Virus record (IMG/VR): IMGVR_UViG_3300031251_000023
Coordinates: 1 to 56,309 of that record
DNA length: 56,309 nucleotides
DNA from: a virus
Reading direction: 5' to 3' (one strand)
Shown here: in pieces, positions 1-56,309 of the stretch
Numbering within the stretch: the stretch's first letter is position 1
Layout of the letters: every line of letters starts with the position of its first letter
Program-made: the position numbers and the translations under genes
The notes under the pieces: generated by a model
What the model was told of the DNA's origin: nothing
Database searches by the model: none
The model's input: only the letters and a program-made list of their open reading frames with translations

Positions 1-191
1 ATAGCGGTGCCACGCGGGTCTAAACAAATGACCCCACCCCCGGGCCCCCTTACAACTTGACATTAATCAACGTCAGACCCGCCACCGGCCTCACCGATTA
101 CAGGTGTTACCCATGTCCCGACCTTGCTCGGCGTTCTCGCGCCGTCTTGGCGTTGCCACATGGGCACCCCCCGGTGGGCAACCGCCCATCC
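1..191. other. Terminal non-coding region, probable cos side
   Basis: No convincing gene on either strand. It lies downstream of the HNH nuclease stop and, across the window ends, upstream of the small terminase gene. In HK97-like phages the cos site sits between these two genes. I infer that the cos half-site and terminase-binding sequences lie here and at 56242-56309. No overhang can be read from the sequence alone. Confidence 0.4.
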
Positions 192-431
192 CTACTCGAC
201 GGAGGCCGTTATCCTCGCGAGTCTCGCTCGCGCGGTCTTGCGATTGCTGCATGGGGTGCAGCGCAGGCGCACGTTGTTCTCGTCAAACCTCGCGCCGCCA
301 TCCTCGAGCTCGATGATGTGATCGCCTTGAATGCGACCTTCGGTCTCGCCGCAATCCTCGCAGCGGCGCCCACGTTTTCGTCGAAGGCGTCCGATAAAGG
401 CGCGCCACGCCGCTGACTGGTAGAACGCCAT
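192..431 (-). CDS. HNH endonuclease of the terminase region (HK97 gp74-like)
   Basis: Small HNH nuclease (79 aa) that in HK97-type phages works with the terminase in cos cleavage and packaging. It shows the paired cysteines CEDC and CTPC around the core GDHIIELEDGG...N, the classic zinc-supported beta-beta-alpha HNH fold. The start at 431 is chosen because GGGAGG lies just upstream and the protein then begins MAFYQSAAWRAF, the usual N-terminus of this family. A longer in-frame reading to 518 is open but has no ribosome site. It lies in the late transcription direction, next to the small terminase gene across the window ends, which supports a packaging role. Confidence 0.85.
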   Translation of the reverse strand: MAFYQSAAWRAFIGRLRRKRGRRCEDCGETEGRIQGDHIIELEDGGARFDENNVRLRCTPCSNRKTARARLARITASVE

Positions 432-502
432 GTTCCTCCCGCCCTCGCTTGGCGGAGCCGAGACGCGCCACGCCGCCGGCTTGAGGCGAGGAGCTCCCAC
501 CT

Positions 503-634
503 TCACTGCCATCGCCATAAACCCTTTGCACGCCGCGTCGTCATTACCATGAGCAACGTGGCCTGCGCCGCGTAATCCATCCCCTTGATCATCGTCCGCA
601 ACGGGCCGAGATCGAGCGTCGCGACCAGATGCAT
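503..634 (-). CDS. Possible 43-aa protein upstream of HNH
   Basis: Short reading frame beginning MHLVATLDLGPLRTMIKGM and ending just before the HNH coding region. Its stop overlaps an in-frame GTG of the longer HNH reading, the coupling style used across this genome. The ribosome site is weak and no family is recognised. Just upstream on the same strand there is a good Shine-Dalgarno followed by ATGTAA, a start-stop pair that may be a gene remnant. Confidence 0.25.
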   Translation of the reverse strand: MHLVATLDLGPLRTMIKGMDYAAQATLLMVMTTRRAKGLWRWQ

Positions 635-715
635 CGCCGTCCCAGCCTATCGCATGAGTTTTGGGAGTTTACATGATCGCCTCCCGTTGAACTTCGGGGG
701 GCGAAATCGGGGCTC

Positions 716-743
716 AAACGAAAAGCGCCGCCATTGCGGCGGC
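716..743 (-). terminator. Terminator of the early-left operon
   Basis: On the minus strand a stem GCCGCC / GGCGGC with a 5-nt loop is followed by GCTTTTCGTTT. It lies about 30 nt past the stop of the NusG-like gene, the last gene of the early-left operon, and separates it from the late-direction HNH/terminase genes. Confidence 0.7.
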
Positions 744-775
744 ACTCGGAGCCAAATCGATTGGCTTCTCGCTGA

Positions 776-1384
776 TTACGCCGCCTGCTTCGGAGGCCGC
801 TGGCCTAGCTCCCGCAACGCGACGTGGCCCACTTCAAAGATTATGGGTGTGAGCCGACCGAATATGTTGATATCTACCTTGACGATTCCGCACTCGTCAA
901 TAGCCGAGACGCCGCCCAAATGCCCCTTAAATGGTCCATCGGTTACTTCAACGACCGCGCCACGTTTGATTTTAGCCACTTGCGGCGATTTAACCGGCTT
1001 GTTCTTGCGCCAAAATAAAATCTGCTCATCCGGGATCGGGGATGGCGCATCGCCCCGTTTCGAGCGCAGGATCGAGTGCACCAGCGGATTACGCTGTTTG
1101 TCCGTCAGATCGAGAATCGCGCTCTCCACCGCAGGGTTCATTTGGCATTTCACGAAGAAATATCGGCCAAACCTTGGCTCCTTGCGCGTCACCCGCGTGG
1201 AATTCGACGCCAGCGCGCCAGCCTTGTTGTCCATTTTCGACCGAATAGTGCTTCGCGCCGGATCAAGCGGACGCCATACATCCGGCATTGTCTGCGCCAG
1301 AATCAGGCAGGCCGAAAAATCCCGCCCCTGCTCCGCCTCGACCACATACCAGCACAAACCATCCATCCAACGCAACCCATCCAT
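776..1384 (-). CDS. NusG-like transcription elongation/antitermination protein
   Basis: A NusG-type protein of 202 aa. The N-terminus reads MDGLCWYVVEAEQGRDFSA, like the start of the NusG NGN domain that contacts RNA polymerase. The C-terminus holds a KOW motif (VVEVTDGPFKGHLGGVSAI) followed by a typical beta-barrel tail. The start at 1384 is preceded by GGAGG at 5 nt. The open frame runs to 1540, but its first part only translates TGTCAGACC repeats and is rejected. It is the last gene before the operon terminator. Phage NusG-like proteins are plausible antiterminators; that role is inferred here. Confidence 0.8.
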   Translation of the reverse strand: MDGLRWMDGLCWYVVEAEQGRDFSACLILAQTMPDVWRPLDPARSTIRSKMDNKAGALASNSTRVTRKEPRFGRYFFVKCQMNPAVESAILDLTDKQRNPLVHSILRSKRGDAPSPIPDEQILFWRKNKPVKSPQVAKIKRGAVVEVTDGPFKGHLGGVSAIDECGIVKVDINIFGRLTPIIFEVGHVALRELGQRPPKQAA

Positions 1385-1420
1385 TCCCGCCTCCATTCGC
1401 CAAACCGCTGAAAAGATTGA

Positions 1421-1707
1421 AGCTGTCAGACCTGTCATACCTTTTATTATTGAGACTAAAAGGTATGACACTAATAACCCGCTGTTCTCGCTAGCATTGT
1501 CAGACCTGTCAGACCTGTCAGACCTTTTTCGGCCAACCAAGAACGCAATTCAAAACCGCATCACTCCGCTGCGAGTTTTCGCCTCGCGCGCGCGAGGGAA
1601 AAAGGTCTGACAGGTATGACAGGTCTGACACTCCCTTTAATTTCAGGAGCTTACATGTGTCAGACCTTTGAAATCATTCACGAAAAGGTCTGACAGGTCT
1701 GACAGTT
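1421..1707. repeat. Iteron and inverted-repeat cluster, putative replication origin
   Basis: Gene-free stretch between the NusG-like and helicase-primase genes, built from about a dozen copies of TGTCAGACC (variant TGTCATACC) in both orientations. Three nested inverted pairs are visible. The 13-bp arms 1433-1445 and 1458-1470 match perfectly around a 12-nt loop. A triple-repeat arm at 1499-1529 mirrors one at about 1600-1630 with one mismatch. The arms 1658-1669 and 1684-1705 form a third pair. Repeat arrays beside a replication helicase gene suggest an origin bound by a phage initiator. Transcription pausing or termination by the same hairpins is the main alternative. Confidence 0.7.
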
Positions 1708-3354
1708 TCATTGATGTAAGTCATGATCGCCCCCCTCTTCGCCGCCCTCGCACCAGTCGACCGCCTGCCCCAACGCGCGTTGGAACTCGCCCCGCGCCTC
1801 TTCCAGCGAGGGGAACTTCCAGCAGTTGACCCGCTTCATGACAGTCGTCATGCGCCCGTCCGCGCCCTCTTCCTCGACATCCTCGGTGGAGCGCACGACC
1901 TTTAGCGCCGGCAGCAGCCGCCGCATGCGCATGCCGAACTCGGTTTCGCCGGAGCGCCGCCGCACGCCCTGCTCTTCCGTCGTGCGGGAATAATCGCGAT
2001 AGAGCGTGCGTATCGGCAGCGCGTTCATCCGCCACCCCACCGCGCGATGGGTCTGCGACCCGTCCATCAGCCGCCCGAGCCACCACGCCGCGAGCGGATC
2101 GAGCGAGCGCACCTTTTGTTCCAGCAGCGCGCCGGTTTTCGGAATATTGCGCAAATTCGGCGCGTCCGGCGCGTCGAGATCGAGCTCGAGCAAATCGGCC
2201 AGCAGCGCCTCGCGCCCGCCCGCGCTCATCTCCGCGTCCATCGCGCGGAAAAACTTGTGATCTTCCTTATTGCCCTCGCCGACGTCGAGCACGCAAAAGC
2301 GCCGCTCGTCCATGCCGGCCGGAATGACCCAATCCTCATTCGACGAGATCAGCAGCCGGATGTAATTCGCCAGCTTGATGGGATCGACCCCCTTGGCCTC
2401 GATCATCTGCTCCGACGAGGTGATCAGCCCCTTGAGCCGGCCCTCGGCCTGCTTGTCGCCGGCCCAAAAGCCTTCGTCGACCAGCATTAAAATGCACCAG
2501 GCCATATGTGCGTTGAACTGGCCCGTCACCAAATGTGGCGAATCGATCGAGATGTAATGCGACGAGAACAGCGAGCCGATGATCTCGCCGACCTTTGACT
2601 TGCCGGTGCCCATGCGCCCGCGCATGACCAGCGCCGTGCCGATCCGCTCGCGCGGCCGCTGGATCAAATGGGCGAACCAATGCCACACCCATTTGAAGAT
2701 CACGTCGTCGCCGGCGCAAATATTGGCGCGCAAATGGTCGTGAAACTTGAAATATTTGGCGGAGCGATCGGCCGCGCGCTGCCCCGTCCCCTTGACCGGA
2801 GGCTCGGGGTCGGGGACGACCGACCAATGCCGCCACAAATTGAAATAACCGGGCGTGCCCGGCGCATTGTCGCGATCGGGGAAAAACTCCACGCCGTCAT
2901 ATTGCCGGCGGCGCGGGGAATTCAGCCAATAAGGCGCATGCTTGCGCGTTTTCCAAACGTCTTCCCATTCGCCGGTGATGACGTTCCTTTCCCGCGCGCG
3001 AAAGCGCTCGGTCCGGTTTTGCATATAGGCGGAGAACGCCGTGCGCGACAACATGCGGATGCGGTCGCGCTCTGGCGCTTCGGGCTGCTCGCGCATGATC
3101 ACCGCGTCGCGGCCTATCAGCACGAAGAACCACTCGCGGTTCATCCGGTCGATCAAATCGCCGCCGGAGCCGTCGTCTGGACCGCCATGCGCGTCATCCG
3201 GCGGCGGCGGATCGTCGGGCGGAGGCGATTTACCGCCGCCCTTGCCGCGAGACGGAGACTTCCGTTTTTTTTCGGCGTCTTTCTCAAGCTCCGCGCGCGG
3301 CGAAAAAACGATAACCTCCGCGCTCTCGACAGCCTTGACGATTTCGTCGGTCAT
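1708..3354 (-). CDS. Primase-helicase, DUF5906/SF3-type ATPase
   Basis: Replicative helicase-primase family protein, 548 aa. A charged low-complexity N-terminus (about residues 25-65) is followed by an ATPase core with Walker A GRMGTGKS (about 246-253) and a Walker B-like stretch LMLVDEGFWAGD (about 285-296). The arginine-finger region reads ERRFCVLDVGEG. This arrangement matches phage/plasmid DUF5906 helicases that unwind the replication fork. The ATG at 3354 overlaps the preceding stop as ATGA; upstream in-frame ATGs lie inside the ASCH gene and are rejected. It directly abuts the iteron cluster, consistent with an origin-proximal replication gene. Confidence 0.85.
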   Translation of the reverse strand: MTDEIVKAVESAEVIVFSPRAELEKDAEKKRKSPSRGKGGGKSPPPDDPPPPDDAHGGPDDGSGGDLIDRMNREWFFVLIGRDAVIMREQPEAPERDRIRMLSRTAFSAYMQNRTERFRARERNVITGEWEDVWKTRKHAPYWLNSPRRRQYDGVEFFPDRDNAPGTPGYFNLWRHWSVVPDPEPPVKGTGQRAADRSAKYFKFHDHLRANICAGDDVIFKWVWHWFAHLIQRPRERIGTALVMRGRMGTGKSKVGEIIGSLFSSHYISIDSPHLVTGQFNAHMAWCILMLVDEGFWAGDKQAEGRLKGLITSSEQMIEAKGVDPIKLANYIRLLISSNEDWVIPAGMDERRFCVLDVGEGNKEDHKFFRAMDAEMSAGGREALLADLLELDLDAPDAPNLRNIPKTGALLEQKVRSLDPLAAWWLGRLMDGSQTHRAVGWRMNALPIRTLYRDYSRTTEEQGVRRRSGETEFGMRMRRLLPALKVVRSTEDVEEEGADGRMTTVMKRVNCWKFPSLEEARGEFQRALGQAVDWCEGGEEGGDHDLHQ

Positions 3355-3827
3355 TTTTCGCGCTCCTCCGCGCAAAGGGACCAATCCCAAAAACCCTGCA
3401 TACCCTTCGCGGGGGCAAAGGGGTGAACGGGTTTCAGCGAGGAAAGCGGCCAAGCGAAATTGCAATGCTCGTCGCGGTCGCTGTCATTGCCGCCAAATTC
3501 CGCGATGATCTTCGACGCGCGCACGGGCGCGCCGAGGATGGCCGTGCAAAGCACAGATGACAGCGGCAACATTTGCGGCGCGGTCAGCCATTTTTCCAGC
3601 AGCGGCCGCGCGATGTCGGGCTTCAAAGCAACCGACCATAGCGCATCACGAGACAGCAGCAACAACAGTTCGCGAATTTCATCGGCGCGCGCCTTTCGCG
3701 CGCCGGCGTGAATCGCGATGCGTTGGCCAACGAGCGCGCGCGGCGCCGCCCATCCTCGAAACTCATAGGGCTTCGCGCCCGCGAGGATTAACGACGCCCA
3801 CGGCTGCCAAATGGTAATAGCTTTCAT
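3351..3827 (-). CDS. ASCH-domain protein
   Basis: Protein of 158 aa opening with MKAITIWQPWASLILAGAKP, the signature start of ASCH domains, a PUA-like beta-barrel thought to bind RNA or modified nucleosides; some relatives are N4-acetylcytidine amidohydrolases. The WQPWASL and KPYEFR segments fit the conserved cleft. The substrate is unknown. The start at 3827 overlaps the stop of the upstream gene (ATGA), and its own stop overlaps the helicase start. It is the second of two adjacent ASCH-like genes, perhaps an old duplication. Confidence 0.75.
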   Translation of the reverse strand: MKAITIWQPWASLILAGAKPYEFRGWAAPRALVGQRIAIHAGARKARADEIRELLLLLSRDALWSVALKPDIARPLLEKWLTAPQMLPLSSVLCTAILGAPVRASKIIAEFGGNDSDRDEHCNFAWPLSSLKPVHPFAPAKGMQGFWDWSLCAEEREK

Positions 3828-4588
3828 GCGGCGCGCGCCTCCGCGCTGTCGATATTGGCGCGGATCACGCGAAACGAGATCGCGGCGACCCAGGGGTTGG
3901 CGGACCATGAGTCAGAGCCGTGAAGCTGTTCCCAAAGTTCGTGATAGGCATAATCCGCGTGAACCCAATTCTTTGGGTCCGGATCATCGCGCTCGTAATG
4001 ATAATAATATTCGCCGTCGCCATGGTGGACGCGCCGAATTCCCTCGCGCAAGGCATCATCTTCCGAAATATCTTGCAGCCGCTCGACGCGGACGGCGTGG
4101 ATGATAAGCGTCAGCCGCGAGGCCCAGCGAGGCATGTGGATTGGGCTACGCCAGGGGCCGTCGCGCGATAGAACATCTGGCAGCCATTCGTAAAATCGCG
4201 ATCCCGGGCAACGGTCATAATTAAAGCTAGGCCCACAGCCTTCGTCCGGGCCATCCCACGCATTGATTTCGAAAAAATCCGGCGTCGCGCGAAAGCTAAT
4301 TTGGGGTCCGTTGCACGTCGAACCCGTTTGCCAACTCTCGCGCACCCAAAGCCGTTGGCCAAGCTCATATCCAACACGAGCCGCGCCCGTATATGTTCGC
4401 TCGCCGATTTGCGCTGTCCACCATCCTTCGCGGGCGAACGATACACCCGCGGCGGTCTCGGGAACCCAGCAAATCGCCTGCGGGATATCGACACAAGGCT
4501 TCAACACCCGCCGTGTCATGGTCTTGCGGCCTTCGAGCAGCGCGCGAACCATTGGCGCGGAGAATATGATCGGCCGATCCTTGCTCAC
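3824..4588 (-). CDS. Phage ASCH/PUA-like protein
   Basis: 254-aa protein beginning with GTG (VSKDRPIIFSAPMVRALL), followed by LEGRKTMTRRVLKP. This N-terminal signature is shared by many phage proteins annotated as ASCH/PUA-like, some loosely called morphogenetic proteins. A second conserved block, WASRLTLIIHAVRVERLQDI, is the usual C-terminal half of that fold. GAGGAGG precedes the GTG, and GTGA overlaps the upstream stop. Probably an RNA- or nucleotide-binding accessory protein; its role in infection is unknown. Confidence 0.7.
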   Translation of the reverse strand: MSKDRPIIFSAPMVRALLEGRKTMTRRVLKPCVDIPQAICWVPETAAGVSFAREGWWTAQIGERTYTGAARVGYELGQRLWVRESWQTGSTCNGPQISFRATPDFFEINAWDGPDEGCGPSFNYDRCPGSRFYEWLPDVLSRDGPWRSPIHMPRWASRLTLIIHAVRVERLQDISEDDALREGIRRVHHGDGEYYYHYERDDPDPKNWVHADYAYHELWEQLHGSDSWSANPWVAAISFRVIRANIDSAEARAA

Positions 4589-5001
4589 CAGCGCGCCTCC
4601 TCGATGGCGATCAGCGCGGCGAGGGTCGATCTGCAAAGGGCCTGCGGCGGCGACGCCGCATAACGGGAAAAGCGCCTAAAATCATGGCCCTCGGAAAAGC
4701 GGGGATAGACATTGGCAAAACCGCCGCGAATATCGCTACGCATCAGCCATCCGAAATCCGGCAACGCGAGATGGAAAAAGGCGACGGCGGCGCTTTCATC
4801 GCGGGAAAGATCGATCGGCTCGCGCCAAACTCCGGGCGAGGAACCCTCGCGCCAAATGTTGGAAAATTCCGGCCAATACACGCCCCCTGTGAACGCATCG
4901 AAGATCGCCTGATCGACATCGGGGCTACCTAAATCCGGGCTCACGAGAAGGCTTAACGCGGCGCGCAATTTCGGCAGTGAATATTTCCGCTTAACACTCA
5001 T
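4585..5001 (-). CDS. Phage hypothetical protein, ABA-sandwich-like
   Basis: 138 aa, no certain family. The C-terminal stretch SPPQALCRSTLAALIAIEEA resembles the conserved end of small phage ABA-sandwich proteins, where a Pro-x-Ala-Leu-Cys helix closes the fold; the assignment is tentative. Its stop overlaps the downstream GTG start, so it is translated as part of the early-left chain. Confidence 0.6.
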   Translation of the reverse strand: MSVKRKYSLPKLRAALSLLVSPDLGSPDVDQAIFDAFTGGVYWPEFSNIWREGSSPGVWREPIDLSRDESAAVAFFHLALPDFGWLMRSDIRGGFANVYPRFSEGHDFRRFSRYAASPPQALCRSTLAALIAIEEARW

Positions 5002-5012
5002 CCGCCCGCTCC

Positions 5013-5213
5013 CTAGAACCAGCCGAGGATCGCGCCGAGCGGCGCGAACAAAGCGCCGATCACGCGCAGCAGAACGACGCCGGTGAAGACGCCGTCAAGC
5101 GCTTCGGCGATCTTCCAAAGATTGAGCGCATAGCCGACGAATCCGCCCAGCACGACGACGACGGCGAGCATGCCCGCGGCCGCGTCGCTAATCTCATTTC
5201 TCGGTTTACCCAT
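5013..5213 (-). CDS. Small membrane protein
   Basis: 66-aa protein starting MGKPRNEISDAAAG, with hydrophobic segments at about residues 14-32 and 42-64 joined by a short polar loop, so probably two transmembrane helices. The start at 5213 has GGAGGGGG upstream and follows the GcrA stop by 2 nt. Its position in the early operon, far from the lysis genes, argues for a superinfection-exclusion or membrane-remodelling role rather than a holin. Function unknown. Confidence 0.65.
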   Translation of the reverse strand: MGKPRNEISDAAAGMLAVVVVLGGFVGYALNLWKIAEALDGVFTGVVLLRVIGALFAPLGAILGWF

Positions 5214-5215
5214 GC

Positions 5216-5698
5216 TCACACCCCCTCCGCCGTAAACGCCCGCCGCGCGCGCGGGCGCCGCTTCCTGACCACGATGTCGAAAGCGAGCCCGGCATGCGCG
5301 CCGCAATAAGGCGTCTCGCCAACCGCGCGTTCGCCGCAAAAGCGAAAATTCTCCAAATCGCGTGGATCGCCAATCGGCCAGCGACAATGCCAATCCCGCG
5401 CCGCGAACAGCGTCACGCCGCCATCGGGCGCGAGCGCCTCCACGACGACGACGACAGCCCGCGCCTCATCCGGCGAGCGCGAAACTTCCGCGATTTTTGG
5501 AGCCGGCGGCGCCTTCGGAATGCGCGCCGCGCGTGGCTTTTTCTCGCGGGGCCCTTCGCTAAGCCCCATCCGATCAATCTTGCCGATCACCGCGTTGCGC
5601 GTGAGGCCGCCGCCGAGCTCCGCCGCGATCTCCGCGCACGAAAACCCATCCGCCCAAAGCTTGCGCAATTGCTCGACGCGCTCGTCGGTCCAGCTCAT
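5216..5698 (-). CDS. gcrA: GcrA-family cell-cycle regulator
   Basis: GcrA works with sigma-70 RNA polymerase at promoters containing methylated GANTC sites and drives S-phase genes in Alphaproteobacteria. The N-terminus MSWTDERVEQLRKLWADG and the HTH segment LTRNAVIGKIDRMGLS are nearly textbook. The C-terminal RNA-polymerase-binding part is also present (CRWPIGDP, FCGE, YCGAHA). Length (160 aa) matches chromosomal GcrA. Its start overlaps the stop of the CtrA-like winged-helix gene (ATGA). A phage copy could redirect the host cell-cycle promoter programme or serve phage promoters; this is inference. Confidence 0.92.
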   Translation of the reverse strand: MSWTDERVEQLRKLWADGFSCAEIAAELGGGLTRNAVIGKIDRMGLSEGPREKKPRAARIPKAPPAPKIAEVSRSPDEARAVVVVVEALAPDGGVTLFAARDWHCRWPIGDPRDLENFRFCGERAVGETPYCGAHAGLAFDIVVRKRRPRARRAFTAEGV

Positions 5699-6564
5699 GC
5701 GGCCCTCGCCTTATCGACGAATACCCGCAGCCGCGCCTTGGCGGCGGCGTCGAGCCGATAGCCTTCGCCCCATTGCGTTTCGATGCTCACGTCGAGCGGC
5801 CGCAATTTCAGCCGCAATTTGCTGATCCAGAAATCGACGATTTTCACATCGCGCTCGTCATCACCACGGTCCGACGGATCGCGCGTCGCGGCGAGCAGCC
5901 CCTCCTTGGTGACCATGTTTCGCTTGAGCAAAATATCGAGAATATCCGCCTCGCTTGGCGTCAGCTTCACGCCGCCCAACTCACGCGGAAAAGACGCGCT
6001 CTTTGGCTCCGCCGCGTCAATAAATTGCTCGCGCGTCGGCCGCTTTTCTAGCCCCGCCGCGCTTGTCGTTATCGGGAAAGGACGCGGCTTTTCCAACCTT
6101 GGCGCGGGCGGCAGCGGCAAATCTTCCTCGCGCGCCTTTGGCGTTTCGCCCTGGCCCGGCCGCGCGAAATCGGCCGGCAATGTCAGCACGAGCCCGCCAG
6201 GCGTCAACGTCCATTTCGCCTCGACATCAGCGCGAATTTCGTTCGGCCATAAATTGACCGCGCCAATGCCAAGCCGCTTGACGCCCTTGAACTCGCTGGC
6301 CTCGAAAGTCCCATTATCGTGCGGGACGATGCGTAGCAAATTGCAATCCTTGCCGGCGATCTGCGCCTTAAAGCGCGGTCCATGCGCGTCGATCCATTGC
6401 GCCGCCTCGCGCCGCAACCATATCGTCGCGGAGACGCGCGCCGCGACCTTCGGCTTGAGCCGCCCGGCGCGGACTCTTAGCGAAATCGTGACATCCGGTT
6501 TTTGCACGGCCGTGACCGAAACCTTTTCGAGATCGGCCCAATCCTCATCGTCGAAATCGCTCAT
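5695..6564 (-). CDS. Protein with C-terminal OmpR/CtrA-like winged helix
   Basis: 289 aa. Residues about 195-275 form an OmpR/PhoB-type winged helix. The stretch from LTPSEADILDILL through VKIVDFWISKLRLKL to IETQWGEGYRL closely parallels the DNA-binding domain of CtrA (KIIDVFICKLRKKL...IETVWGRGYVL). There is no receiver domain. The N-terminal 1-125 is a phage-type domain I do not recognise (WLRREAAQWIDAHGPRF), joined by a Pro-rich linker. It is translationally coupled to GcrA, so a DNA-binding regulator is likely, possibly reading CtrA sites without phosphorylation control. Confidence 0.75.
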   Translation of the reverse strand: MSDFDDEDWADLEKVSVTAVQKPDVTISLRVRAGRLKPKVAARVSATIWLRREAAQWIDAHGPRFKAQIAGKDCNLLRIVPHDNGTFEASEFKGVKRLGIGAVNLWPNEIRADVEAKWTLTPGGLVLTLPADFARPGQGETPKAREEDLPLPPAPRLEKPRPFPITTSAAGLEKRPTREQFIDAAEPKSASFPRELGGVKLTPSEADILDILLKRNMVTKEGLLAATRDPSDRGDDERDVKIVDFWISKLRLKLRPLDVSIETQWGEGYRLDAAAKARLRVFVDKARAA

Positions 6565-7802
6565 TCCGCCGCGCTCCTGATATCGCTGGCGAGCAGCATG
6601 TCGTTAAAGTCCATGCCGTCGGCCGCCATCGCGATCCGCACGCTCAAATCGGGACAGGCGCGCGAAAACCGCTTGGCCGCGCGCCGCAGCGCCATGCCGG
6701 TGGTGAAGGCGTCGCTGTCGCCGTCTCCGAGCAGATAAAGTTCGCGCACGCTGGACGGGACCGCGATCACCGGCCAGGGCTCGACATCGGGAATATCGTC
6801 GTTGCGCACGCGCAGCGCATATTCGCGCCCGGCGCTATTGACGCCCTTCAAGGTCGGATGCGCGACCGAGCCAAGCGCCTTGCCGGCGATGTTGCCAAGA
6901 TCGACCGAGGAGCGAAATTCACTCCCCTCGAACAGCGGCGAACCCGCGCGCCGCAACGCCTCGCGCAGCGCCAGCACGGTCTCGATTCCCTCGCCGATGA
7001 ACAGCCGAACCGGCCCGTCGACACGGCCGATGATGGGAACGAAGCCGCCAAGCGGAATGAACCCGCCCTTCTTCGACCCCCGAATCTTCTTCGCCGGCAA
7101 AACCTCGCCGGTGTCCGGATCGACGATGACAGCCTTGCCCTTCGGCCTCGCGAGATCGAGATAGGTGATATGCGCGCCGGCGAATTTGCCGTCGGGCCCG
7201 ACGATTGCCGCGATCATTCCCGGCCCGGCGTGGATCACCTTGCCTTTCGGGAAAGGCGCGTTCCACAACTTTGCCCGCGGCAGGAAGCGCAGCCGCGCGC
7301 CCTCCGGCAATTCCAGCCCGCGCAGCAGCAGATATTGCTCGACCGGCGTCCCGCGCGCCGCGCGCGCCGACTGCCATAGATCATGCGCCCGCCGCCGCTC
7401 CGCCTCGCGATATCTGTTGTAATCGTCGGCGGTCCGTTGCTGTTCGCCGCGGCTTTGCTCGACCCGGCGCGCGAAAGCCTGTTCGCGCGCCGCGCGCTGC
7501 TCATCCGATTCATGGCTGCCGCGCTCCGGCGCCGGACGGCCCAGCACTTCCTCGCAGGCCCCGATAAAATCGAGCCCCTTGACATGTTGCGCCAGCGCGA
7601 TCGCGTCGCCGCCAGAGCCCGACGCGCGGCACAGCCAGAGATTTTTCTTGGCGTTGACCGCGAAGCGATCGGTCCCGCCGCAGCAAGGGCAAGGGCCGCC
7701 CTGTTCGTCGCGCAGCGCCTTGACGCCAAGCCGCCGCGCATAATCGGCGACGGGCGCCGCGCGCGCCTCCTGCACGAAGTCGTCATGCGCGCGCGAGCTC
7801 AA
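6561..7802 (-). CDS. DNA primase with CHC2-type zinc finger and Toprim domain
   Basis: 413-aa primase that would lay RNA primers at the replication fork. Residues 38-58 give a zinc finger (PCPCCGGTDRF...LWLCRA). The Toprim catalytic core lies at about 268-385, with GEGIETVLALREAL supplying the conserved glutamate and LLGDGDSD the DxD pair. A middle segment (RGLELPEGARLRFLP, then GAHITYLDL) is typical of phage/plasmid Toprim primases. Both ends overlap neighbours by ATGA. With the DUF5906 protein it forms a phage replication set. Confidence 0.88.
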   Translation of the reverse strand: MSSRAHDDFVQEARAAPVADYARRLGVKALRDEQGGPCPCCGGTDRFAVNAKKNLWLCRASGSGGDAIALAQHVKGLDFIGACEEVLGRPAPERGSHESDEQRAAREQAFARRVEQSRGEQQRTADDYNRYREAERRRAHDLWQSARAARGTPVEQYLLLRGLELPEGARLRFLPRAKLWNAPFPKGKVIHAGPGMIAAIVGPDGKFAGAHITYLDLARPKGKAVIVDPDTGEVLPAKKIRGSKKGGFIPLGGFVPIIGRVDGPVRLFIGEGIETVLALREALRRAGSPLFEGSEFRSSVDLGNIAGKALGSVAHPTLKGVNSAGREYALRVRNDDIPDVEPWPVIAVPSSVRELYLLGDGDSDAFTTGMALRRAAKRFSRACPDLSVRIAMAADGMDFNDMLLASDIRSAAE

Positions 7803-8314
7803 GCCGAGGCCCCCTCGCGCTTCATCTCCCGCACCCTGGCGGCGGCGAAAAACTCATCCTCTTGGCGCGCGAGATCGACGAACACGCCGCGCAAGCCATC
7901 GGGCACCCAGCCGGGAACCTCGATCTTCTTCTCGCGCTTCTTGCGGCCGGCCTTCTTTCCGGCATCGCCGGCCGCGGCGCGCGCCGCCGCGATCTTCTTC
8001 TCTTGCCTCTCGCGAGCGCCCTTCTTGCCGGCCTCCGAGGCGACGGCGCGCAGCGCGTCGCCGCCGCAGGTCGCCCTGATCTTCGCCGTGACCTTGGCGC
8101 GATAGGCCGGATCGCGCCATAGCTTCTTCGTGACAGCGCTCTTTTTCGCGCGGACCCTGGGCGTGCGCTGCGCGGCGCGGATCGCCTCGGTCCGCAGCAG
8201 CCGCCACTCCGGATCGGCCCACTCGCGCTTTCGAATCTCGCGCATCTTCGCGCGAAACTCGGGATCGGCCCAAGGCCGCTTGGCGATAGCCGAACGCTTC
8301 GGATTGAGGCTCAT
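7799..8314 (-). CDS. Basic repeat protein of unknown function
   Basis: 171 aa, very rich in Lys, Arg and Ala. The N-terminal half repeats the unit WADPEFRAKM / WADPEWRLLR / WRDPAYRAKV, resembling short DNA-binding modules seen next to phage nucleases, though the family is not certain. The middle is a likely basic coiled coil; the C-terminus (VPGWVPDGLRGVFVDLARQEDEF) looks like a conserved interaction segment. The start MSLNPKRS at 8314 overlaps the stop of the 55-aa gene. A nucleic-acid-binding partner of the primase it precedes is plausible. Confidence 0.6.
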   Translation of the reverse strand: MSLNPKRSAIAKRPWADPEFRAKMREIRKREWADPEWRLLRTEAIRAAQRTPRVRAKKSAVTKKLWRDPAYRAKVTAKIRATCGGDALRAVASEAGKKGARERQEKKIAAARAAAGDAGKKAGRKKREKKIEVPGWVPDGLRGVFVDLARQEDEFFAAARVREMKREGASA

Positions 8315-8478
8315 GCCGCCGCTCCGCCATCGGGATAAACCGGCGCCGTGTCGAACGGCCATTCGCCGAGCACGCTATAGAGCCCATGCGGCCTGCGCAG
8401 GCTGGAGCAAATCCAGCCCAACGCCTTGAACGCCGCGCGCTGCGAATGCGGGATGTAAACGAACGTGCGAATCCTCAT
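8311..8478 (-). CDS. Small hypothetical protein (55 aa)
   Basis: Short gene beginning MRIRTFVYIPHSQRAAFKAL. It is supported by exact coupling on both sides: its ATG overlaps the stop of the methyltransferase-like gene and its TGA overlaps the start of the next gene. Composition is normal for the operon. No family recognised. Confidence 0.6.
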   Translation of the reverse strand: MRIRTFVYIPHSQRAAFKALGWICSSLRRPHGLYSVLGEWPFDTAPVYPDGGAAA

Positions 8479-9281
8479 GATCCATCGCTCCCTTCGAAGG
8501 AGAAATCGCCTTGCCCGACGCCCGATTTTTTAAGCCGCGACGGCGGAACCCACCCCGGCATATGCCGCGCCGCGAGCAGCCGATCGGCCGGCTTAATAAA
8601 GCGCTCGCGGCAATCGGGCGGGATGATGAAGGTGGGGAAGAGATCGACATTTTCGACGAGCCGAACAGCTTCGCCGCGCTCGAATTGCCAGACGAACCAA
8701 GCATAGGAGGTTGCCGTCGAAAGCTTCGGGTCATAGCCGCCCTCGCACATAGCGACGCGCTCGGCGAAGGGCGCGAACAGCGTCGGCGGCGCGGTGTCGA
8801 ACACGCGTTCGTAACGGTCCTTGCCCTCGATCCAGACGGCCCGCAAAAGCATCGCGAGACCGCCGTCGCGCCCATCGAACAGCCCGAGCGCGGTTTCATA
8901 AAAATCGACCGCTAGCTCGAATGGCGGATTGGTGACGATCCAAACGCCTTCGTAATTGCTCGAAGGACGCGCGTCGCGAAAATCATAGGGAAGAACATTT
9001 AGCGCGGAGTCGTAAACCATGATGTCGGTCGCGAGAACCTCGCGCGCATATTCCTCGCAGACATCGGCCATGTGCCGCAGGCCCGCCGTCGGCTCCCAAA
9101 TGCTATTGATCGGCGTCTTCACGTCGAGTTGCGGCAGCACATATTCGAACAGCGCGCGCGTCGCCCAGGGCGGCGTCGGGAACAGCTCGTGCACGCGCCA
9201 CGGCGGCGGATTGTCGCCGCGATCCTTTTTCGAGCGCTTTTGCGCACGGACGGCTGTGTGGCCAAGCGGCAGTTGCGTCAC
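8475..9281 (-). CDS. N6-adenine methyltransferase-like protein
   Basis: 268 aa. It contains the adenine-methyltransferase catalytic motif NPPF (about residue 118, in VWIVTNPPFELAVDF) and an AdoMet-site-like segment IWEPTAGLRHMADV (about 61-75), less glycine-rich than usual. LFPTPPWATRALFEYVLP upstream of it is typical of small phage Dam-like enzymes. GTG at 9281 is chosen because GGAGGGG precedes it and it overlaps the upstream stop. It may methylate phage DNA against restriction, or be a degenerate relative given the weak motif I. Target site unknown. Confidence 0.7.
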   Translation of the reverse strand: MTQLPLGHTAVRAQKRSKKDRGDNPPPWRVHELFPTPPWATRALFEYVLPQLDVKTPINSIWEPTAGLRHMADVCEEYAREVLATDIMVYDSALNVLPYDFRDARPSSNYEGVWIVTNPPFELAVDFYETALGLFDGRDGGLAMLLRAVWIEGKDRYERVFDTAPPTLFAPFAERVAMCEGGYDPKLSTATSYAWFVWQFERGEAVRLVENVDLFPTFIIPPDCRERFIKPADRLLAARHMPGWVPPSRLKKSGVGQGDFSFEGSDGS

Positions 9282-9562
9282 GCGCCCCTCCGTCGCCCGT
9301 CGCGCGCGCAAAGATCGGCGTAGCCGGCGTTATCGTTCCAATGATCCGGATAGGCGGGGTCGCCCTCGAGCGCGCGCGCGATCTTGGTGAACTGCTGCTC
9401 CAGCGCCTCGCGCCGATACGGCGGCAATTTATCCCAATTGCGCGAGCCGCGGGCGACGGTCTTGAACATTTGCGCCAGCGACGCGGTCGCTATGAAATCC
9501 CCATGCGTGATTTCGCGCGCGTCGATCAGTTCCGCCGTTTCGCCCTTCGCCTTCTTCGTCAC
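9278..9562 (-). CDS. DUF6378-like phage protein
   Basis: 94 aa. The pattern THGDFIATASLAQMFKTVAR...LPPYRREALEQQFTKIARALEGDP...DHWNDNAGYADL matches small phage proteins of the DUF6378 type as I remember them; these often lie near nucleotide-metabolism genes and are probably all-helical. Function unknown. Its start overlaps the preceding stop, and its TGA overlaps the GTG start of the methyltransferase-like gene. Confidence 0.7.
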   Translation of the reverse strand: MTKKAKGETAELIDAREITHGDFIATASLAQMFKTVARGSRNWDKLPPYRREALEQQFTKIARALEGDPAYPDHWNDNAGYADLCARDGRRRGA

Positions 9563-9765
9563 AGGCGGGCCCCTTCATGCGCCTTGCAGTAAAACACGAA
9601 GGCCCCGGGCGAGACGCAACGCGCCAGCCCGGTGAACGCGCCGCACACATGGCATTTATGCGCGTCGGGCGATTTCAGATCGCGGATGACGCGCGTCTCG
9701 CGCCGCCCCTGTTTCTCGCGGGGTTGCGCGGGCGCGGCGAACAGCGGGGAGAGGAGATCGCTCAT
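9559..9765 (-). CDS. Small putative zinc-binding protein
   Basis: 68 aa with CHVC followed by a later C...YCKAH, a likely single treble-clef or ribbon zinc site, preceded by a basic stretch. No family recognised. Overlaps both neighbours by 4 nt in the early-left chain. Confidence 0.6.
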   Translation of the reverse strand: MSDLLSPLFAAPAQPREKQGRRETRVIRDLKSPDAHKCHVCGAFTGLARCVSPGAFVFYCKAHEGARL

Positions 9766-10037
9766 GCAGCGACAGGCTCGGAAGCATAGCGTGCGTCAGC
9801 GGCGGCTATTCGAAAACGAGAGGGATCATAGACATGCTTGTCTGGGTCGCCAGGAAGCGTCACGACGACGCCGGGCCTGCCACAGGCGACGCCGACCCAA
9901 CCGAGCAGCACATAGACCGCGCTTTCAATGAGGCCGGACGGCCTGCCGCAAGGCTCGCCATCCTTCACGAACCTCACATCACTGGCATCGACGCACACAA
10001 TCTCCGTCCCCACCGGCGTATCGAGCGGCAATCCCAT
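9762..10037 (-). CDS. Hypothetical protein (91 aa)
   Basis: Starts MGLPLDTPVGTEIVCVDASD at 10037, where GGGGAGG lies 5 nt upstream; the alternative GTG two codons earlier is less well placed. Likely beta-rich (VRFVKDGEPC, VVVTLPGDPDKHVYDP). A short region around SAVYVLLGWVGVACGR is hydrophobic but not clearly membrane-spanning. Function unknown. Confidence 0.6.
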   Translation of the reverse strand: MGLPLDTPVGTEIVCVDASDVRFVKDGEPCGRPSGLIESAVYVLLGWVGVACGRPGVVVTLPGDPDKHVYDPSRFRIAAADARYASEPVAA

Positions 10038-10055
10038 CCTCACCTCCCCAAAAGC
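10035..10055 (-). repeat. Repeated translation-start leader, copy A
   Basis: A 21-bp sequence covering the Shine-Dalgarno and start ATG of the 91-aa gene. It is repeated exactly at 10458-10478 before the MazG-like gene and imperfectly at 11075-11092. The minus-strand core is GGGGAGGTGAGGATG. Confidence 0.75.
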
Positions 10056-10061
10056 TTGCGA

Positions 10062-10460
10062 TTATTCGTTGGGCGCGAAGTAATAGCCGCCGGCCGAGAT
10101 GCGGACGGGCGAACCGACTTTGACCGAGGTCTTGTTGAACTTCGAGACCACGGCCGCGCCGAGATCGACGCCCGCTTGGAACGCCAGCAGATCGAGGTAA
10201 ATCAAGACATCCGCCAATTCGTCGGCGAGCGCCTCGCGAGACAAATCCAAATGGAAATCGCCGCGCTCGATTTTCTTGATGATGTTGGCCGCTTCGCCCA
10301 ATTCGCCGCAAACGGCGTTCGACCATGCGGAAAGCTTCCAGTCCGAGCCATCGGGCTTCGCGTGAGCGGGATCGCCATTGGCGTTGCGGAACGTCGGCAA
10401 CCGCACGACATTCGCTCGGCGAAGGACATTGAGACCTAAGCAGCTGATGTTTTCGTCCAT
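10062..10460 (-). CDS. MazG-like nucleotide pyrophosphohydrolase
   Basis: 132-aa all-alpha NTP-PPase. The metal-binding EExxE-like block GELGEAANIIKKIERGD and the second block DELADVLIYLDLLA are clear. Such enzymes hydrolyse (d)NTPs and, in phages, clean up nucleotides or lower alarmone-type signals; the exact substrate is unknown. Start MDENISCLGLNV at 10460 is fixed by GGGGAGG and the shared 21-bp leader. Normal single-domain length. Confidence 0.85.
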   Translation of the reverse strand: MDENISCLGLNVLRRANVVRLPTFRNANGDPAHAKPDGSDWKLSAWSNAVCGELGEAANIIKKIERGDFHLDLSREALADELADVLIYLDLLAFQAGVDLGAAVVSKFNKTSVKVGSPVRISAGGYYFAPNE

Positions 10461-10478
10461 CCTCACCTCCCCAAAAGC
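10458..10478 (-). repeat. Repeated translation-start leader, copy B
   Basis: Exact second copy of the 21-bp Shine-Dalgarno/start leader at 10035-10055, here placed at the start of the MazG-like gene. Its presence in front of unrelated coding sequences suggests gene shuffling by recombination at short start-site homologies. Confidence 0.75.
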
Positions 10479-10837
10479 GTCCGAACCGCCGCCAGATGCG
10501 TCTCGATTTCGACAAGGCTCTCGCCATCGAAACCCTCGCCGCATTGCCGCGCCATTTGCGCGCGGTGCGCCAATTCGGCGATTTCCTTTTCGACCTCGTG
10601 GACGAACAGCGCCATGATCCGCGCGAAATCGACCACCCTCACGCCCTTGACGCGCCCGGCGAAGAAGCGCTCGACCCGTCCCGGCGCGACGCCGAGATCG
10701 TGGGCCAAGGCGCGCCGGGCGTTGAGCGCCGAACCGGAGCGCCGGACATAGCGGCGCTGCAGGTGACGCACATAGTCGCGGGCCAAATCGTCGCGCGCCG
10801 AGGCGCCGACCATTTCGTCACGAACCACTGACAGCAT
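10463..10837 (-). CDS. Hypothetical protein, possible HTH
   Basis: 124 aa. The middle (ALAHDLGVAPGRVERFFAGR) could be a helix-turn-helix; the C-terminal half (VHEVEKEIAELAHRAQMAR onward) is helical and coiled-coil-prone. It is the first gene after a 490-bp gap in the early-left direction, with GGGAG 9 nt before its ATG. No family recognised. Confidence 0.55.
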   Translation of the reverse strand: MLSVVRDEMVGASARDDLARDYVRHLQRRYVRRSGSALNARRALAHDLGVAPGRVERFFAGRVKGVRVVDFARIMALFVHEVEKEIAELAHRAQMARQCGEGFDGESLVEIETHLAAVRTLLGR

Positions 10838-11327
10838 TTACGAGAACTCCCGTGCTTTCCTACTCAAGACAGGAGGACGCACGTCACGCGAAACCCCGTG
10901 GGGACGGGGCCAGAACCAACCGGCGCGACGAACGGGGGCGGACGTCGCGCCGGCCAACCGACGCTTTTACAAAACGCGAAAACGAAACAAACAGCCGGGC
11001 TTCTATCCACGCGGGCCCGGCGCCGCGCTGCCGACCGACTCGGGGAAAGAGGCTTAAACCCCGCGCCGCGGAACCATCACCCTCCCAAAAGCCCCGCGCG
11101 GATGCGCGCCGCGCGGGGAAGTCAAGGGAGGAAACGCCCAAGGAGGGCTACGAAGCGAGGCGATCTCGCCGCGAACCTCGCGCGGGCATGAAACCGCGCG
11201 AAGAGGAGAAGCGCCGGAGGGCCGGCGCGAAAGGGAGCGCTCACGGGCTGTTTACCTCCGTGCGCGATGTCGAGGAGCGTCCGCCGCGAAGCCGCGCGAG
11301 GGCGGCGCGAAACAGGGAGACGAGACG
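10838..11327. other. 490-bp gene-free GC-rich segment with hairpins
   Basis: No credible gene on either strand. A plus-strand open frame through it translates to Arg/Glu/Lys-rich low complexity and is rejected. It holds the strong hairpin at 11092-11118, a second minus-strand stem at 10894-10909 (CCCCGT/ACGGGG then TTT), and a degenerate copy of the start leader at 11075-11092 followed by a 7-codon frame. It may be the remains of a deleted gene and the site where leftward transcription is controlled. Confidence 0.5.
11083..11118 (-). terminator. Strong hairpin, possible early-left terminator
   Basis: Perfect 10-bp inverted repeat CCCCGCGCGG / CCGCGCGGGG with a 7-nt loop (11092-11118). On the minus strand it is followed by CTTTTGGG. 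It would stop or pause leftward transcripts between the Cro-side genes and the replication genes, like lambda tL1. The short T-run makes termination uncertain. Confidence 0.5.
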
Positions 11328-11762
11328 ATGGATGAGGAAGAACTTTGCCAGATTGCCCGCGATCAGGCGCTGACCGCCGCGCTGAAAGCGCTGATCGCGA
11401 TCATCGAGCGGCGCGATGGGAAGAATTCCACGTTGCGCCGAGACTTGTGGGGGGCGGCGATCGATCACGTGACGACGCTCGACCTCGGCGATCACACGGC
11501 CGAGGACGACGAGTTTATTCGACATAAGATACTCGACGTGGTCCGGGATGAAATCATCAAGCCGAGGCCGCCGAAGCTTCGTCCGTAAAGGATAGATGGA
11601 GCGAAGGCCGGAAGATGCGGGGCGCTTCAACCCGCTCCGCATATAGGCCGACAGCGGCCCGCGCCGGCCGCCATCAGCCTCATGAGCGTCCGCCGCCTCA
11701 AGCGCGCGCTTGCGGAAGTCCTCGCGCCATGCGTCGAGGGATGCGTTCGGTTGTGCGGTCAT
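11241..11762 (-). CDS. Doubtful reading frame after the 155-aa gene
   Basis: The frame begins MTAQPNASLDAWREDFRKRA, and its ATG overlaps the stop of the upstream gene (ATGA), the hallmark of real starts here. The first 50-60 residues look like protein. The remainder runs antisense through the plus-strand gene at 11328-11588 and looks non-coding. Either the real product is short and a frameshift has extended it, or the coupling is coincidental. Confidence 0.3.
   Translation of the reverse strand: MTAQPNASLDAWREDFRKRALEAADAHEADGGRRGPLSAYMRSGLKRPASSGLRSIYPLRTKLRRPRLDDFIPDHVEYLMSNKLVVLGRVIAEVERRHVIDRRPPQVSAQRGILPIAPLDDRDQRFQRGGQRLIAGNLAKFFLIHRLVSLFRAALARLRGGRSSTSRTEVNSP
11328..11588 (+). CDS. 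Hypothetical protein (86 aa), counter-oriented
   Basis: Begins MDEEELCQIARDQALTAALK with AGGGAG 8 nt upstream. Composition is that of a normal acidic helical protein, ending in a basic tail. It lies on the plus strand inside the leftward early operon, so it needs its own promoter; none is obvious. No family recognised. Antisense to the doubtful frame on the other strand. Confidence 0.5.
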   Translation: MDEEELCQIARDQALTAALKALIAIIERRDGKNSTLRRDLWGAAIDHVTTLDLGDHTAEDDEFIRHKILDVVRDEIIKPRPPKLRP

Positions 11763-12226
11763 TCGGCGGCCTCGCATTGCGCCGGGGGCGCGGATTCCAG
11801 ATGTCTTTTGACGAGTTCACGCGTCACGCGAGGTATGAAATGTCCAAAATTTCCAACGGTGGCGGAGGGCTCCAATACAACGAAGCCATCGGCGCAAAGC
11901 GTCGTCATCACGGCCGGATCGATGCGGCTGTTGCATCCGGCGGCGATCGATTTGAACGCCCGAATTTCTTCGGGCGTAAGAGCCGTCTCATCGAGACATT
12001 CTTGCAAAAACGAGTTCCATTCCTCGCGCGCCGAGGGGCTCAAGAAAGGCCGGTAAAGGCCCTGCCGACCGGCGCCCTCGCTTTCGATGATCACGAGGAG
12101 GCACTTGGCGCAAAGCGCGCCAATGACATCGCCGTTGGCGAACAGCGCGTTGTTGAACGCGATCCGCTCGAACAATTCGATTTCGGCTTGGGCGCAGCCG
12201 GCGGCGATGGCGGGATGCGTGCTCAT
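11759..12226 (-). CDS. Hypothetical early protein (155 aa)
   Basis: Starts MSTHPAIAAGCAQAEIELFE at 12226, overlapping the Cro-like stop (ATGA). The open frame extends to 12511 but that part overlaps the Cro gene and is rejected. Mostly alpha-helical; a segment ETALTPEEIRAFKSIAAGC could contact nucleic acid. Second gene from the early-left promoter, a common place for phage takeover or regulatory proteins. Confidence 0.6.
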   Translation of the reverse strand: MSTHPAIAAGCAQAEIELFERIAFNNALFANGDVIGALCAKCLLVIIESEGAGRQGLYRPFLSPSAREEWNSFLQECLDETALTPEEIRAFKSIAAGCNSRIDPAVMTTLCADGFVVLEPSATVGNFGHFIPRVTRELVKRHLESAPPAQCEAAE

Positions 12227-12477
12227 TCGGCGGCCTGCGGGTTGCCGTTGGAAGGCGTGGCGCCAATGGCGGCGAGACAATCGGAGGGCGATGCGCCGGG
12301 CGCGATCACACCATTCGTTAGCGCATTGTCGAGGAGATCGAGCAGACGAGACGCAGAGCCGGGCGGCTCTTGGCCGTTTTCGTAGCGATGGACGGCGGAC
12401 TGGGCGACGCCCAGGAACTCGCCAAGGGCGGCCTGCGACCATCCAATCCGTTCGCGAAGGGCTTTGGTGCGGTTCAT
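12223..12477 (-). CDS. Cro-like XRE-family HTH protein
   Basis: 84-aa DNA-binding protein with an XRE helix-turn-helix in residues about 1-45 (LRERIGWSQAALGEFLGV, AQSAVHRYENG). First gene read from the early-left promoter and divergent from the CI-like gene, the lambda Cro arrangement. The -10 TATGCT ends only 6 nt before the ATG, so the mRNA should be nearly or fully leaderless. It probably represses CI synthesis by binding the shared operators. Confidence 0.85.
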   Translation of the reverse strand: MNRTKALRERIGWSQAALGEFLGVAQSAVHRYENGQEPPGSASRLLDLLDNALTNGVIAPGASPSDCLAAIGATPSNGNPQAAE

Positions 12478-12482
12478 GGACT

Positions 12483-12546
12483 AAGCATACGAAACAGATA
12501 GGCGCTGTCAATCTGTTTCGGATATATTTTTTCTATAGGCAGATAG
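12483..12546. promoter_or_regulatory. Early-left promoter and operators, cI/cro intergenic
   Basis: Minus-strand promoter: TTGACA (12506-12511), 16-nt spacer, TATGCT (12484-12489), driving the Cro-like operon. A perfect inverted repeat GAAACAGAT-N11-ATCTGTTTC (12491-12519) covers it and should be the repressor/Cro operator. An extra half-site CAGATAG lies at 12539-12545, just before the cI start. The 36 bp 12483-12518 recur inverted at 14119-14154 with two mismatches. cI has no good Shine-Dalgarno; a plus-strand CTGTTT-15-TATAGG pair would give a near-leaderless transcript, as for lambda cI. Confidence 0.85.
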
Positions 12547-12547
12547 A

Positions 12548-13177
12548 ATGAGCGAACCCTTTGAAAGGCTAAAACTTGCCCGCGAGAAGGCGGGCTATGA
12601 TTCGGCCGAGGATGCCGCTAAGGCGATGGGCGTCAAGCCCCCGACCTATCATCACCACGAGAACGGAACCAACGGTCTCTCGCGCGCCGGAGCCCGTTAT
12701 GCTCGCTTCTATCGTATCAACCTCGAATGGCTGCTGACCGGGCGCGGCCCGATGAAGCTGTCCGATCGCGAGGCTATTCCGGTAAATGGCGACGTAAGGG
12801 CCGGACAGAAAGTTAAACTGGAGGCCGCCGCGAAGCAGGAGCAAGATTTTATCTTACTGCCAGGAGACGGAAAGCTTGGCGCGCTTAAGGTGACTGGCGA
12901 TTCCATGTATCCGCGTTTCTATGAAGGCGAATATATACTTTATAACAGCCAGCCAGTTCCGCCGACGCAACTTCTCAACCAATACGCAATTGTTCAGACG
13001 CTAAACGGAGAAACATTTATAAAAATATTACGAGAAGGTCGAAGCCCGTCGCATTTCACTTTAGAATCACATAATCATGCGCCAATTAGAGACGTTGAAC
13101 TTTTATGCGCCTACGAATTTGTTGGTGTATTGCCGCACAAAGACCTTGTTCTACCCAAGAAGAAAAAACGCGGCTAG
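12548..13177 (+). CDS. CI-type repressor with S24 (LexA-like) peptidase domain
   Basis: 209 aa. N-terminal XRE HTH (about 1-70: LAREKAGYDSAEDAAKAMGV, NLEWLLTGRGPMK). C-terminal LexA/signal-peptidase fold (about 95-205) with the nucleophile Ser in GDSMYP and the catalytic Lys in ETFIKILRE. Such repressors hold lysogeny and self-cleave on RecA-stimulated SOS. Its gene diverges from the Cro-like gene over the operator. The 3' half is AT-rich and its stop TAG shares CTAG (13174-13177) with the stop of the convergent WYL gene. Ends basic (LPKKKKRG). Confidence 0.92.
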   Translation: MSEPFERLKLAREKAGYDSAEDAAKAMGVKPPTYHHHENGTNGLSRAGARYARFYRINLEWLLTGRGPMKLSDREAIPVNGDVRAGQKVKLEAAAKQEQDFILLPGDGKLGALKVTGDSMYPRFYEGEYILYNSQPVPPTQLLNQYAIVQTLNGETFIKILREGRSPSHFTLESHNHAPIRDVELLCAYEFVGVLPHKDLVLPKKKKRG

Positions 13178-14094
13178 TCGCCTGCGGGTTTTGCCCCGGC
13201 GGCCTCGAGAAAGGCTGCGAGTGCCGGCTCGATATGGCTCCAGCTCCGTGTCGAGCGCTCCGGCGCACGGACCGTCCAGGGCCGCGCGCGCGGCGCCGCC
13301 TTAACCCAAACGTCACGGCCTTCCGCGTCGACGACATGATCGTAGTTGAAAGGCTCGAAGCCCAAGACTATTTCGGGATGCTTCAATACCTTGCCGCGTT
13401 TGCCGAGCCTATGGCAACCGAGACTTTCGCTGTTCTCATCCGTTTGAACCTTGGGCGTCCATCCCGCTTCGATCAGGGCGGGCGTGAATCGCTCGAATGC
13501 CTCCGCGATGTTGTTTGGCCCCTCCCGCGTCGGATCTCGCGGGACAAACTGGGAGGGAAAGGCGGCCATGGGCCCGCTGTGGACGGCAAGCTTGACCTCG
13601 GTGAGAACTTCTCCGCTGTCTGGATCGAACAATCCCTCTATCCGATCCACGCGAAATTGCCGCAATTCGCGCCGCCTATGGCAAAAAGCATAGATCATCG
13701 ACGGCGCGTGGTCGTCTTCGACCATCTGTTGAATAGTAATTATCCGCTCGGTCCTTTCGCCGTCGGCGGCGCGATAAGCAATCCCAATCGTGCTGAATTG
13801 TCGAAGATGGCCGTCCGCGCCATGGGATACGCCCCATGGCCCCTCGCGCTTCGTCGCTCTTGGCGTGTTGCCCAGCATTACGGCGCGGAGCGCCTCGCCG
13901 GCGGGATCGCGAGCTCGGGAGCGTGCCTCGGTCTCGGAAGAGCGGCTTCGCTGCATGGTTTCACGCAAATCGGAATCCGTCGGCCGCGTCGGCAAAAGCG
14001 CCCGCGTTAGGCGCTTGATAAAATCGAGCGGCAATTCGGCCTCCCAAGCCCATGAAATTAAATCAGATGCGCCAAGCCTCGCTTTGCCGCGCAA
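13174..14094 (-). CDS. WYL-domain protein of the immunity region
   Basis: Up to 306 aa. Residues about 100-165 match the WYL fold: IGIAYRAADGERTERIITI...MIYAFCHRRRELRQFRVDRIEGLFD. WYL domains are ligand- or nucleic-acid-sensing modules of bacterial regulators, many tied to defence. No classic winged helix is seen at the N-terminus, which is Arg-rich. A C-terminal block (GFEPFNYDHVVDAEGRDVWV) is unassigned. The annotated start is TTG at 14094; a possible promoter (CTGTTT 14119-14124, TAAAAT 14096-14101) would begin transcription inside it, so the true start may be further in. Probably expressed in the lysogen beside cI. Confidence 0.72.
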   Translation of the reverse strand: MRGKARLGASDLISWAWEAELPLDFIKRLTRALLPTRPTDSDLRETMQRSRSSETEARSRARDPAGEALRAVMLGNTPRATKREGPWGVSHGADGHLRQFSTIGIAYRAADGERTERIITIQQMVEDDHAPSMIYAFCHRRRELRQFRVDRIEGLFDPDSGEVLTEVKLAVHSGPMAAFPSQFVPRDPTREGPNNIAEAFERFTPALIEAGWTPKVQTDENSESLGCHRLGKRGKVLKHPEIVLGFEPFNYDHVVDAEGRDVWVKAAPRARPWTVRAPERSTRSWSHIEPALAAFLEAAGAKPAGD

Positions 14095-14095
14095 A

Positions 14096-14154
14096 ATTTT
14101 ATCGCGAGCGCCTATCTAAAACAGATTGACAGGGCCTATCTATTTCGTATGCTT
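14096..14154. promoter_or_regulatory. Early-right promoter with mirrored operator copy
   Basis: Plus-strand TTGACA (14126-14131), 16-nt spacer, TATGCT (14148-14153) drives the early-right operon. The 36 bp 14119-14154 are the reverse complement of 12483-12518 except two positions, so the same repressor should bind; the operator arms here are slightly degenerate (GAAATAGAT / ATCTGTTTT). A weaker minus-strand pair CTGTTT-17-TAAAAT overlaps and could drive the WYL gene. Confidence 0.82.
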
Positions 14155-14184
14155 CCCCTCGTCATCCACCCGACGAGGCCCGCC

Positions 14185-14391
14185 ATGCAAAAAATCTATC
14201 CGACCGAGGCGCTCTTAATTTCCGGCATGGCGCGGCTTTTGGAGCCGTTCGATTGCTGCGACCTTCCCTGCTTCGCGCGCGGCGTGCTGCGGCGCGCCGG
14301 CCTGTCCGGCGCCGACATCGACAGCTTTCTGCCGACCGCGATGTCCTGGGCCCGCCAGGCGCGCAGCGTCCGCGCCAAGCGGAAGGGCTGA
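14185..14391 (+). CDS. First early-right protein (68 aa)
   Basis: Starts MQKIYPTEALLISGMARLLE at 14185; an upstream in-frame ATG lies inside the promoter -10 and is rejected. It contains CCDLPCFARG and a basic C-terminus (ARQARSVRAKRKG). Immediately downstream of the rightward promoter, so among the first products after derepression. No family recognised. Confidence 0.6.
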   Translation: MQKIYPTEALLISGMARLLEPFDCCDLPCFARGVLRRAGLSGADIDSFLPTAMSWARQARSVRAKRKG

Positions 14392-14394
14392 TCC

Positions 14395-14886
14395 ATGGCC
14401 GAGCCGATCAAGACGATGACGATCACGGTCAGGCAGGATCGCCGCGGCGCGGCGGTCGATATAGGCGGCGACGTCACGCCGCGCGGCCTCGCCTTCCTGC
14501 AAATGACGCTGGCGCATGAGCTTTCATCGCGGCTCGGCGAAAAGGACGGCGACGACGCCCACCTGCTGCAAGGCCAGATCGCCAACGCCGCCGGGCGATT
14601 GGCGGGATTGATGCGGATTGCCCAGATCGCGCATGAGGTCCGCGAGCCGAGCGGCGCCGAGCCGATCGCGCGCGGCTTCGTCCCTTCCGGCCCCGTCTTG
14701 CGCCGCCTCTGCGCCGTCGCGCTATCGATGCTGTCCTTACTGTTCGCCGTCGGCGTGGCCGATTGGGCGTGGATCGATAGCGGCTTTTACATCGTCGCCC
14801 TTTGGCTCGGCGCGGCGGCCCTCTGCGCCGCCATCGCCGTCATCATGATCTTGCGCGCCGCGCGCCGCGGCTGGAGGCGCGCATGA
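14395..14886 (+). CDS. Membrane protein with two C-terminal TM helices
   Basis: 163 aa. The first 95 residues are soluble and partly amphipathic; residues about 102-125 and 130-153 are hydrophobic (VALSMLSLLFAVGVADWAW; FYIVALWLGAAALCAAIAVI) and end in a basic cytoplasmic tail RAARRGWRRA. GAAGGG precedes the ATG. Function unknown; an early membrane protein could act in superinfection exclusion. Confidence 0.6.
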   Translation: MAEPIKTMTITVRQDRRGAAVDIGGDVTPRGLAFLQMTLAHELSSRLGEKDGDDAHLLQGQIANAAGRLAGLMRIAQIAHEVREPSGAEPIARGFVPSGPVLRRLCAVALSMLSLLFAVGVADWAWIDSGFYIVALWLGAAALCAAIAVIMILRAARRGWRRA

Positions 14887-15203
14887 CCGCCGACATCATC
14901 CCATTGCGACGCGAAGCCGCCTCATCCCCTTCGTCGCCGCCGGCCGAACCGGACAACGAGACGTTGCTCGCCCAGGCCTGCTCGGAAGAAGCGTTCGACC
15001 GAAGCGAGCGCGCCATAATCGAAGCGGCGGCGGCCGGCGACCTGCGCCGCGCCGTCATCCATTTCGCCGCGCTGGTCGCGATGAACATCAATCCCTTCAA
15101 CACCAGGGAGCTGGAGGCGCGGCGCGATGGGCGCCTCGCCGCGGCGCTCGACCACATCGAACAGGCGGCGCGCCGCCATTTCCGCGACAAGGACAACGCA
15201 TGA
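14883..15203 (+). CDS. Hypothetical protein (106 aa)
   Basis: Starts MTADIIPLRREAASSPSSPP at 14883, overlapping the previous stop (ATGA). A disordered Ser/Pro stretch is followed by a helical domain (AIIEAAAAGDLRRAVIHFAALVAM). Its stop overlaps the ParB-like start. No family recognised; the tight coupling suggests a partner of the ParB-like protein. Confidence 0.6.
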   Translation: MTADIIPLRREAASSPSSPPAEPDNETLLAQACSEEAFDRSERAIIEAAAAGDLRRAVIHFAALVAMNINPFNTRELEARRDGRLAAALDHIEQAARRHFRDKDNA

Positions 15204-17311
15204 CGCCCTACCCCGAGATAGACCTTCCGCTCGCCGCCATTTCCGGCCGCTCCAGATTCAACCCGCGCCAGCACTCGCGCGGCGATATCGAGGGGCTGGC
15301 TGCTACGATCGTCGCGGTCGGCCTGCTGGAGCCGCTGCTGGTCATCGAGGAGGACGGCGCCTACGCGGCGCTCAATGGCGGCAACCGGCTGGAGGCGCTC
15401 CGACTGCTGCAAGCCCGCGCGCCAGAACATCCAATCGTCGTGCGTGCTCGCCTGTTCGCCGGCGATGACATCGCCGCGCGCGAAGCGGCGACCGCCGTCT
15501 CGGTGACGCAGACCGCGCTGCATCCAGTCGATAAATTCGAGGCGTTCCACGCGCTGGAACACTCCGGCATGGACATCGAAACCATCGCCGATCATTTTCA
15601 CGAGACCAGGATCGAGGTGCGCCGCTGCCTCAAGCTCGCCGATCTGTCGCCAATTGTGCGGAGCCTGTGGCGCGAGGGCAAGATCACCCGCGAGGTCGCT
15701 ATCGCCTTCACGCACGGCACGCGCGAGGCGCAGGAGGCGCTGATCGAAACCCGCGCCGTTCCGCTGACAGACGCCCATCTGATCGCCCGCAAGCTGCGCG
15801 CCGATTCGCTGGAGCCAAATAGCGCGGAAGCGCGCTATCTCTCCGGCAATCCGGGGCGCGTGGATCGCTATCGCGACAATGGCGGCCGCGTCGAGGAAGA
15901 CCTGTTCACCGAGGCGCCGATCTTTCTCGACGCGGCGATCGCCCGCAAAACGGTCGATGCGCTGCTGACGGTGAAGGCCGAGAAGATCGCCGACGTCGAG
16001 GGCTGGGGCTGGATCACGCTGGGCGACGGAGACGACGCCGAGCCGCTGCCCGACCAAGACATGCTCGCCGACGAGGCCGAGCGCTTAGACGAGATCGACG
16101 CGGCGCTGAAGGAAGAGGCTGGCGCAGCGGCCCTCATGGCGCTGCATTACGAGGCCGAGGAAATCAACGCGCGCGCCACGCTGCGCGCCATTCCGCAAAG
16201 CCAGCGCGCCCAGCTCGGCCTGCGCGTCGAGATCGACGGCCTGGGCTGGGTGGTCGTCACCCGCGCCATTCCAAGGGAAGAGCGCGAGCCGCCACGCGAG
16301 ACGCCCGCGAGGGAAGAGCGCGAGCCGCCCGCGCCCAAGGGTAAGAAAGCCACGCCGCCGCCGCCCCTCCCGCCAACCGAAAAAATCGGCAAGGCGGAAA
16401 AGACCATCCGCGTGGAGGCGATCAACGCCGCGCTGCGCGAGGCCTGCGCCGGAGACTCGATACTCGCGGCGGTGTTCCTCGTCGCGGCGCTCGGCTGCCA
16501 ATGGGGCCGCGAGGGAATAAGCGTCGCCAGCGAGGGAACCGTGTTCGGCCAGCCCAAGAACGAACTGCTGCGCAAAATTCATGGCGAGAAATTCGCGACC
16601 GCGCTGCTCAGTTGCGCGCAAGCGATGGGTAGCGCGCTCTTCGACGCCTTCGAGGAACTCGTCGGCCGCCATATCGAGGTCGAGGGCGCCAACCCCGATA
16701 TCGCCATCCTGCTGCTCGGCATCGCCTCGCGATATGGCGACATCCACACGCGCCTCGCCGAGGCGTTCGACTATCCCGAATATTTCCGCGCGGTCGGCAA
16801 GGCCGGCGCGGTCGAGGCGATCCGCCAGCTTAACGGCGAAGCGGCCGCCGCCGCCGCCGAAAAATCGAAGATCAAACCGCTGATCGCCGCGGCGGCGAAA
16901 CTCGCCGCGGACAAACGCTGGCTGCCGCGCGACCTCGCGCACGCCTGCGGCGCGGCTGAGCACAAGGAAACACAGAGCACGGCGGAGGCGATGGCCAAGG
17001 CGATCGACGCCGACGAGGCCCGCGAGGAAGAGGCCGGCCAGGAAGAGGCCGAGCCCCTCGACGACGCCGCCCGCGTGCGCCTCTTCATCGACGAAGCCTG
17101 CGAGCGCGTGAAGGACGCCAGCGTCAAGGCCAACGAGCTCGCCGCGCGTTACGACCCGTTCGGCGCGTTGCGCGGCTTCCCGCCGCTCTCGCATGACGAG
17201 TTTTTCGCGGCTATGGCGACGAACGACTTTCCCAAGAAATATTCCTCCATCAAGGGCCTGCGGCTCAAAGCCCCCGCGCCCGCCGCGCCGACGAAAGGCA
17301 ACAAGCGATGA
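15200..17311 (+). CDS. Large ParB-like nuclease-domain protein
   Basis: 703 aa. Residues about 1-90 form a ParB/Srx fold (FNPRQHSRGDIEGLAATIVA, GLLEPLLVIEEDG, ALNGGNRLEALRLLQ). Residues about 110-170 form the KorB-like HTH (IETIADHFHETRIEVRRCLKLA). Known ParB folds bind CTP or cut ssDNA. The remaining 500 residues are Ala/Glu-rich, with a Pro-rich linker around 355-390 and an unassigned C-terminal domain. It precedes SSB by a 4-nt overlap, suggesting recombination or replication work rather than plasmid-type partition; no parA is present. Confidence 0.82.
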   Translation: MTPYPEIDLPLAAISGRSRFNPRQHSRGDIEGLAATIVAVGLLEPLLVIEEDGAYAALNGGNRLEALRLLQARAPEHPIVVRARLFAGDDIAAREAATAVSVTQTALHPVDKFEAFHALEHSGMDIETIADHFHETRIEVRRCLKLADLSPIVRSLWREGKITREVAIAFTHGTREAQEALIETRAVPLTDAHLIARKLRADSLEPNSAEARYLSGNPGRVDRYRDNGGRVEEDLFTEAPIFLDAAIARKTVDALLTVKAEKIADVEGWGWITLGDGDDAEPLPDQDMLADEAERLDEIDAALKEEAGAAALMALHYEAEEINARATLRAIPQSQRAQLGLRVEIDGLGWVVVTRAIPREEREPPRETPAREEREPPAPKGKKATPPPPLPPTEKIGKAEKTIRVEAINAALREACAGDSILAAVFLVAALGCQWGREGISVASEGTVFGQPKNELLRKIHGEKFATALLSCAQAMGSALFDAFEELVGRHIEVEGANPDIAILLLGIASRYGDIHTRLAEAFDYPEYFRAVGKAGAVEAIRQLNGEAAAAAAEKSKIKPLIAAAAKLAADKRWLPRDLAHACGAAEHKETQSTAEAMAKAIDADEAREEEAGQEEAEPLDDAARVRLFIDEACERVKDASVKANELAARYDPFGALRGFPPLSHDEFFAAMATNDFPKKYSSIKGLRLKAPAPAAPTKGNKR

Positions 17312-17781
17312 GCTACAACCGCGCCGAGCTGATCGGCAATCTCGGCCGCGATCCGGAAAGCCGAACGACGCAATCGGGATCGAAGGTCGTGACCTTCTCG
17401 ATGGCGACCAGCGAAAGCTGGCGCGACAAAAACACTGGCGAGCGTAAGGAGCGTGTTCAATGGCACAACATCGTGATCTTCAACGAGAGCCTCGGCGAGA
17501 TCGCCGCCAAATACGTCAAGAAAGGCGATCAGCTTTTCGTCTCGGGCCAGATCGAAACGCGCGAATATACCGACAAGGATGGCGCCACGCGCCGCGTAAC
17601 CGAAATCGTGTTGCGCCCCTTTAGCGGCGAATTGAAGCTGCTGCGCAACGAGCGCCGCGCCGCCCCCGGCCCCGACGACTATGGCGAAACCCGCACGCGC
17701 GACTCGGGAATGAACAGCCACGCGGGCGCGAGCGGCGGCTCGCGCCTCGCGGACCAGCTCAATGACGACATTCCGTTTTAG
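17308..17781 (+). CDS. ssb: Single-stranded DNA-binding protein
   Basis: 157 aa SSB. The OB-fold starts MSYNRAELIGNLGRDPESRT and includes VVTFSMATSESWRDKNTGER, VQWHNIVIF and VKKGDQLFVSGQIETREY. The tail ends DDIPF, the acidic tip that recruits host replication and repair proteins. Normal length for a bacterial-type SSB. It coats single-stranded phage DNA during replication or recombination and is coupled to the ParB-like gene. Confidence 0.95.
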   Translation: MSYNRAELIGNLGRDPESRTTQSGSKVVTFSMATSESWRDKNTGERKERVQWHNIVIFNESLGEIAAKYVKKGDQLFVSGQIETREYTDKDGATRRVTEIVLRPFSGELKLLRNERRAAPGPDDYGETRTRDSGMNSHAGASGGSRLADQLNDDIPF

Positions 17782-17792
17782 GGGAGCGGGCG

Positions 17793-17990
17793 ATGCGAAG
17801 CGATCTGATCGACCTCTCGCTCTTCCTGGAGCATGAGACGGAAAAGGCGATCCTTGTCCATGACGGCGACAAGAAGAAGGCCGTCTGGCTGCCGAAAAGC
17901 GCCTGCGAGGTCGAGCGCGACGCCGCGCGACCGCGCTTCGTCACGGTGACATTGCCGGAACGTCTGGCCATCGAGAAGGGATTGGTTTGA
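17793..17990 (+). CDS. Hypothetical protein (65 aa)
   Basis: Begins MRSDLIDLSLFLEHETEKAI; a small beta-rich protein (ILVHDGDKKKAVWLPKSACEVE) of a type common beside phage replication genes. Good ribosome site (AGGGGAG). Its stop shares one base with the DUF5131 start. Function unknown. Confidence 0.6.
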   Translation: MRSDLIDLSLFLEHETEKAILVHDGDKKKAVWLPKSACEVERDAARPRFVTVTLPERLAIEKGLV

Positions 17991-18889
17991 TGACCGGCAA
18001 GAGCAAAATCCAATGGACAGACGCGACCTGGAACCCGCTCGCCGGCTGTTCGATCGTCTCGCCGGGATGCACGAATTGCTATGCGATGCGCCAGGCCGCG
18101 CGGATCGAGCGCATGGGCGGCGCGGATCATTATGTCGGCCTCACCGAAATGATCAAGGACAAGCCTATCTGGACCGGCAAGGTCGCGCTGGCGAGCGAAA
18201 AAACACTGCGCGCGCCGCTGCGCTGGAAGGCCCCACGCAAGATCTTCGTCAACAGCATGAGCGATCTTTTTCACGAGAGCGTTCCCGACGAATGGATCGA
18301 CAAGGTTTTCGCTATAGCCGCGCTTTCCCCGCAACATATTTTCCAATTCCTGACGAAGCGGCCGAAGCGGATGCGGGATTATGTCGGAATGCGCGCCGGA
18401 GATTGGCAAGTCGTATTGCCAGAGGCTTTTGCGCCCGGAACACTCCCCATTTCAAAGCATGGAGTCGTCGCTCACATCGGCGTGAGCACGCCCGAACATC
18501 GAAGCCTCTATGGGGCCACGCAGCCGTGCTGGCCCCTCCCCAACGTTTGGCTCGGCGTCACAGCCGAGGACCAAACCCGCGCCGACGAGCGCATCCCCGA
18601 TCTCCTGGCGACGCCGGCGGCCGTGCGCTTCGCTAGCTGCGAGCCGATGTTGGGGCCGCTCGATTTAACCGATATGTGCAACGGCCATTATTTCTATGAT
18701 GCGCTTTCAGGCGCGCGCTGGCACGATGACCCCGATGGCATAAACCCGCGCGTTCCCTATGAGGCGAAACTCGACTGGGTCATCTGCGGCGGCGAAAGCG
18801 GCCCCGGCGCGCGTCCGATGCACCCCGATTGGGCGCGCTCCCTGCGCGATCAATGCGCCGCCGCTGGCACGCGGTTTTTCATGAAATAA
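17990..18889 (+). pseudogene. DUF5131 (phage Gp37/Gp68) protein, truncated by an in-frame TAA
   Basis: 299 aa as read. DUF5131 proteins are radical-SAM-like. The signature IQWTDATWNPLAGCSIVSPG continues into GCTNCYA (metal-binding cysteines), then KIFVNSMSDLFHE, QFLTKRPKRM and WVICGGESGPGARPMHP follow. The frame stops at TAA (18887-18889) right after RFFMK. Beyond it the same frame continues MSGARKQDREAIPADLFRQE to a TGA at 18959-18961, the usual C-terminal ending of the family. That TGA overlaps the next ATG as ATGA, the operon's normal coupling. A single CAA-to-TAA change is the simplest explanation; readthrough would restore 323 aa. Confidence 0.8.
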
Positions 18890-18957
18890 ATGTCCGGGGC
18901 GCGGAAGCAAGACCGCGAGGCGATTCCGGCCGACCTTTTCCGCCAGGAGTTCCCAGC

Positions 18958-19488
18958 ATGACCCAAGGAGCGCACGGAAACCACGCGAAGGCGAATCGTC
19001 ATTATCGTTGGTCCGAAGCAAAAATGATTACCGACGATGGCTACGTTAAAATCCGCGTCGGCAAGACCCATCCGCTCGCGGACCCGAACGGCTATGCCTA
19101 TGAGCACGAAATCGTTTGGGCAAGCGCCGGCCTGCCGCTTCCAGAGCCGGGGGAAGTTCATCACCACAAGAACGAGGTCAAGACCGACAACCGGATTGAG
19201 AATATCAAAATCAAGCCGAGGCCCGCGCATAGCGTCGAGCACAATCCTGCCGCGCTCTCAGACCATGAGATTGTCGCCATCCGCGATGCATACCAGGGCG
19301 GCGATCACACTGGGATCCTCGCCAAGCGATACGGCGTTCCGGTGCAATATGTCTGGAAGATCGTCAGAGGAAAGACACGGCGCTCGTCCGGTGGACCTAT
19401 CCAAGAACTGCCGCTTCGACTCGGCAAGCTCCGCGCCGGCCGCCTGCTCGACGGCCGCGAGCACAACGACTTTCCGGAGGCGCGATGA
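18958..19488 (+). CDS. HNH nuclease with C-terminal HTH
   Basis: 176 aa. HNH core EHEIVWASAGLPLPEPGEVH followed by HHKNEVKTDNRIENI; the C-terminal half carries a putative helix-turn-helix (HTGILAKRYGVPVQYVWKIV) typical of freestanding homing endonucleases. It probably cuts a specific DNA site and spreads itself. The start at 18958 is ATGA-coupled to the original DUF5131 stop. Confidence 0.82.
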   Translation: MTQGAHGNHAKANRHYRWSEAKMITDDGYVKIRVGKTHPLADPNGYAYEHEIVWASAGLPLPEPGEVHHHKNEVKTDNRIENIKIKPRPAHSVEHNPAALSDHEIVAIRDAYQGGDHTGILAKRYGVPVQYVWKIVRGKTRRSSGGPIQELPLRLGKLRAGRLLDGREHNDFPEAR

Positions 19489-19856
19489 CCCTGCCCGCCC
19501 CCTCCCCCGCCCTGCTGACTACCACCGAGGCCGCCGCCCGGCTCGGCGTCTGCGAGCGCCAGTTGCGCGAGCTGGTCGCGGATGGCACGATCCCGACCGT
19601 CAATGTCGGGCGCGAGGGCAAGCGCAAGTCCTATCGCTTCGCGCCGGAGCATCTCGCGGATTTCATCGCCAGCCGGGTGGAGATATGCCAAAAATCAAGG
19701 GGCTCTACCAACGCGCCGGCCAAGGCCCGTGGTTCTATGACTTCCAGCTTCGAGGTCATCGATTTTGTGGCGCGACGGGCCTTGCGAACCGCCGCGAGGC
19801 CGAAAAATGGCTCGCCAGCTTCAAGGCGGCGCGGCGCGGGGAAGTCCAAGAAATAA
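19485..19856 (+). CDS. Excisionase-like MerR/HTH_17 DNA-binding protein
   Basis: 123 aa. Residues about 10-66 are a typical HTH_17/AlpA-type winged helix (LLTTTEAAARLGVCERQLRE, IPTVNVGREGKRKSYRF). Such small proteins direct integrase towards excision. Coupled by ATGA to the HNH gene. Its last 57 codons overlap the integrase gene in another frame, so only the N-terminal part is likely to matter. Position directly before the integrase supports the excisionase call. Confidence 0.75.
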   Translation: MTLPAPSPALLTTTEAAARLGVCERQLRELVADGTIPTVNVGREGKRKSYRFAPEHLADFIASRVEICQKSRGSTNAPAKARGSMTSSFEVIDFVARRALRTAARPKNGSPASRRRGAGKSKK

Positions 19857-20764
19857 CCGGCGACGCGCCGATGAGCTTCGCGGTCGCCGCCACGCGCTGG
19901 TGGCACGAGCGGGGCGAGGCGAGGCGCGACAGCGCCGACATGGATCGGGCGCTCGCCTGGCTGCAAAAGCAAATCGGCCAGCGCACGCCGCTGCAATCGA
20001 TCGACAACAACCTGGTCGCCCGCCTCGCGGCCGCGCGCCGCGCCGAGGGCGCCTCGCCGGCGACGGTCAACCGAAGCGCGCTGGAGCCGCTTCGGGCGAT
20101 CCTGCGCCGCGCCGGCGACGTCTGGGGCCAAAAGGTCGCGCGGATCGACTGGCGCGCGCATCTCCTCAAGGAACCCGCCGAGCGCATCCGCGAGATGACG
20201 GCGGCCGAGGAAGCCACGCTATTCGCCGCGCTGCGTCCGGATTTCCACCCCGTCGCGAGATTCCTGTTGGTGACGGGACTGCGGCGCGCGGAGGCCTGCC
20301 GACTGCGATGGGCCGACGTCGACCTCGATGGCGGCCGGATCACCGTGCGCGGCAAGGGCGGCACGCTGGCCGTGTTGCCGCTCGCCGACGCGGCGGTGGC
20401 GATCCTGCGCGGGGAATGGGGGCGCCACGCGGCCCGCGTCTTCACCTATGAGGTCAAGCACGAATGGGGCGGCAAGGTCGGCGGCCGCGCGCCGATCGAA
20501 CCAGACACGCTCGGCACGGCCTTCTGGCGCGCCCGCAAGGCGGCGGGCCTCGCCGATCTGCGCCTCCATGACCTGCGCCACACCTTCGCCACCCGCATGG
20601 GCCGCGCGACGGGCAACCTGCAGCATGTGCAGCAAGCCCTTGGGCACAAGCGCGTGACGACGACGATGCGCTATTCGCACGTTACAGATGATGATTTACG
20701 GGCCTCGCTCAATAAGGCTAGTCCAATAATTTCTATCGTCGAAAAGGCAGAAAAGAAAGCATGA
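19685..20764 (+). CDS. int: Tyrosine integrase
   Basis: 359-aa site-specific recombinase. An N-terminal arm-binding region opens MPKIKGLYQRAGQGPWFYDF, followed by a SAM-like core-binding domain (about 65-150). The catalytic domain has Arg in GLRRAEACRLRW, HDLRHTFATRMGR, LGHKRVTTTMRY with the nucleophilic Tyr. All catalytic residues are present. The attP site with a tRNA-Gly fragment lies 0.6 kb downstream, matching tRNA-directed integrases. It inserts the phage into the host chromosome. Confidence 0.94.
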   Translation: MPKIKGLYQRAGQGPWFYDFQLRGHRFCGATGLANRREAEKWLASFKAARRGEVQEITGDAPMSFAVAATRWWHERGEARRDSADMDRALAWLQKQIGQRTPLQSIDNNLVARLAAARRAEGASPATVNRSALEPLRAILRRAGDVWGQKVARIDWRAHLLKEPAERIREMTAAEEATLFAALRPDFHPVARFLLVTGLRRAEACRLRWADVDLDGGRITVRGKGGTLAVLPLADAAVAILRGEWGRHAARVFTYEVKHEWGGKVGGRAPIEPDTLGTAFWRARKAAGLADLRLHDLRHTFATRMGRATGNLQHVQQALGHKRVTTTMRYSHVTDDDLRASLNKASPIISIVEKAEKKA

Positions 20765-21330
20765 GGCGCGGGGGAATTAGCCTTGAGCAGCTTAGCAAGA
20801 GGGCAAAAATCGATCTCGCATCGGCGTTGAGGATACTCAAGGCGTCAGCTATCGGTTATAGAACTACAGATAAAGGTATATTTCTAATGCCGGCAAGCGC
20901 CGAGAAGCTGCTACCAAAGTTATCCAAGCAAGCACGAATTAATCGCGCGGGAACGGGGAGGGCTCGGCTTAAAGCCGGGAAGCTATATGACAATATATAT
21001 TTCATAAGATGCAATGAGTTTGTAAAAATAGGCTTTACTTATGACATAGATGCGCGGTTGGAGACGCTTCAACGATCAAGCCCATACAAGTTAGAGCTTC
21101 TTCTCGCGGTCCCCGGGAGCGCTTATGACGAACAAATTCTCCACACGCGTTTTCGCGAATTCCGGGAGCGTGGGGAATGGTTCAGATTGACGGAGAGTAT
21201 CCAAACATTCATCGGCGCTCAAAAAGCCGAGCGCGACGCAAAATCCCGCAAAAGTCCCGCTGACGACGAACAAACAGCTGTTTTAAGGGCCGCGCTAAAC
21301 GCGACATTCCCAATAAAAACAGGAACGTAG
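20761..21330 (+). CDS. GIY-YIG nuclease, T5orf172/MUG113 type
   Basis: 189 aa. Residues about 75-145 fit the family: DNIYFIRCNEFVKIGFTYDI, DARLETLQRSSPYKLELLLA, then ILHTRFREFRERGEWFRLTE. N-terminal residues 1-60 look like a small DNA-binding domain. ATGA-coupled to the integrase. The gene is clearly more AT-rich than its neighbours, suggesting recent acquisition. Members are homing-type or defence-associated nucleases; the role here is unknown. Confidence 0.8.
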   Translation: MRRGGISLEQLSKRAKIDLASALRILKASAIGYRTTDKGIFLMPASAEKLLPKLSKQARINRAGTGRARLKAGKLYDNIYFIRCNEFVKIGFTYDIDARLETLQRSSPYKLELLLAVPGSAYDEQILHTRFREFRERGEWFRLTESIQTFIGAQKAERDAKSRKSPADDEQTAVLRAALNATFPIKTGT

Positions 21331-21358
21331 GAGCATGCCTTGAATAGCACGGTCAACC

Positions 21359-21397
21359 GCTTGGGAAGCTGTCGTTCTACCACTGAACTACGCCCGC
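21359..21397 (-). other. attP core: 5' half of a tRNA-Gly(CCC) gene
   Basis: On the minus strand the 39 nt read as a tRNA from position 1 through the anticodon loop: acceptor GCGGGCG, D-arm GTTCAGTGGTAGAAC, anticodon loop TTCCCAA. Sequence 3' of this lacks the T-arm and the acceptor partner, so it is not a working tRNA. It sits just past the integrase block. I infer attP recombination into the anticodon-loop region of a host tRNA-Gly, with the phage restoring the 5' half. Confidence 0.78.
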
Positions 21398-21420
21398 GCA
21401 TTGGCTTCAATCGGTTATTT

Positions 21421-21449
21421 TCTATAGCCTTGCGCGCGTTCCGGCGCAA
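21421..21449 (-). promoter_or_regulatory. Promoter facing the tRNA half-gene
   Basis: Minus strand TTGCGC (21444-21449), 17-nt spacer, TATAGA (21421-21426). Transcription would begin about 15-20 nt before the tRNA 5' end at 21397. After integration this promoter would drive the hybrid tRNA, replacing the displaced host promoter. Confidence 0.55.
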
Positions 21450-21477
21450 GGGCGCCGGCGGGTTTGATCGGCACGGA

Positions 21478-21834
21478 ATGGAAACGAACGGAGCTTTTTG
21501 GAGCGGAAAGTCCCGCGGAAGTTCCGTTGCGGCTTTTGGGCTCGTGGGCCTATGCCTGTTGCTGGCGCTCGCCCCGCCGGCGGTCGCGAAGACGCATCGG
21601 TCGGGGTGGGCGCGGGCGGCGTTTCGGGCTGGCCATCCCTGCCCGTCGACCGGGCTCACGCGCGGGGCCTGTCCCGAATGGATTGTCGATCATATCGAGC
21701 CTATTTGCTTTGGCGGCGCCGACGCGCCCTTCAACATGCAATGGCAGGCGAGGCCCGATTCGCTCGTCAAGGACCGGCTGGAGCGCGCGGTTTGCCGGGC
21801 GATGAAAAGCAAAGGATCGAGGAGGACCGAATAA
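21478..21834 (+). CDS. HNH nuclease-like protein with signal peptide
   Basis: 118 aa. An N-terminal hydrophobic stretch with a cleavage-like AKTH (GLVGLCLLLALAPPAVA) suggests export. The mature part has HPCPSTGLTRGACPEWIVDH and GGADAPFNMQWQ, the pattern of small HNH proteins common in Hyphomicrobiales. The start METNGAFWSGKSRG at 21478 is chosen because upstream in-frame ATGs lie in the attP/promoter region. It lies beyond attP on the plus strand and may be a lysogeny cargo gene. Confidence 0.65.
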   Translation: METNGAFWSGKSRGSSVAAFGLVGLCLLLALAPPAVAKTHRSGWARAAFRAGHPCPSTGLTRGACPEWIVDHIEPICFGGADAPFNMQWQARPDSLVKDRLERAVCRAMKSKGSRRTE

Positions 21835-21920
21835 TGACACGAGTCGTTAATCTAAAACGCAAAAAGCCCCGCCGACCTCTCGATCGACGGGGCTTAAATG
21901 CGGGAAAATCCCGTAATTAG
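21834..21920 (+). CDS. Possible 28-aa peptide over the terminator
   Basis: TAATG overlap with the HNH stop, then MTRVVNLKRKKPRRPLDRRG. The start resembles small DUF4169-type proteins, but the frame runs through the terminator hairpin and is short. Possibly a truncated relic. Confidence 0.25.
   Translation: MTRVVNLKRKKPRRPLDRRGLNAGKSRN
21860..21895 (-). terminator. Terminator ending the late operon
   Basis: Stem AAGCCCCG / CGGGGCTT with a 16-nt loop; on the minus strand it is followed by TTTTTGCGTTTT. It ends leftward late transcripts after the 84-aa holin-like gene and separates them from the convergent early-right operon. On the plus strand the T-tract is weak. Confidence 0.8.
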
Positions 21921-21936
21921 CGCAGCGCGCCTCCGG

Positions 21937-22191
21937 TCATTGATCCTGGCTCGTGACATATTTCCGCGCGCGAATCTCGCCGACCTTAGCGTAAATCTGG
22001 ACCATCAGCCAGACAGCGCCCAAGATCGGGACGACGAGCGCGGCATTGTCCGAGACGTCCTTTAGCAGCGAGTGCCAGGCCGGAAGTGAAATCATCAAGG
22101 TCGCCACTATCGCGCTCGCTCTATCCAGCCCCGTTTCGAGGAAGCATTTCGCTACTTCCGAGATCGTCGCGTGACATTCTTCTGTCGGCAT
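21937..22191 (-). CDS. Holin-like membrane protein
   Basis: 84 aa with two hydrophobic segments (about 27-42 and 48-66: IVATLMISLPAWHSLL; AALVVPILGAVWLMVQIYA), a charged N-terminus and a basic C-terminus, the usual layout of class II holins. It is the last gene of the late operon. Holin identity is inferred from topology; other tiny membrane proteins nearby are equal candidates. Confidence 0.55.
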   Translation of the reverse strand: MPTEECHATISEVAKCFLETGLDRASAIVATLMISLPAWHSLLKDVSDNAALVVPILGAVWLMVQIYAKVGEIRARKYVTSQDQ

Positions 22192-22216
22192 ATCCGCGCT
22201 CTCCGCCCTTCGTCGA

Positions 22217-22711
22217 TTAAGCCGCCGCCGCCGCGGCGGTCGGGGTCACCTTGCCGCTGGTGAGCGTCAATATCTGCGCGCTCAGGTCGATAATTCCAGT
22301 CAGCACGGTGATGGGGTCGGTTGGAACCGTGCCGTTCGCGGCGGCGGCCTGGATCACCGGATTGCCGGCGAGGATGTTCGCTTGGCCATAAACAGCGACG
22401 AACTGCTTATTGCCGCCGACTGCCGGATCGACAGCGGCCACCTGGCCCGCGAGCCTGACGCAGGACACGAACAATTGGCACCCTGGCACGATATAGGGCG
22501 CGCCCTTGGCGGCGAAGCTGGCGGCGGCCTTGGCGGCCGTGACCGTTCCGGCCACCACCTGGCGGACCAGGCTTTCGAGGAAGGCCGCGACGACGTTGAT
22601 GTTGGTGTATGCCTTGGCGGCGAACGACGCCAATTTGCTTTGCAGGTCGGCGGAACAGCCCGCGAGCGCCAGCGGCGCGGCGGAGAGCAGCAATAGGCGA
22701 CGGGAGATCAT
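22217..22711 (-). CDS. Predicted lipoprotein
   Basis: 164 aa with a lipoprotein signal MISRRLLLLSAAPLALAGCS (lipobox LAGC). The mature part is Ala-rich and helical. The start at 22711 is chosen to place the signal at the N-terminus. Located in the lysis/accessory end of the late operon; it could be an outer-membrane spanin component or a surface lipoprotein. No family recognised. Confidence 0.6.
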   Translation of the reverse strand: MISRRLLLLSAAPLALAGCSADLQSKLASFAAKAYTNINVVAAFLESLVRQVVAGTVTAAKAAASFAAKGAPYIVPGCQLFVSCVRLAGQVAAVDPAVGGNKQFVAVYGQANILAGNPVIQAAAANGTVPTDPITVLTGIIDLSAQILTLTSGKVTPTAAAAAA

Positions 22712-22725
22712 GCGCGTTCCTTTCA

Positions 22726-23427
22726 CTATTGCGCCGCGATGAGCACGTAGCCGCGAAACGGGTTGTATTCCCACTTCCCGGTTGCGTCGCGCTCATATTG
22801 GCCGTTGATTTCGTTGATCACGACGCTCGGCAGATGCGCGGCGTCCCTGAACATCTGCTCGAGCTCGGCGAAGATCGCGCGGAACGCCGCCGGGTCGCCG
22901 CCGGACTTGCCGATCGCGAAGCCGATATTGACGGCCGCCTTGGCGATCGCCGCCGCCGGCCCCGCGCCAAACGCGCTGGCGACATCGGCGAGGTCGTCGA
23001 GTTCGAGATGCGTGGCGTCGGCCCAATCGCGTTTCTGGATGTCTGCGAAGATCGCGCCAAGGTTCGATTGCGCATAGGCGAGTTGCGCGACGAATTGCGC
23101 GACGCTGACATGGCCGTGGGCGTCGATTTCCGCGTTGGCGAGATCGAAGATATAGGGGACCAGCGTCGCGGCGATGCTGGCGCCGGGCACGCCGGCCAGC
23201 CCGGCGATATAGAGCCCGTCGTCGATGGTCAGCTCCGCCGCGTCGCGCCAATGATGCGCCTTGACGTCGATGATGAGGCGCTGAACATCCGTCGCGGCGC
23301 GCGAGAACACGCTGGCCAGCGTGCCGGTCGCCACGCCGCCGATCGTCGACGGCAGGTTGAGAACAACCGCGAGCGACGGAAGGTTGAGGGTCTTGGTGAC
23401 AGAGACGGTCAGGGCGGCGACGGTCAT
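22726..23427 (-). CDS. Hypothetical late protein (233 aa)
   Basis: Starts MTVAALTVSVTKTLNLPSLA at 23427, coupled (ATGA) to the 31-aa gene. A long Ala-rich helical body (ADVASAFGAGPAAAIAKAAV) ends in the compact motif EYNPFRGYVLIAAQ. No export signal. Family unknown. Confidence 0.55.
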   Translation of the reverse strand: MTVAALTVSVTKTLNLPSLAVVLNLPSTIGGVATGTLASVFSRAATDVQRLIIDVKAHHWRDAAELTIDDGLYIAGLAGVPGASIAATLVPYIFDLANAEIDAHGHVSVAQFVAQLAYAQSNLGAIFADIQKRDWADATHLELDDLADVASAFGAGPAAAIAKAAVNIGFAIGKSGGDPAAFRAIFAELEQMFRDAAHLPSVVINEINGQYERDATGKWEYNPFRGYVLIAAQ

Positions 23428-23519
23428 GGGCCGACCTCGCCAACCGTCCAGCGGGCGACCCAGCCGATGATACAGCCGACCACGAGGCCGCCGAACGCGC
23501 AAACGATGTTCACGATCAT
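23424..23519 (-). CDS. 31-aa single-TM peptide
   Basis: MIVNIVCAFGGLVVGCIIGW then ARWTVGEVGP: one hydrophobic helix with a short polar tail. Its stop overlaps the next start and GGAGG lies before the ATG. One of several tiny membrane peptides in this block. Confidence 0.5.
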   Translation of the reverse strand: MIVNIVCAFGGLVVGCIIGWVARWTVGEVGP

Positions 23520-23583
23520 GGTGCGAACTCCTCCGGGTTCGCCCCCGGCCGTGGCGGTCGAGGGCGGGTTGATTCGGGAAGCG

Positions 23584-23874
23584 TCAGGATTTCGCGGGCG
23601 CGTTCTTGGCGTTGCCCCAATTCGAGGCGATGAAATCAAGCGCCATGCGAACGAAGCCCCAAGGCGTTCCAGCCGCGCCCGGGGGCAAGATCGCCATGAA
23701 GAAGCCGCACAGGCCGGAGATCGCCGCGGGCGTCATGACATAGGTCTGGAACAGCGCCCAATAATCGGGGGCGGAGGGCGCCGCCACGGCGTCGGCGGCA
23801 AAGGCGGGCGGCGTTACCGGGCCGAAAAGAAACGCGAGGGCGGCGAGGGCGACGAAAGGAATCCAACGGCTCAT
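23584..23874 (-). CDS. Small membrane protein with signal sequence
   Basis: 96 aa. An N-terminal hydrophobic signal (WIPFVALAALAFLFGPVTPP, then AFA-A) and a second hydrophobic segment at about 49-65 (ISGLCGFFMAILPPGAA). Likely inner-membrane. Function unknown; lysis-associated by position. Confidence 0.55.
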   Translation of the reverse strand: MSRWIPFVALAALAFLFGPVTPPAFAADAVAAPSAPDYWALFQTYVMTPAAISGLCGFFMAILPPGAAGTPWGFVRMALDFIASNWGNAKNAPAKS

Positions 23875-23939
23875 GATGTTATCCTTGTGAAAACGCCGGC
23901 TCGAAAGAGTCGGCGCGATGACGGGAACTGGCGAAGGGC

Positions 23940-24296
23940 TTAGGCGGCGGTCGCCGGCGCCGGCGCGGGATTGGCCGGCGTCGCCGGCGTGACGGGCTGC
24001 AACGTCGTAATGACGCCGGAAAGGCCCGCGTGGATTTCGTCAAGCTGCGCCTGGGTGACCGGGGCCTCGGAGCCGATCTGCGCCTGCAACGCCGCGACCT
24101 GATCCTTGAGCGCGGCGACCTGCGCCTGCGCGCTATGCGAGGCGTCGGCGAGCGCAGTCAGCGCGGCGATGTCGTTCTTGATGTCGTCAATCGTGGCCAT
24201 GATTATTTTTCTCCATTGTTCGAGCGCGGCAACGCGCTTCTTGAATTTCCGAACGGCATTGAAGCCGGATCGGACGATCGCGGAGAGCGAGCACAT
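23940..24296 (-). CDS. Small coiled-coil protein
   Basis: 118 aa from MCSLSAIVRSGFNAVRKFKK (GGAGG 6 nt upstream) or 86 aa from an internal ATG at 24200 (GGAG upstream). The region DIAALTALADASHSAQAQVA through AALKDQVAALQAQIGSE is a coiled coil, followed by a Pro/Ala-rich tail. Internal dual starts, as in holin/antiholin pairs, are possible but unproven. Confidence 0.5.
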   Translation of the reverse strand: MCSLSAIVRSGFNAVRKFKKRVAALEQWRKIIMATIDDIKNDIAALTALADASHSAQAQVAALKDQVAALQAQIGSEAPVTQAQLDEIHAGLSGVITTLQPVTPATPANPAPAPATAA

Positions 24297-24340
24297 GCTT
24301 TGCCTCCGGGTGATTGCGCGGGAACCGCCCGCGCGCGGGA

Positions 24341-24487
24341 TTAACGGCTGTCGCCGTAGAACTTCACGGGATCGGCTGGCGCATATCTCGCCTGCCAGCC
24401 GGCGCCCGCGTTCGATTTGGGTCGCGCCCAAACGGCTTTCTTTTGCTCAGGCGTCAGCCTGAGACGCTTGCGGGCTTTTTTCTTCAT
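24341..24487 (-). CDS. 48-aa basic protein
   Basis: MKKKARKRLRLTPEQKKAVW, very basic, ending DPVKFYGDSR. ATGA overlap with the upstream gene supports it. Unknown function. Confidence 0.5.
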   Translation of the reverse strand: MKKKARKRLRLTPEQKKAVWARPKSNAGAGWQARYAPADPVKFYGDSR

Positions 24488-24747
24488 TTTTCGGCGGGGG
24501 AGAAATCGACGTAGAACTTGTCGCCATGCGTAAATTTTCCCCACAGCTCGGGGTTGGCGATCGTAATAGTCAGCGCCGCGCCGGGGGACCATTTGGCGAA
24601 GGTGTTGTCTTCGTCCAGCCCGGTTTCATCGTAGTGATTTTTGCAGACGGCGTGCATGCTCAACGTCTCGGCGGACTTCGCTTTGTCATCGCCATAGAAA
24701 TGCTCTTGCACCATTCCGACTTGTAGTTTCGCGCGCATCGTGGTCAT
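24484..24747 (-). CDS. Conserved-type small phage protein (87 aa)
   Basis: Starts MTTMRAKLQVGMVQEHFYGD. The pattern DNTFAKWSPGAALTITIANP then GDKFYVDFSPAE matches small beta-rich phage proteins often found in late regions of alpha- and gammaproteobacterial phages. Function unknown. Confidence 0.65.
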   Translation of the reverse strand: MTTMRAKLQVGMVQEHFYGDDKAKSAETLSMHAVCKNHYDETGLDEDNTFAKWSPGAALTITIANPELWGKFTHGDKFYVDFSPAEK

Positions 24748-24787
24748 GGACTTTCCTTTGATGCCGGAAGCGGCCGGCGCCGTCGCG

Positions 24788-24898
24788 TCACTGGACGCAG
24801 ATGATTCGTCCGCGCTCGCAATTGCCGATCGGGACGGCGCATGCCGCGAGCCCTAGCGCCGCGACGATGACGAGGATTTGCGCGAGCGCGAGGCGCAT
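24788..24898 (-). CDS. 36-aa lipoprotein, possible o-spanin
   Basis: MRLALAQILVIVAALGLAAC followed by a short polar tail (AVPIGNCERGRIICVQ). The lipobox LAAC is clear. A tiny outer-membrane lipoprotein directly next to the endolysin fits an Rz1-like spanin, though it is shorter than usual and no embedded partner is seen. Confidence 0.5.
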   Translation of the reverse strand: MRLALAQILVIVAALGLAACAVPIGNCERGRIICVQ

Positions 24899-24900
24899 GG

Positions 24901-25425
24901 TCAGGCCTCTACGCCAAGGCCGGCGACGCCATGCGCGGCCATGTCTTGATAGGGGTCGTAGTTCGTCGCCGGATACCAATCGCCGGCGAACAGTTTGGCT
25001 TGCCGAAACACTGGCGCCCGCTGGACATGATCCATGTCGCGAAAGGAATGCCGGCACTTCGGCGTTCCCCAATCGCCGCCCCAAATGAGCCCGTGCTTTC
25101 TGGCGAGCGCCCGCAACAGCGTGTAATCGGCCTTCCAGTTCACGGCGCCATTCGGCCCGGTGATGCCGAGATCGCAGGCGACGCCATAGCCATGACAGCC
25201 GACGTTGCGCAGCTCGGTCGCGTGTTGATTGAACAGTTGCAATTGACGGCGCGAAGAGCGGAAGGTTTCGAGCACGACGAGATGATGGCCATGGCTCAAA
25301 GCCTCGGCGATCAGCGCGGCGACCGCCGCGCGCGTGCCGGGCTCCAACAAATCGGTCGATTTCTGGATGTCGGTCGAGTGGAAGGCCGGCGATTTGGCCA
25401 GCACGTCGGAATAGAACGAGGCCAT
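24901..25425 (-). CDS. Endolysin, M15-type peptidase
   Basis: 174 aa. Metal site: HGYGVACD (His and Asp) and MDHVQ (second His); TFRSSRRQLQLFNQHA is the conserved substrate-side helix of M15/VanY-like L-Ala-D-Glu or DD-peptidases. It would cut peptidoglycan crosslinks at lysis. No signal peptide, so export through a holin is expected. The flanking tiny membrane genes form the lysis block. Confidence 0.82.
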   Translation of the reverse strand: MASFYSDVLAKSPAFHSTDIQKSTDLLEPGTRAAVAALIAEALSHGHHLVVLETFRSSRRQLQLFNQHATELRNVGCHGYGVACDLGITGPNGAVNWKADYTLLRALARKHGLIWGGDWGTPKCRHSFRDMDHVQRAPVFRQAKLFAGDWYPATNYDPYQDMAAHGVAGLGVEA

Positions 25426-25482
25426 GGCGGCGCCCTTCCTTGTGATCGAATTTCGGAGATGATTGGAGGCGCGGCGATCGTC

Positions 25483-25563
25483 TCAGCCGAGAACGGCCAG
25501 CACGAACACACAGACCAGGAACACCGCGATAAGCAGCGGGATCATCAAGAGATCGCGGATCAC
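25483..25563 (-). CDS. 26-aa single-TM peptide
   Basis: GTG start (VIRDLLMIPLLIAVFLVCVF) with GGAGG upstream and GTGA overlap with the preceding gene. Nearly all hydrophobic. Candidate lysis helper. Confidence 0.45.
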   Translation of the reverse strand: MIRDLLMIPLLIAVFLVCVFVLAVLG

Positions 25564-25766
25564 TTTCGCCTCCGGCCGTAGCTTTGATTTTCGCTTTGCT
25601 GGTCGCAATATTCCCGCACAATGGCGAGGAAATCGGCGCGGCGAATTCGCAGTCCGCGCCCAAACGCTTCGACAAGCGCGAACCAAATGTTGCGGTCGTC
25701 GACCCAGCGCTGAATGACGAAAGATCGCCAGCGACAGAGCGTCGCGTGATCTTGTGGGAGCGGCAT
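25560..25766 (-). CDS. Hypothetical protein (68 aa)
   Basis: MPLPQDHATLCRWRSFVIQR with a basic C-terminus ending SYGRRRK. Helical, no signal. Coupled to the 26-aa peptide. Function unknown. Confidence 0.5.
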   Translation of the reverse strand: MPLPQDHATLCRWRSFVIQRWVDDRNIWFALVEAFGRGLRIRRADFLAIVREYCDQQSENQSYGRRRK

Positions 25767-25772
25767 GGGGCG

Positions 25773-25901
25773 TCAGTATCCGAGCGCTTCCGAGATCGTC
25801 GGCCAAAGCCCAATGCACAGTTTGACGAACCACGCGCTAACGACGAGCGCCATCGCGGCGTTGCCGAAGATAATGATCGCTCGCCACTGGTCGGGGTTCA
25901 T
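25773..25901 (-). CDS. 42-aa single-TM protein
   Basis: MNPDQWRAIIIFGNAAMALV continuing VSAWFVKLCIGLWPTISEAL: one or two hydrophobic helices. Within the lysis block; unknown function. Confidence 0.45.
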   Translation of the reverse strand: MNPDQWRAIIIFGNAAMALVVSAWFVKLCIGLWPTISEALGY

Positions 25902-25908
25902 CGGCGCG

Positions 25909-26031
25909 CTACGCCGTCTTGATCCATTGGGCTATTCCGCCCGTGCCAACGCCAAGCAGCATGACGGAAATCAGATTGAGCCAGACAAGATCAACGTGCT
26001 CGATGAGGAGTCCAACCTGTTCGATCGGCAT
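25909..26031 (-). CDS. 40-aa single-TM protein
   Basis: MPIEQVGLLIEHVDLVWLNL then ISVMLLGVGTGGIAQWIKTA. AAGGAG lies 7 nt upstream of the ATG. Single hydrophobic helix with an acidic N-terminus. Unknown function. Confidence 0.5.
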   Translation of the reverse strand: MPIEQVGLLIEHVDLVWLNLISVMLLGVGTGGIAQWIKTA

Positions 26032-26126
26032 CACAATCTCCTTCGTGGCTTCGATAGGAACATCCGCGTGAGAATAGCTAGACAGGTTAGAGCGAACGAG
26101 GCGCGGAACAGCGCCGGCGCTCTCAT
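26031..26126 (-). CDS. Possible 31-aa membrane peptide
   Basis: MRAPALFRASFALTCLAILT followed by a basic tail. TGATG overlap with the next gene is suggestive, but the ribosome site is poor. Confidence 0.3.
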   Translation of the reverse strand: MRAPALFRASFALTCLAILTRMFLSKPRRRL

Positions 26127-26138
26127 GGCGCGCGAACC

Positions 26139-26330
26139 CTAACGATGCGTCCAGTCCGCACATCCCGCGCGAGGAAGGTCCGCTCGCGCAAATGCTGACG
26201 AGTGAGAGGAAGCCAAGAGAGCGCGAAGGCGAAGCCCCATCGTGCCGAGAACCAATCCATCGCCTAATCCCCACGCCAGCAAGAGAAACAGGCCCGCCAT
26301 GCCGGCGTAGACCGCGAGCGCGTCGATCAA
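26139..26330 (-). CDS. Small membrane protein (63 aa)
   Basis: TTG start overlapping the RlpA-like stop. Hydrophobic residues about 5-31 (LAVYAGMAGLFLLLAWGLGD), then a basic/Ala-rich tail. Start and reality moderately uncertain. Confidence 0.4.
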   Translation of the reverse strand: MIDALAVYAGMAGLFLLLAWGLGDGLVLGTMGLRLRALLASSHSSAFARADLPRAGCADWTHR

Positions 26331-26797
26331 TTCAGGATCGAGACATCGACGCGTCCGACGCCCTTCGCGATCAGCCCGATCGCCTCCGCCGCGCCGCGCG
26401 AGAGGTCGATGTCTCGCCTGAGCCAGCGCGCCGGACCACGATCATTGACGCGCACGACGACGCAGCGCGTGAAACAGACGTTGAGCAGCGTCCCGAATGG
26501 CAGCGTGCGATGCGCGGCCGTCAGGCCCCATTTGTTGAACCGCTCGCCATTGGCCGTGCGGGCGTTTAGCTCATAGGCGCGCGGACCGCCGCCATAGAAG
26601 CTCGCCAGGGCGACGAAGCCGCCAGCGCCCCGCTCTGACGCGATGCGCCTATGAATGAAGCGCCCCGGCGGATGGAGGCGCGCGCTTATGTGCATTTTTT
26701 GCACATATGGGCCTTCGCTGAAAACATTGGAGAGAATATCGGCGTGAGCCGAGACGGGCGCCGCCAAAAGCGCGGCGACGAGAGCGATGCGTTTCAT
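26327..26797 (-). CDS. RlpA-like exported protein (double-psi beta-barrel)
   Basis: 156 aa. Signal peptide MKRIALVAALLAAPVSAHAD. The DPBB domain covers about 60-155: ASFYGGGPRAYELNARTANG, TAAHRTLPFGTLLNV, VVVRVNDRGPARWLRRDIDL. RlpA-type enzymes are lytic transglycosylases acting on peptidoglycan stripped of stem peptides. No SPOR domain. It could finish cell-wall degradation alongside the M15 endolysin. Confidence 0.82.
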   Translation of the reverse strand: MKRIALVAALLAAPVSAHADILSNVFSEGPYVQKMHISARLHPPGRFIHRRIASERGAGGFVALASFYGGGPRAYELNARTANGERFNKWGLTAAHRTLPFGTLLNVCFTRCVVVRVNDRGPARWLRRDIDLSRGAAEAIGLIAKGVGRVDVSILN

Positions 26798-26970
26798 GTT
26801 GATCCTTTGGTTGATTGCGGGTTGCGGCCAGCGTGGGGATTCCTTTCAATTGACGGCCGATGAATCGCGGCGACCCGAGCGCGCGGGGTGCGCGACCGGG
26901 GCCGGTGGTCGGATGATGTCTGGAAAGCGCAGCGAATACCGTCGCCGCAGTCGGGATAGATGGGGCCGGC

Positions 26971-27936
26971 TTAGACCGAGAAGCCCTTGGTGAACTCGCC
27001 GAACTTCGCCATGGCGAGATTATTCATCGTGTCGTCTAGGACGAGATAGTGTTTCAACGTGCCGGTGATGGTTTCCAGAGTATGGCCCGTAACTGACGCG
27101 ATCTCGGGAACCGTGCAGCCAGCGCGCGCGAGCCACGTCACCGCCGTATCGCGCAAATCGAGAAAACGGAAATCAGCGAGACTCGGAAGTTCCTTTTGAG
27201 CCTCGGCTCTCACCGTTACATAGACATGCCTGAACGTATTATCGTTCCAATGCTCGCCCGTGTCGGCGCGGCAAACGACGGCCTTGGCGCTTCGCCCGGC
27301 CGCGTCGTTCCTTTCCTTGATTTCGTCAAGACGCTTTTGCAAGGGCGGCAGGACCAAGGTCGATATCCGCGCGCCGAGCTTCGCTTGCGCCAAAAGAATG
27401 CGCCCGTTTCGAATATTATCGAACCGCAGCGCCAGGACATCGGCTTGTCGCTGGCCCGTGAAAAGAGCGACGAGGATCGCGTCCCCGATTGGCGGCGCGA
27501 TCTTGTCAGCCGCGGAAACAAGCGTGGTGATTTCTTCCTTGCTGGCGCATCGCAAGCGAGGCTGAGGGGTCACCACGCCGAGCTCGACGCAGGGGTTTTT
27601 GAGAATGCCGCCTCGCTCACGATCGATAGCGGTCTTGAACGCGAGCCGCATGACGGTGATGGCGCCATAAGCGCTCGGGAGCCCCTTTTGCGTGCGCAGC
27701 TTGTCGTAGAGAAGATGCATGTCGGCGCGCGTGACATAGGCCGCCTTGGACTTATAAAGCTCCGGCGCGACGGCGATGATCATCCGCTCGTTGGCTTTGT
27801 ATGACCGCTTCGTGTTCGGCTTCTTTAGATCGAACTCATGCGACTTCCAGAAATCGCAGAACATGCGCTCGACCGTATATGCTTGGGCCGCCTCGGCTAA
27901 CGTCGGGCGGCCCCTTCTCTTGACAACACCATTCAT
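26971..27936 (-). CDS. Second tyrosine recombinase
   Basis: 321 aa. Catalytic-domain motifs: Arg I in FTGQRQADVLALR; box II LDLRDTAVTWL, where the usual His of HxLR is Leu; TGHTLETITGTLKHYL with His and the nucleophilic Tyr. This variant is common in alphaproteobacterial prophages. It is only distantly like the integrase at 19685. It sits between lysis and fibre genes with its own promoter, so it may be cargo, a DNA-inversion enzyme or a resolvase. Confidence 0.85.
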   Translation of the reverse strand: MNGVVKRRGRPTLAEAAQAYTVERMFCDFWKSHEFDLKKPNTKRSYKANERMIIAVAPELYKSKAAYVTRADMHLLYDKLRTQKGLPSAYGAITVMRLAFKTAIDRERGGILKNPCVELGVVTPQPRLRCASKEEITTLVSAADKIAPPIGDAILVALFTGQRQADVLALRFDNIRNGRILLAQAKLGARISTLVLPPLQKRLDEIKERNDAAGRSAKAVVCRADTGEHWNDNTFRHVYVTVRAEAQKELPSLADFRFLDLRDTAVTWLARAGCTVPEIASVTGHTLETITGTLKHYLVLDDTMNNLAMAKFGEFTKGFSV

Positions 27937-27948
27937 TTTAGCGCTCCA

Positions 27949-27996
27949 AGCAAATTGACTTGCTCGGATTTTATTCTTTATTCGGATTTATCACAA
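27949..27996 (-). promoter_or_regulatory. Promoter and palindrome before the second recombinase
   Basis: Minus strand TTGTGA (27991-27996), 17-nt spacer, TAAAAT (27968-27973). An inverted repeat AGCAA-N6-TTGCT (27949-27964) lies between the -10 and the ATG at 27936 and could be an operator. Independent expression inside the late operon. Confidence 0.6.
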
Positions 27997-28098
27997 TTAC
28001 CGGATAACATCCCACAGCGGTCGCTGTCGCATTTTCAATGGGTTACCTTTGTAGAAATCCACAGATAATTGCCTCGGCCATACTGTAGCGGCTGCGGC

Positions 28099-28572
28099 TT
28101 ACATAAAGTTGCCAACCCCGGCGATATAGGCCGCGCCGCAGTTCACGGCGTCGCTCGACCAGCATCCCGCGCCAGCGTTGAGTGCCGGAGCCCAACGATA
28201 GATCGTCACGCCAAACTGCGCCGCTTGCGTCATGATTTGCGAGGTCATCTGCGCCGTAAGCGACGTGGGGTCGCCGTTGTGACGAATACGGAGCCATAGT
28301 CCCGGAGCCATGACTGGCGCGGTCAATTGCGTCGGCGGGAACGTCGAATTGTCATAGGTTCCCGGCGTCGCGACGACTTGTCCAACATTGTTGATGGCGT
28401 AAGCCCCGCCCGTGGCGATCATGCCGCCTGTGGTGAATTGGCCGTTGGCATAATAGCCGAGCGCGGTCGCGAGCGTGATTAGCGCGGAGGGCGAGGGGTA
28501 ATTGATGACGAGTTCAACGGCGCTAGCAGGCGTCGCCACAAACAGCGCGAGGGCGAGGATTAGGGCGCGCAT
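28099..28572 (-). CDS. Exported late protein (157 aa)
   Basis: Sec signal MRALILALALFVATPASAVE; the mature part is Thr/Gly/Asn-rich, like fibre or surface proteins, with C-terminal cysteines (GAGCWSSDAVNCGAAYIAGV). Its start overlaps the end of the previous gene by 13 nt. Third of three consecutive signal-bearing genes after the fibres. Confidence 0.6.
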   Translation of the reverse strand: MRALILALALFVATPASAVELVINYPSPSALITLATALGYYANGQFTTGGMIATGGAYAINNVGQVVATPGTYDNSTFPPTQLTAPVMAPGLWLRIRHNGDPTSLTAQMTSQIMTQAAQFGVTIYRWAPALNAGAGCWSSDAVNCGAAYIAGVGNFM

Positions 28573-30161
28573 CGGATCGGGGCTCCTAAGATAGTATCGG
28601 CTTTTAGAGTTGAGTTGGTGACGCGGCGATTACAGACTGCGATGGACGGGACCCATCTGTTACCAGCATTAATTGTTAGCTGTGGTTGTGAACTAACAAA
28701 AACTTTGTTGGAGTCCATTACGGGAGATATTCCATTGTATGTTATTGAACGCCCGCTTGAGTTTGTTGCAACAGCAGCCTCATACAATGTATTGACAACA
28801 AGACCGCCGCCAATAGTCAACCCTCCATACGCAACGCTGTAGGAGCCTACTGATGGCGTCGCTGTTGCATATAATGGTGTGTCATACGGTAAAGTACCTG
28901 CAACCAGTAAGGATGTTCCCCCTCCAACAGGCAGACTTTCTAATTTGAACCCAGTAAAGAAGCTCCATCCATCCCCCCGCAACGTCGTCAACAGCGGCCC
29001 CGTCGCCTGCGCTACGTCAGCCGCGCGGGTGACGGTGGAAGACGTAGGCGTTGGGATAGGCGATGTATTAAATGCGCCTAGCTCGAAATTGGCATAAGCC
29101 GCCAGAAAGTTAACCGTGCCAGTTTGAGACCCTATGCCGCCAGGGAGGCCAATCGAGAAATTGCAACTAGCAGACGCCGCCATAGTCGCTGACGCTGGTA
29201 ACTTTTGCCACGACGCCGACAATGCGACACTGCCAGAAACGCCAACACTCGACCCATTATACGGTTGAATGTAAATAGTTTTTCCTACATCGCCAGCGGC
29301 ATAGGCTTTAACAAAAAGATCGCCAGAATACACCGCCGCCGTTCCAAGGAAAGATTGATAGCGCGTCGCGCCGTCTAAAGCGGAAGACCTTTGCACAGTT
29401 ATCAGTGTCGCGTTGGTTGTTCCGTCTGGCGACGTTCCACTCGCCGCCGTTGCGGAAACCGTGCCGCTGCCGGATGTTGAACTGGCCCAAGGAGATGCGG
29501 CCATGTTCAGATTATTTTGAGCGAGGTTCGTCCTCTGTTCCTCGAGCAAGAACCCATTCGCTATTCCGCTTGTCCAATCATTCACCCTCGGCCCATAGCA
29601 CGCGGCGGAAGTCGTCGTGGCGCAGTATAAGGCGTCCATCGGTCGCGGGGTTGTTTCGTAGGTGACTTGCGCAAGGATTGGGTTGGTGACACCGCCAGAG
29701 CCGCCAAGCGTCAGGATGCAGGATGTTCCCGTGCTTGTGAAGGTTTTGGTGTAGGCTCCAGCGGAGCCCCCCACGGCGGAGAAGACACACCCGCTCGATC
29801 CAGTAATCGTCGCCGTGCTTGCGACGTTAAAGGACAGAATAAAGTTAGTCCCACTCGCCACGGTGACGGTTTGCGTTCCCCAACCCGTAGTCGGGAAAAG
29901 CAGATTGTTGGGTGCGAAGGTCAGCGCTCCCGTGCTGTCCATCATCATCGCGTTCGAGGCGCGGGAGAAAGTGACGCACGACTGAAACGTCGGGCAGCCC
30001 ACGCCGCTCACATTGGGATTAGCAACATTCGCAGTCGTGAAGTTCAACTGAAGCGCGGGTTTGATCCCGCCATTCATGCGAAGCACGTTTAGATTTGGCG
30101 TTTGCGCCTGTGCGGCGACGCAAACTGCCAGCGTCAGAATGACAAGGAAAAGCCGCCGCAT
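28560..30161 (-). CDS. Exported fibre-like protein (533 aa)
   Basis: Signal peptide MRRLFLVILTLAVCVAAQAQ. The mature part is Ser/Thr/Gly/Asn-rich beta structure, with NGFLLEEQRTNLAQNNLN typical of phage virion/fibre proteins that carry a carbohydrate-binding-like jelly roll. The start at 30161 is ATGA-coupled to the next upstream gene. Probably surface or virion attachment; a Sec signal on such a protein is unusual. Confidence 0.65.
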   Translation of the reverse strand: MRRLFLVILTLAVCVAAQAQTPNLNVLRMNGGIKPALQLNFTTANVANPNVSGVGCPTFQSCVTFSRASNAMMMDSTGALTFAPNNLLFPTTGWGTQTVTVASGTNFILSFNVASTATITGSSGCVFSAVGGSAGAYTKTFTSTGTSCILTLGGSGGVTNPILAQVTYETTPRPMDALYCATTTSAACYGPRVNDWTSGIANGFLLEEQRTNLAQNNLNMAASPWASSTSGSGTVSATAASGTSPDGTTNATLITVQRSSALDGATRYQSFLGTAAVYSGDLFVKAYAAGDVGKTIYIQPYNGSSVGVSGSVALSASWQKLPASATMAASASCNFSIGLPGGIGSQTGTVNFLAAYANFELGAFNTSPIPTPTSSTVTRAADVAQATGPLLTTLRGDGWSFFTGFKLESLPVGGGTSLLVAGTLPYDTPLYATATPSVGSYSVAYGGLTIGGGLVVNTLYEAAVATNSSGRSITYNGISPVMDSNKVFVSSQPQLTINAGNRWVPSIAVCNRRVTNSTLKADTILGAPIRCAP

Positions 30162-31114
30162 CAGTTTAGCTCCGCAATCAGCTTCATGGCCTTCGAGGCG
30201 GTCAATACGCCCGATCCTGATGTCGCTTGGACTGACCAATAGATCGTCGTCGCGGTGGTCGAGACGTAGTTGCCTTGGATTGGTGTGCATTCGGTCGCGA
30301 GGCCGTCGCCCCACACCGCCGACGGGAACGTGCACGAGAACGACGCAATATGCGAAGCGGAACCAGTCGCCGGGAGCCACGTAGCATGATCGCCGTTCGT
30401 CCAAGTCGGTGCGGCGCTCCAAAGATCAACTTGCACCGAGGCCGACGCCCACGCGGTTGAAAGCGTGTCCGTGGTCTGTAAGCGCAACCGAGGGATCGCC
30501 CCACCAGCGCTAGGCATAGAGAACGATGGGTTGGTGATCGAGCCCGCCGTTCCATTGTTCGCGACAATCTGGCCCGTCGTGTAAGCGGTTGTGGTGCTTG
30601 TGAGCGAGAGCGTGCTAACCGTGGTTAGAGTCGGCGTGACTTGCCAGGTTCCGCTTTCAGTCGCGCCGAACGCAGTATTGCCAATATTTGCACCAGCCTG
30701 AAATGGTGAGCCGAGATTGGTTAGGATCGATGATAGTTTACTGTAGACCCCGCTGAGCCAACCCGTGAGCCCGCTACCTCCCGTGGGCATTGTGACGCCA
30801 GTCGCCGCCGCGCCACCGTCGTTGCTCGTGATGGTCCAGGATCCACTCTGCGCGGCGTTAACGGTCGGCGTCGATGCGAAAGCAGGCAATGTGCCGCCGA
30901 GCACCCATGTCGCGCCGGCTCCTGGAGCCACTGACAGCGGAGCAGAGGCCGACGAGCCGGGGCCGACGAGCATCACGCCTTGAAGCGGCACAAAGCCGCC
31001 AGGCGCGAGAAGTGGATATGTCGAGCCGCCAGGCGTCGTGATCGAATCCGAGGCCCATGCTGGAGCGACCAACGCCAGGATGATCGCCAGCGCGGCGGAT
31101 ATGCGAAGTTTCAT
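30161..31114 (-). CDS. Exported fibre-like protein (317 aa)
   Basis: Signal MKLRISAALAIILALVAPAW; the mature region (SDSITTPGGSTYPLLAPGG; QSGSWTIT; ESGTWQVTPT) resembles repeat modules of phage decoration or fibre proteins. Its first 34 codons and the upstream leader are part of a perfect 134-bp tandem duplication. Confidence 0.65.
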   Translation of the reverse strand: MKLRISAALAIILALVAPAWASDSITTPGGSTYPLLAPGGFVPLQGVMLVGPGSSASAPLSVAPGAGATWVLGGTLPAFASTPTVNAAQSGSWTITSNDGGAAATGVTMPTGGSGLTGWLSGVYSKLSSILTNLGSPFQAGANIGNTAFGATESGTWQVTPTLTTVSTLSLTSTTTAYTTGQIVANNGTAGSITNPSFSMPSAGGAIPRLRLQTTDTLSTAWASASVQVDLWSAAPTWTNGDHATWLPATGSASHIASFSCTFPSAVWGDGLATECTPIQGNYVSTTATTIYWSVQATSGSGVLTASKAMKLIAELN

Positions 31115-31279
31115 GGCGATCTCCGGGATTGCGAGCGACAAGTGGGTGGATATGTCGAGCCGCCAGGCGTCGTGATCGAATCCGAGGCCCATGCTGGAGC
31201 GACCAACGCCAGGATGATCGCCAGCGCGGCGGATATGCGAAGTTTCATGGCGATCTCCGGGATTGCGAGCGACAAGTGG
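31012..31279. repeat. 134-bp perfect tandem duplication
   Basis: Two identical copies, 31012-31145 and 31146-31279, with identity running about 4 nt further. Each contains the leader, ATG and signal peptide of the 317-aa gene. No mismatch is visible, so it is very recent, under selection, or an assembly artefact. Confidence 0.9.
31111..31248 (-). pseudogene. Truncated duplicate of the 317-aa gene's 5' end
   Basis: 45 codons starting at the duplicated ATG (31248). It encodes the same signal peptide then shifts frame (STYPPTCRSQSRRSP) to a TGA overlapping the real ATG. It would make a short exported peptide and couple translation to the full gene. Confidence 0.6.
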
Positions 31280-31290
31280 GTGGGCGTCCT

Positions 31291-32301
31291 TTATCCCACA
31301 CAGAGAGGAGTAAAAGTAGAATTAGGAGCTGCCGTCCGCTGTGTCCAAGTCACCCCGTCAGGAGACGTGGCAAAAACTGGAGTGGAGCCGCCAATTGACG
31401 TTGTCCCGACGACGACAAACAAAGAATCGTTATAGAACACACTAATTGGAACAAAGCCTGTGGTGGGGCTGGGTGTGCGCGATCCCCAAGTTACGCCATC
31501 CGGCGAGGTTGATATTACAGGCGTGGTTCCGTTATTTCCAACGGCGACAAATACTGAGTTGCCATAGGCGACGCCATTTATCGTGAAATTCGTGCTTGGA
31601 GCCGGGGTTTGAGAGGTCCACGAGGAACCAGCCGCGGCTGCCGTTGATATAATCGGGGTTGTTCCGCCATCACTTCCAACGGCGACAAACGCCGAGCCTC
31701 CCCATGCAATCGCCTTGATATAGAAACCGGTACTAGGCGCCGGCGTGCGAGAGGTCCATGTTATCCCATCAGAAGATGTTGAAATAACAGGAACGCCAGT
31801 GCTACTGTTATATCCGACAATGGCAAACGTCGAAGAACTGCATGCGACTCCTGTAACATTAAAATTACTGGCAGATGGATTTGCCGTCCGCTGTGTCCAA
31901 GTAACGCCATCGGGAGATGTGGAGACAACAGCAAATCCAGTGCTTCCATTCTTACCAGCGGCGACGAACAACGAGGCTCCATATGAAATCGCGGCAATAT
32001 TGAAACCAGAAGTCGGAGCCGCCGTCTGAGAAGCCCACGTCACGCCATCTGTCGATGTAAAAATTTCCGGGCCAGACCCGGTATTATTGCCTACTGCTAC
32101 AAAGTTGGAGTTAGCATAAACAACAGCCTGTATATACGCCGAGAACGCTCCAGCGGCTTGCTGGGTCCAACTCACTCCATCGACAGACGTGGAAAAGACC
32201 GCGTTGAAACTCGTGTCCTTGCCGCCAACGACGAAGTTAGGGATCGCCAACAAATTGGCGAATATCCCCGATAGCATCTCCATTCGAGTGGCCATAAGCA
32301 T
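31291..32301 (-). CDS. Beta-propeller repeat protein, probable receptor-binding tip
   Basis: 336 aa of about seven repeats of 42-47 residues, each with an (S/T)xDGVTWT Asp-box-like turn and an FVAVGxxG strand (VISTSPDGVTWGSRTPSPTT). This predicts a bladed propeller as in sialidase-like phage fibres. A short N-terminal anchor (MLMATRMEMLSGIFANLLAI) may attach to the upstream fibre. Likely binds a cell-surface glycan or protein. Confidence 0.72.
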   Translation of the reverse strand: MLMATRMEMLSGIFANLLAIPNFVVGGKDTSFNAVFSTSVDGVSWTQQAAGAFSAYIQAVVYANSNFVAVGNNTGSGPEIFTSTDGVTWASQTAAPTSGFNIAAISYGASLFVAAGKNGSTGFAVVSTSPDGVTWTQRTANPSASNFNVTGVACSSSTFAIVGYNSSTGVPVISTSSDGITWTSRTPAPSTGFYIKAIAWGGSAFVAVGSDGGTTPIISTAAAAGSSWTSQTPAPSTNFTINGVAYGNSVFVAVGNNGTTPVISTSPDGVTWGSRTPSPTTGFVPISVFYNDSLFVVVGTTSIGGSTPVFATSPDGVTWTQRTAAPNSTFTPLCVG

Positions 32302-32313
32302 CGGCGTTCCCCG

Positions 32314-34188
32314 TCAAGCGTCGTTGCCGGCGTCAGTCCTCAGATAGATCGTCACCCCAAGGAGGCTCGCATTGATTGCGAGTGTATCGTTCGTTGCATC
32401 ATCCGCCTTGCGGCGCACCTTAAAACATACGATATCCTCGGCCTGCGGCGATCCAGCGATCGTAATGGCGGACGATTCGGGAGACACGTAGCTCGTGTTC
32501 GTCGTCCCGCCAATGTCATTGACTTGCTGGACCGTGCCAAATGCCGCATCGAGCGCGTCTCCATCCGAGATCGCGACACCAGAAAAATCCCATGCCACCT
32601 TGAAATTGGTCGTCGTAGCGGCATGCGTCCACGCCGCGACGGCTGTAACCGTCCCCTCATCCCATGACTTCGGCATTCGGATCATGAATTGCGCGCTTTT
32701 GATCGTCGACGCATCGAAATCGAGTGTCTTGATCATAACCTTATTCGTGCTCGTCTCGACGCTACCCGCGGCGGGACCATTCGTCGTATTAGCGATCATC
32801 GCCGTCGCCGGAATCCAGATAGCCTGACGGCCATAAGGCGTCTGCGCTGCGGTCAATGCCAAGGGCGAGCCATTAATCATGGAGTAGCTCTTGCAGCGCC
32901 AATTCCCAGACCCAAGACTTTCGAACACGGCCTCGTCCCCGGCCGCGGTCGCGATATTCGCGCTTGTTGGCAGGATAAGGCTTGTGCCGTTATGCGTCAG
33001 CGTCAGGGCGCCGGTGAACCGCACGAAGCGCGTCGCGCCGGCGGCGACCGTGCCGAGCGCGGTGATCGTGGTCGTGCCGGAGACTTCTACGAGGTTCGAT
33101 GTCGCCGCTCCGATGTCCGTTGTCGTCGCCGACGAGACGGTTACGGCGCCTTTCCAATTGATCGCTCCGGTGGCCTGAACCGACCCGTCCTTCTTCAGGA
33201 AATCGCCGACGACAGCGCCGCTATCCTTCAGAAGTTTTCCAGTCGTTGCGTCAAACGCGGCAATGCGAGAATCGATCGCGCTTGACGGTCCTATTACGTC
33301 GCCAGCGCCGGCCCCATCCGCCCCCTTGTCGCCAGCGCGATCGAAAATGACCGCCAGCGTCTTGCCGTTCGCCGGAAGAGCAGTGCCGGCAATATAGGCG
33401 ACCGGAATCTTCCGATATCCAGTGCCATCGACGACGGCCCCGGCGACCTTGAATTTAAAGAAAACGGTCGATGAATCGACTTGCGTGAGCGTCAATTCGC
33501 CGCGACTGGCGCTATTCGTTGAATCGTCGAGGCTATCGAGCCATGCCGTGATGTCGGTCCCGCCAGATTCATTATTGTCGAAATAGAGATATGTCACGCT
33601 CGCGGGCGTCGCATTGTTGAACCGGATCACCCCTGAGCCAGGATCGGAATCCGTTACCGTCGTCGAGAACACCCAGGTGAGAGCAACGGTCGGGCCAGTC
33701 GGTCCCGTTGCGCCATCGCTCCCGTTGGCGCCCGCTGTTCCCTGCGGCCCCGTTCGGCCAGAAATCGAAATTTGCCAGTCCGTATGTGTTCCTGATCCGC
33801 CCACCGATGTAACCGTGACATCCAGCGTCGTTCCTGAATAGCCGGTGATTTGCCCGACCATCCAATTCGTATTTGGCGCGGCTCCAGATGCGATCAGGAT
33901 CGTCGATCCGACCGCGAATTGCTTGCCTGATTGCGTCGCGAACGTCGCCGATCCTAGGCTGATCGCATATGACGTGCTGGAGGTCGCGGATAAGGCCGCT
34001 GCCGATGCCGCCGCCGCCGATGCCGAAGCCGCCGCCGAGGTCGTCTCACGCGCCGCCGCCGGGACGATCAGCGCGGCGTTCTGCAGCGCGGGAATAAAAT
34101 TCGTCCGATGGCCGCCATTCTCAAAATCGGCGTCGGTCAGGGCGTTGAGCGCATCAACCGCGGCCTGTTCCTGCGTTGTCAAAGCCAT
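32314..34188 (-). CDS. Tail fibre with collagen-like segment
   Basis: 624 aa. The N-terminus MALTTQEQAAVDALNALTDA is followed by an Ala/Ser coiled region, then a collagen-like GPQGTAGANGSDGATGPTGP (about residues 149-168), and a long beta-rich shaft/head. Trimeric side or tip fibre mediating host attachment. Coupled (1-nt overlap) to the upstream baseplate gene. Confidence 0.78.
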   Translation of the reverse strand: MALTTQEQAAVDALNALTDADFENGGHRTNFIPALQNAALIVPAAARETTSAAASASAAAASAAALSATSSTSYAISLGSATFATQSGKQFAVGSTILIASGAAPNTNWMVGQITGYSGTTLDVTVTSVGGSGTHTDWQISISGRTGPQGTAGANGSDGATGPTGPTVALTWVFSTTVTDSDPGSGVIRFNNATPASVTYLYFDNNESGGTDITAWLDSLDDSTNSASRGELTLTQVDSSTVFFKFKVAGAVVDGTGYRKIPVAYIAGTALPANGKTLAVIFDRAGDKGADGAGAGDVIGPSSAIDSRIAAFDATTGKLLKDSGAVVGDFLKKDGSVQATGAINWKGAVTVSSATTTDIGAATSNLVEVSGTTTITALGTVAAGATRFVRFTGALTLTHNGTSLILPTSANIATAAGDEAVFESLGSGNWRCKSYSMINGSPLALTAAQTPYGRQAIWIPATAMIANTTNGPAAGSVETSTNKVMIKTLDFDASTIKSAQFMIRMPKSWDEGTVTAVAAWTHAATTTNFKVAWDFSGVAISDGDALDAAFGTVQQVNDIGGTTNTSYVSPESSAITIAGSPQAEDIVCFKVRRKADDATNDTLAINASLLGVTIYLRTDAGNDA

Positions 34189-35039
34189 CAGAGCAATTCC
34201 TTGATTTCGAAAGATGTATTTCCGAAGCCGAACATCACCTGTTGCATCGGTCCGCCCTTGCTGACCCGGCCGATGAAGGACCGGCGCTGAAGAAAGGAGG
34301 CGCTCGAATCTGGAATCACGAATATTTCTCCATCTGTCCCAGCGATGCGCAGCAACCTATACGCCGAGGAGAACATCTCATCCTCGCTCACCATGTTGAC
34401 GCCGAACCCGAAGATTCTCGGCTGTCGCCGACGCCAGAAATATTCGACGCCGGACATCGCCTCCTCGACGATCGTTCGATCCTGGAACGCCAGCGAATTT
34501 GCGTCATAAGAATAATTGACCGTCGGCGCCCACCATCCCGCCATGAACAACCGGCCGGCCTGCCAATAGCCATCGGAGTTTGCGGCGTCGTCGATTTCGA
34601 ACTGCCAATACCGAGCGGTCGGGGGAGAATCGTAAACATGGATGATCCAAGGATCGACTTCCGGGTCATCCGCCGCCGTCGACAGGCCGAACCAAAAGTC
34701 AGGGTCTTCCCATTCAAGTGACAGCGATGGCGCGGCGCGATCGATCCATCCCGTGTCAGAGACGAGGCTAGAGTATCCGGAATCTGAATAGCACGAAATG
34801 CGATATTTCATCGCGAGAGAACCGTTATGCGGCCCAAGCATGATCGCTTTTTGCTGTTTCGCCAATCCGAGATCGATGCGAAATTTCGTGCTCGTCAAAT
34901 TCGCATTGGTTGATCGCGCGACATTGTAGAGCGCGCGGCTTTGTAAATTCGCAAGTGGCAGTCCAGTGCTCCACGAGCCATAGGCGCCGAATGCTCCGGA
35001 GTCCGAAAACGGCTCGTAGAAAAACAAAATATCAGCCAT
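34188..35039 (-). CDS. Baseplate/minor tail protein (283 aa)
   Basis: Starts MADILFFYEPFSDSGAFGAY. Galactose-binding-like beta structure (TKFRIDLGLAKQQKAIMLGP, ARYWQFEID), typical of distal tail or baseplate proteins just before the fibre in alphaproteobacterial siphophages. Exact module unknown. Confidence 0.6.
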   Translation of the reverse strand: MADILFFYEPFSDSGAFGAYGSWSTGLPLANLQSRALYNVARSTNANLTSTKFRIDLGLAKQQKAIMLGPHNGSLAMKYRISCYSDSGYSSLVSDTGWIDRAAPSLSLEWEDPDFWFGLSTAADDPEVDPWIIHVYDSPPTARYWQFEIDDAANSDGYWQAGRLFMAGWWAPTVNYSYDANSLAFQDRTIVEEAMSGVEYFWRRRQPRIFGFGVNMVSEDEMFSSAYRLLRIAGTDGEIFVIPDSSASFLQRRSFIGRVSKGGPMQQVMFGFGNTSFEIKELL

Positions 35040-35045
35040 GACACC

Positions 35046-36338
35046 TCACCCGCACAGATAGATGCAGGCGATGAGCTTGACATCGGACGGGTCGCCAAAT
35101 GACGCTGCCTCGCGCGCCTTCGCGACGGTCGTGGCGCGCACGATGTCATCGGCCTGCTTCATTCCCTTTCCTGGAGTAGAAGACGCCGCGATGAGGTCGC
35201 CAGCTGCGATATTTCCGCCCTCGCCGCAAACATTGACCTGTCCCTCTCCGACCGCGTTCATAAGCACATAATGATATGCGTCCTTCAGCGCGTCCCATGT
35301 GGCGGCCATTTCTTCCGGCATCGTAAAACTCATCGGTTCCGGCGGCAGGATCATGGGGCCGTTTGGATCGGAGGAAAGCCGCCAAAATTTCGGCGGCATG
35401 GTCCTGCGCGCGAAAACGGCCGGGATCATGTTGTCAGCGAGCAGGCCGTTTTTGACGGCGACCACGCCGACGGCGCCCTTTTGCGCCGCCGCCGTGCAGC
35501 GCGCGACCTTGAAAAGCGTATTCGAAACGCCTCCTCGGACAAGGCATTCGACATCGACGAGAATATCGCCGATCTCTAAGACTGCATCATCGTCCGGAGT
35601 GACCAATGCGTCATGGGCGCCCGTGAATGGCCCATAATTGGTCCCAGACCCGTCCGCGTAGAAATCGTAGCCGGTCGCCGCCCCGACAATGCCTGACGTG
35701 CCGCCTGATGATTGTCCCCTCACTCCATGGCAGTTGCCTGACCCGGTAGCGCCATAGCCGTAAATGGCCTCGACGTTAATTGACTGCGCGTAGATCGCAT
35801 TAAGCGTCGCGGACGCCAAATTGGATGCCGTGGCCATCTCCAGTAGCGGCTTCCAAAATAGCGCTTGCGCCGTGTTAGCATCAGCCAAAATGATAAAATT
35901 TCCAGCGCCGTCGCTGACGCGCAAATTGCTTGATGACAGCGTGCCGGCTATTACCTTGTCGGCGCTTAGACTGCTAACCTGCGCGTCTGAAACCGACCCG
36001 TTCGGCGGCACCTGATCGCTCGTCGTCGAAACGATCCCGGCGGTCGCGCTCGCCGGATACCAGGCTCCATAGAGCCCGCTGGCATCCTTGGCGCGCGCCC
36101 AATAATATTTTGTTTGCGAGACGCCGAGTCCGCCATCAACGAGAGAGACGGCGCCAGTTCCGACCAGCGATGCCGCGGCGCGGTTGTTGGTCGCCGATGC
36201 CCAAACCTCCACGGTCGAAAGCGCCAGATATGGCAGGCACCCTGATAGCGTCCCGCCAAGCGTTGTGAATGCGATCAAATTCTGTCCGACGCCGGGAGTC
36301 GCGGACAGGGATGTGATCGTGATCGCGCTATCAGCCAT
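35046..36338 (-). CDS. Tail/baseplate protein with Fn3-like and C-terminal domains
   Basis: 430 aa from MADSAITITSLSATPGVGQN; the N-terminal 100 residues have an Fn3-like pattern (TKYYWARAKDASGLYGAWYP), the middle (SADKVIAGTLSSSNLRVSDG) is like lambda gpJ-family tail regions, and the C-terminus is a compact domain. Probably the C-terminal part of a split tail-tip complex. Confidence 0.62.
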   Translation of the reverse strand: MADSAITITSLSATPGVGQNLIAFTTLGGTLSGCLPYLALSTVEVWASATNNRAAASLVGTGAVSLVDGGLGVSQTKYYWARAKDASGLYGAWYPASATAGIVSTTSDQVPPNGSVSDAQVSSLSADKVIAGTLSSSNLRVSDGAGNFIILADANTAQALFWKPLLEMATASNLASATLNAIYAQSINVEAIYGYGATGSGNCHGVRGQSSGGTSGIVGAATGYDFYADGSGTNYGPFTGAHDALVTPDDDAVLEIGDILVDVECLVRGGVSNTLFKVARCTAAAQKGAVGVVAVKNGLLADNMIPAVFARRTMPPKFWRLSSDPNGPMILPPEPMSFTMPEEMAATWDALKDAYHYVLMNAVGEGQVNVCGEGGNIAAGDLIAASSTPGKGMKQADDIVRATTVAKAREAASFGDPSDVKLIACIYLCG

Positions 36339-37899
36339 ATAGGTCAACCAGGACAGTATTGTCGACGCGGCTATCCGTGCGACCGATCACCCGCATTGGG
36401 CGCCCGGAATCATATCCAAAGCGCGGGACGCGGATGGAAACCGTGTCGCCAAGATTGATCGAAGTCGCACGGTCCATCCACAGCATGACGTTCACGCGAT
36501 CGCGGCGTGCGCCATAGAGGGACAGCAACCGCGCCCCCTCGCTCAGAGCGTCCGAGAGCTGCGTCAAATAAGTGTCCATCGTGAGTTCGACGGCGAGCTT
36601 GAATTTGGTATTGATCGACACGTCTTCGCATTTCGCCTGTCGCCATTCCGTAAGCAGGTAAGCGCGGGTATCGTCGTCGACGCAACCATGAACTTCTGAA
36701 CCCTGCATGACGAAATAATTGCGTTTGTAGTTGATAATGACCCGATAGGCCGGAATTCCCCGGCCAGCATCCTGCGTCACCTCGAACTTCATACGGTTCT
36801 TCTCGAGCATATCGTCGAGCGTCAGAGTGTCCGATGGCGTTCCCGGCGCCGAAAAACGACCAACTACTAGCATTCCCAACGAATTTGGAGCGATCCAAGC
36901 TCCGATCGACCCGAGCACCTGCTGTATCGCGGCCAGCGCGTTTATTTCGCTGTCGAGCCAAACCCCTACCTCGGCCGAATTGAGCCCATCAAGCGCCGTT
37001 ATGCTGGAATCGTCGAAGTCAACCCCGGACACAAGACCGAATTTCTGCATCATGCGCTTCGCGACCTGTCCGGCGCTTCGGGTCGATCCTTCAACGACAT
37101 CCGCCGTGCATTGGAACGAAGTCGCCGCGATTCGGAACAGGCCGAGAGAGAGCGCGGTCGCGAATTGCCCAGGGATTACCGTCGCAGCTCGCAGCGCCGC
37201 GATCGATCCATAATTGCTCGCTAGATCGAGCGGAACGCCGCCATCATAGGCCTGGATGCTGGCTACCGCTCCGTCGGAGACCTGATAGATGCCATCGAAT
37301 GGATTGACCGGAAGCGCCTTGATATTATAGACGCGGCCAAACGCCAGCGGCTTGACCTGATCTTTTAGGTCAACGGTCCCATCCGCGGAGTCCGCCGAAC
37401 CTGTTACCGTTCCACCATAGCGCGTCGTCTGCAATGGCAGGTCGAGATCGAGCCGCCTATCGAACATGCGGACGCGTAAAGTCTGCCAGGCATCGGCGGT
37501 GTCTATGCGCTCGACCCTGCCCTTAAACACGGTGACGGCGCTCGAAAAGGCAGACTTCGCGGACGCTAAACTCTTGATCTCAACCCGGCGGCCATCAAAG
37601 CCAAGATCGAACCATGAATCTAGCGCCCCATCGGCGTTAGCGATGATGACGTCTCCATAGCCTATGTCGCCACTACCAGAACCAAGCGATGCGCTCGCGC
37701 CATTGGCGGTCATGGCAGAGCCGCTCGTCTCCCCGGCCGAGAACAAATTGATGTTGAATGTGCCGGGATCGACGATGCGCGGCTCATAAACCGTATTGGC
37801 CGGGCTGTCGCTCGGCGACGTGATATAAGCCTCCGTCGCGAAGCGGAATGTTTGCAGGGATAAGCCATAGCCATCGATCTCGATGAGATAGACCGGCAT
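36331..37899 (-). CDS. Tail tip/hub protein (522 aa)
   Basis: Starts MPVYLIEIDGYGLSLQTFRF; segments VKPLAFGRVYNIKALPVNPF and YGARRDRVNVMLWMD recall hub proteins beneath the tape measure of siphophages. It directly follows the tape measure gene in transcription, the usual hub position. No enzymatic motif seen. Confidence 0.65.
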   Translation of the reverse strand: MPVYLIEIDGYGLSLQTFRFATEAYITSPSDSPANTVYEPRIVDPGTFNINLFSAGETSGSAMTANGASASLGSGSGDIGYGDVIIANADGALDSWFDLGFDGRRVEIKSLASAKSAFSSAVTVFKGRVERIDTADAWQTLRVRMFDRRLDLDLPLQTTRYGGTVTGSADSADGTVDLKDQVKPLAFGRVYNIKALPVNPFDGIYQVSDGAVASIQAYDGGVPLDLASNYGSIAALRAATVIPGQFATALSLGLFRIAATSFQCTADVVEGSTRSAGQVAKRMMQKFGLVSGVDFDDSSITALDGLNSAEVGVWLDSEINALAAIQQVLGSIGAWIAPNSLGMLVVGRFSAPGTPSDTLTLDDMLEKNRMKFEVTQDAGRGIPAYRVIINYKRNYFVMQGSEVHGCVDDDTRAYLLTEWRQAKCEDVSINTKFKLAVELTMDTYLTQLSDALSEGARLLSLYGARRDRVNVMLWMDRATSINLGDTVSIRVPRFGYDSGRPMRVIGRTDSRVDNTVLVDLYG

Positions 37900-37901
37900 G
37901 G

Positions 37902-40900
37902 CTATTTCCTCGCGATCGCGCGCCGATCATTGGCGCGCGTGTCTTGTTGGACTGCTAGCGTATTTTCGCGCACGGCGCCGACGGTCTCGGAATGCCCCGC
38001 GGCGGACACGGCGATTAGCTGTCCGAGCATCGCCTTCAAATTCGCCAGTTCCGATTTCAGCGAGGCGTTGTCGTTTTCCGGCGGCTGGCCGAAGCGGTTG
38101 ATGTGGGACAGGACCGGAAGGGTCGATGGATTGACCGAGGGAGCCCGCGCGACGAATTCTCCGCCGGCTAGAGCAATATTCCCTCCGCCGGCATAGCGCG
38201 CAAGCACGCTATCCTGGTCATAAATGCCGTTGCCGACGATGCCCCCGCCAGCAAATCCGACGACGCCGCCAAGACGCATCGCTCCGGACGCCTTGGCCTG
38301 GTTGAGTGCGTCGGTCAGCGTCTGCGTCGTATAAGCTCCGGAGTTGAGTTGACCCGTCCAATAATTAAGCCCGGCCTGGTCGGCCGCGCGCCCGAACACG
38401 CTCTGATAAAGCGACGCGACGAAATTCTGGTTGGCGTTCTTCTGGCCCGTGAGCGCGGCCTGCAAATTCTGGATCGCGGTCACGACGTCGAGGACCGACG
38501 CGTTGACCGTTATCAGGCCGTCGACCTGCTTATTGAGCGCGTCCAACTGCGCCTGCGCCGAGTCGATCTGCCCCTGCGAACTATTAGCTAATGCGTCGAG
38601 CGTCGCCTGAACGTCGTTGAATATTTGATTATAGGTCGAGTTGAACCCAAAATACGACTTGGCCTGATCAAGATACGTCTTGACGACATCGGGGAGCTGG
38701 CCTTGCGCCGTCTGGTCTCCGGCTATCGCCTTTTTCGATACGTCTTGATATTGCGCCTGCGCGGCGAGAAACTGCTGTTGTGGCGAAAGAGGCGACAAGG
38801 CTTGATCGAATTGCAGGCTTGTCTTGAGCTGCTTGATCGTGGCGATGAACGACGTCATGCGCGTGATCGTGTCGTTGAGCGTTTGGGCCTCCTTATCGTA
38901 TGAGGCCTGCAACGCGCTCCGCGCCGTGGTGACGGCGGACGCGGCATCATCGGCGGATTTCTGCGCCGCCTGAGTTGCGGCCTGAGCCGCCGCCGCCGCC
39001 GTGTCGACCACCTGAACGAAGGAATGCACGACGCCAGTTAGTTGCGGGAAGGCCGCAAGCAGCCCGTCGAACGCCGTCCCGGTCAATTGGGCGCTGTCGA
39101 CAATGGCTTGCGCCTTGGCCTTGAACCATTGGTCGACCTGCGATTGATCGATGCCGATCAACGCCGCGTCTGACAAATTCTTGGCGTAAGCCGTAATGAG
39201 ATCGGACGCGTCGTTTAGATAGGATTTTCCGTTCGCCGTGTTGATATCGCGCTGCAACCCCTGCGAGAACGTAGCGCGAAGTTGGTCTAGAGCCTTGGCG
39301 ACGCCATCGCGAATCGCCGAAGCGGCGTTGTCCGCCGACATGCCGAGATCAACCAGGACTTTTTGCAAACCGGACGCCGTGCCATTGATTTCGTCGAACC
39401 GCGTCCTGACCGCGGTGAGCGGATCGACAACCTGAAGCGCCGATAGCGCGTAGGATTGCGTCGCCTTCGCCGCTTGCTCGACCTGCGGCGCCGTGTCGCC
39501 ATAGGCCGTCTTCGTATCGGAAATGAAGCCCTGCAAATCTTGCCCGAGCTGCAAGATATTGGCGTGGGCTTGCGCGAAAGGCCCGCTCGCGCCGACGCCC
39601 TTCGACAATTCGTCGATGATCCCGGCCCAAGCATCGATGAAGTCCGATTTCAGCCGCGCGACGAGCTTGTTAAAATCGGACTGCAATTGAATGACCTGGC
39701 CCCAATCTCCCGCCTGCGCCGCCGTTTGCGTCAGCTTATCCAACGATTGTTGCGCGGTGTTGGCGCCGGTCTGGATCGACCCAAGCGGAACGCCAGACGC
39801 CTGCTGGCGGAATGCATTGATGTCGGGAATGGCGTTGACGTAATTCTGAAACGCCTGCATCTGCTGTTGCTGCTGCGCTTGTTTCTTCCCCTGGTCGCCG
39901 CCGAACAAGCCCAGGCCGGCGCCAATAACTCCTCCGGCCACCATCCCCATCGGCCCTAGGAAGGACCCTAGAGAAGCCCCGGCAACGATGCCGGAAATCC
40001 CGCCGGTGATCGCCCCCATGGTCGGGCTACGCGATGAAAGACCGGCGCCATAGGCGGAGGCCAGTCCGGCGATGGCGGTGACGCCCTTGGTGATCGACGT
40101 CGGGCTGATGCTGCCGAGGATTGAACCAAGGCCGCCTTGCGACGCGTTATCGTTCGCGATTTTGGCCGCGTCCTCGACGCCGGATTTCGTCGCGCCGCGA
40201 ATCGTGTCGCCAAATAGCTTCAAAACGCCGCCCTGGCCGTTGGGGCTCGACGGGGCGAGACCAGAAATCCCGGCGAGCGAGCCCGTCCCGGAGATCAGCG
40301 CATCGAGCGCGTTGCTCGAAAAACTCTTGCCAAACGATTTCAGCGCGTCAGACATTTTGCCCGTCCCGCTCAACATCGTTTCGACGAAGCTCTTGAAGCT
40401 GTCGCCAAGGAATTTCTGAGCATCCTGGACGGCCTTGATCGCCTCGGCGGCGTCATATTGGCGCTGGATGAATTTGCCATAGGCATCGGCGGTCGCCTCG
40501 ACGCTGGCGCGCAAATCGGCATACATCTGATGGCCCTGCTCGCCATATTTGTTAACGAGAGCCTGTTCCGTGACACCTTGCGCCGCGAACTGATTGAGCA
40601 TCTCTTGGGCCTTGCTCGCGGCGGCGACCGCCCCGGCCGATTGCCCCATGGTCGCGTTTTGGACATCGAGCAACGCGTTTTGCGCGGCGAGCGAGATATT
40701 GGCGTCGACGATAGGTTTTTTCAGGAACTCATAGGCTTGCTGCGCCTTCTTGACGGACTCAGCCTGTTTGGACACGGCATCGCTGGTGGAATTGATTTGG
40801 TCGACCTGCGATGTCGATGTCGACGCCGACGCCGCCCCCGACGCCCCGCCGATGCCCTGCCAGTTCGAAATTCCCGTCTTGGCCGCGCCGTGAAAGTCTC

Positions 40901-43094
40901 CCCAGCCATGGGTCTTAACCCAATCGGCGACGAAATCGATTTGCTTCATGACGGTCGACGCGTCGCGCGCATCAAGGCCGGTCCGTTGCGTGAAGACGTC
41001 GCCGAGCCCGGAGACCATGTTTCCACCGGGCGCGACCCCGCCGTAGTGGAGCTGATACGGTCCGAACGAGGAGCCGCTGTCTCCAGTGTAATTTTTGAGG
41101 CCTTCGCTTTTCGCGACATTCACCGCGACGCTCGGATCGATGCCGCGCGCCGCGAAGGCCTGCTGAATATAGGAGACGATCGAATCCGCCGCGGCGGCGG
41201 CTCCAGTCGCGGCTCCAGTCCCCGCACCGGCGTTATTGGTGGAAAATTGAGAGCGGAAATCATTGAATTCCTGCTCGATTTGCTTCATCGCCTTTTCGAA
41301 CGGCAGCATCCCGACGGTCGCAAAATCATTATTCGCCTGCCGTAGCATGTCGGCGGCTTTTCTGTTGCCCTCCGCGATAATCGCGTTGCGCGCCTCTTCC
41401 GCCTTGGCGGCGGCTACGAGCTGATCGCCCGTCTGACGCAATATATTGACGCGCGCCTGTTCTTCAGCGGCGGCGGCGCGCTCGGCGAATGTCCATGCCT
41501 CGCTCTGCTTGGACGCGAGTTGTGAGTCCTGGGCGATCTTCTCTATCTCGCTCTGCCAGTTCGTCGTCTGATAGGTGAGATTTTGCAGCGCGCGCTGCGC
41601 GTCGGCGGCGCTCACGCCCATCTTCTGCAAGATGGCCGGATCGACCACGGCGGACGCCAGATTCTGTTGCTGATTCACCAACGTCTGACGCTGCGAAATC
41701 TCGGGAAGGGTCGATCGAACGATATCGGCCGCCACTTGGGATTTTGTCATGCGCGCCAATTCGTCGGCCGCGTCGCTCGCGGCTTTCTTCGTGCCCTCAA
41801 TTTGTTTCTTGAGCGTGTCGATTTGTTCTTGCACGAATTGCAGTCGGCCCGTCGTATCGCCACGCAGGAAGCTGTCGATAAAATTCGTCGGTTGCGCGCC
41901 GATCGTCGCCTTGATCGCCTCAAGCTGCTGCAACTGCTTTTCGAGCGATGGCGCGAGGAAGTTCTCGACGGCGTGGGCGCCCGCCGAAAACGCGCTTTGC
42001 AGCTCCTCCCACGCTTTCTGGAGCAACCCGGTGTTATCCGTGGTTTTCTTAATGCTGCCGGAAAAGGCCTCGAACAGAACCTTCTGCGCTCCGGCGAGGT
42101 TCCCCTGATCCTGCAAGTCCTTGATCAATTGCTTCGTGTTGTCGTCGAGAAAGCCCAGGCGCTTGTTGAGTTCTTCCGCCCCTTTCGTCGGATCGGCGAA
42201 GGCCTTCGCCAGTTCGTCCCCGGCCTGCGTCAGGTCCAATCCGAACGCATTCCCGAATTTCTTCGTCGATCCGATCAGGTTTTGGATCATATCTCCCCTG
42301 ATCGCGCCGGATGAAGCGAATTGCGCGGCGAGATCGACGCCCTGGCCCTGGCCGATGCCGGCCGTCTTGGCGCCGGCCTCGGCGATCTTCGACAGGTCGC
42401 CCACGGTGACGCCAGCGGCTCGCCCCACGCCGTTGAGCGACTGCGCAAGCTTGTCTTGCTGCGCGCTGAATTGATAAGCGGCCAGCGCCGCCGCCCCGAG
42501 CACGGCGACGAGCGCGGTCAGCGGATTGGTGACGATGGGGGCGATCATGGCGCCGACCGCGCGAAGCGTGCCGCCAACCCCGCCCGAACCACTGGAGAAA
42601 ATTTGGGCGATGCGCCCGCCCTCAAGCGCCAAGGCGCGAATCGGGTTTTGTCCGGCGACTATTTCATCGACGAAGGATTTGACGACATGCACGCCCTCCA
42701 TCATCTGCATCTTGTTGAGGCCGACCGAGCGCGTGTGATCGTCCAACGCCTCCTTATTGTCGTTCGTCGCCTCCAGGGCCGCTTTCCGCGCCGTGGCGAG
42801 GCCGTTCATCGTCGCGGTATAGGCCGCGGTCCCTTCCAGGCCAGCCGCCTGAGCCTGAGCAAGCGCGCGCTCGATCTTTTCCATCTGCGCTTGCGCCTTA
42901 TAGGCGGCGTCGAGTTGCTTGGCGTAGCGGTCCAGCGTTGTGGCGTTGCGTTCGCGAACCTTGGACGTGGTGTCGGACGCGACGGTGGCCTTATCCTCGG
43001 CGGCCACGAGCTTGTTGAGAGCGGCTGTCGCCTGATCGACGCCGGTCGACGTGACCTCGATGTCAATTATCGACTGGACTGAATTCGCGGTCAT
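37902..43094 (-). CDS. Tape measure protein with muralytic and DUF4214 domains
   Basis: 1730 aa, setting tail length and ejected at infection. The coiled-coil N-terminus (to about 140) is followed by a lambda gpH-like TMP domain with hydrophobic helices (TNPLTALVAVLGAAALAAYQ). At about 635-745 lies a lysozyme-like domain with a probable catalytic Glu in AVNVAKSEGLKNYTGDSGSS. Glycine-rich hydrophobic stretches near 1000-1060 fit a channel. At about 1555-1600 FVASLYQSVFGRAADQAGLN matches DUF4214, unusual in a tape measure. GTP/ATP motifs absent. Confidence 0.9.
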   Translation of the reverse strand: MTANSVQSIIDIEVTSTGVDQATAALNKLVAAEDKATVASDTTSKVRERNATTLDRYAKQLDAAYKAQAQMEKIERALAQAQAAGLEGTAAYTATMNGLATARKAALEATNDNKEALDDHTRSVGLNKMQMMEGVHVVKSFVDEIVAGQNPIRALALEGGRIAQIFSSGSGGVGGTLRAVGAMIAPIVTNPLTALVAVLGAAALAAYQFSAQQDKLAQSLNGVGRAAGVTVGDLSKIAEAGAKTAGIGQGQGVDLAAQFASSGAIRGDMIQNLIGSTKKFGNAFGLDLTQAGDELAKAFADPTKGAEELNKRLGFLDDNTKQLIKDLQDQGNLAGAQKVLFEAFSGSIKKTTDNTGLLQKAWEELQSAFSAGAHAVENFLAPSLEKQLQQLEAIKATIGAQPTNFIDSFLRGDTTGRLQFVQEQIDTLKKQIEGTKKAASDAADELARMTKSQVAADIVRSTLPEISQRQTLVNQQQNLASAVVDPAILQKMGVSAADAQRALQNLTYQTTNWQSEIEKIAQDSQLASKQSEAWTFAERAAAAEEQARVNILRQTGDQLVAAAKAEEARNAIIAEGNRKAADMLRQANNDFATVGMLPFEKAMKQIEQEFNDFRSQFSTNNAGAGTGAATGAAAAADSIVSYIQQAFAARGIDPSVAVNVAKSEGLKNYTGDSGSSFGPYQLHYGGVAPGGNMVSGLGDVFTQRTGLDARDASTVMKQIDFVADWVKTHGWGDFHGAAKTGISNWQGIGGASGAASASTSTSQVDQINSTSDAVSKQAESVKKAQQAYEFLKKPIVDANISLAAQNALLDVQNATMGQSAGAVAAASKAQEMLNQFAAQGVTEQALVNKYGEQGHQMYADLRASVEATADAYGKFIQRQYDAAEAIKAVQDAQKFLGDSFKSFVETMLSGTGKMSDALKSFGKSFSSNALDALISGTGSLAGISGLAPSSPNGQGGVLKLFGDTIRGATKSGVEDAAKIANDNASQGGLGSILGSISPTSITKGVTAIAGLASAYGAGLSSRSPTMGAITGGISGIVAGASLGSFLGPMGMVAGGVIGAGLGLFGGDQGKKQAQQQQQMQAFQNYVNAIPDINAFRQQASGVPLGSIQTGANTAQQSLDKLTQTAAQAGDWGQVIQLQSDFNKLVARLKSDFIDAWAGIIDELSKGVGASGPFAQAHANILQLGQDLQGFISDTKTAYGDTAPQVEQAAKATQSYALSALQVVDPLTAVRTRFDEINGTASGLQKVLVDLGMSADNAASAIRDGVAKALDQLRATFSQGLQRDINTANGKSYLNDASDLITAYAKNLSDAALIGIDQSQVDQWFKAKAQAIVDSAQLTGTAFDGLLAAFPQLTGVVHSFVQVVDTAAAAAQAATQAAQKSADDAASAVTTARSALQASYDKEAQTLNDTITRMTSFIATIKQLKTSLQFDQALSPLSPQQQFLAAQAQYQDVSKKAIAGDQTAQGQLPDVVKTYLDQAKSYFGFNSTYNQIFNDVQATLDALANSSQGQIDSAQAQLDALNKQVDGLITVNASVLDVVTAIQNLQAALTGQKNANQNFVASLYQSVFGRAADQAGLNYWTGQLNSGAYTTQTLTDALNQAKASGAMRLGGVVGFAGGGIVGNGIYDQDSVLARYAGGGNIALAGGEFVARAPSVNPSTLPVLSHINRFGQPPENDNASLKSELANLKAMLGQLIAVSAAGHSETVGAVRENTLAVQQDTRANDRRAIARK

Positions 43095-43137
43095 CGGGAA
43101 CCTCGCCCATCCCGCCCGGAGACGATCCGTCGCTTGC

Positions 43138-43167
43138 TTGAGAGGGCATTAGAGACTCGACTCTCAA
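43138..43167. promoter_or_regulatory. Inverted repeat upstream of the moron gene
   Basis: TTGAGAG-N16-CTCTCAA, with an inner AGAG/CTCT. Lies between the divergent tape measure and moron starts. Possible operator; no convincing -35/-10 pair found. Confidence 0.4.
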
Positions 43168-43229
43168 ATCGCGGCTGATATTTTGTTCTCTCGGTTCCGC
43201 CGTGAAGAAGAGTTTTTGGAGGGTAGGCT

Positions 43230-43481
43230 ATGGGATTCATCAAAGGGATGGCTGCTTTCTTAATCGTCGCGTTCATATTGCTCGCCGCTCTGAATGCGGC
43301 CTACCCGCCGGACCCGGAATACGGCAAGCGCTTGTTAGAAAAAATCCAAGCATCCTGCCGTAAAGAATACAGCCCTAACGAAAGCGCGGTCATGGATTGC
43401 CAGATTCGGCTTGCACGCAAGGCGCTGATCGATGACGTCGCTCGGCGCCAGGATCGCGCTGCGTCCGGGGCTGGCCTCTAA
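43230..43481 (+). CDS. Moron: small membrane-anchored protein
   Basis: 83 aa on the opposite strand to the whole tail operon. GGAGGG precedes the ATG. The N-terminal hydrophobic anchor MGFIKGMAAFLIVAFILLAA leads to a charged soluble part with two cysteines (ASCRKEYSPNESAVMDCQIR). Flanked by an inverted repeat and downstream hairpins. The layout is that of a moron expressed from the prophage, perhaps altering host physiology. Unknown family. Confidence 0.65.
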   Translation: MGFIKGMAAFLIVAFILLAALNAAYPPDPEYGKRLLEKIQASCRKEYSPNESAVMDCQIRLARKALIDDVARRQDRAASGAGL

Positions 43482-43496
43482 ATCCCGTCTCCCGCC

Positions 43497-43534
43497 CCTC
43501 TCCTGGTTCACCCAGAGAGGTAGGCGAGCCTACC
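43497..43534. terminator. Double hairpin after the moron
   Basis: Stem CCTCTC-N12-GAGAGG (43497-43520) followed by GGTAGGC-GA-GCCTACC (43519-43534). No long T-run. Placed between convergent stops of the moron and tail chaperone genes; probably slows or stops both transcripts. Confidence 0.45.
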
Positions 43535-44305
43535 CGTTCGCCCTGGCCTTGATCGCCGAAAGCAGGCCGATGACCGCGCTATCGTCCGTCATCGGCGCAC
43601 GCTCAATCAATTTGAATTTTCCATCGGAGGCCATCGATTTCGCGATGACGGAATTATCGATCCGTCGCAACAGCGAGACTTCCCACGGTGTCGGGCGAGA
43701 ATCCGTCAACCGCGCCCATGCCTCTATGTCGGGATAGGTTATCGGGTTCAGCGCCATGCCGCCGCTCGTGCGCGCCGCCGCCAGTTCGCAGAACCATTCC
43801 CATATATGCGCGACCTCGGATGGAAGAATCGCGGTCGCGCGATCGCCGCTCAGGGCCGCCTCGGCGAATGCGATCAATCGCTCGGCGAGGCTTTCAAGAA
43901 ATTTGCGCGGTCCGAGATAAACGCGTCCGCCTGCTCGCGCAGCCACGGCAATTTCTTGTAAATCGCGCGGGCGTTGTCGATCGTGAAGGGAAGATCGCCA
44001 TCGGCTCCGATGCTGATTCCCTGCCATCCGATCGTCGCCGCGACGATCATTTCAAGCGCGTCGTTTTCCAATTCCTCGGCCGATAGCTGAACGCGACGCC
44101 CGGCCTGGTTCGCTCGCAATTTGCGATTGGTCGCGGCGCGCTGAGCCCGCCTGAACCGCTCGCTGTCGGCCCCCGCCAGCGTCAAGCTGACGGGCTTGCC
44201 GTCGCCGAACGTCAGAACGGCGCCGCTGACCGGATGCGTGACCTGCATGACGGCGCCCGATTCCGAAGCCGAGGATATGTCCAATGTAGAGAGATCGAGA
44301 CCCAT
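43530..44305 (-). CDS. Tail assembly chaperone gpG-T, -1 frameshift product
   Basis: 258-aa fusion made when ribosomes slip -1 at A AAT TTC (43898-43904). The N-terminal 136 residues are shared with gpG; the T part begins LESLAERLIAFAEAALSGDR and contains HIWEWFCELAAARTSGGMAL and a PWEVSLLRRID block. In lambda and HK97-like phages the G and GT forms chaperone tail-tube protein around the tape measure. Confidence 0.85.
43874..44305 (-). CDS. Tail assembly chaperone gpG-like (zero frame)
   Basis: 143 aa starting MGLDLSTLDISSASESGAVM. VTHPVSGAVLTFGDGKPVSL is typical of alphaproteobacterial gpG-like chaperones. It is the unshifted product, lying between the tail tube and tape measure genes as in most siphophages. 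Confidence 0.82.
   Translation of the reverse strand: MGLDLSTLDISSASESGAVMQVTHPVSGAVLTFGDGKPVSLTLAGADSERFRRAQRAATNRKLRANQAGRRVQLSAEELENDALEMIVAATIGWQGISIGADGDLPFTIDNARAIYKKLPWLREQADAFISDRANFLKASPSD
43898..43904 (-). promoter_or_regulatory. Slippery heptamer A AAT TTC
   Basis: Canonical X XXY YYZ heptamer in the gpG frame (codons 135-136 Asn-Phe), 7 codons before the gpG stop. After a -1 slip reading continues as CTT GAA AGC, precisely opening the T frame. Confidence 0.85.
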
Positions 44306-44351
44306 TTATCTTTCCCTTTTGATGAAAAACAGCGAGCGACGCGCGCCTGCA

Positions 44352-44831
44352 TCAGGTCGCGGCGACGACCGTGATCTTCGAATTGATCACGACATCGAAC
44401 GTCCGGGCGACAATGTTGTCATTGGTCCCGATGTTCTCTTTCTTGCCGCTCACCAGACCGATGAAATAGTTCAACTCGTCGGTTCCGGTCGATGGCGTGA
44501 TCGAGTTCGGCAGATCGACCTTGAACGCATAATTCTTATTGGTCGCCTCCGCCGCGATGAGCGCGAGCTGCCCCGTGTCGTCGCCGTAATGCGCCGTCGT
44601 CACTTGCATCGTTCCGGCGTCGCGAGCGCCTTTCGACTTGCGGACGCGGCTATCGCCGATCACCGCGAAATTGATAACATTGGCCTGGTCGCCATATTGG
44701 CCGAGGGTTTGGATTCCGGTGATCTCCACCCACGTCAGGGCGGCGTAAGCCGCGGCATCGGCGGGTTCAGAGGTGACGGCCACGTTGGAGATATAGAACT
44801 TCGAGCCTGTTGCTGTGAAAACGAAAGACAT
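44352..44831 (-). CDS. Major tail (tube) protein
   Basis: 159 aa. Starts MSFVFTATGSKFYISNVAVT; ALTWVEITGIQTLGQYGD and LPNSITPSTGTDELNYFIGL fit phage tail tube proteins of the gpV-like fold. Position before the chaperones agrees. It polymerises into the non-contractile tail tube. Confidence 0.85.
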   Translation of the reverse strand: MSFVFTATGSKFYISNVAVTSEPADAAAYAALTWVEITGIQTLGQYGDQANVINFAVIGDSRVRKSKGARDAGTMQVTTAHYGDDTGQLALIAAEATNKNYAFKVDLPNSITPSTGTDELNYFIGLVSGKKENIGTNDNIVARTFDVVINSKITVVAAT

Positions 44832-44874
44832 GGTTATGCTCCATTAGCCAGCCGTCCAGTAACGGCCCAGCGTC

Positions 44875-45279
44875 TCAGTTGTTGGAGATGTAGAGGTAGG
44901 GGACGACGATGTAGGTTCGGAAATAGTTTCCATCATCCGCAAGGTCGTCGACGCGCGGTGACGTTGGCGAAAATGGGCGAGTGTCGACGCCGCCGAACGT
45001 CCTGTCGAGGAACAAGGCGCGCAGCTGCTCGCCATAATCGAGCGCCTTGGAGACGCCGGCTCCGCGCTCCGTCGCGATGATGACGCGGAACCCGCCGGTT
45101 TCACGATAGGAATGTCCGAGCGTCGTTTTTTCGCCATTGGCGACGGGAAACTCGACCGCGATAAACGGCGCGCCATCGGCCGGCGCCTGCAAATCCGCGT
45201 TTATTTCTAGGATGGCGCACGCGGTCCAGTTCGCCGCGAGATAGGCATGCACGGCGTCGACGACTGCTTTTCTCGCCAT
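44875..45279 (-). CDS. Tail terminator-like protein (DUF4128/gpU-like)
   Basis: 134 aa from MARKAVVDAVHAYLAANWTA. PFIAVEFPVANGEKTTLGHS and FRVIIATERGAGVSKALDYG match small tail-terminator proteins. In-frame sequence further upstream belongs to another gene. It caps the tail tube and joins the head. Confidence 0.72.
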   Translation of the reverse strand: MARKAVVDAVHAYLAANWTACAILEINADLQAPADGAPFIAVEFPVANGEKTTLGHSYRETGGFRVIIATERGAGVSKALDYGEQLRALFLDRTFGGVDTRPFSPTSPRVDDLADDGNYFRTYIVVPYLYISNN

Positions 45280-45281
45280 GA

Positions 45282-45908
45282 CTACCTCGGGATGATCCGG
45301 ATCGCGGGCTGGCGCATTATCGCGGGCTTGCGCATTTGACGCGTTTTCTTTCCAACTTCCGCCGCCCCTCCCGTCGGGGAGATATATGTAAATCTGATCA
45401 GAGCGGCATTCCCAAAGCGTCGCTTCGCCAACTCCGTGACGACCTCGTAAACGCCATCCGCCGCTTGTTCCGACAGGCCGCGCTCGATCTTGCGCGCATA
45501 GGGTTGGGTGTTCACGAAAACATAGTTTTCGGCCGGCGGTATCGTTCCATCGACGTTTATCTCGACGCCATCCGCGAGCAGGATGTGGGATTTTTGATAG
45601 GCTCCCGTCAGCACGGGAGAGTGGATAATGAGCTGCTCGCCGATCCACGCCAGCGTTTCGCCGATGAGTTCGAATTCGAAGACGATATGCCCGCGATCCG
45701 GATTGACGCTCTCCAATGGAGCGCCCTCGCGGCCGTCGACGAATGTCTGGTAGGGCGGCGCCATCCCAAGAGCGGCGCGGTTTTCCTGTTGTGCCTCGGC
45801 GAGAATGTCCCTCGCAGCGTTCGCGGCCAGTTTTTGACGCGCTTGCGGCGAAAGCGTATTCGACACGAGCAGCTCAACGTCGCGTCGAAATGTCCGTATC
45901 CGCGCCAT
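45282..45908 (-). CDS. Minor tail/neck protein (HK97 gp10-like)
   Basis: 208 aa from MARIRTFRRDVELLVSNTLS. The segment HSPVLTGAYQKSHILLADGV and QPYARKIERG match the HK97 gp10/lambda gpZ family that helps connect head and tail. It lies between head-completion and tail-terminator genes as expected. Normal length. Confidence 0.72.
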   Translation of the reverse strand: MARIRTFRRDVELLVSNTLSPQARQKLAANAARDILAEAQQENRAALGMAPPYQTFVDGREGAPLESVNPDRGHIVFEFELIGETLAWIGEQLIIHSPVLTGAYQKSHILLADGVEINVDGTIPPAENYVFVNTQPYARKIERGLSEQAADGVYEVVTELAKRRFGNAALIRFTYISPTGGAAEVGKKTRQMRKPAIMRQPAIRIIPR

Positions 45909-45911
45909 TCA

Positions 45912-46433
45912 TCAAGCGGTTCTGGCGAGCACCGCGATGAGATATTTCGCGGTCGCGCCGGAGCTGTTGGCTATCCTGAGAATGTCGGCGGTTCCGGCCG
46001 CCACCGCGCCAATCCCGGCCGCGTCAGGGCATGCGAGAAACAGGATGCCGCCGGGCCGAATTGGACCGATCGTCGGCGTCGTGCCGCCAAGGAAGCCGAC
46101 AACAGGATTGGAGCCGCCGCCGATCGTCAGATTCGTCGTGTTCGCCGTGCCGTCCTTTTGCTTATTGATGATCATGATCGCGACCAATTCGACGGCGGCG
46201 ATCGATGCTCCAAGCGCGTCGGTCAGCGAGCCGTTGAGGTCGATGTCGTCATTGGAGGCGCTTGAAACGCTCCGCTCCGCGAAATACACGAGATCGGCCT
46301 GGGCGGCCCCGGTTCCATTGGCGATCGCTTGGGCGAACGAAATCGCGGCGCCCCAACTGGGTCCGCCTGAAAAAGCGTTAGCGCCTTCCTGAGTAGCGGA
46401 AAACGAGGCATTGAGCTGAGCTGTCAACGTCAT
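45912..46433 (-). CDS. Structural protein of unknown role (173 aa)
   Basis: Starts MTLTAQLNASFSATQEGANA; small-residue-rich beta protein ending YLIAVLARTA. Composition resembles decoration or minor structural proteins, and it is embedded in the neck gene block. No family recognised. Confidence 0.55.
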   Translation of the reverse strand: MTLTAQLNASFSATQEGANAFSGGPSWGAAISFAQAIANGTGAAQADLVYFAERSVSSASNDDIDLNGSLTDALGASIAAVELVAIMIINKQKDGTANTTNLTIGGGSNPVVGFLGGTTPTIGPIRPGGILFLACPDAAGIGAVAAGTADILRIANSSGATAKYLIAVLARTA

Positions 46434-46464
46434 TGCATTTCCGCCCTTCGGCGGTCCCTAGTTG

Positions 46465-46800
46465 TTAGCCGCGAAGCTGAAAATTATATCTGACGACCGA
46501 CGATGCGATCGTCACCGTCTCGACGGATTCGATATTTCTGATGCGCCCGTCGGCGAGGATTTTGTCTCCGCGCGTCGGCGTGAGAAACGCCCATGCCGTC
46601 CCCGGTAGCGCGCTTGGGGAGATGATCGCTGAGCTGTCGCCCTGGATGATGCCGCCCGCTATTTCGTCGGGCCGATAGTTTCTCATGAACGATTGGATGG
46701 GAACGTCGACATTTGGCGTTCCCACTCGGCGCAAGATCACCAAGCGCCCGTCTCGAGAAAGCCGACGATCCAGTTGAGAAAGCGCTTGCTCCGGCGTCAA
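46465..46800 (-). CDS. Head-tail connector/stopper-like protein
   Basis: 111 aa: MTPEQALSQLDRRLSRDGRL... VVILRR-like strand, VPIQSFMRNYRPDEIAGGII and DKILADGRIRNIESVETVTI. The beta-barrel pattern fits head-closure (stopper) proteins. Overlaps its upstream neighbour by ATGA. Confidence 0.6.
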   Translation of the reverse strand: MTPEQALSQLDRRLSRDGRLVILRRVGTPNVDVPIQSFMRNYRPDEIAGGIIQGDSSAIISPSALPGTAWAFLTPTRGDKILADGRIRNIESVETVTIASSVVRYNFQLRG

Positions 46801-47153
46801 GACAAAAACCGCAGCTTGTAGAGCGCGCGGGAAAAAATCGCGCCAAGTTCATCGATCTGGTTCGCGATCACCGCATCGCCCGCCGAGAGGTCGTCGCGAT
46901 TGGCGGATAGCCAATCGGATTCGGAGCGGATGCGCTCGATGATATCCGCGCCATCGAAATTCATGACCTGGATAGCGGTGATGAGAGAATTACGACCCTG
47001 ATAAACCTCAACGATTTCGTCCAGCTTTTCGATCATGGAATCGTAGAACTCGCCAAGCGCCATGTGCTGCGAAAAGTTCGGCGTCGCCCAATGAGCGAGA
47101 TGCGCAGCGTTGCGCAGCGCGAAAAGCCGCGAAACCAATTCCTCGATCGGCAT
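46797..47153 (-). CDS. Ferritin-like helical protein (DUF5856-like)
   Basis: 118 aa from MPIEELVSRLFALRNAAHLA (GGAG upstream). AHWATPNFSQHMALGEFYDS resembles DUF5856/Dps-like four-helix proteins (His and acidic residues in place for metal). An odd insert among neck genes. Function unknown; family assignment from memory. Confidence 0.6.
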   Translation of the reverse strand: MPIEELVSRLFALRNAAHLAHWATPNFSQHMALGEFYDSMIEKLDEIVEVYQGRNSLITAIQVMNFDGADIIERIRSESDWLSANRDDLSAGDAVIANQIDELGAIFSRALYKLRFLS

Positions 47154-47187
47154 AGCGTCATCTCCGACCGGCTCACGCCGGGAATTG

Positions 47188-47742
47188 TTAAGCTGTTCTT
47201 GCGAACTCGCCATAGAGACGCTGTGCAGCTTCCGAATAAGAGGCGGATGCATCTTCTGCGCTATTGAAGCGTCCTAGATGATAGATGCGGCCATTTCTCC
47301 CAATATGCGCCACCCATTTGCGACGCGACTTATCCCAACTCACACCTTTCCGCCCACTCGTGTTGTCGGCGCGAGTTCCTTTATTTGCATGGTTCTGCGA
47401 GCGTGTCGCAGCGCGTAGGTTTGCGAGTCGGCTGTCGATCGGGTCGCAGTTCGCGTGATCAATATCGCCTTCTGGCCATGAGCCAGTTTGTATGAACCAA
47501 GCGAGGCGGTGAGCTTTATATTGCTTCTTGAATATGTTGATTTGTAGATAGTTATCTTTATCCGGAGTCCCAGCGACATTACCGGCGTAACGTGAATTCC
47601 ACGTCGCGCACGCGTTATTCTGGCGCGGCCCGTCAGCAAACATCTTCACCGCGCGCTTTCGCCATCGGAACACGCCAGATTTAGGATCATAGTCTAGTAA
47701 TTGACGAACAATATCTACCGTGAGAGTGTCGTATTTGGTCAT
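47188..47742 (-). CDS. Homing endonuclease, HNH plus AP2 domain
   Basis: 184 aa. N-terminal HNH_3 core (YKAHRLAWFIQTGSWPEGDI, DHANCDPIDSRLANLRAATR) followed by an AP2 DNA-binding domain (GVSWDKSRRKWVAHIGRNGR, YHLGRFNSAEDASASYSEAA). A freestanding homing nuclease inserted between head-connector genes, somewhat more AT-rich than neighbours, with a hairpin upstream. Confidence 0.92.
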   Translation of the reverse strand: MTKYDTLTVDIVRQLLDYDPKSGVFRWRKRAVKMFADGPRQNNACATWNSRYAGNVAGTPDKDNYLQINIFKKQYKAHRLAWFIQTGSWPEGDIDHANCDPIDSRLANLRAATRSQNHANKGTRADNTSGRKGVSWDKSRRKWVAHIGRNGRIYHLGRFNSAEDASASYSEAAQRLYGEFARTA

Positions 47743-47770
47743 TTGCGCAGCTTCCTTGCGTTTATGATCA

Positions 47771-47804
47771 GAAGCCGGCCTGTGTTAGCGCGCAGTCCGG
47801 CTTC
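47771..47804. terminator. Hairpin upstream of the homing endonuclease
   Basis: Perfect 8-bp stem GAAGCCGG / CCGGCTTC with an 18-nt loop between the connector stop and the homing nuclease start; T-rich only on the plus strand. May attenuate expression of the inserted nuclease. Confidence 0.45.
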
Positions 47805-47843
47805 ACTATTTTACAACAAACGAAAGACAAACCCGAAAGATAT

Positions 47844-48524
47844 TTAATTTGGTAAATGATTCACATAGCCGCCCGCGTCGAGCGCGCCGAGCAGCGACGG
47901 CGGAACTAGATCGCCGAGGTGGGGATTTCCGAACCATTCTGATCGGCCGATGCCATCGACGTAATCGAGCTTTTGATTGGGATCGCGCCCGTCCTGGTGC
48001 CACAGAATTTGTGTCAACTGGCTGGCCACCAATGCGAGATCATCCGGAACGGTTGCATAGCCGGCGTCATACGTGACGACGATCTTCCAATTGATCCACG
48101 CCGTCGGCTGATCGGCGGAAAGGCGGACAAGAATTCCATCGGCCGCGCGAAGTTCATATTGCGAGGCGTCGAGCGCCGTCCCATCGGCGACGACTGACGC
48201 GACGGAAACGGCAGGGCACCGCGCGAGGATCAGCGAATGTCGCATCTTCTCGCTATCGGCGAATGGCCACGCCCCATTGGCCCAATAGGAAGGGCGTCGG
48301 AATGTCTCGACAATGGTTTCCTTACGCAGCGTCGGCGGGTTAACCCCGTCGGAGACGACGCGGCAAGCCTTCGTGATCGCGGCCGCGATGCGAGCGCCGA
48401 GCGCGGTGAGCGTCGCATCCGAGGATGATCCCGTCACCCCGGCGGCGGCGCGAAGCTGCTCGATCGTGAGCAGGGAGCGATCCGTCGCTGGGGTCTGGAC
48501 CGCGATGAATGACTCGAAGGCCAT
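47844..48524 (-). CDS. Head-tail connector (gp6-like adaptor)
   Basis: 226 aa. LLTIEQLRAAAGVTGSSSDA and ALGARIAAAITKACRVV, then VADGTALDASQYELRAADGI and TYDAGYATVPDDLALVASQL are the classic pattern of HK97 gp6/SPP1 gp15-type adaptor proteins that bind below the portal. Good fit in order and length. Confidence 0.82.
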   Translation of the reverse strand: MAFESFIAVQTPATDRSLLTIEQLRAAAGVTGSSSDATLTALGARIAAAITKACRVVSDGVNPPTLRKETIVETFRRPSYWANGAWPFADSEKMRHSLILARCPAVSVASVVADGTALDASQYELRAADGILVRLSADQPTAWINWKIVVTYDAGYATVPDDLALVASQLTQILWHQDGRDPNQKLDYVDGIGRSEWFGNPHLGDLVPPSLLGALDAGGYVNHLPN

Positions 48525-48527
48525 GGT

Positions 48528-49016
48528 TCAGGACAGCCGATAGAGCGTCCATGCCCCGGCGGCGGTGCGGCGCGCGCGGAACCGACCAGACGAATTCAAA
48601 CTCCCGGCGGCGCTATAAGCCGGAATGTCCATGGAGCCGACGAGCGTCCATCCGGTGTTGGTCGTGAGGCTCGCGTCCTCGGCGTCGACGGTCGAGATGT
48701 TGATGACCGAGAAATCGAATGAATCGTTCGCCCCGAACGCTGGGAGCGCAGTATCCATCGCGGTCGCGAGGGGAAGCTGAAGCGCCGATGCGCCCGCCGC
48801 CGCTTGGTTCACGGTAATGATGCCGACGAGAATTTCCGCGGCGGTCAACGTCGCGGAAACGGTCTTGGCCGTCGGCGTCGCCTGGACGGGGGCGTTAACC
48901 CCGCCATTTTCGATGAGGCCGCCGCTTTCGATCGTGATCTTGCCGCCAGATGCGACGACGAGTTCATCGCCGCCCTGTTTCAAATAGACTTTCGTCTGAT
49001 AGGTAAGGTCGGACAT
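48528..49016 (-). CDS. Head decoration/fibre-like protein
   Basis: 162 aa from MSDLTYQTKVYLKQGGDELV (GAGGAG upstream). GGKITIESGGLIENGGV is a beta-helical or spike-like motif frequent in phage head fibres; the C-terminal half (TGWTLVGSMDIPAYSAAGSL) is a jelly-roll-like domain. Probably on the capsid surface. Confidence 0.6.
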   Translation of the reverse strand: MSDLTYQTKVYLKQGGDELVVASGGKITIESGGLIENGGVNAPVQATPTAKTVSATLTAAEILVGIITVNQAAAGASALQLPLATAMDTALPAFGANDSFDFSVINISTVDAEDASLTTNTGWTLVGSMDIPAYSAAGSLNSSGRFRARRTAAGAWTLYRLS

Positions 49017-49071
49017 CGCCGCGGTCTCCTCGAGAGTGGGAATGGGCGCCAAGCCGGCGCCCTTATATCAA

Positions 49072-49509
49072 TTACGCGACGGGCGGGTTCACCGTGGGGC
49101 GGTTCTTCGCGTGTCCAAGTATCGCAACGCCGGCCATGAACCAATCGCCGGAATTATTCCCCGTGGGAGTCACGGTGACGCGGACATAGCGCTTGGCGCC
49201 GATGTAGCCAATCTTGCGCGTCAGATTATCGTCCGCGAAAGTGAACCCGGCGAGCGCGGTCGTCCCGATCAGATCGGTCGCCGCAGGGACTGCCGTGTCA
49301 GCGAGCGCGGAATCGTCGCCATGCTCCAACGTCACGGCGAACGTGGCGTCCGCGTCGGTATTCGTCCCATCGATCAGGACGAACGTGCAGCTTTCATAGC
49401 CGGCGGTATCGATGATGGCCGAAACGCGCGCGGTGCTGCTGTTGGTCTGCGCGGCGATCGGTGCGAAGAGATATTTCGTGTTGATGCTGTTCAAAAGATC
49501 ACGGCGCAT
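49072..49509 (-). CDS. Small capsid-associated protein (145 aa)
   Basis: MRRDLLNSINTKYLFAPIAA, then a beta domain (CTFVLIDGTNTDADATFAVT, YVRVTVTPTGNNSGDWF). This type regularly follows the major capsid gene in Hyphomicrobiales phages; decoration or stabilisation of the head is inferred. Confidence 0.6.
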   Translation of the reverse strand: MRRDLLNSINTKYLFAPIAAQTNSSTARVSAIIDTAGYESCTFVLIDGTNTDADATFAVTLEHGDDSALADTAVPAATDLIGTTALAGFTFADDNLTRKIGYIGAKRYVRVTVTPTGNNSGDWFMAGVAILGHAKNRPTVNPPVA

Positions 49510-49567
49510 TGGCCGGGCTCCTTCTGAAAGAGGGAAGAATAGAGGCGGCGCAAGCGCGCCGCGATTA

Positions 49568-50797
49568 TCACTGCGTCAGGTATTTGACGGGGTGCGTTCC
49601 GGCGTCGACAAGCTGGCCGTCCCAACGCTGGAAGGCAAGGAATCCGGTCTGGTTGTAGTCGGCATAGCGTTCGGTCAGGCGCAGCACCTGGACGCCAGCG
49701 ACGCGGCGGATGAAGTATTTCGAGAAGTCGCCGAAGGCAACGGGCTTCTTGCCGGAGCCGATAACATCCATGCTCTGATTTATGATGTAGGGATAGCCGC
49801 CGAGGCGATCCGGCTCCTTGAACTGCAGGCCGGACGTCCAGAGATATTCACCCTCGCCATCTTTCAGTTTCTTCAACGCCTTCAGCGTTGAATCCGCGAA
49901 CATGAACTTCGCATTCGTGCGATAGGCCGGGTCGACGCTATGCGGGAGGTCGAAAGCGAACTCATCGGCCGTGATCGCCGTGGCGCTCGCCGCCGTCACG
50001 CCGAGAGTAGCCGCCGTCACGACTCCGGTCGGCTTGCTGGCGCCGTCGCCGGTCGTGAAGTGATCGTTCACGATGCGGGCAAGGCGCGTCCCAAGCTTCT
50101 GCGCGAGATAGGAGTCGAGGTTGAACGCCGAATCCTGCAAGAGCTGGTTCGAAACAAGAACGAGCTTCGACGTATAGGTATAGGCGTTCAGGGTGACGGC
50201 GCCGAAAGCGATATCCTGATTGCCCGTCTGCGTGTTCTCGGTGAGAATCGCGCCCTTGTTCGTCGTGTCGTTGTCGGTCGGGATCGGCAGAGCGTTGCCG
50301 GTCGACGTGTCGAACACGAAGGCGTTTTCCAGCATCCCGCCGTATGCGAGCTGCGCGCTCTCGATCTGGCCGTAGAAGCCTTCCGGGACGGTATATCCGC
50401 CGGCCGTATCGGGAACGGTTCCGAGCGCCGCGCGGAAGCCGCCCTGTGGGTTCTGGATGCGCTGTTGGGCGATCGATCGCTGTTCATCGGTCATATTGGC
50501 GAGGCCGAAGCGCAGATAGGCGCCGAACGCCTCGTTCTCCAGCGCATTGCGTTCCGCTGCTTCGTCCTTCGAGATGCCTTCGCGCCCGGCGCGGCGTTCG
50601 ATGCGCGCGGAAAGATGCGCCTCTTCGCCTTCCAGCCGTTCAACGCGATCGATATCCGCCTTCATCTTATCGGCGGACGCCATCATCTCGTCGAACTTGG
50701 CGCTGATCTCATCGGAGATCGCGCCATCGGACGGGAGCAACGCGCGAGCGTCCTCGATCAGCTTCGCGCGCTGCTCGCGCAACACCTTGCTTTTCAT
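49568..50797 (-). CDS. Major capsid protein, HK97 fold
   Basis: 409 aa. Residues 1-105 are a coiled-coil delta/scaffold domain (REQRAKLIEDARALLPSDGA). The HK97 core follows: TAGGYTVPEGFYGQIESAQL, VLVSNQLLQDSAFNLDSYLA, FTTGDGASKPTGV, then FKEPDRLGGYPYIIN and VAFGDFSKYFIRRVAG. The delta domain is removed by the upstream ClpP-type protease. A 0.94-kb gene-free segment separates it from that protease. Confidence 0.95.
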   Translation of the reverse strand: MKSKVLREQRAKLIEDARALLPSDGAISDEISAKFDEMMASADKMKADIDRVERLEGEEAHLSARIERRAGREGISKDEAAERNALENEAFGAYLRFGLANMTDEQRSIAQQRIQNPQGGFRAALGTVPDTAGGYTVPEGFYGQIESAQLAYGGMLENAFVFDTSTGNALPIPTDNDTTNKGAILTENTQTGNQDIAFGAVTLNAYTYTSKLVLVSNQLLQDSAFNLDSYLAQKLGTRLARIVNDHFTTGDGASKPTGVVTAATLGVTAASATAITADEFAFDLPHSVDPAYRTNAKFMFADSTLKALKKLKDGEGEYLWTSGLQFKEPDRLGGYPYIINQSMDVIGSGKKPVAFGDFSKYFIRRVAGVQVLRLTERYADYNQTGFLAFQRWDGQLVDAGTHPVKYLTQ

Positions 50798-50811
50798 ATT
50801 CAGATTTCCTT

Positions 50812-51739
50812 TTCAAAACCGGCGTCTCACGATGAGCCGCGGGATGGATAACCGTCACGGAGCGCTAGCGACCTTGCCCAAGGGTCGGAAAGGGCGCGTT
50901 CGGCTTGCCCGATTGCTTCCGACTCGCGGGGGTCCGCTCCCCGTGTCCGCTATCGATCGGGGCGTGTTTGCCCTGTGCGCCGACGCAAGCAGTGGAGGTT
51001 AGCGGACCGGAAACATGGTGAGCGACGGGCTGTGCCCCTACGGTCTTGCCGTCCCTAAAAGGTGCTGGAGGCCTCGCGAGCCGGACCAGATCGCTCGGGG
51101 TATTTGAATTCGAGCGAGGCGGTCGCTACGCCGCCTGTCCGCAATGTCCGGTCCTAGGCCGCCGTGCCACCGCGCTTCATCGCGCAATGGACCCAGGCCG
51201 CGCCGTTGATTTCACCCGTTACAGATGCGGGGACCGTAGCCGCGTGTCTGCTTTCCACGCCGCCGCTCGAAACATGACTGCCCATCCGGGCGAATTATCG
51301 CGCTTTCAGCTTCCTGTTGGAACGCCTCGCGCGCCGGATTTTGCTTTTCGCCTTCCCCTCCGGAATCCGGGAAATAAAGGGGTGCTATCGCCGGCCATCG
51401 CTTCCGGCACGCTTCGTTGCCCATTCGGGCGAAACTTCGCTCGCGGCCCATTCGCCGCGAGCAGGCGTCATTCCGCGTGACGCGCGCCTACTCCGAACCC
51501 CGTCCGGGCCGCCTTGCGAGGCCGCGCCCGGATTTGCCCCCGGTTCGTTTCGCCCTGGGATTCAAAAAATGCCGACTTGTCCGATTGCCCCACATGCAAG
51601 CGCCTGCCAGCGCCGCCCCTCTTTCGATCGGACCGTGTTTGCGCTGCTGGCCGGCCAGAACAGCGGGACTCGAGGGGCTGGAAAGTTGAAAGATCACGCC
51701 GATCGCCGTCAGCCGGTTACGGCGGACCCGCTCGATTCA
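50812..51739 (-). ncRNA. Candidate large structured RNA between protease and capsid genes
   Basis: About 0.93 kb inside the head operon with no credible gene on either strand. The minus-strand transcript can form many strong hairpins: GCTCGCGGC/GCCGCGAGC (51439-51462), two tetraloop copies of GCCC-NNNN-GGGC (51280-51291 and 51419-51430), CCGGGC/GCCCGG (51504-51531), CCCC..CCGG/CCGG..GGGG (51355-51382) and GCGTCA/TGACGC (51465-51483). Segment 51000-51008 can pair with either 50931-50938 or 50945-50952. Two diverged repeats share CAAACACG-NN-CCGATCGA. A degraded insertion is the alternative. Confidence 0.45.
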
Positions 51740-52474
51740 TCATTCGCGCTCGGCTATCGCGAGCCGCGTTTTCATCGCGCGCACCTTGCTTTCGAGCGAT
51801 GCGTTGGCGCCAGAGTCCGGTTGTTCCGTCGTCTCCGAGCTGTTGGAGATTTCATCGACGAGACCGAATGCCTTTGCCTCGTCGGCCGTGAACCATGTGC
51901 CGTCGTTCTTGCCTTCGCCTTCCATCATGGCGAGGCATTCGGTGGGCGTCTTGCCGGTCTTCGCCGCATAGATACCGGAGAGCTGCGCATCGATCTTCTC
52001 GAGGATCGTCGCTGTCTCGAGCATATCCAATTTATTTCCGATAGATAGGCCCCATGCACAATGTGCCATCATGAGGGAATTTTCCGACATGACACAGCGA
52101 GCGCCGGCGAGCGCGATGAAAGAAGCGGCCGATGCGGCGATCCCCTCCACAACGCAGGTGACATCGCCCTGATGCTGTTTCAATGCGTTGTAGATCGCGA
52201 GTCCGTCGAAGACGTCTCCACCGGGGCTGTTGATGCGGACGCGGATGGATGAAGAGGAGATAGCGCCAAGCTCGGCGATGAATTTCTTGGCAGTGACGCC
52301 GAAATATCCGATCTCGTCATAGAGCATGATATCCGTTGACCCATCCTCGAGCGCTTTGATGGCGATCTTTGCCTTGGCGCGCGGCTGCGGGGTTCGATTG
52401 TTGAAGCGGTCGCTCCATTGGCGGCGAGCCGTTTCCTTGTCGAGACGGGCGAAAATGAGCGGCTTCGTCATCAT
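51740..52474 (-). CDS. Prohead protease, ClpP/S14-type
   Basis: 244 aa. Catalytic Ser in GIAASAASFIALAG, His in LMMAHCAWG, Asp near GLVDEIS; IRVRINSPGGDVFDGLAIYN is the ClpP-family oxyanion strand. It matures the capsid by removing the delta domain. Start ATG (52474) overlaps the portal stop. C-terminal tail of about 30 residues is charged and may aid assembly. Confidence 0.92.
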   Translation of the reverse strand: MMTKPLIFARLDKETARRQWSDRFNNRTPQPRAKAKIAIKALEDGSTDIMLYDEIGYFGVTAKKFIAELGAISSSSIRVRINSPGGDVFDGLAIYNALKQHQGDVTCVVEGIAASAASFIALAGARCVMSENSLMMAHCAWGLSIGNKLDMLETATILEKIDAQLSGIYAAKTGKTPTECLAMMEGEGKNDGTWFTADEAKAFGLVDEISNSSETTEQPDSGANASLESKVRAMKTRLAIAERE

Positions 52475-53784
52475 GGCGTCGGCCTCGGGTCGGTTGGCTG
52501 TTGCGGCTGGCGTTTCGGCGGCCCAGCGGGTTCTTTCCCGCCGCTGTCCGTGGACGCTTCGGCGAGCGCATCTAGAGACCGCATCGCGCCCTGCATATAG
52601 AGCTTATCTCCGGGCTCTCCGGCCGATGGAAGGTTCAACTTTTGCCGCGCTTCATTCGGCTTGAGGATCGCCGTTCCGGCCAGCTTCGAATAGAGTTCCG
52701 CCTTCGCCTTCGCGTCCATCACGATCAGGCCTTCGCGGTCGAACTCGGCGCGATATCTTGTTCCGAGAAAGAGCTTCCGGTTGAACTCGCCTTCGATGCG
52801 ACGAAGCAACGGATTGATCGTCGTGATCTGAAACCCGAGCATGATCTGTTCAATGCCCGCGCCCCAGGCGGTCATGTCGGCGTTCTCGTTCAGCAGCATC
52901 GCCGGAACGCCAAAGATGTTGCATAACTGCGCGGTGGAATAGCGACGGGTGGCGAGAGTTTCGGCGTCGACTGGCGAAATCTGCGTCTGGACCCAACTCG
53001 TTCCGGAATCGACCCATAATGTTTTACCGGCGTTTCCGACGCCGCTGTAATGGTTCTCGAACTGTTGCCGCATGCGGTTGAACGCCGCCGGCGAAATGCC
53101 TTCCTTCGCCGTGCCGATGCCGCTCGGCCTCACGCCATTCGAATGCAGTCGGGCCGTGAATTCCTCCATCGCGAGAGATGTTCCAATCGCCTGGCGTCCG
53201 ACGGCGGAAATGACGGAGAGCCCGCGCAGCCCATCAAATCCGAGACCTGGGATATGGATCATGTCCTCTTGATCGACGATCTCCGATCCATCGTCGAGGC
53301 GGACGCGATAGGCGAGGCGCCCATCCTCCGTCCTGAAAGGCTCAACCTGCCACGGCAACAGCGGCACGAAGCCGACAATTCGATGCGCGTTATCATATTC
53401 GATGATGCTGTAATGATTGCCCCATAGAAGACAATGCACCATCATGATCTCGTTCCAGACGAACGCGGTCATGAAATCATTCGGCGCGTCGCGGAGCAGT
53501 GGAAACGCGCGATGGGAAACCGCCAGCTTCCGGCCGGCGTCCTCTAAATGATAGACGTTCAGATCGAGCGAAGCGACGATTCCCGACAAAATGGAGACGC
53601 AACGGAACACATCCACGCTTCGCAGGGACGAACGCTCGTTGACATGCGGCCCCGCCATCGTTGGACCGCCGCCGATGATAATCGCGAGCGTTTCCTGATT
53701 GATCGGGACATTCGGATTTTCGAGCGACGCGCTGAATGTGGGCTCCCGGCGCTCCGGAGCCTCGCGTTTCGAGAAAGGCCACAT
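52471..53784 (-). CDS. Portal protein, HK97 family
   Basis: 437 aa forming the dodecameric DNA channel at the head vertex. Typical features: SVDVFRCVSILSGIVASLDL, GNHYSIIEYDNAHRIVGFVP, LNENADMTAWGAGIEQIMLG. C-terminal Pro/Gln-rich tail. Lies 7 nt after the large terminase gene and overlaps the protease start, the standard head-gene order. Confidence 0.95.
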   Translation of the reverse strand: MWPFSKREAPERREPTFSASLENPNVPINQETLAIIIGGGPTMAGPHVNERSSLRSVDVFRCVSILSGIVASLDLNVYHLEDAGRKLAVSHRAFPLLRDAPNDFMTAFVWNEIMMVHCLLWGNHYSIIEYDNAHRIVGFVPLLPWQVEPFRTEDGRLAYRVRLDDGSEIVDQEDMIHIPGLGFDGLRGLSVISAVGRQAIGTSLAMEEFTARLHSNGVRPSGIGTAKEGISPAAFNRMRQQFENHYSGVGNAGKTLWVDSGTSWVQTQISPVDAETLATRRYSTAQLCNIFGVPAMLLNENADMTAWGAGIEQIMLGFQITTINPLLRRIEGEFNRKLFLGTRYRAEFDREGLIVMDAKAKAELYSKLAGTAILKPNEARQKLNLPSAGEPGDKLYMQGAMRSLDALAEASTDSGGKEPAGPPKRQPQQPTDPRPTP

Positions 53785-53791
53785 CAGGGCG

Positions 53792-55627
53792 CTATTCCGC
53801 CGCTAGGTCGAAAATTGACGGTTTATATCGTTTTGGCTCCTGCGTTTCCGCGACGCTCTCTCCCCATGACGCCGCATCGTCGAAAATGGAGCCGCCAGTT
53901 TGTGCTTCCGGGTTGAAACTCATCAGATGCACCGCGTTGAAAAGAGCCATTAGCGGATCGACCTTGCCGAGACCCGCTTCGTCGCGGGCAGCGCGAATCG
54001 CCGTCGTGGTTTGGATGATCCGCAGATTGCCGACGCACCAATCGAGCAGCGGTTGCGCGCCATGGCGAAAACGCCGGTCGGCTAGCATGCGCTCGACCGT
54101 CTTGATCGCGCCCATCAGGCCGATACCCTGGCGCACCGCCTCCAGCAGGCTCGCATCCTGCGTTACGCCGATTTTGTCGAGCGCGTCGACGATCGCGCCG
54201 ATGCCCGCCGCGTCGACGCCGGTCTTGGCCAAGAGACCCATATCGCGCACCCGGACGATGAGGTCCACGAGATATTGGATGTCGGCCGGCAGTGCGCCAG
54301 GCGCATCGTCGGCCGGCAGCACGCCCTCGAGCAGCTTGACGAGGGCTGGATCCTCGTCAATCTCGTCCTCGTCAAGATGGCCGAAGCGGAACACGGTGAG
54401 GTCTCCAGCCTGTTTGAACTGGAGATAATTCTCGGCGTTGGCCTTGCGCCGCCATGCGCCCACCGTCGAAATCAACGCATGCGCCCAGCCAAGCCAGCGG
54501 CCCGTGTCGCGCTCCCGGCCGATCACCGCGACGCCTAACAGGTCGTCGAGGCCGCCGCCGTCGATGCCGACCGTAACGACCTCGCTGCGTCGAAGCAGCT
54601 CGTCGAGCGTGAGATCGCGCTCGACGCCACGCGCCCAGATTTGTGCGCCGGCCCAGCCGTCGAGCCGCTGCGATTGGCCGATCTGGACGTTGAGATGCTT
54701 GGCGAAGAAGCTGTTGAGCTGCGCCCGTCCGGCGCGCCCGGCCTCGGCATAGGCGGAGAGCAGATAGTTCTTCTCGACCGAGGCGCCAAGGTTTGGATTG
54801 GTGACGCCCCAATACTCCGGTTGCCGGAACTTTTCTCCCTTAAGCAAATCCGGCGGAAACTCATAGAGGACGCCGAGCTTTTCCGGGGCGATGGTCTTGC
54901 CGTCCCTGATATCGCGGAATTCGGCCAGCTTTTGCGCGAATACGCCCGTCGGCGGGCGATCCGACATGGTGGAGAGATAGATCACGAATCCCTCCGGCCG
55001 AGAAGCGAGACCGCCCGCCGCCTCGAGCAGGATATTATCGGCGGCGGCGCGCTGGCCGAAAACATGCAGCTCGTCGACCAGCAGCCCGATGGTTTTCTTG
55101 CCGGTGACGGTTTCCGAATCCGCCGCGATGACCTTGATAAAGGCTCCCGTGTTGCGGTGCTCGATCACGCGGCCGGCCGCGCTTTTCATGATGGTCGAGA
55201 GCACCGGATGCGCGCGCACCATGTCGCGCATCGGAATGAAGCTGTTGTCCGCGACTTCCTTGGTCGGCGCCAAAACGTAGAACTCTCCGGACTCGCGCCA
55301 ATTGCGCGCGAGCGCTGTCAGCATCGTGCCGGCGGCGAGCGTGCTCTTGGAATTTTTCTTGCTGATCAGCAGGAGGAAATGCTGGATCAGCCGGCGGCCG
55401 GACACCGGATCATAGGCGCCGAAGATCGCCGAGACGAAATCGATCACCCAAGGCCGCGACGCCTCGCCGAATGTTGGACGGCCAACCGCGTCGACGATCT
55501 GGAGCGACTTGAAGACATCGAGCGCCGCGGCGGCCTCGGCCGGGAAGAGCGGGTCGAAGGGAACGAGGCTACGGCCCTGGACGATGCGTTCTTGCCAGTC
55601 CAGGCAGGCGGTGGACCAGCTGATCAT
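53792..55627 (-). CDS. terL: Terminase large subunit
   Basis: 611 aa packaging motor of the Terminase_1 type. Walker A variant ISKKNSKST (88-96), Walker B GLLVDELHVFG (181-191), coupling region LSTMSDRPP, and C-terminal nuclease start VTVGIDGGGLDDLLGVAVIG with metal-binding acids. It translocates DNA into the prohead and cuts concatemers, presumably at cos with the HNH partner. Start overlaps the small subunit stop. Confidence 0.95.
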   Translation of the reverse strand: MISWSTACLDWQERIVQGRSLVPFDPLFPAEAAAALDVFKSLQIVDAVGRPTFGEASRPWVIDFVSAIFGAYDPVSGRRLIQHFLLLISKKNSKSTLAAGTMLTALARNWRESGEFYVLAPTKEVADNSFIPMRDMVRAHPVLSTIMKSAAGRVIEHRNTGAFIKVIAADSETVTGKKTIGLLVDELHVFGQRAAADNILLEAAGGLASRPEGFVIYLSTMSDRPPTGVFAQKLAEFRDIRDGKTIAPEKLGVLYEFPPDLLKGEKFRQPEYWGVTNPNLGASVEKNYLLSAYAEAGRAGRAQLNSFFAKHLNVQIGQSQRLDGWAGAQIWARGVERDLTLDELLRRSEVVTVGIDGGGLDDLLGVAVIGRERDTGRWLGWAHALISTVGAWRRKANAENYLQFKQAGDLTVFRFGHLDEDEIDEDPALVKLLEGVLPADDAPGALPADIQYLVDLIVRVRDMGLLAKTGVDAAGIGAIVDALDKIGVTQDASLLEAVRQGIGLMGAIKTVERMLADRRFRHGAQPLLDWCVGNLRIIQTTTAIRAARDEAGLGKVDPLMALFNAVHLMSFNPEAQTGGSIFDDAASWGESVAETQEPKRYKPSIFDLAAE

Positions 55628-56241
55628 TGCGACCTATGCGCGCCACCCGGCGGCGATGGCGTGGCGAATACGCCGCTGGCCGCGAGAGTCGCGGCGCGCG
55701 CCGCCTCCTCTTTCTTGCCGAGCGGCCGATCGCGCTGCTCCTCGGGCATGCGCGCCTTGCCGACCGTCCCCAGGCCTCTATCCAGCAGCGCCTTCGACGC
55801 CGACGCGATCGCCGTTTCGCTGGCGCCGTCAGCCGCGATCTTGCGCAGCGCCTCGATCGCAAGATTGGCGTAGCGGCGGGCCTCGTCGCGGATTTGCATT
55901 GACAGAGATTCCGATGGCGCGGCAGGAGCCATCATGAATGGCAGCATCGCCGCGTCGCCGCCGATTTCGACCGCCGGCTTGCCGTAGCCGCGATCGAGGA
56001 TTTCCTTCGCGGCGGCGATCTTGGCCGCCTCACTTACCCCATAGAACAGCAGCTTGACCAGCGATTCAATCGCTCCCCTGGCATGCTGTTGGGCGACGCC
56101 ATCGATCTCGACCGGCGGCTCGGATGCTAGCGCGGAGACTCGGTTAAGCGCCGAGATCGCCGACGGCTTGACATAACCCTTCGGCTTTCGGCCGGCGCCC
56201 GGGCGCTTGCCGCCGCGTTTCGATTTAGCGCCGTCGCTCAT
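55624..56241 (-). CDS. Probable terminase small subunit
   Basis: 205 aa. The N-terminus GGKRPGAGRKPKGYVKPSAI is a basic DNA-contacting segment frequent in small terminases and DUF5681-like proteins; the middle (IESLVKLLFYGVSEAAKIAA, KEILDRGYGKPAVEIGGD) is helical and oligomer-prone. A second similar AKALLDRGLG element follows, suggesting an internal duplication. ATGA-coupled to TerL. Recognition of cos is inferred from position. Confidence 0.75.
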   Translation of the reverse strand: MSDGAKSKRGGKRPGAGRKPKGYVKPSAISALNRVSALASEPPVEIDGVAQQHARGAIESLVKLLFYGVSEAAKIAAAKEILDRGYGKPAVEIGGDAAMLPFMMAPAAPSESLSMQIRDEARRYANLAIEALRKIAADGASETAIASASKALLDRGLGTVGKARMPEEQRDRPLGKKEEAARAATLAASGVFATPSPPGGAHRSQ

Positions 56242-56309
56242 GTTTGATTTCCGGTTTTCAAGGGACCAATCAAAACTCCACCGCCAAAAGATTTTTTATA
56301 CGCATGAGA
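56242..56309. other. Right end, upstream of the terminase genes
   Basis: 68-bp untranslated end carrying an AT-rich stretch (GATTTTTTATA) near the terminus. No gene. Probably part of the cos/packaging region together with 1-191. Confidence 0.4.

Follow-up and report, generated by a model that had tools for sequence, protein, structure and literature searches.

Phage noncoding sequence is seldom annotated. Among the structured phage RNAs that have been described, GOLLD and ROOL form homo-oligomeric RNA cages. The put RNA of phage HK022 is about 70 nt long and has two stem-loops (PMC9378689), and the variable linker regions of GOLLD can contain tRNAs (PMC12286853). Here we analyse a gene-free segment in the head operon of a virus, IMG/VR record IMGVR_UViG_3300031251_000023, the whole 56,309-nt stretch of which we call the window. 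The genes for TerL (53792-55627), the portal protein (52471-53784), a ClpP-type head maturation protease (51740-52474; PF00574) and an HK97-type major capsid protein (49568-50797; PF05065) all lie on the minus strand, and the 4-nt gene overlap that the initial annotation ascribed to this operon is seen between protease and portal. The gene-free segment of about 0.93 kb that it reported between protease and capsid is borne out as 942 nt (50798-51739); its sense strand is minus, which corrects that annotation. Elsewhere in the window (11078-11155, minus) lies a suhB/mmgR sRNA (Rfam RF00519, 46.5 bits); since this is a typical alphaproteobacterial sRNA, an alphaproteobacterial host is indicated.

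None of the ORFs in the gap carries a coding signal. GC content differs strongly between codon phases in both flanking genes and is flat inside 50798-51739, and the gap ORFs belong to no family in Pfam or PHROG, the one sub-threshold match being a chance one. Searches of the gap for tRNA, tmRNA and Rfam families found none, and BLASTN of the gap segment against phages and plasmids gave no match. Substitutions between the window and a second phage, G306, are spread evenly across the three phases, so that no codon phase is seen, and the indels measure 1-5 nt.

The initial annotation had drawn attention to strong, GC-clamped hairpins. These exist, but their strength is not evidence on its own, since a GC content of 63-64% yields such hairpins anyway: the minimum free energy of the segment is not lower than that of dinucleotide shuffles (z of 0.09 and -0.45 on the two strands). 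Thermodynamic stability was therefore dropped as evidence for an RNA, and the significance of the hairpins comes from conservation instead. Apart from the mutually exclusive pairings of 51000-51008, which are conjectural, the individual elements that had been singled out are present, namely two GCCC-tetraloop-GGGC elements (around 51425 and 51286), a perfect 9-bp stem (GCTCGCGGC/GCCGCGAGC, around 51440-51464) and a unit of about 90 nt in two diverged copies (71% over 49 nt, 50947-50995 vs 51618-51666). The 9-bp stem is kept in the window, in G306 and in a third phage, L290.

Along the minus strand we distinguish the modules A, B, C, E1, E2 and A'. Module A (51560-51690) comprises a hairpin, GCAAACACG and a GUCCGAU..AUCGGAC helix closing a variable loop. 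Module B (51427-51555) has the closing helix GGGCGAAAC/GUUUCGCCC in the window, a GAACC..GGUUCGGAGUAGGCGC core and a 9-bp GCUCGCGGC hairpin, and module C (51275-51432) is a conserved stretch with a GCCC-4-GGGC hairpin at each end. E1 (51109-51271) and E2 (51020-51096) come next, and beside the capsid gene lies A' (50885-50995), a diverged second copy of A with the helix CCCGAU/AUCGGG, in which one pair is compensated relative to A (U-A to C-G).

The order and strand of A-B-C-E1-E2 (51016-51690, minus) are identical in G306 (L277) and L290, with about 78-89% identity to the window and no codon periodicity; by computational comparison, these modules are conserved without coding. In the window they are flanked by protease and capsid, in G306 by two small head genes, and in L290 by TerL and a gpW-type adaptor. 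The head genes of the three phages are non-homologous, and a block elsewhere is homologous (window 1.3-3.4 kb, 85%), so either the island was kept while the head genes around it were exchanged, or the island moved. It is dispensable for head building, since L002, the closest phage found by capsid (85% identity), has a 66-nt gap here and no island. Gaps of other relatives at this place are mostly 54-127 nt, and small ORFs account for at least part of the longer ones (197-445 nt).

The initial annotation had proposed collecting homologous protease-capsid gaps and testing them for compensatory change. That closest gap is just 66 nt long; the change sought is found in E1 and E2 and, among the predicted A-B pairs, at 2 of 83 only. 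The folds of A, B and C, drawn from three closely similar copies, are weakly supported by these sequences. Module B is conserved in G306 and L290, and a B-like core occurs in L308 and in L285, there after E2. Other matches to the B pattern (L303-L307, L309 and L310) were rejected as chance, the real ones being those in L285, L308 and G306 only; likewise, of the four contigs besides the window that matched the A pattern, two (L288 and L289) were discarded as chance matches because they have no closing helix.

E1 was recognised from one exact 27-nt match in related phage records, at an unrelated position. Its reading as a shared protein motif (ERRRGKQTR) was rejected, as the match is the P1/P2 part of E1. 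The element is built of the helices P1, P2 and P4 and a hypervariable arm, P3. The 5' side of P1 ends in CGG and the 3' side is CCG plus the other P1 strand (UUCGAGCGG/UCGCUCGAA in the window). In the aligned loci, P2 is GCGU-GGAAAGCAGAC-ACGC with the conserved loop GGAAAGCAGAC, and P4 is GCCGG-AGUAGCGM-CCGGC, its conserved loop AGUAGCGM containing UAGCG. P3 spans about 50-170 nt without common sequence among loci. The window copy has every part that defines the family (P1, P2 with its loop GGAAAGCAGAC, a variable P3, and P4 with the UAGCG loop), and the loci share only this compact element, with nothing else in common within 1.5 kb.

In an alignment of 41 sequences, whose loci were chosen with a pairing filter, 97.6% of cells pair and 132 cells show double-sided compensatory change, against 36 in shuffles (0 of 500 shuffles reach 132). 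When the 3' side is shifted along by one, two or three columns, pairing falls to 32-44%, and covariation is well above shuffles in P1 and P4. Because these loci were pre-selected by pairing, two unfiltered tests were run. In the first, P1' was located by complementarity alone, and 29 of 34 loci had UAGCG where the offset predicted it, against none in five shuffled sets. In the second, loci were found via P4 alone and P1 by complementarity; here P2 covaries (GCGG/CCGC, GCAC/GUGC, GCGU/ACGU and GCGC/GCGC) around the conserved loop, so that neither P2 nor its loop can be put down to the word used in the first search. Against the E1 covariance model the window copy scores 80.2 bits (E=4.9e-15), its sequence being in the training alignment; outside that alignment, L277 scores 78.3 bits, L290 79.2 and phage POI1126 77.4. 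Folding of the whole element gives a mean z of -1.6 against shuffles.

The P3 arm folds without excess over shuffles (mean z -0.25), and across 98 arms no 8-mer is common to more than 4. In L245 and L254 the arm contains a tRNA at Rfam gathering score; L177, L192, L205 and L320 have only a tRNA T-arm-like sequence there. A sigma70-type promoter (score at least 9) is placed to start an RNA at P1 in about 17 of 95 E1 loci. In 13 loci the distance from the start of the −10 box to the core is 16-17 nt; immediate neighbours excepted, any other single offset is seen in at most two loci, so the predicted RNA start is the first P1 pair. Such a promoter is not universal in the family, and the window copy has none at the usual place.

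The 20-mer CGGCGGCGTGGAAAGCAGAC, taken from the 27-nt match, was counted in at least 119 stretches of viral contigs, many more than chance would give for a word of that length, and the family extends to well over 100 IMG/VR contigs. Five annotated phages carry it as well (Pseudomonas phages PotUPM1, D14H, Persinger and Orimi01, and Ochrobactrum phage POI1126), where it is unannotated or lies beneath small hypothetical ORFs; E1 is thus open to laboratory study. It was found in 2 of 150 Pseudomonadota genomes, and plasmids and E. coli genomes gave no match at the search sensitivity used. A literature search that left subscription journals largely uncovered found no published description. E1 is mostly single-copy (42 of 47 phage records); one 53-kb record, G456, has two strong copies (8697-8852 and 33335-33481) with differing arms. 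Its neighbours are diverse, including antiterminator, terminase, head, integrase and recombination genes. By a simple gene caller, about 46 loci have E1 and the following gene on one strand and about 26 have them on opposite strands, and in 15 loci E1 is antisense to both neighbours; because neighbours and orientation vary, no partner can be read from context. One E1-bearing contig, L171, also contains an int-alpA RNA (RF02996) at 5542-5608 (minus).

E2 is a 77-nt multibranched element found in at least about a dozen phages and prophages. The window copy shows the five-helix fold, with P1 (GAGCGAU/GUCGCUC) enclosing four inner helices, and the conserved GGCUCGCRAGGCC and UAGGGGC. Six pairs show compensatory change among 11 sequences; computationally, then, both E1 and E2 form base-paired folds. 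In L279 the E2 halves lie on the minus strand at about 4517-4482 and 4092-4057, 3' half first and some 390 nt apart, apparently a circularly permuted RNA in which, from the sequence, P1 could still form and the fold be kept. In L146 (1501-1583) and L282 (6566-6648), E2 follows a coding sequence judged GcrA-like by eye alone; a reading frame runs across E2 there without a stop, as though the element had been inserted into a gene. E2 was nevertheless rejected as coding, as several copies, that of the window included, carry stops.

We consider it probable that the gap is a noncoding-RNA island, made up of the conserved structured modules A, B, C, E1, E2 and A', all on the sense strand of the late head operon. 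The modules would be transcribed within a long late transcript and fold during transcription, and E1 at least may be cut from that transcript as a stable small RNA. Release as a small RNA is suggested by the promoters that E1 has elsewhere, with the predicted start at the first base of the closing helix; as the window copy is without the usual promoter, its release from the operon transcript would need a putative processing step. E1 is probably a scaffold, in which P1, P2 and P4 would form a multi-helix junction. Its two conserved loops might dock with each other or with a shared partner, and P3, in some cases an entire tRNA, may carry phage-specific cargo or a recognition sequence.

The modules might instead be cis-acting leader elements that yield no free RNA but protect the capsid portion of the polycistronic late mRNA, direct its processing or adjust its translation. 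In several phages the end of E2 is 17-71 nt from a start codon downstream; the gene concerned is, for example, tail tube-like in L145 and encodes a gpW-type head-tail adaptor in L290. A CUU-NGGC-AAG hairpin also lies shortly upstream of the capsid ATG in the window (50867-50887, minus; CGACC(C)UU-GGGC-AAGGUCG) and in relatives. It is common to the capsid 5' regions of 18 listed relative loci, in 13 distinct hairpin sequences, and has the general form NNNC(C)UU-NGGC-AAGNNN across many relatives; its distance to the ATG is 37-69 nt in the relatives listed, against about 90 nt in the window. Upstream of the capsid gene, L092, L094, L101, L105, L137 and also L097 share another conserved element, GGCGTGCGGGCATCCCGCCCCGCGCT; in most of them a hairpin resembling a terminator and a T-run come next. 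What weighs against a leader function is that E1 and E2 of the window stand 220-310 nt away from the capsid ATG, and that E1 elsewhere often has its own promoter and in the 15 loci mentioned opposes both neighbours. We regard this explanation as improbable, though far from negligible. E1 of the window could act in cis; for E2 and the leader hairpin, action in cis is a serious rival and may hold alongside the RNA island.

The initial annotation had also considered a single large, ornate RNA. Its structured phage RNA region is supported, with noncoding homologues in two phages, covariation in E1 and E2 and no Rfam match. In the reading as a single large RNA, E1 and E2 would be domains of one GOLLD/ROOL-like molecule of about 0.7-0.9 kb, consistent with its size, with the collinearity of A-B-C-E1-E2 in three phages and with tRNAs in variable regions, as in GOLLD linkers (PMC12286853). 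Yet other phages have E1, E2 and B separately, alone or differently combined, so the modules are separable and the gap looks like a row of them, with E1 at least forming an RNA element by itself elsewhere; the Rfam models of GOLLD and ROOL are unmatched. We judge one large RNA to be unlikely.

Still less can be said for E1 as a nascent RNA that, like put in HK022, acts in cis to make the polymerase resistant to terminators. E1 often lies near operon starts and repressor or antiterminator genes, with phrog_6386 upstream in 4 of 78 loci, but its four-helix plan with a hypervariable arm differs from the two stem-loops in about 70 nt of put (PMC9378689), and in many loci it is antisense to its neighbours; we find such a role very doubtful. 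A structured DNA element, serving as a packaging, replication or recombination site, would suit the usual single copy per phage record (42 of 47) but neither the promoters aligned to P1 nor the roughly 2:1 excess of G-U over other mismatches among the non-Watson-Crick cells of P1 and P4, and is highly improbable. To the reading that the initial annotation had set against its own, a decayed gene or insertion sequence, we give virtually no credence: the closest relative's 66-nt spacer makes the segment look inserted or expanded, but no protein-family likeness and no codon periodicity were found, and the noncoding sequence is about 78-89% conserved in other phages.

Within the RNA island that we favour, it is a tentative proposal that E1 is an undescribed, widespread phage scaffold RNA, a general platform in unrelated phages with an invariant core and an interchangeable, fast-evolving arm. 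If so, the platform could, for example, counter host defences that target RNA or serve as an adaptable regulator, and in the window it would be integrated among several such RNAs inside the head operon. One unannotated gap leads to an RNA family that is present in many phages and many environments and missing from Rfam. Combining a constant core with a freely varying arm is unusual as a design, and raises the testable question of what phages gain from a fixed scaffold with variable cargo.

Over E1 and E2, Rfam 15 gave chance-level matches only (E 1-10) and none at gathering score. Its small structured RNAs, several of them phage-borne (C4 antisense RNA, int-alpA, skipping-rope and others), are similar in kind and differ in being unmatched by E1 and E2 at that score. 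The GOLLD and ROOL covariance models also remain unmatched at gathering score, in line with the initial annotation, which recognised the segment as neither. ROOL resembles the island as a large structured RNA of phages and prophages, but differs in size and build as well as in its model. GOLLD is likewise a noncoding RNA region of phages and prophages, of about 0.8 kb, with tRNA-bearing variable regions (PMC12286853); here, in contrast, there are several separable modules, and E1 alone is mostly about 100-250 nt. HK022 put is likewise a compact phage RNA that lies close to early promoters and needs unpaired elements to function. In structure, however, E1 departs from a cis-acting, two-stem RNA of about 70 nt at early promoters: put has no hypervariable arm, whereas E1 joins P1, P2 and P4 to a variable P3.
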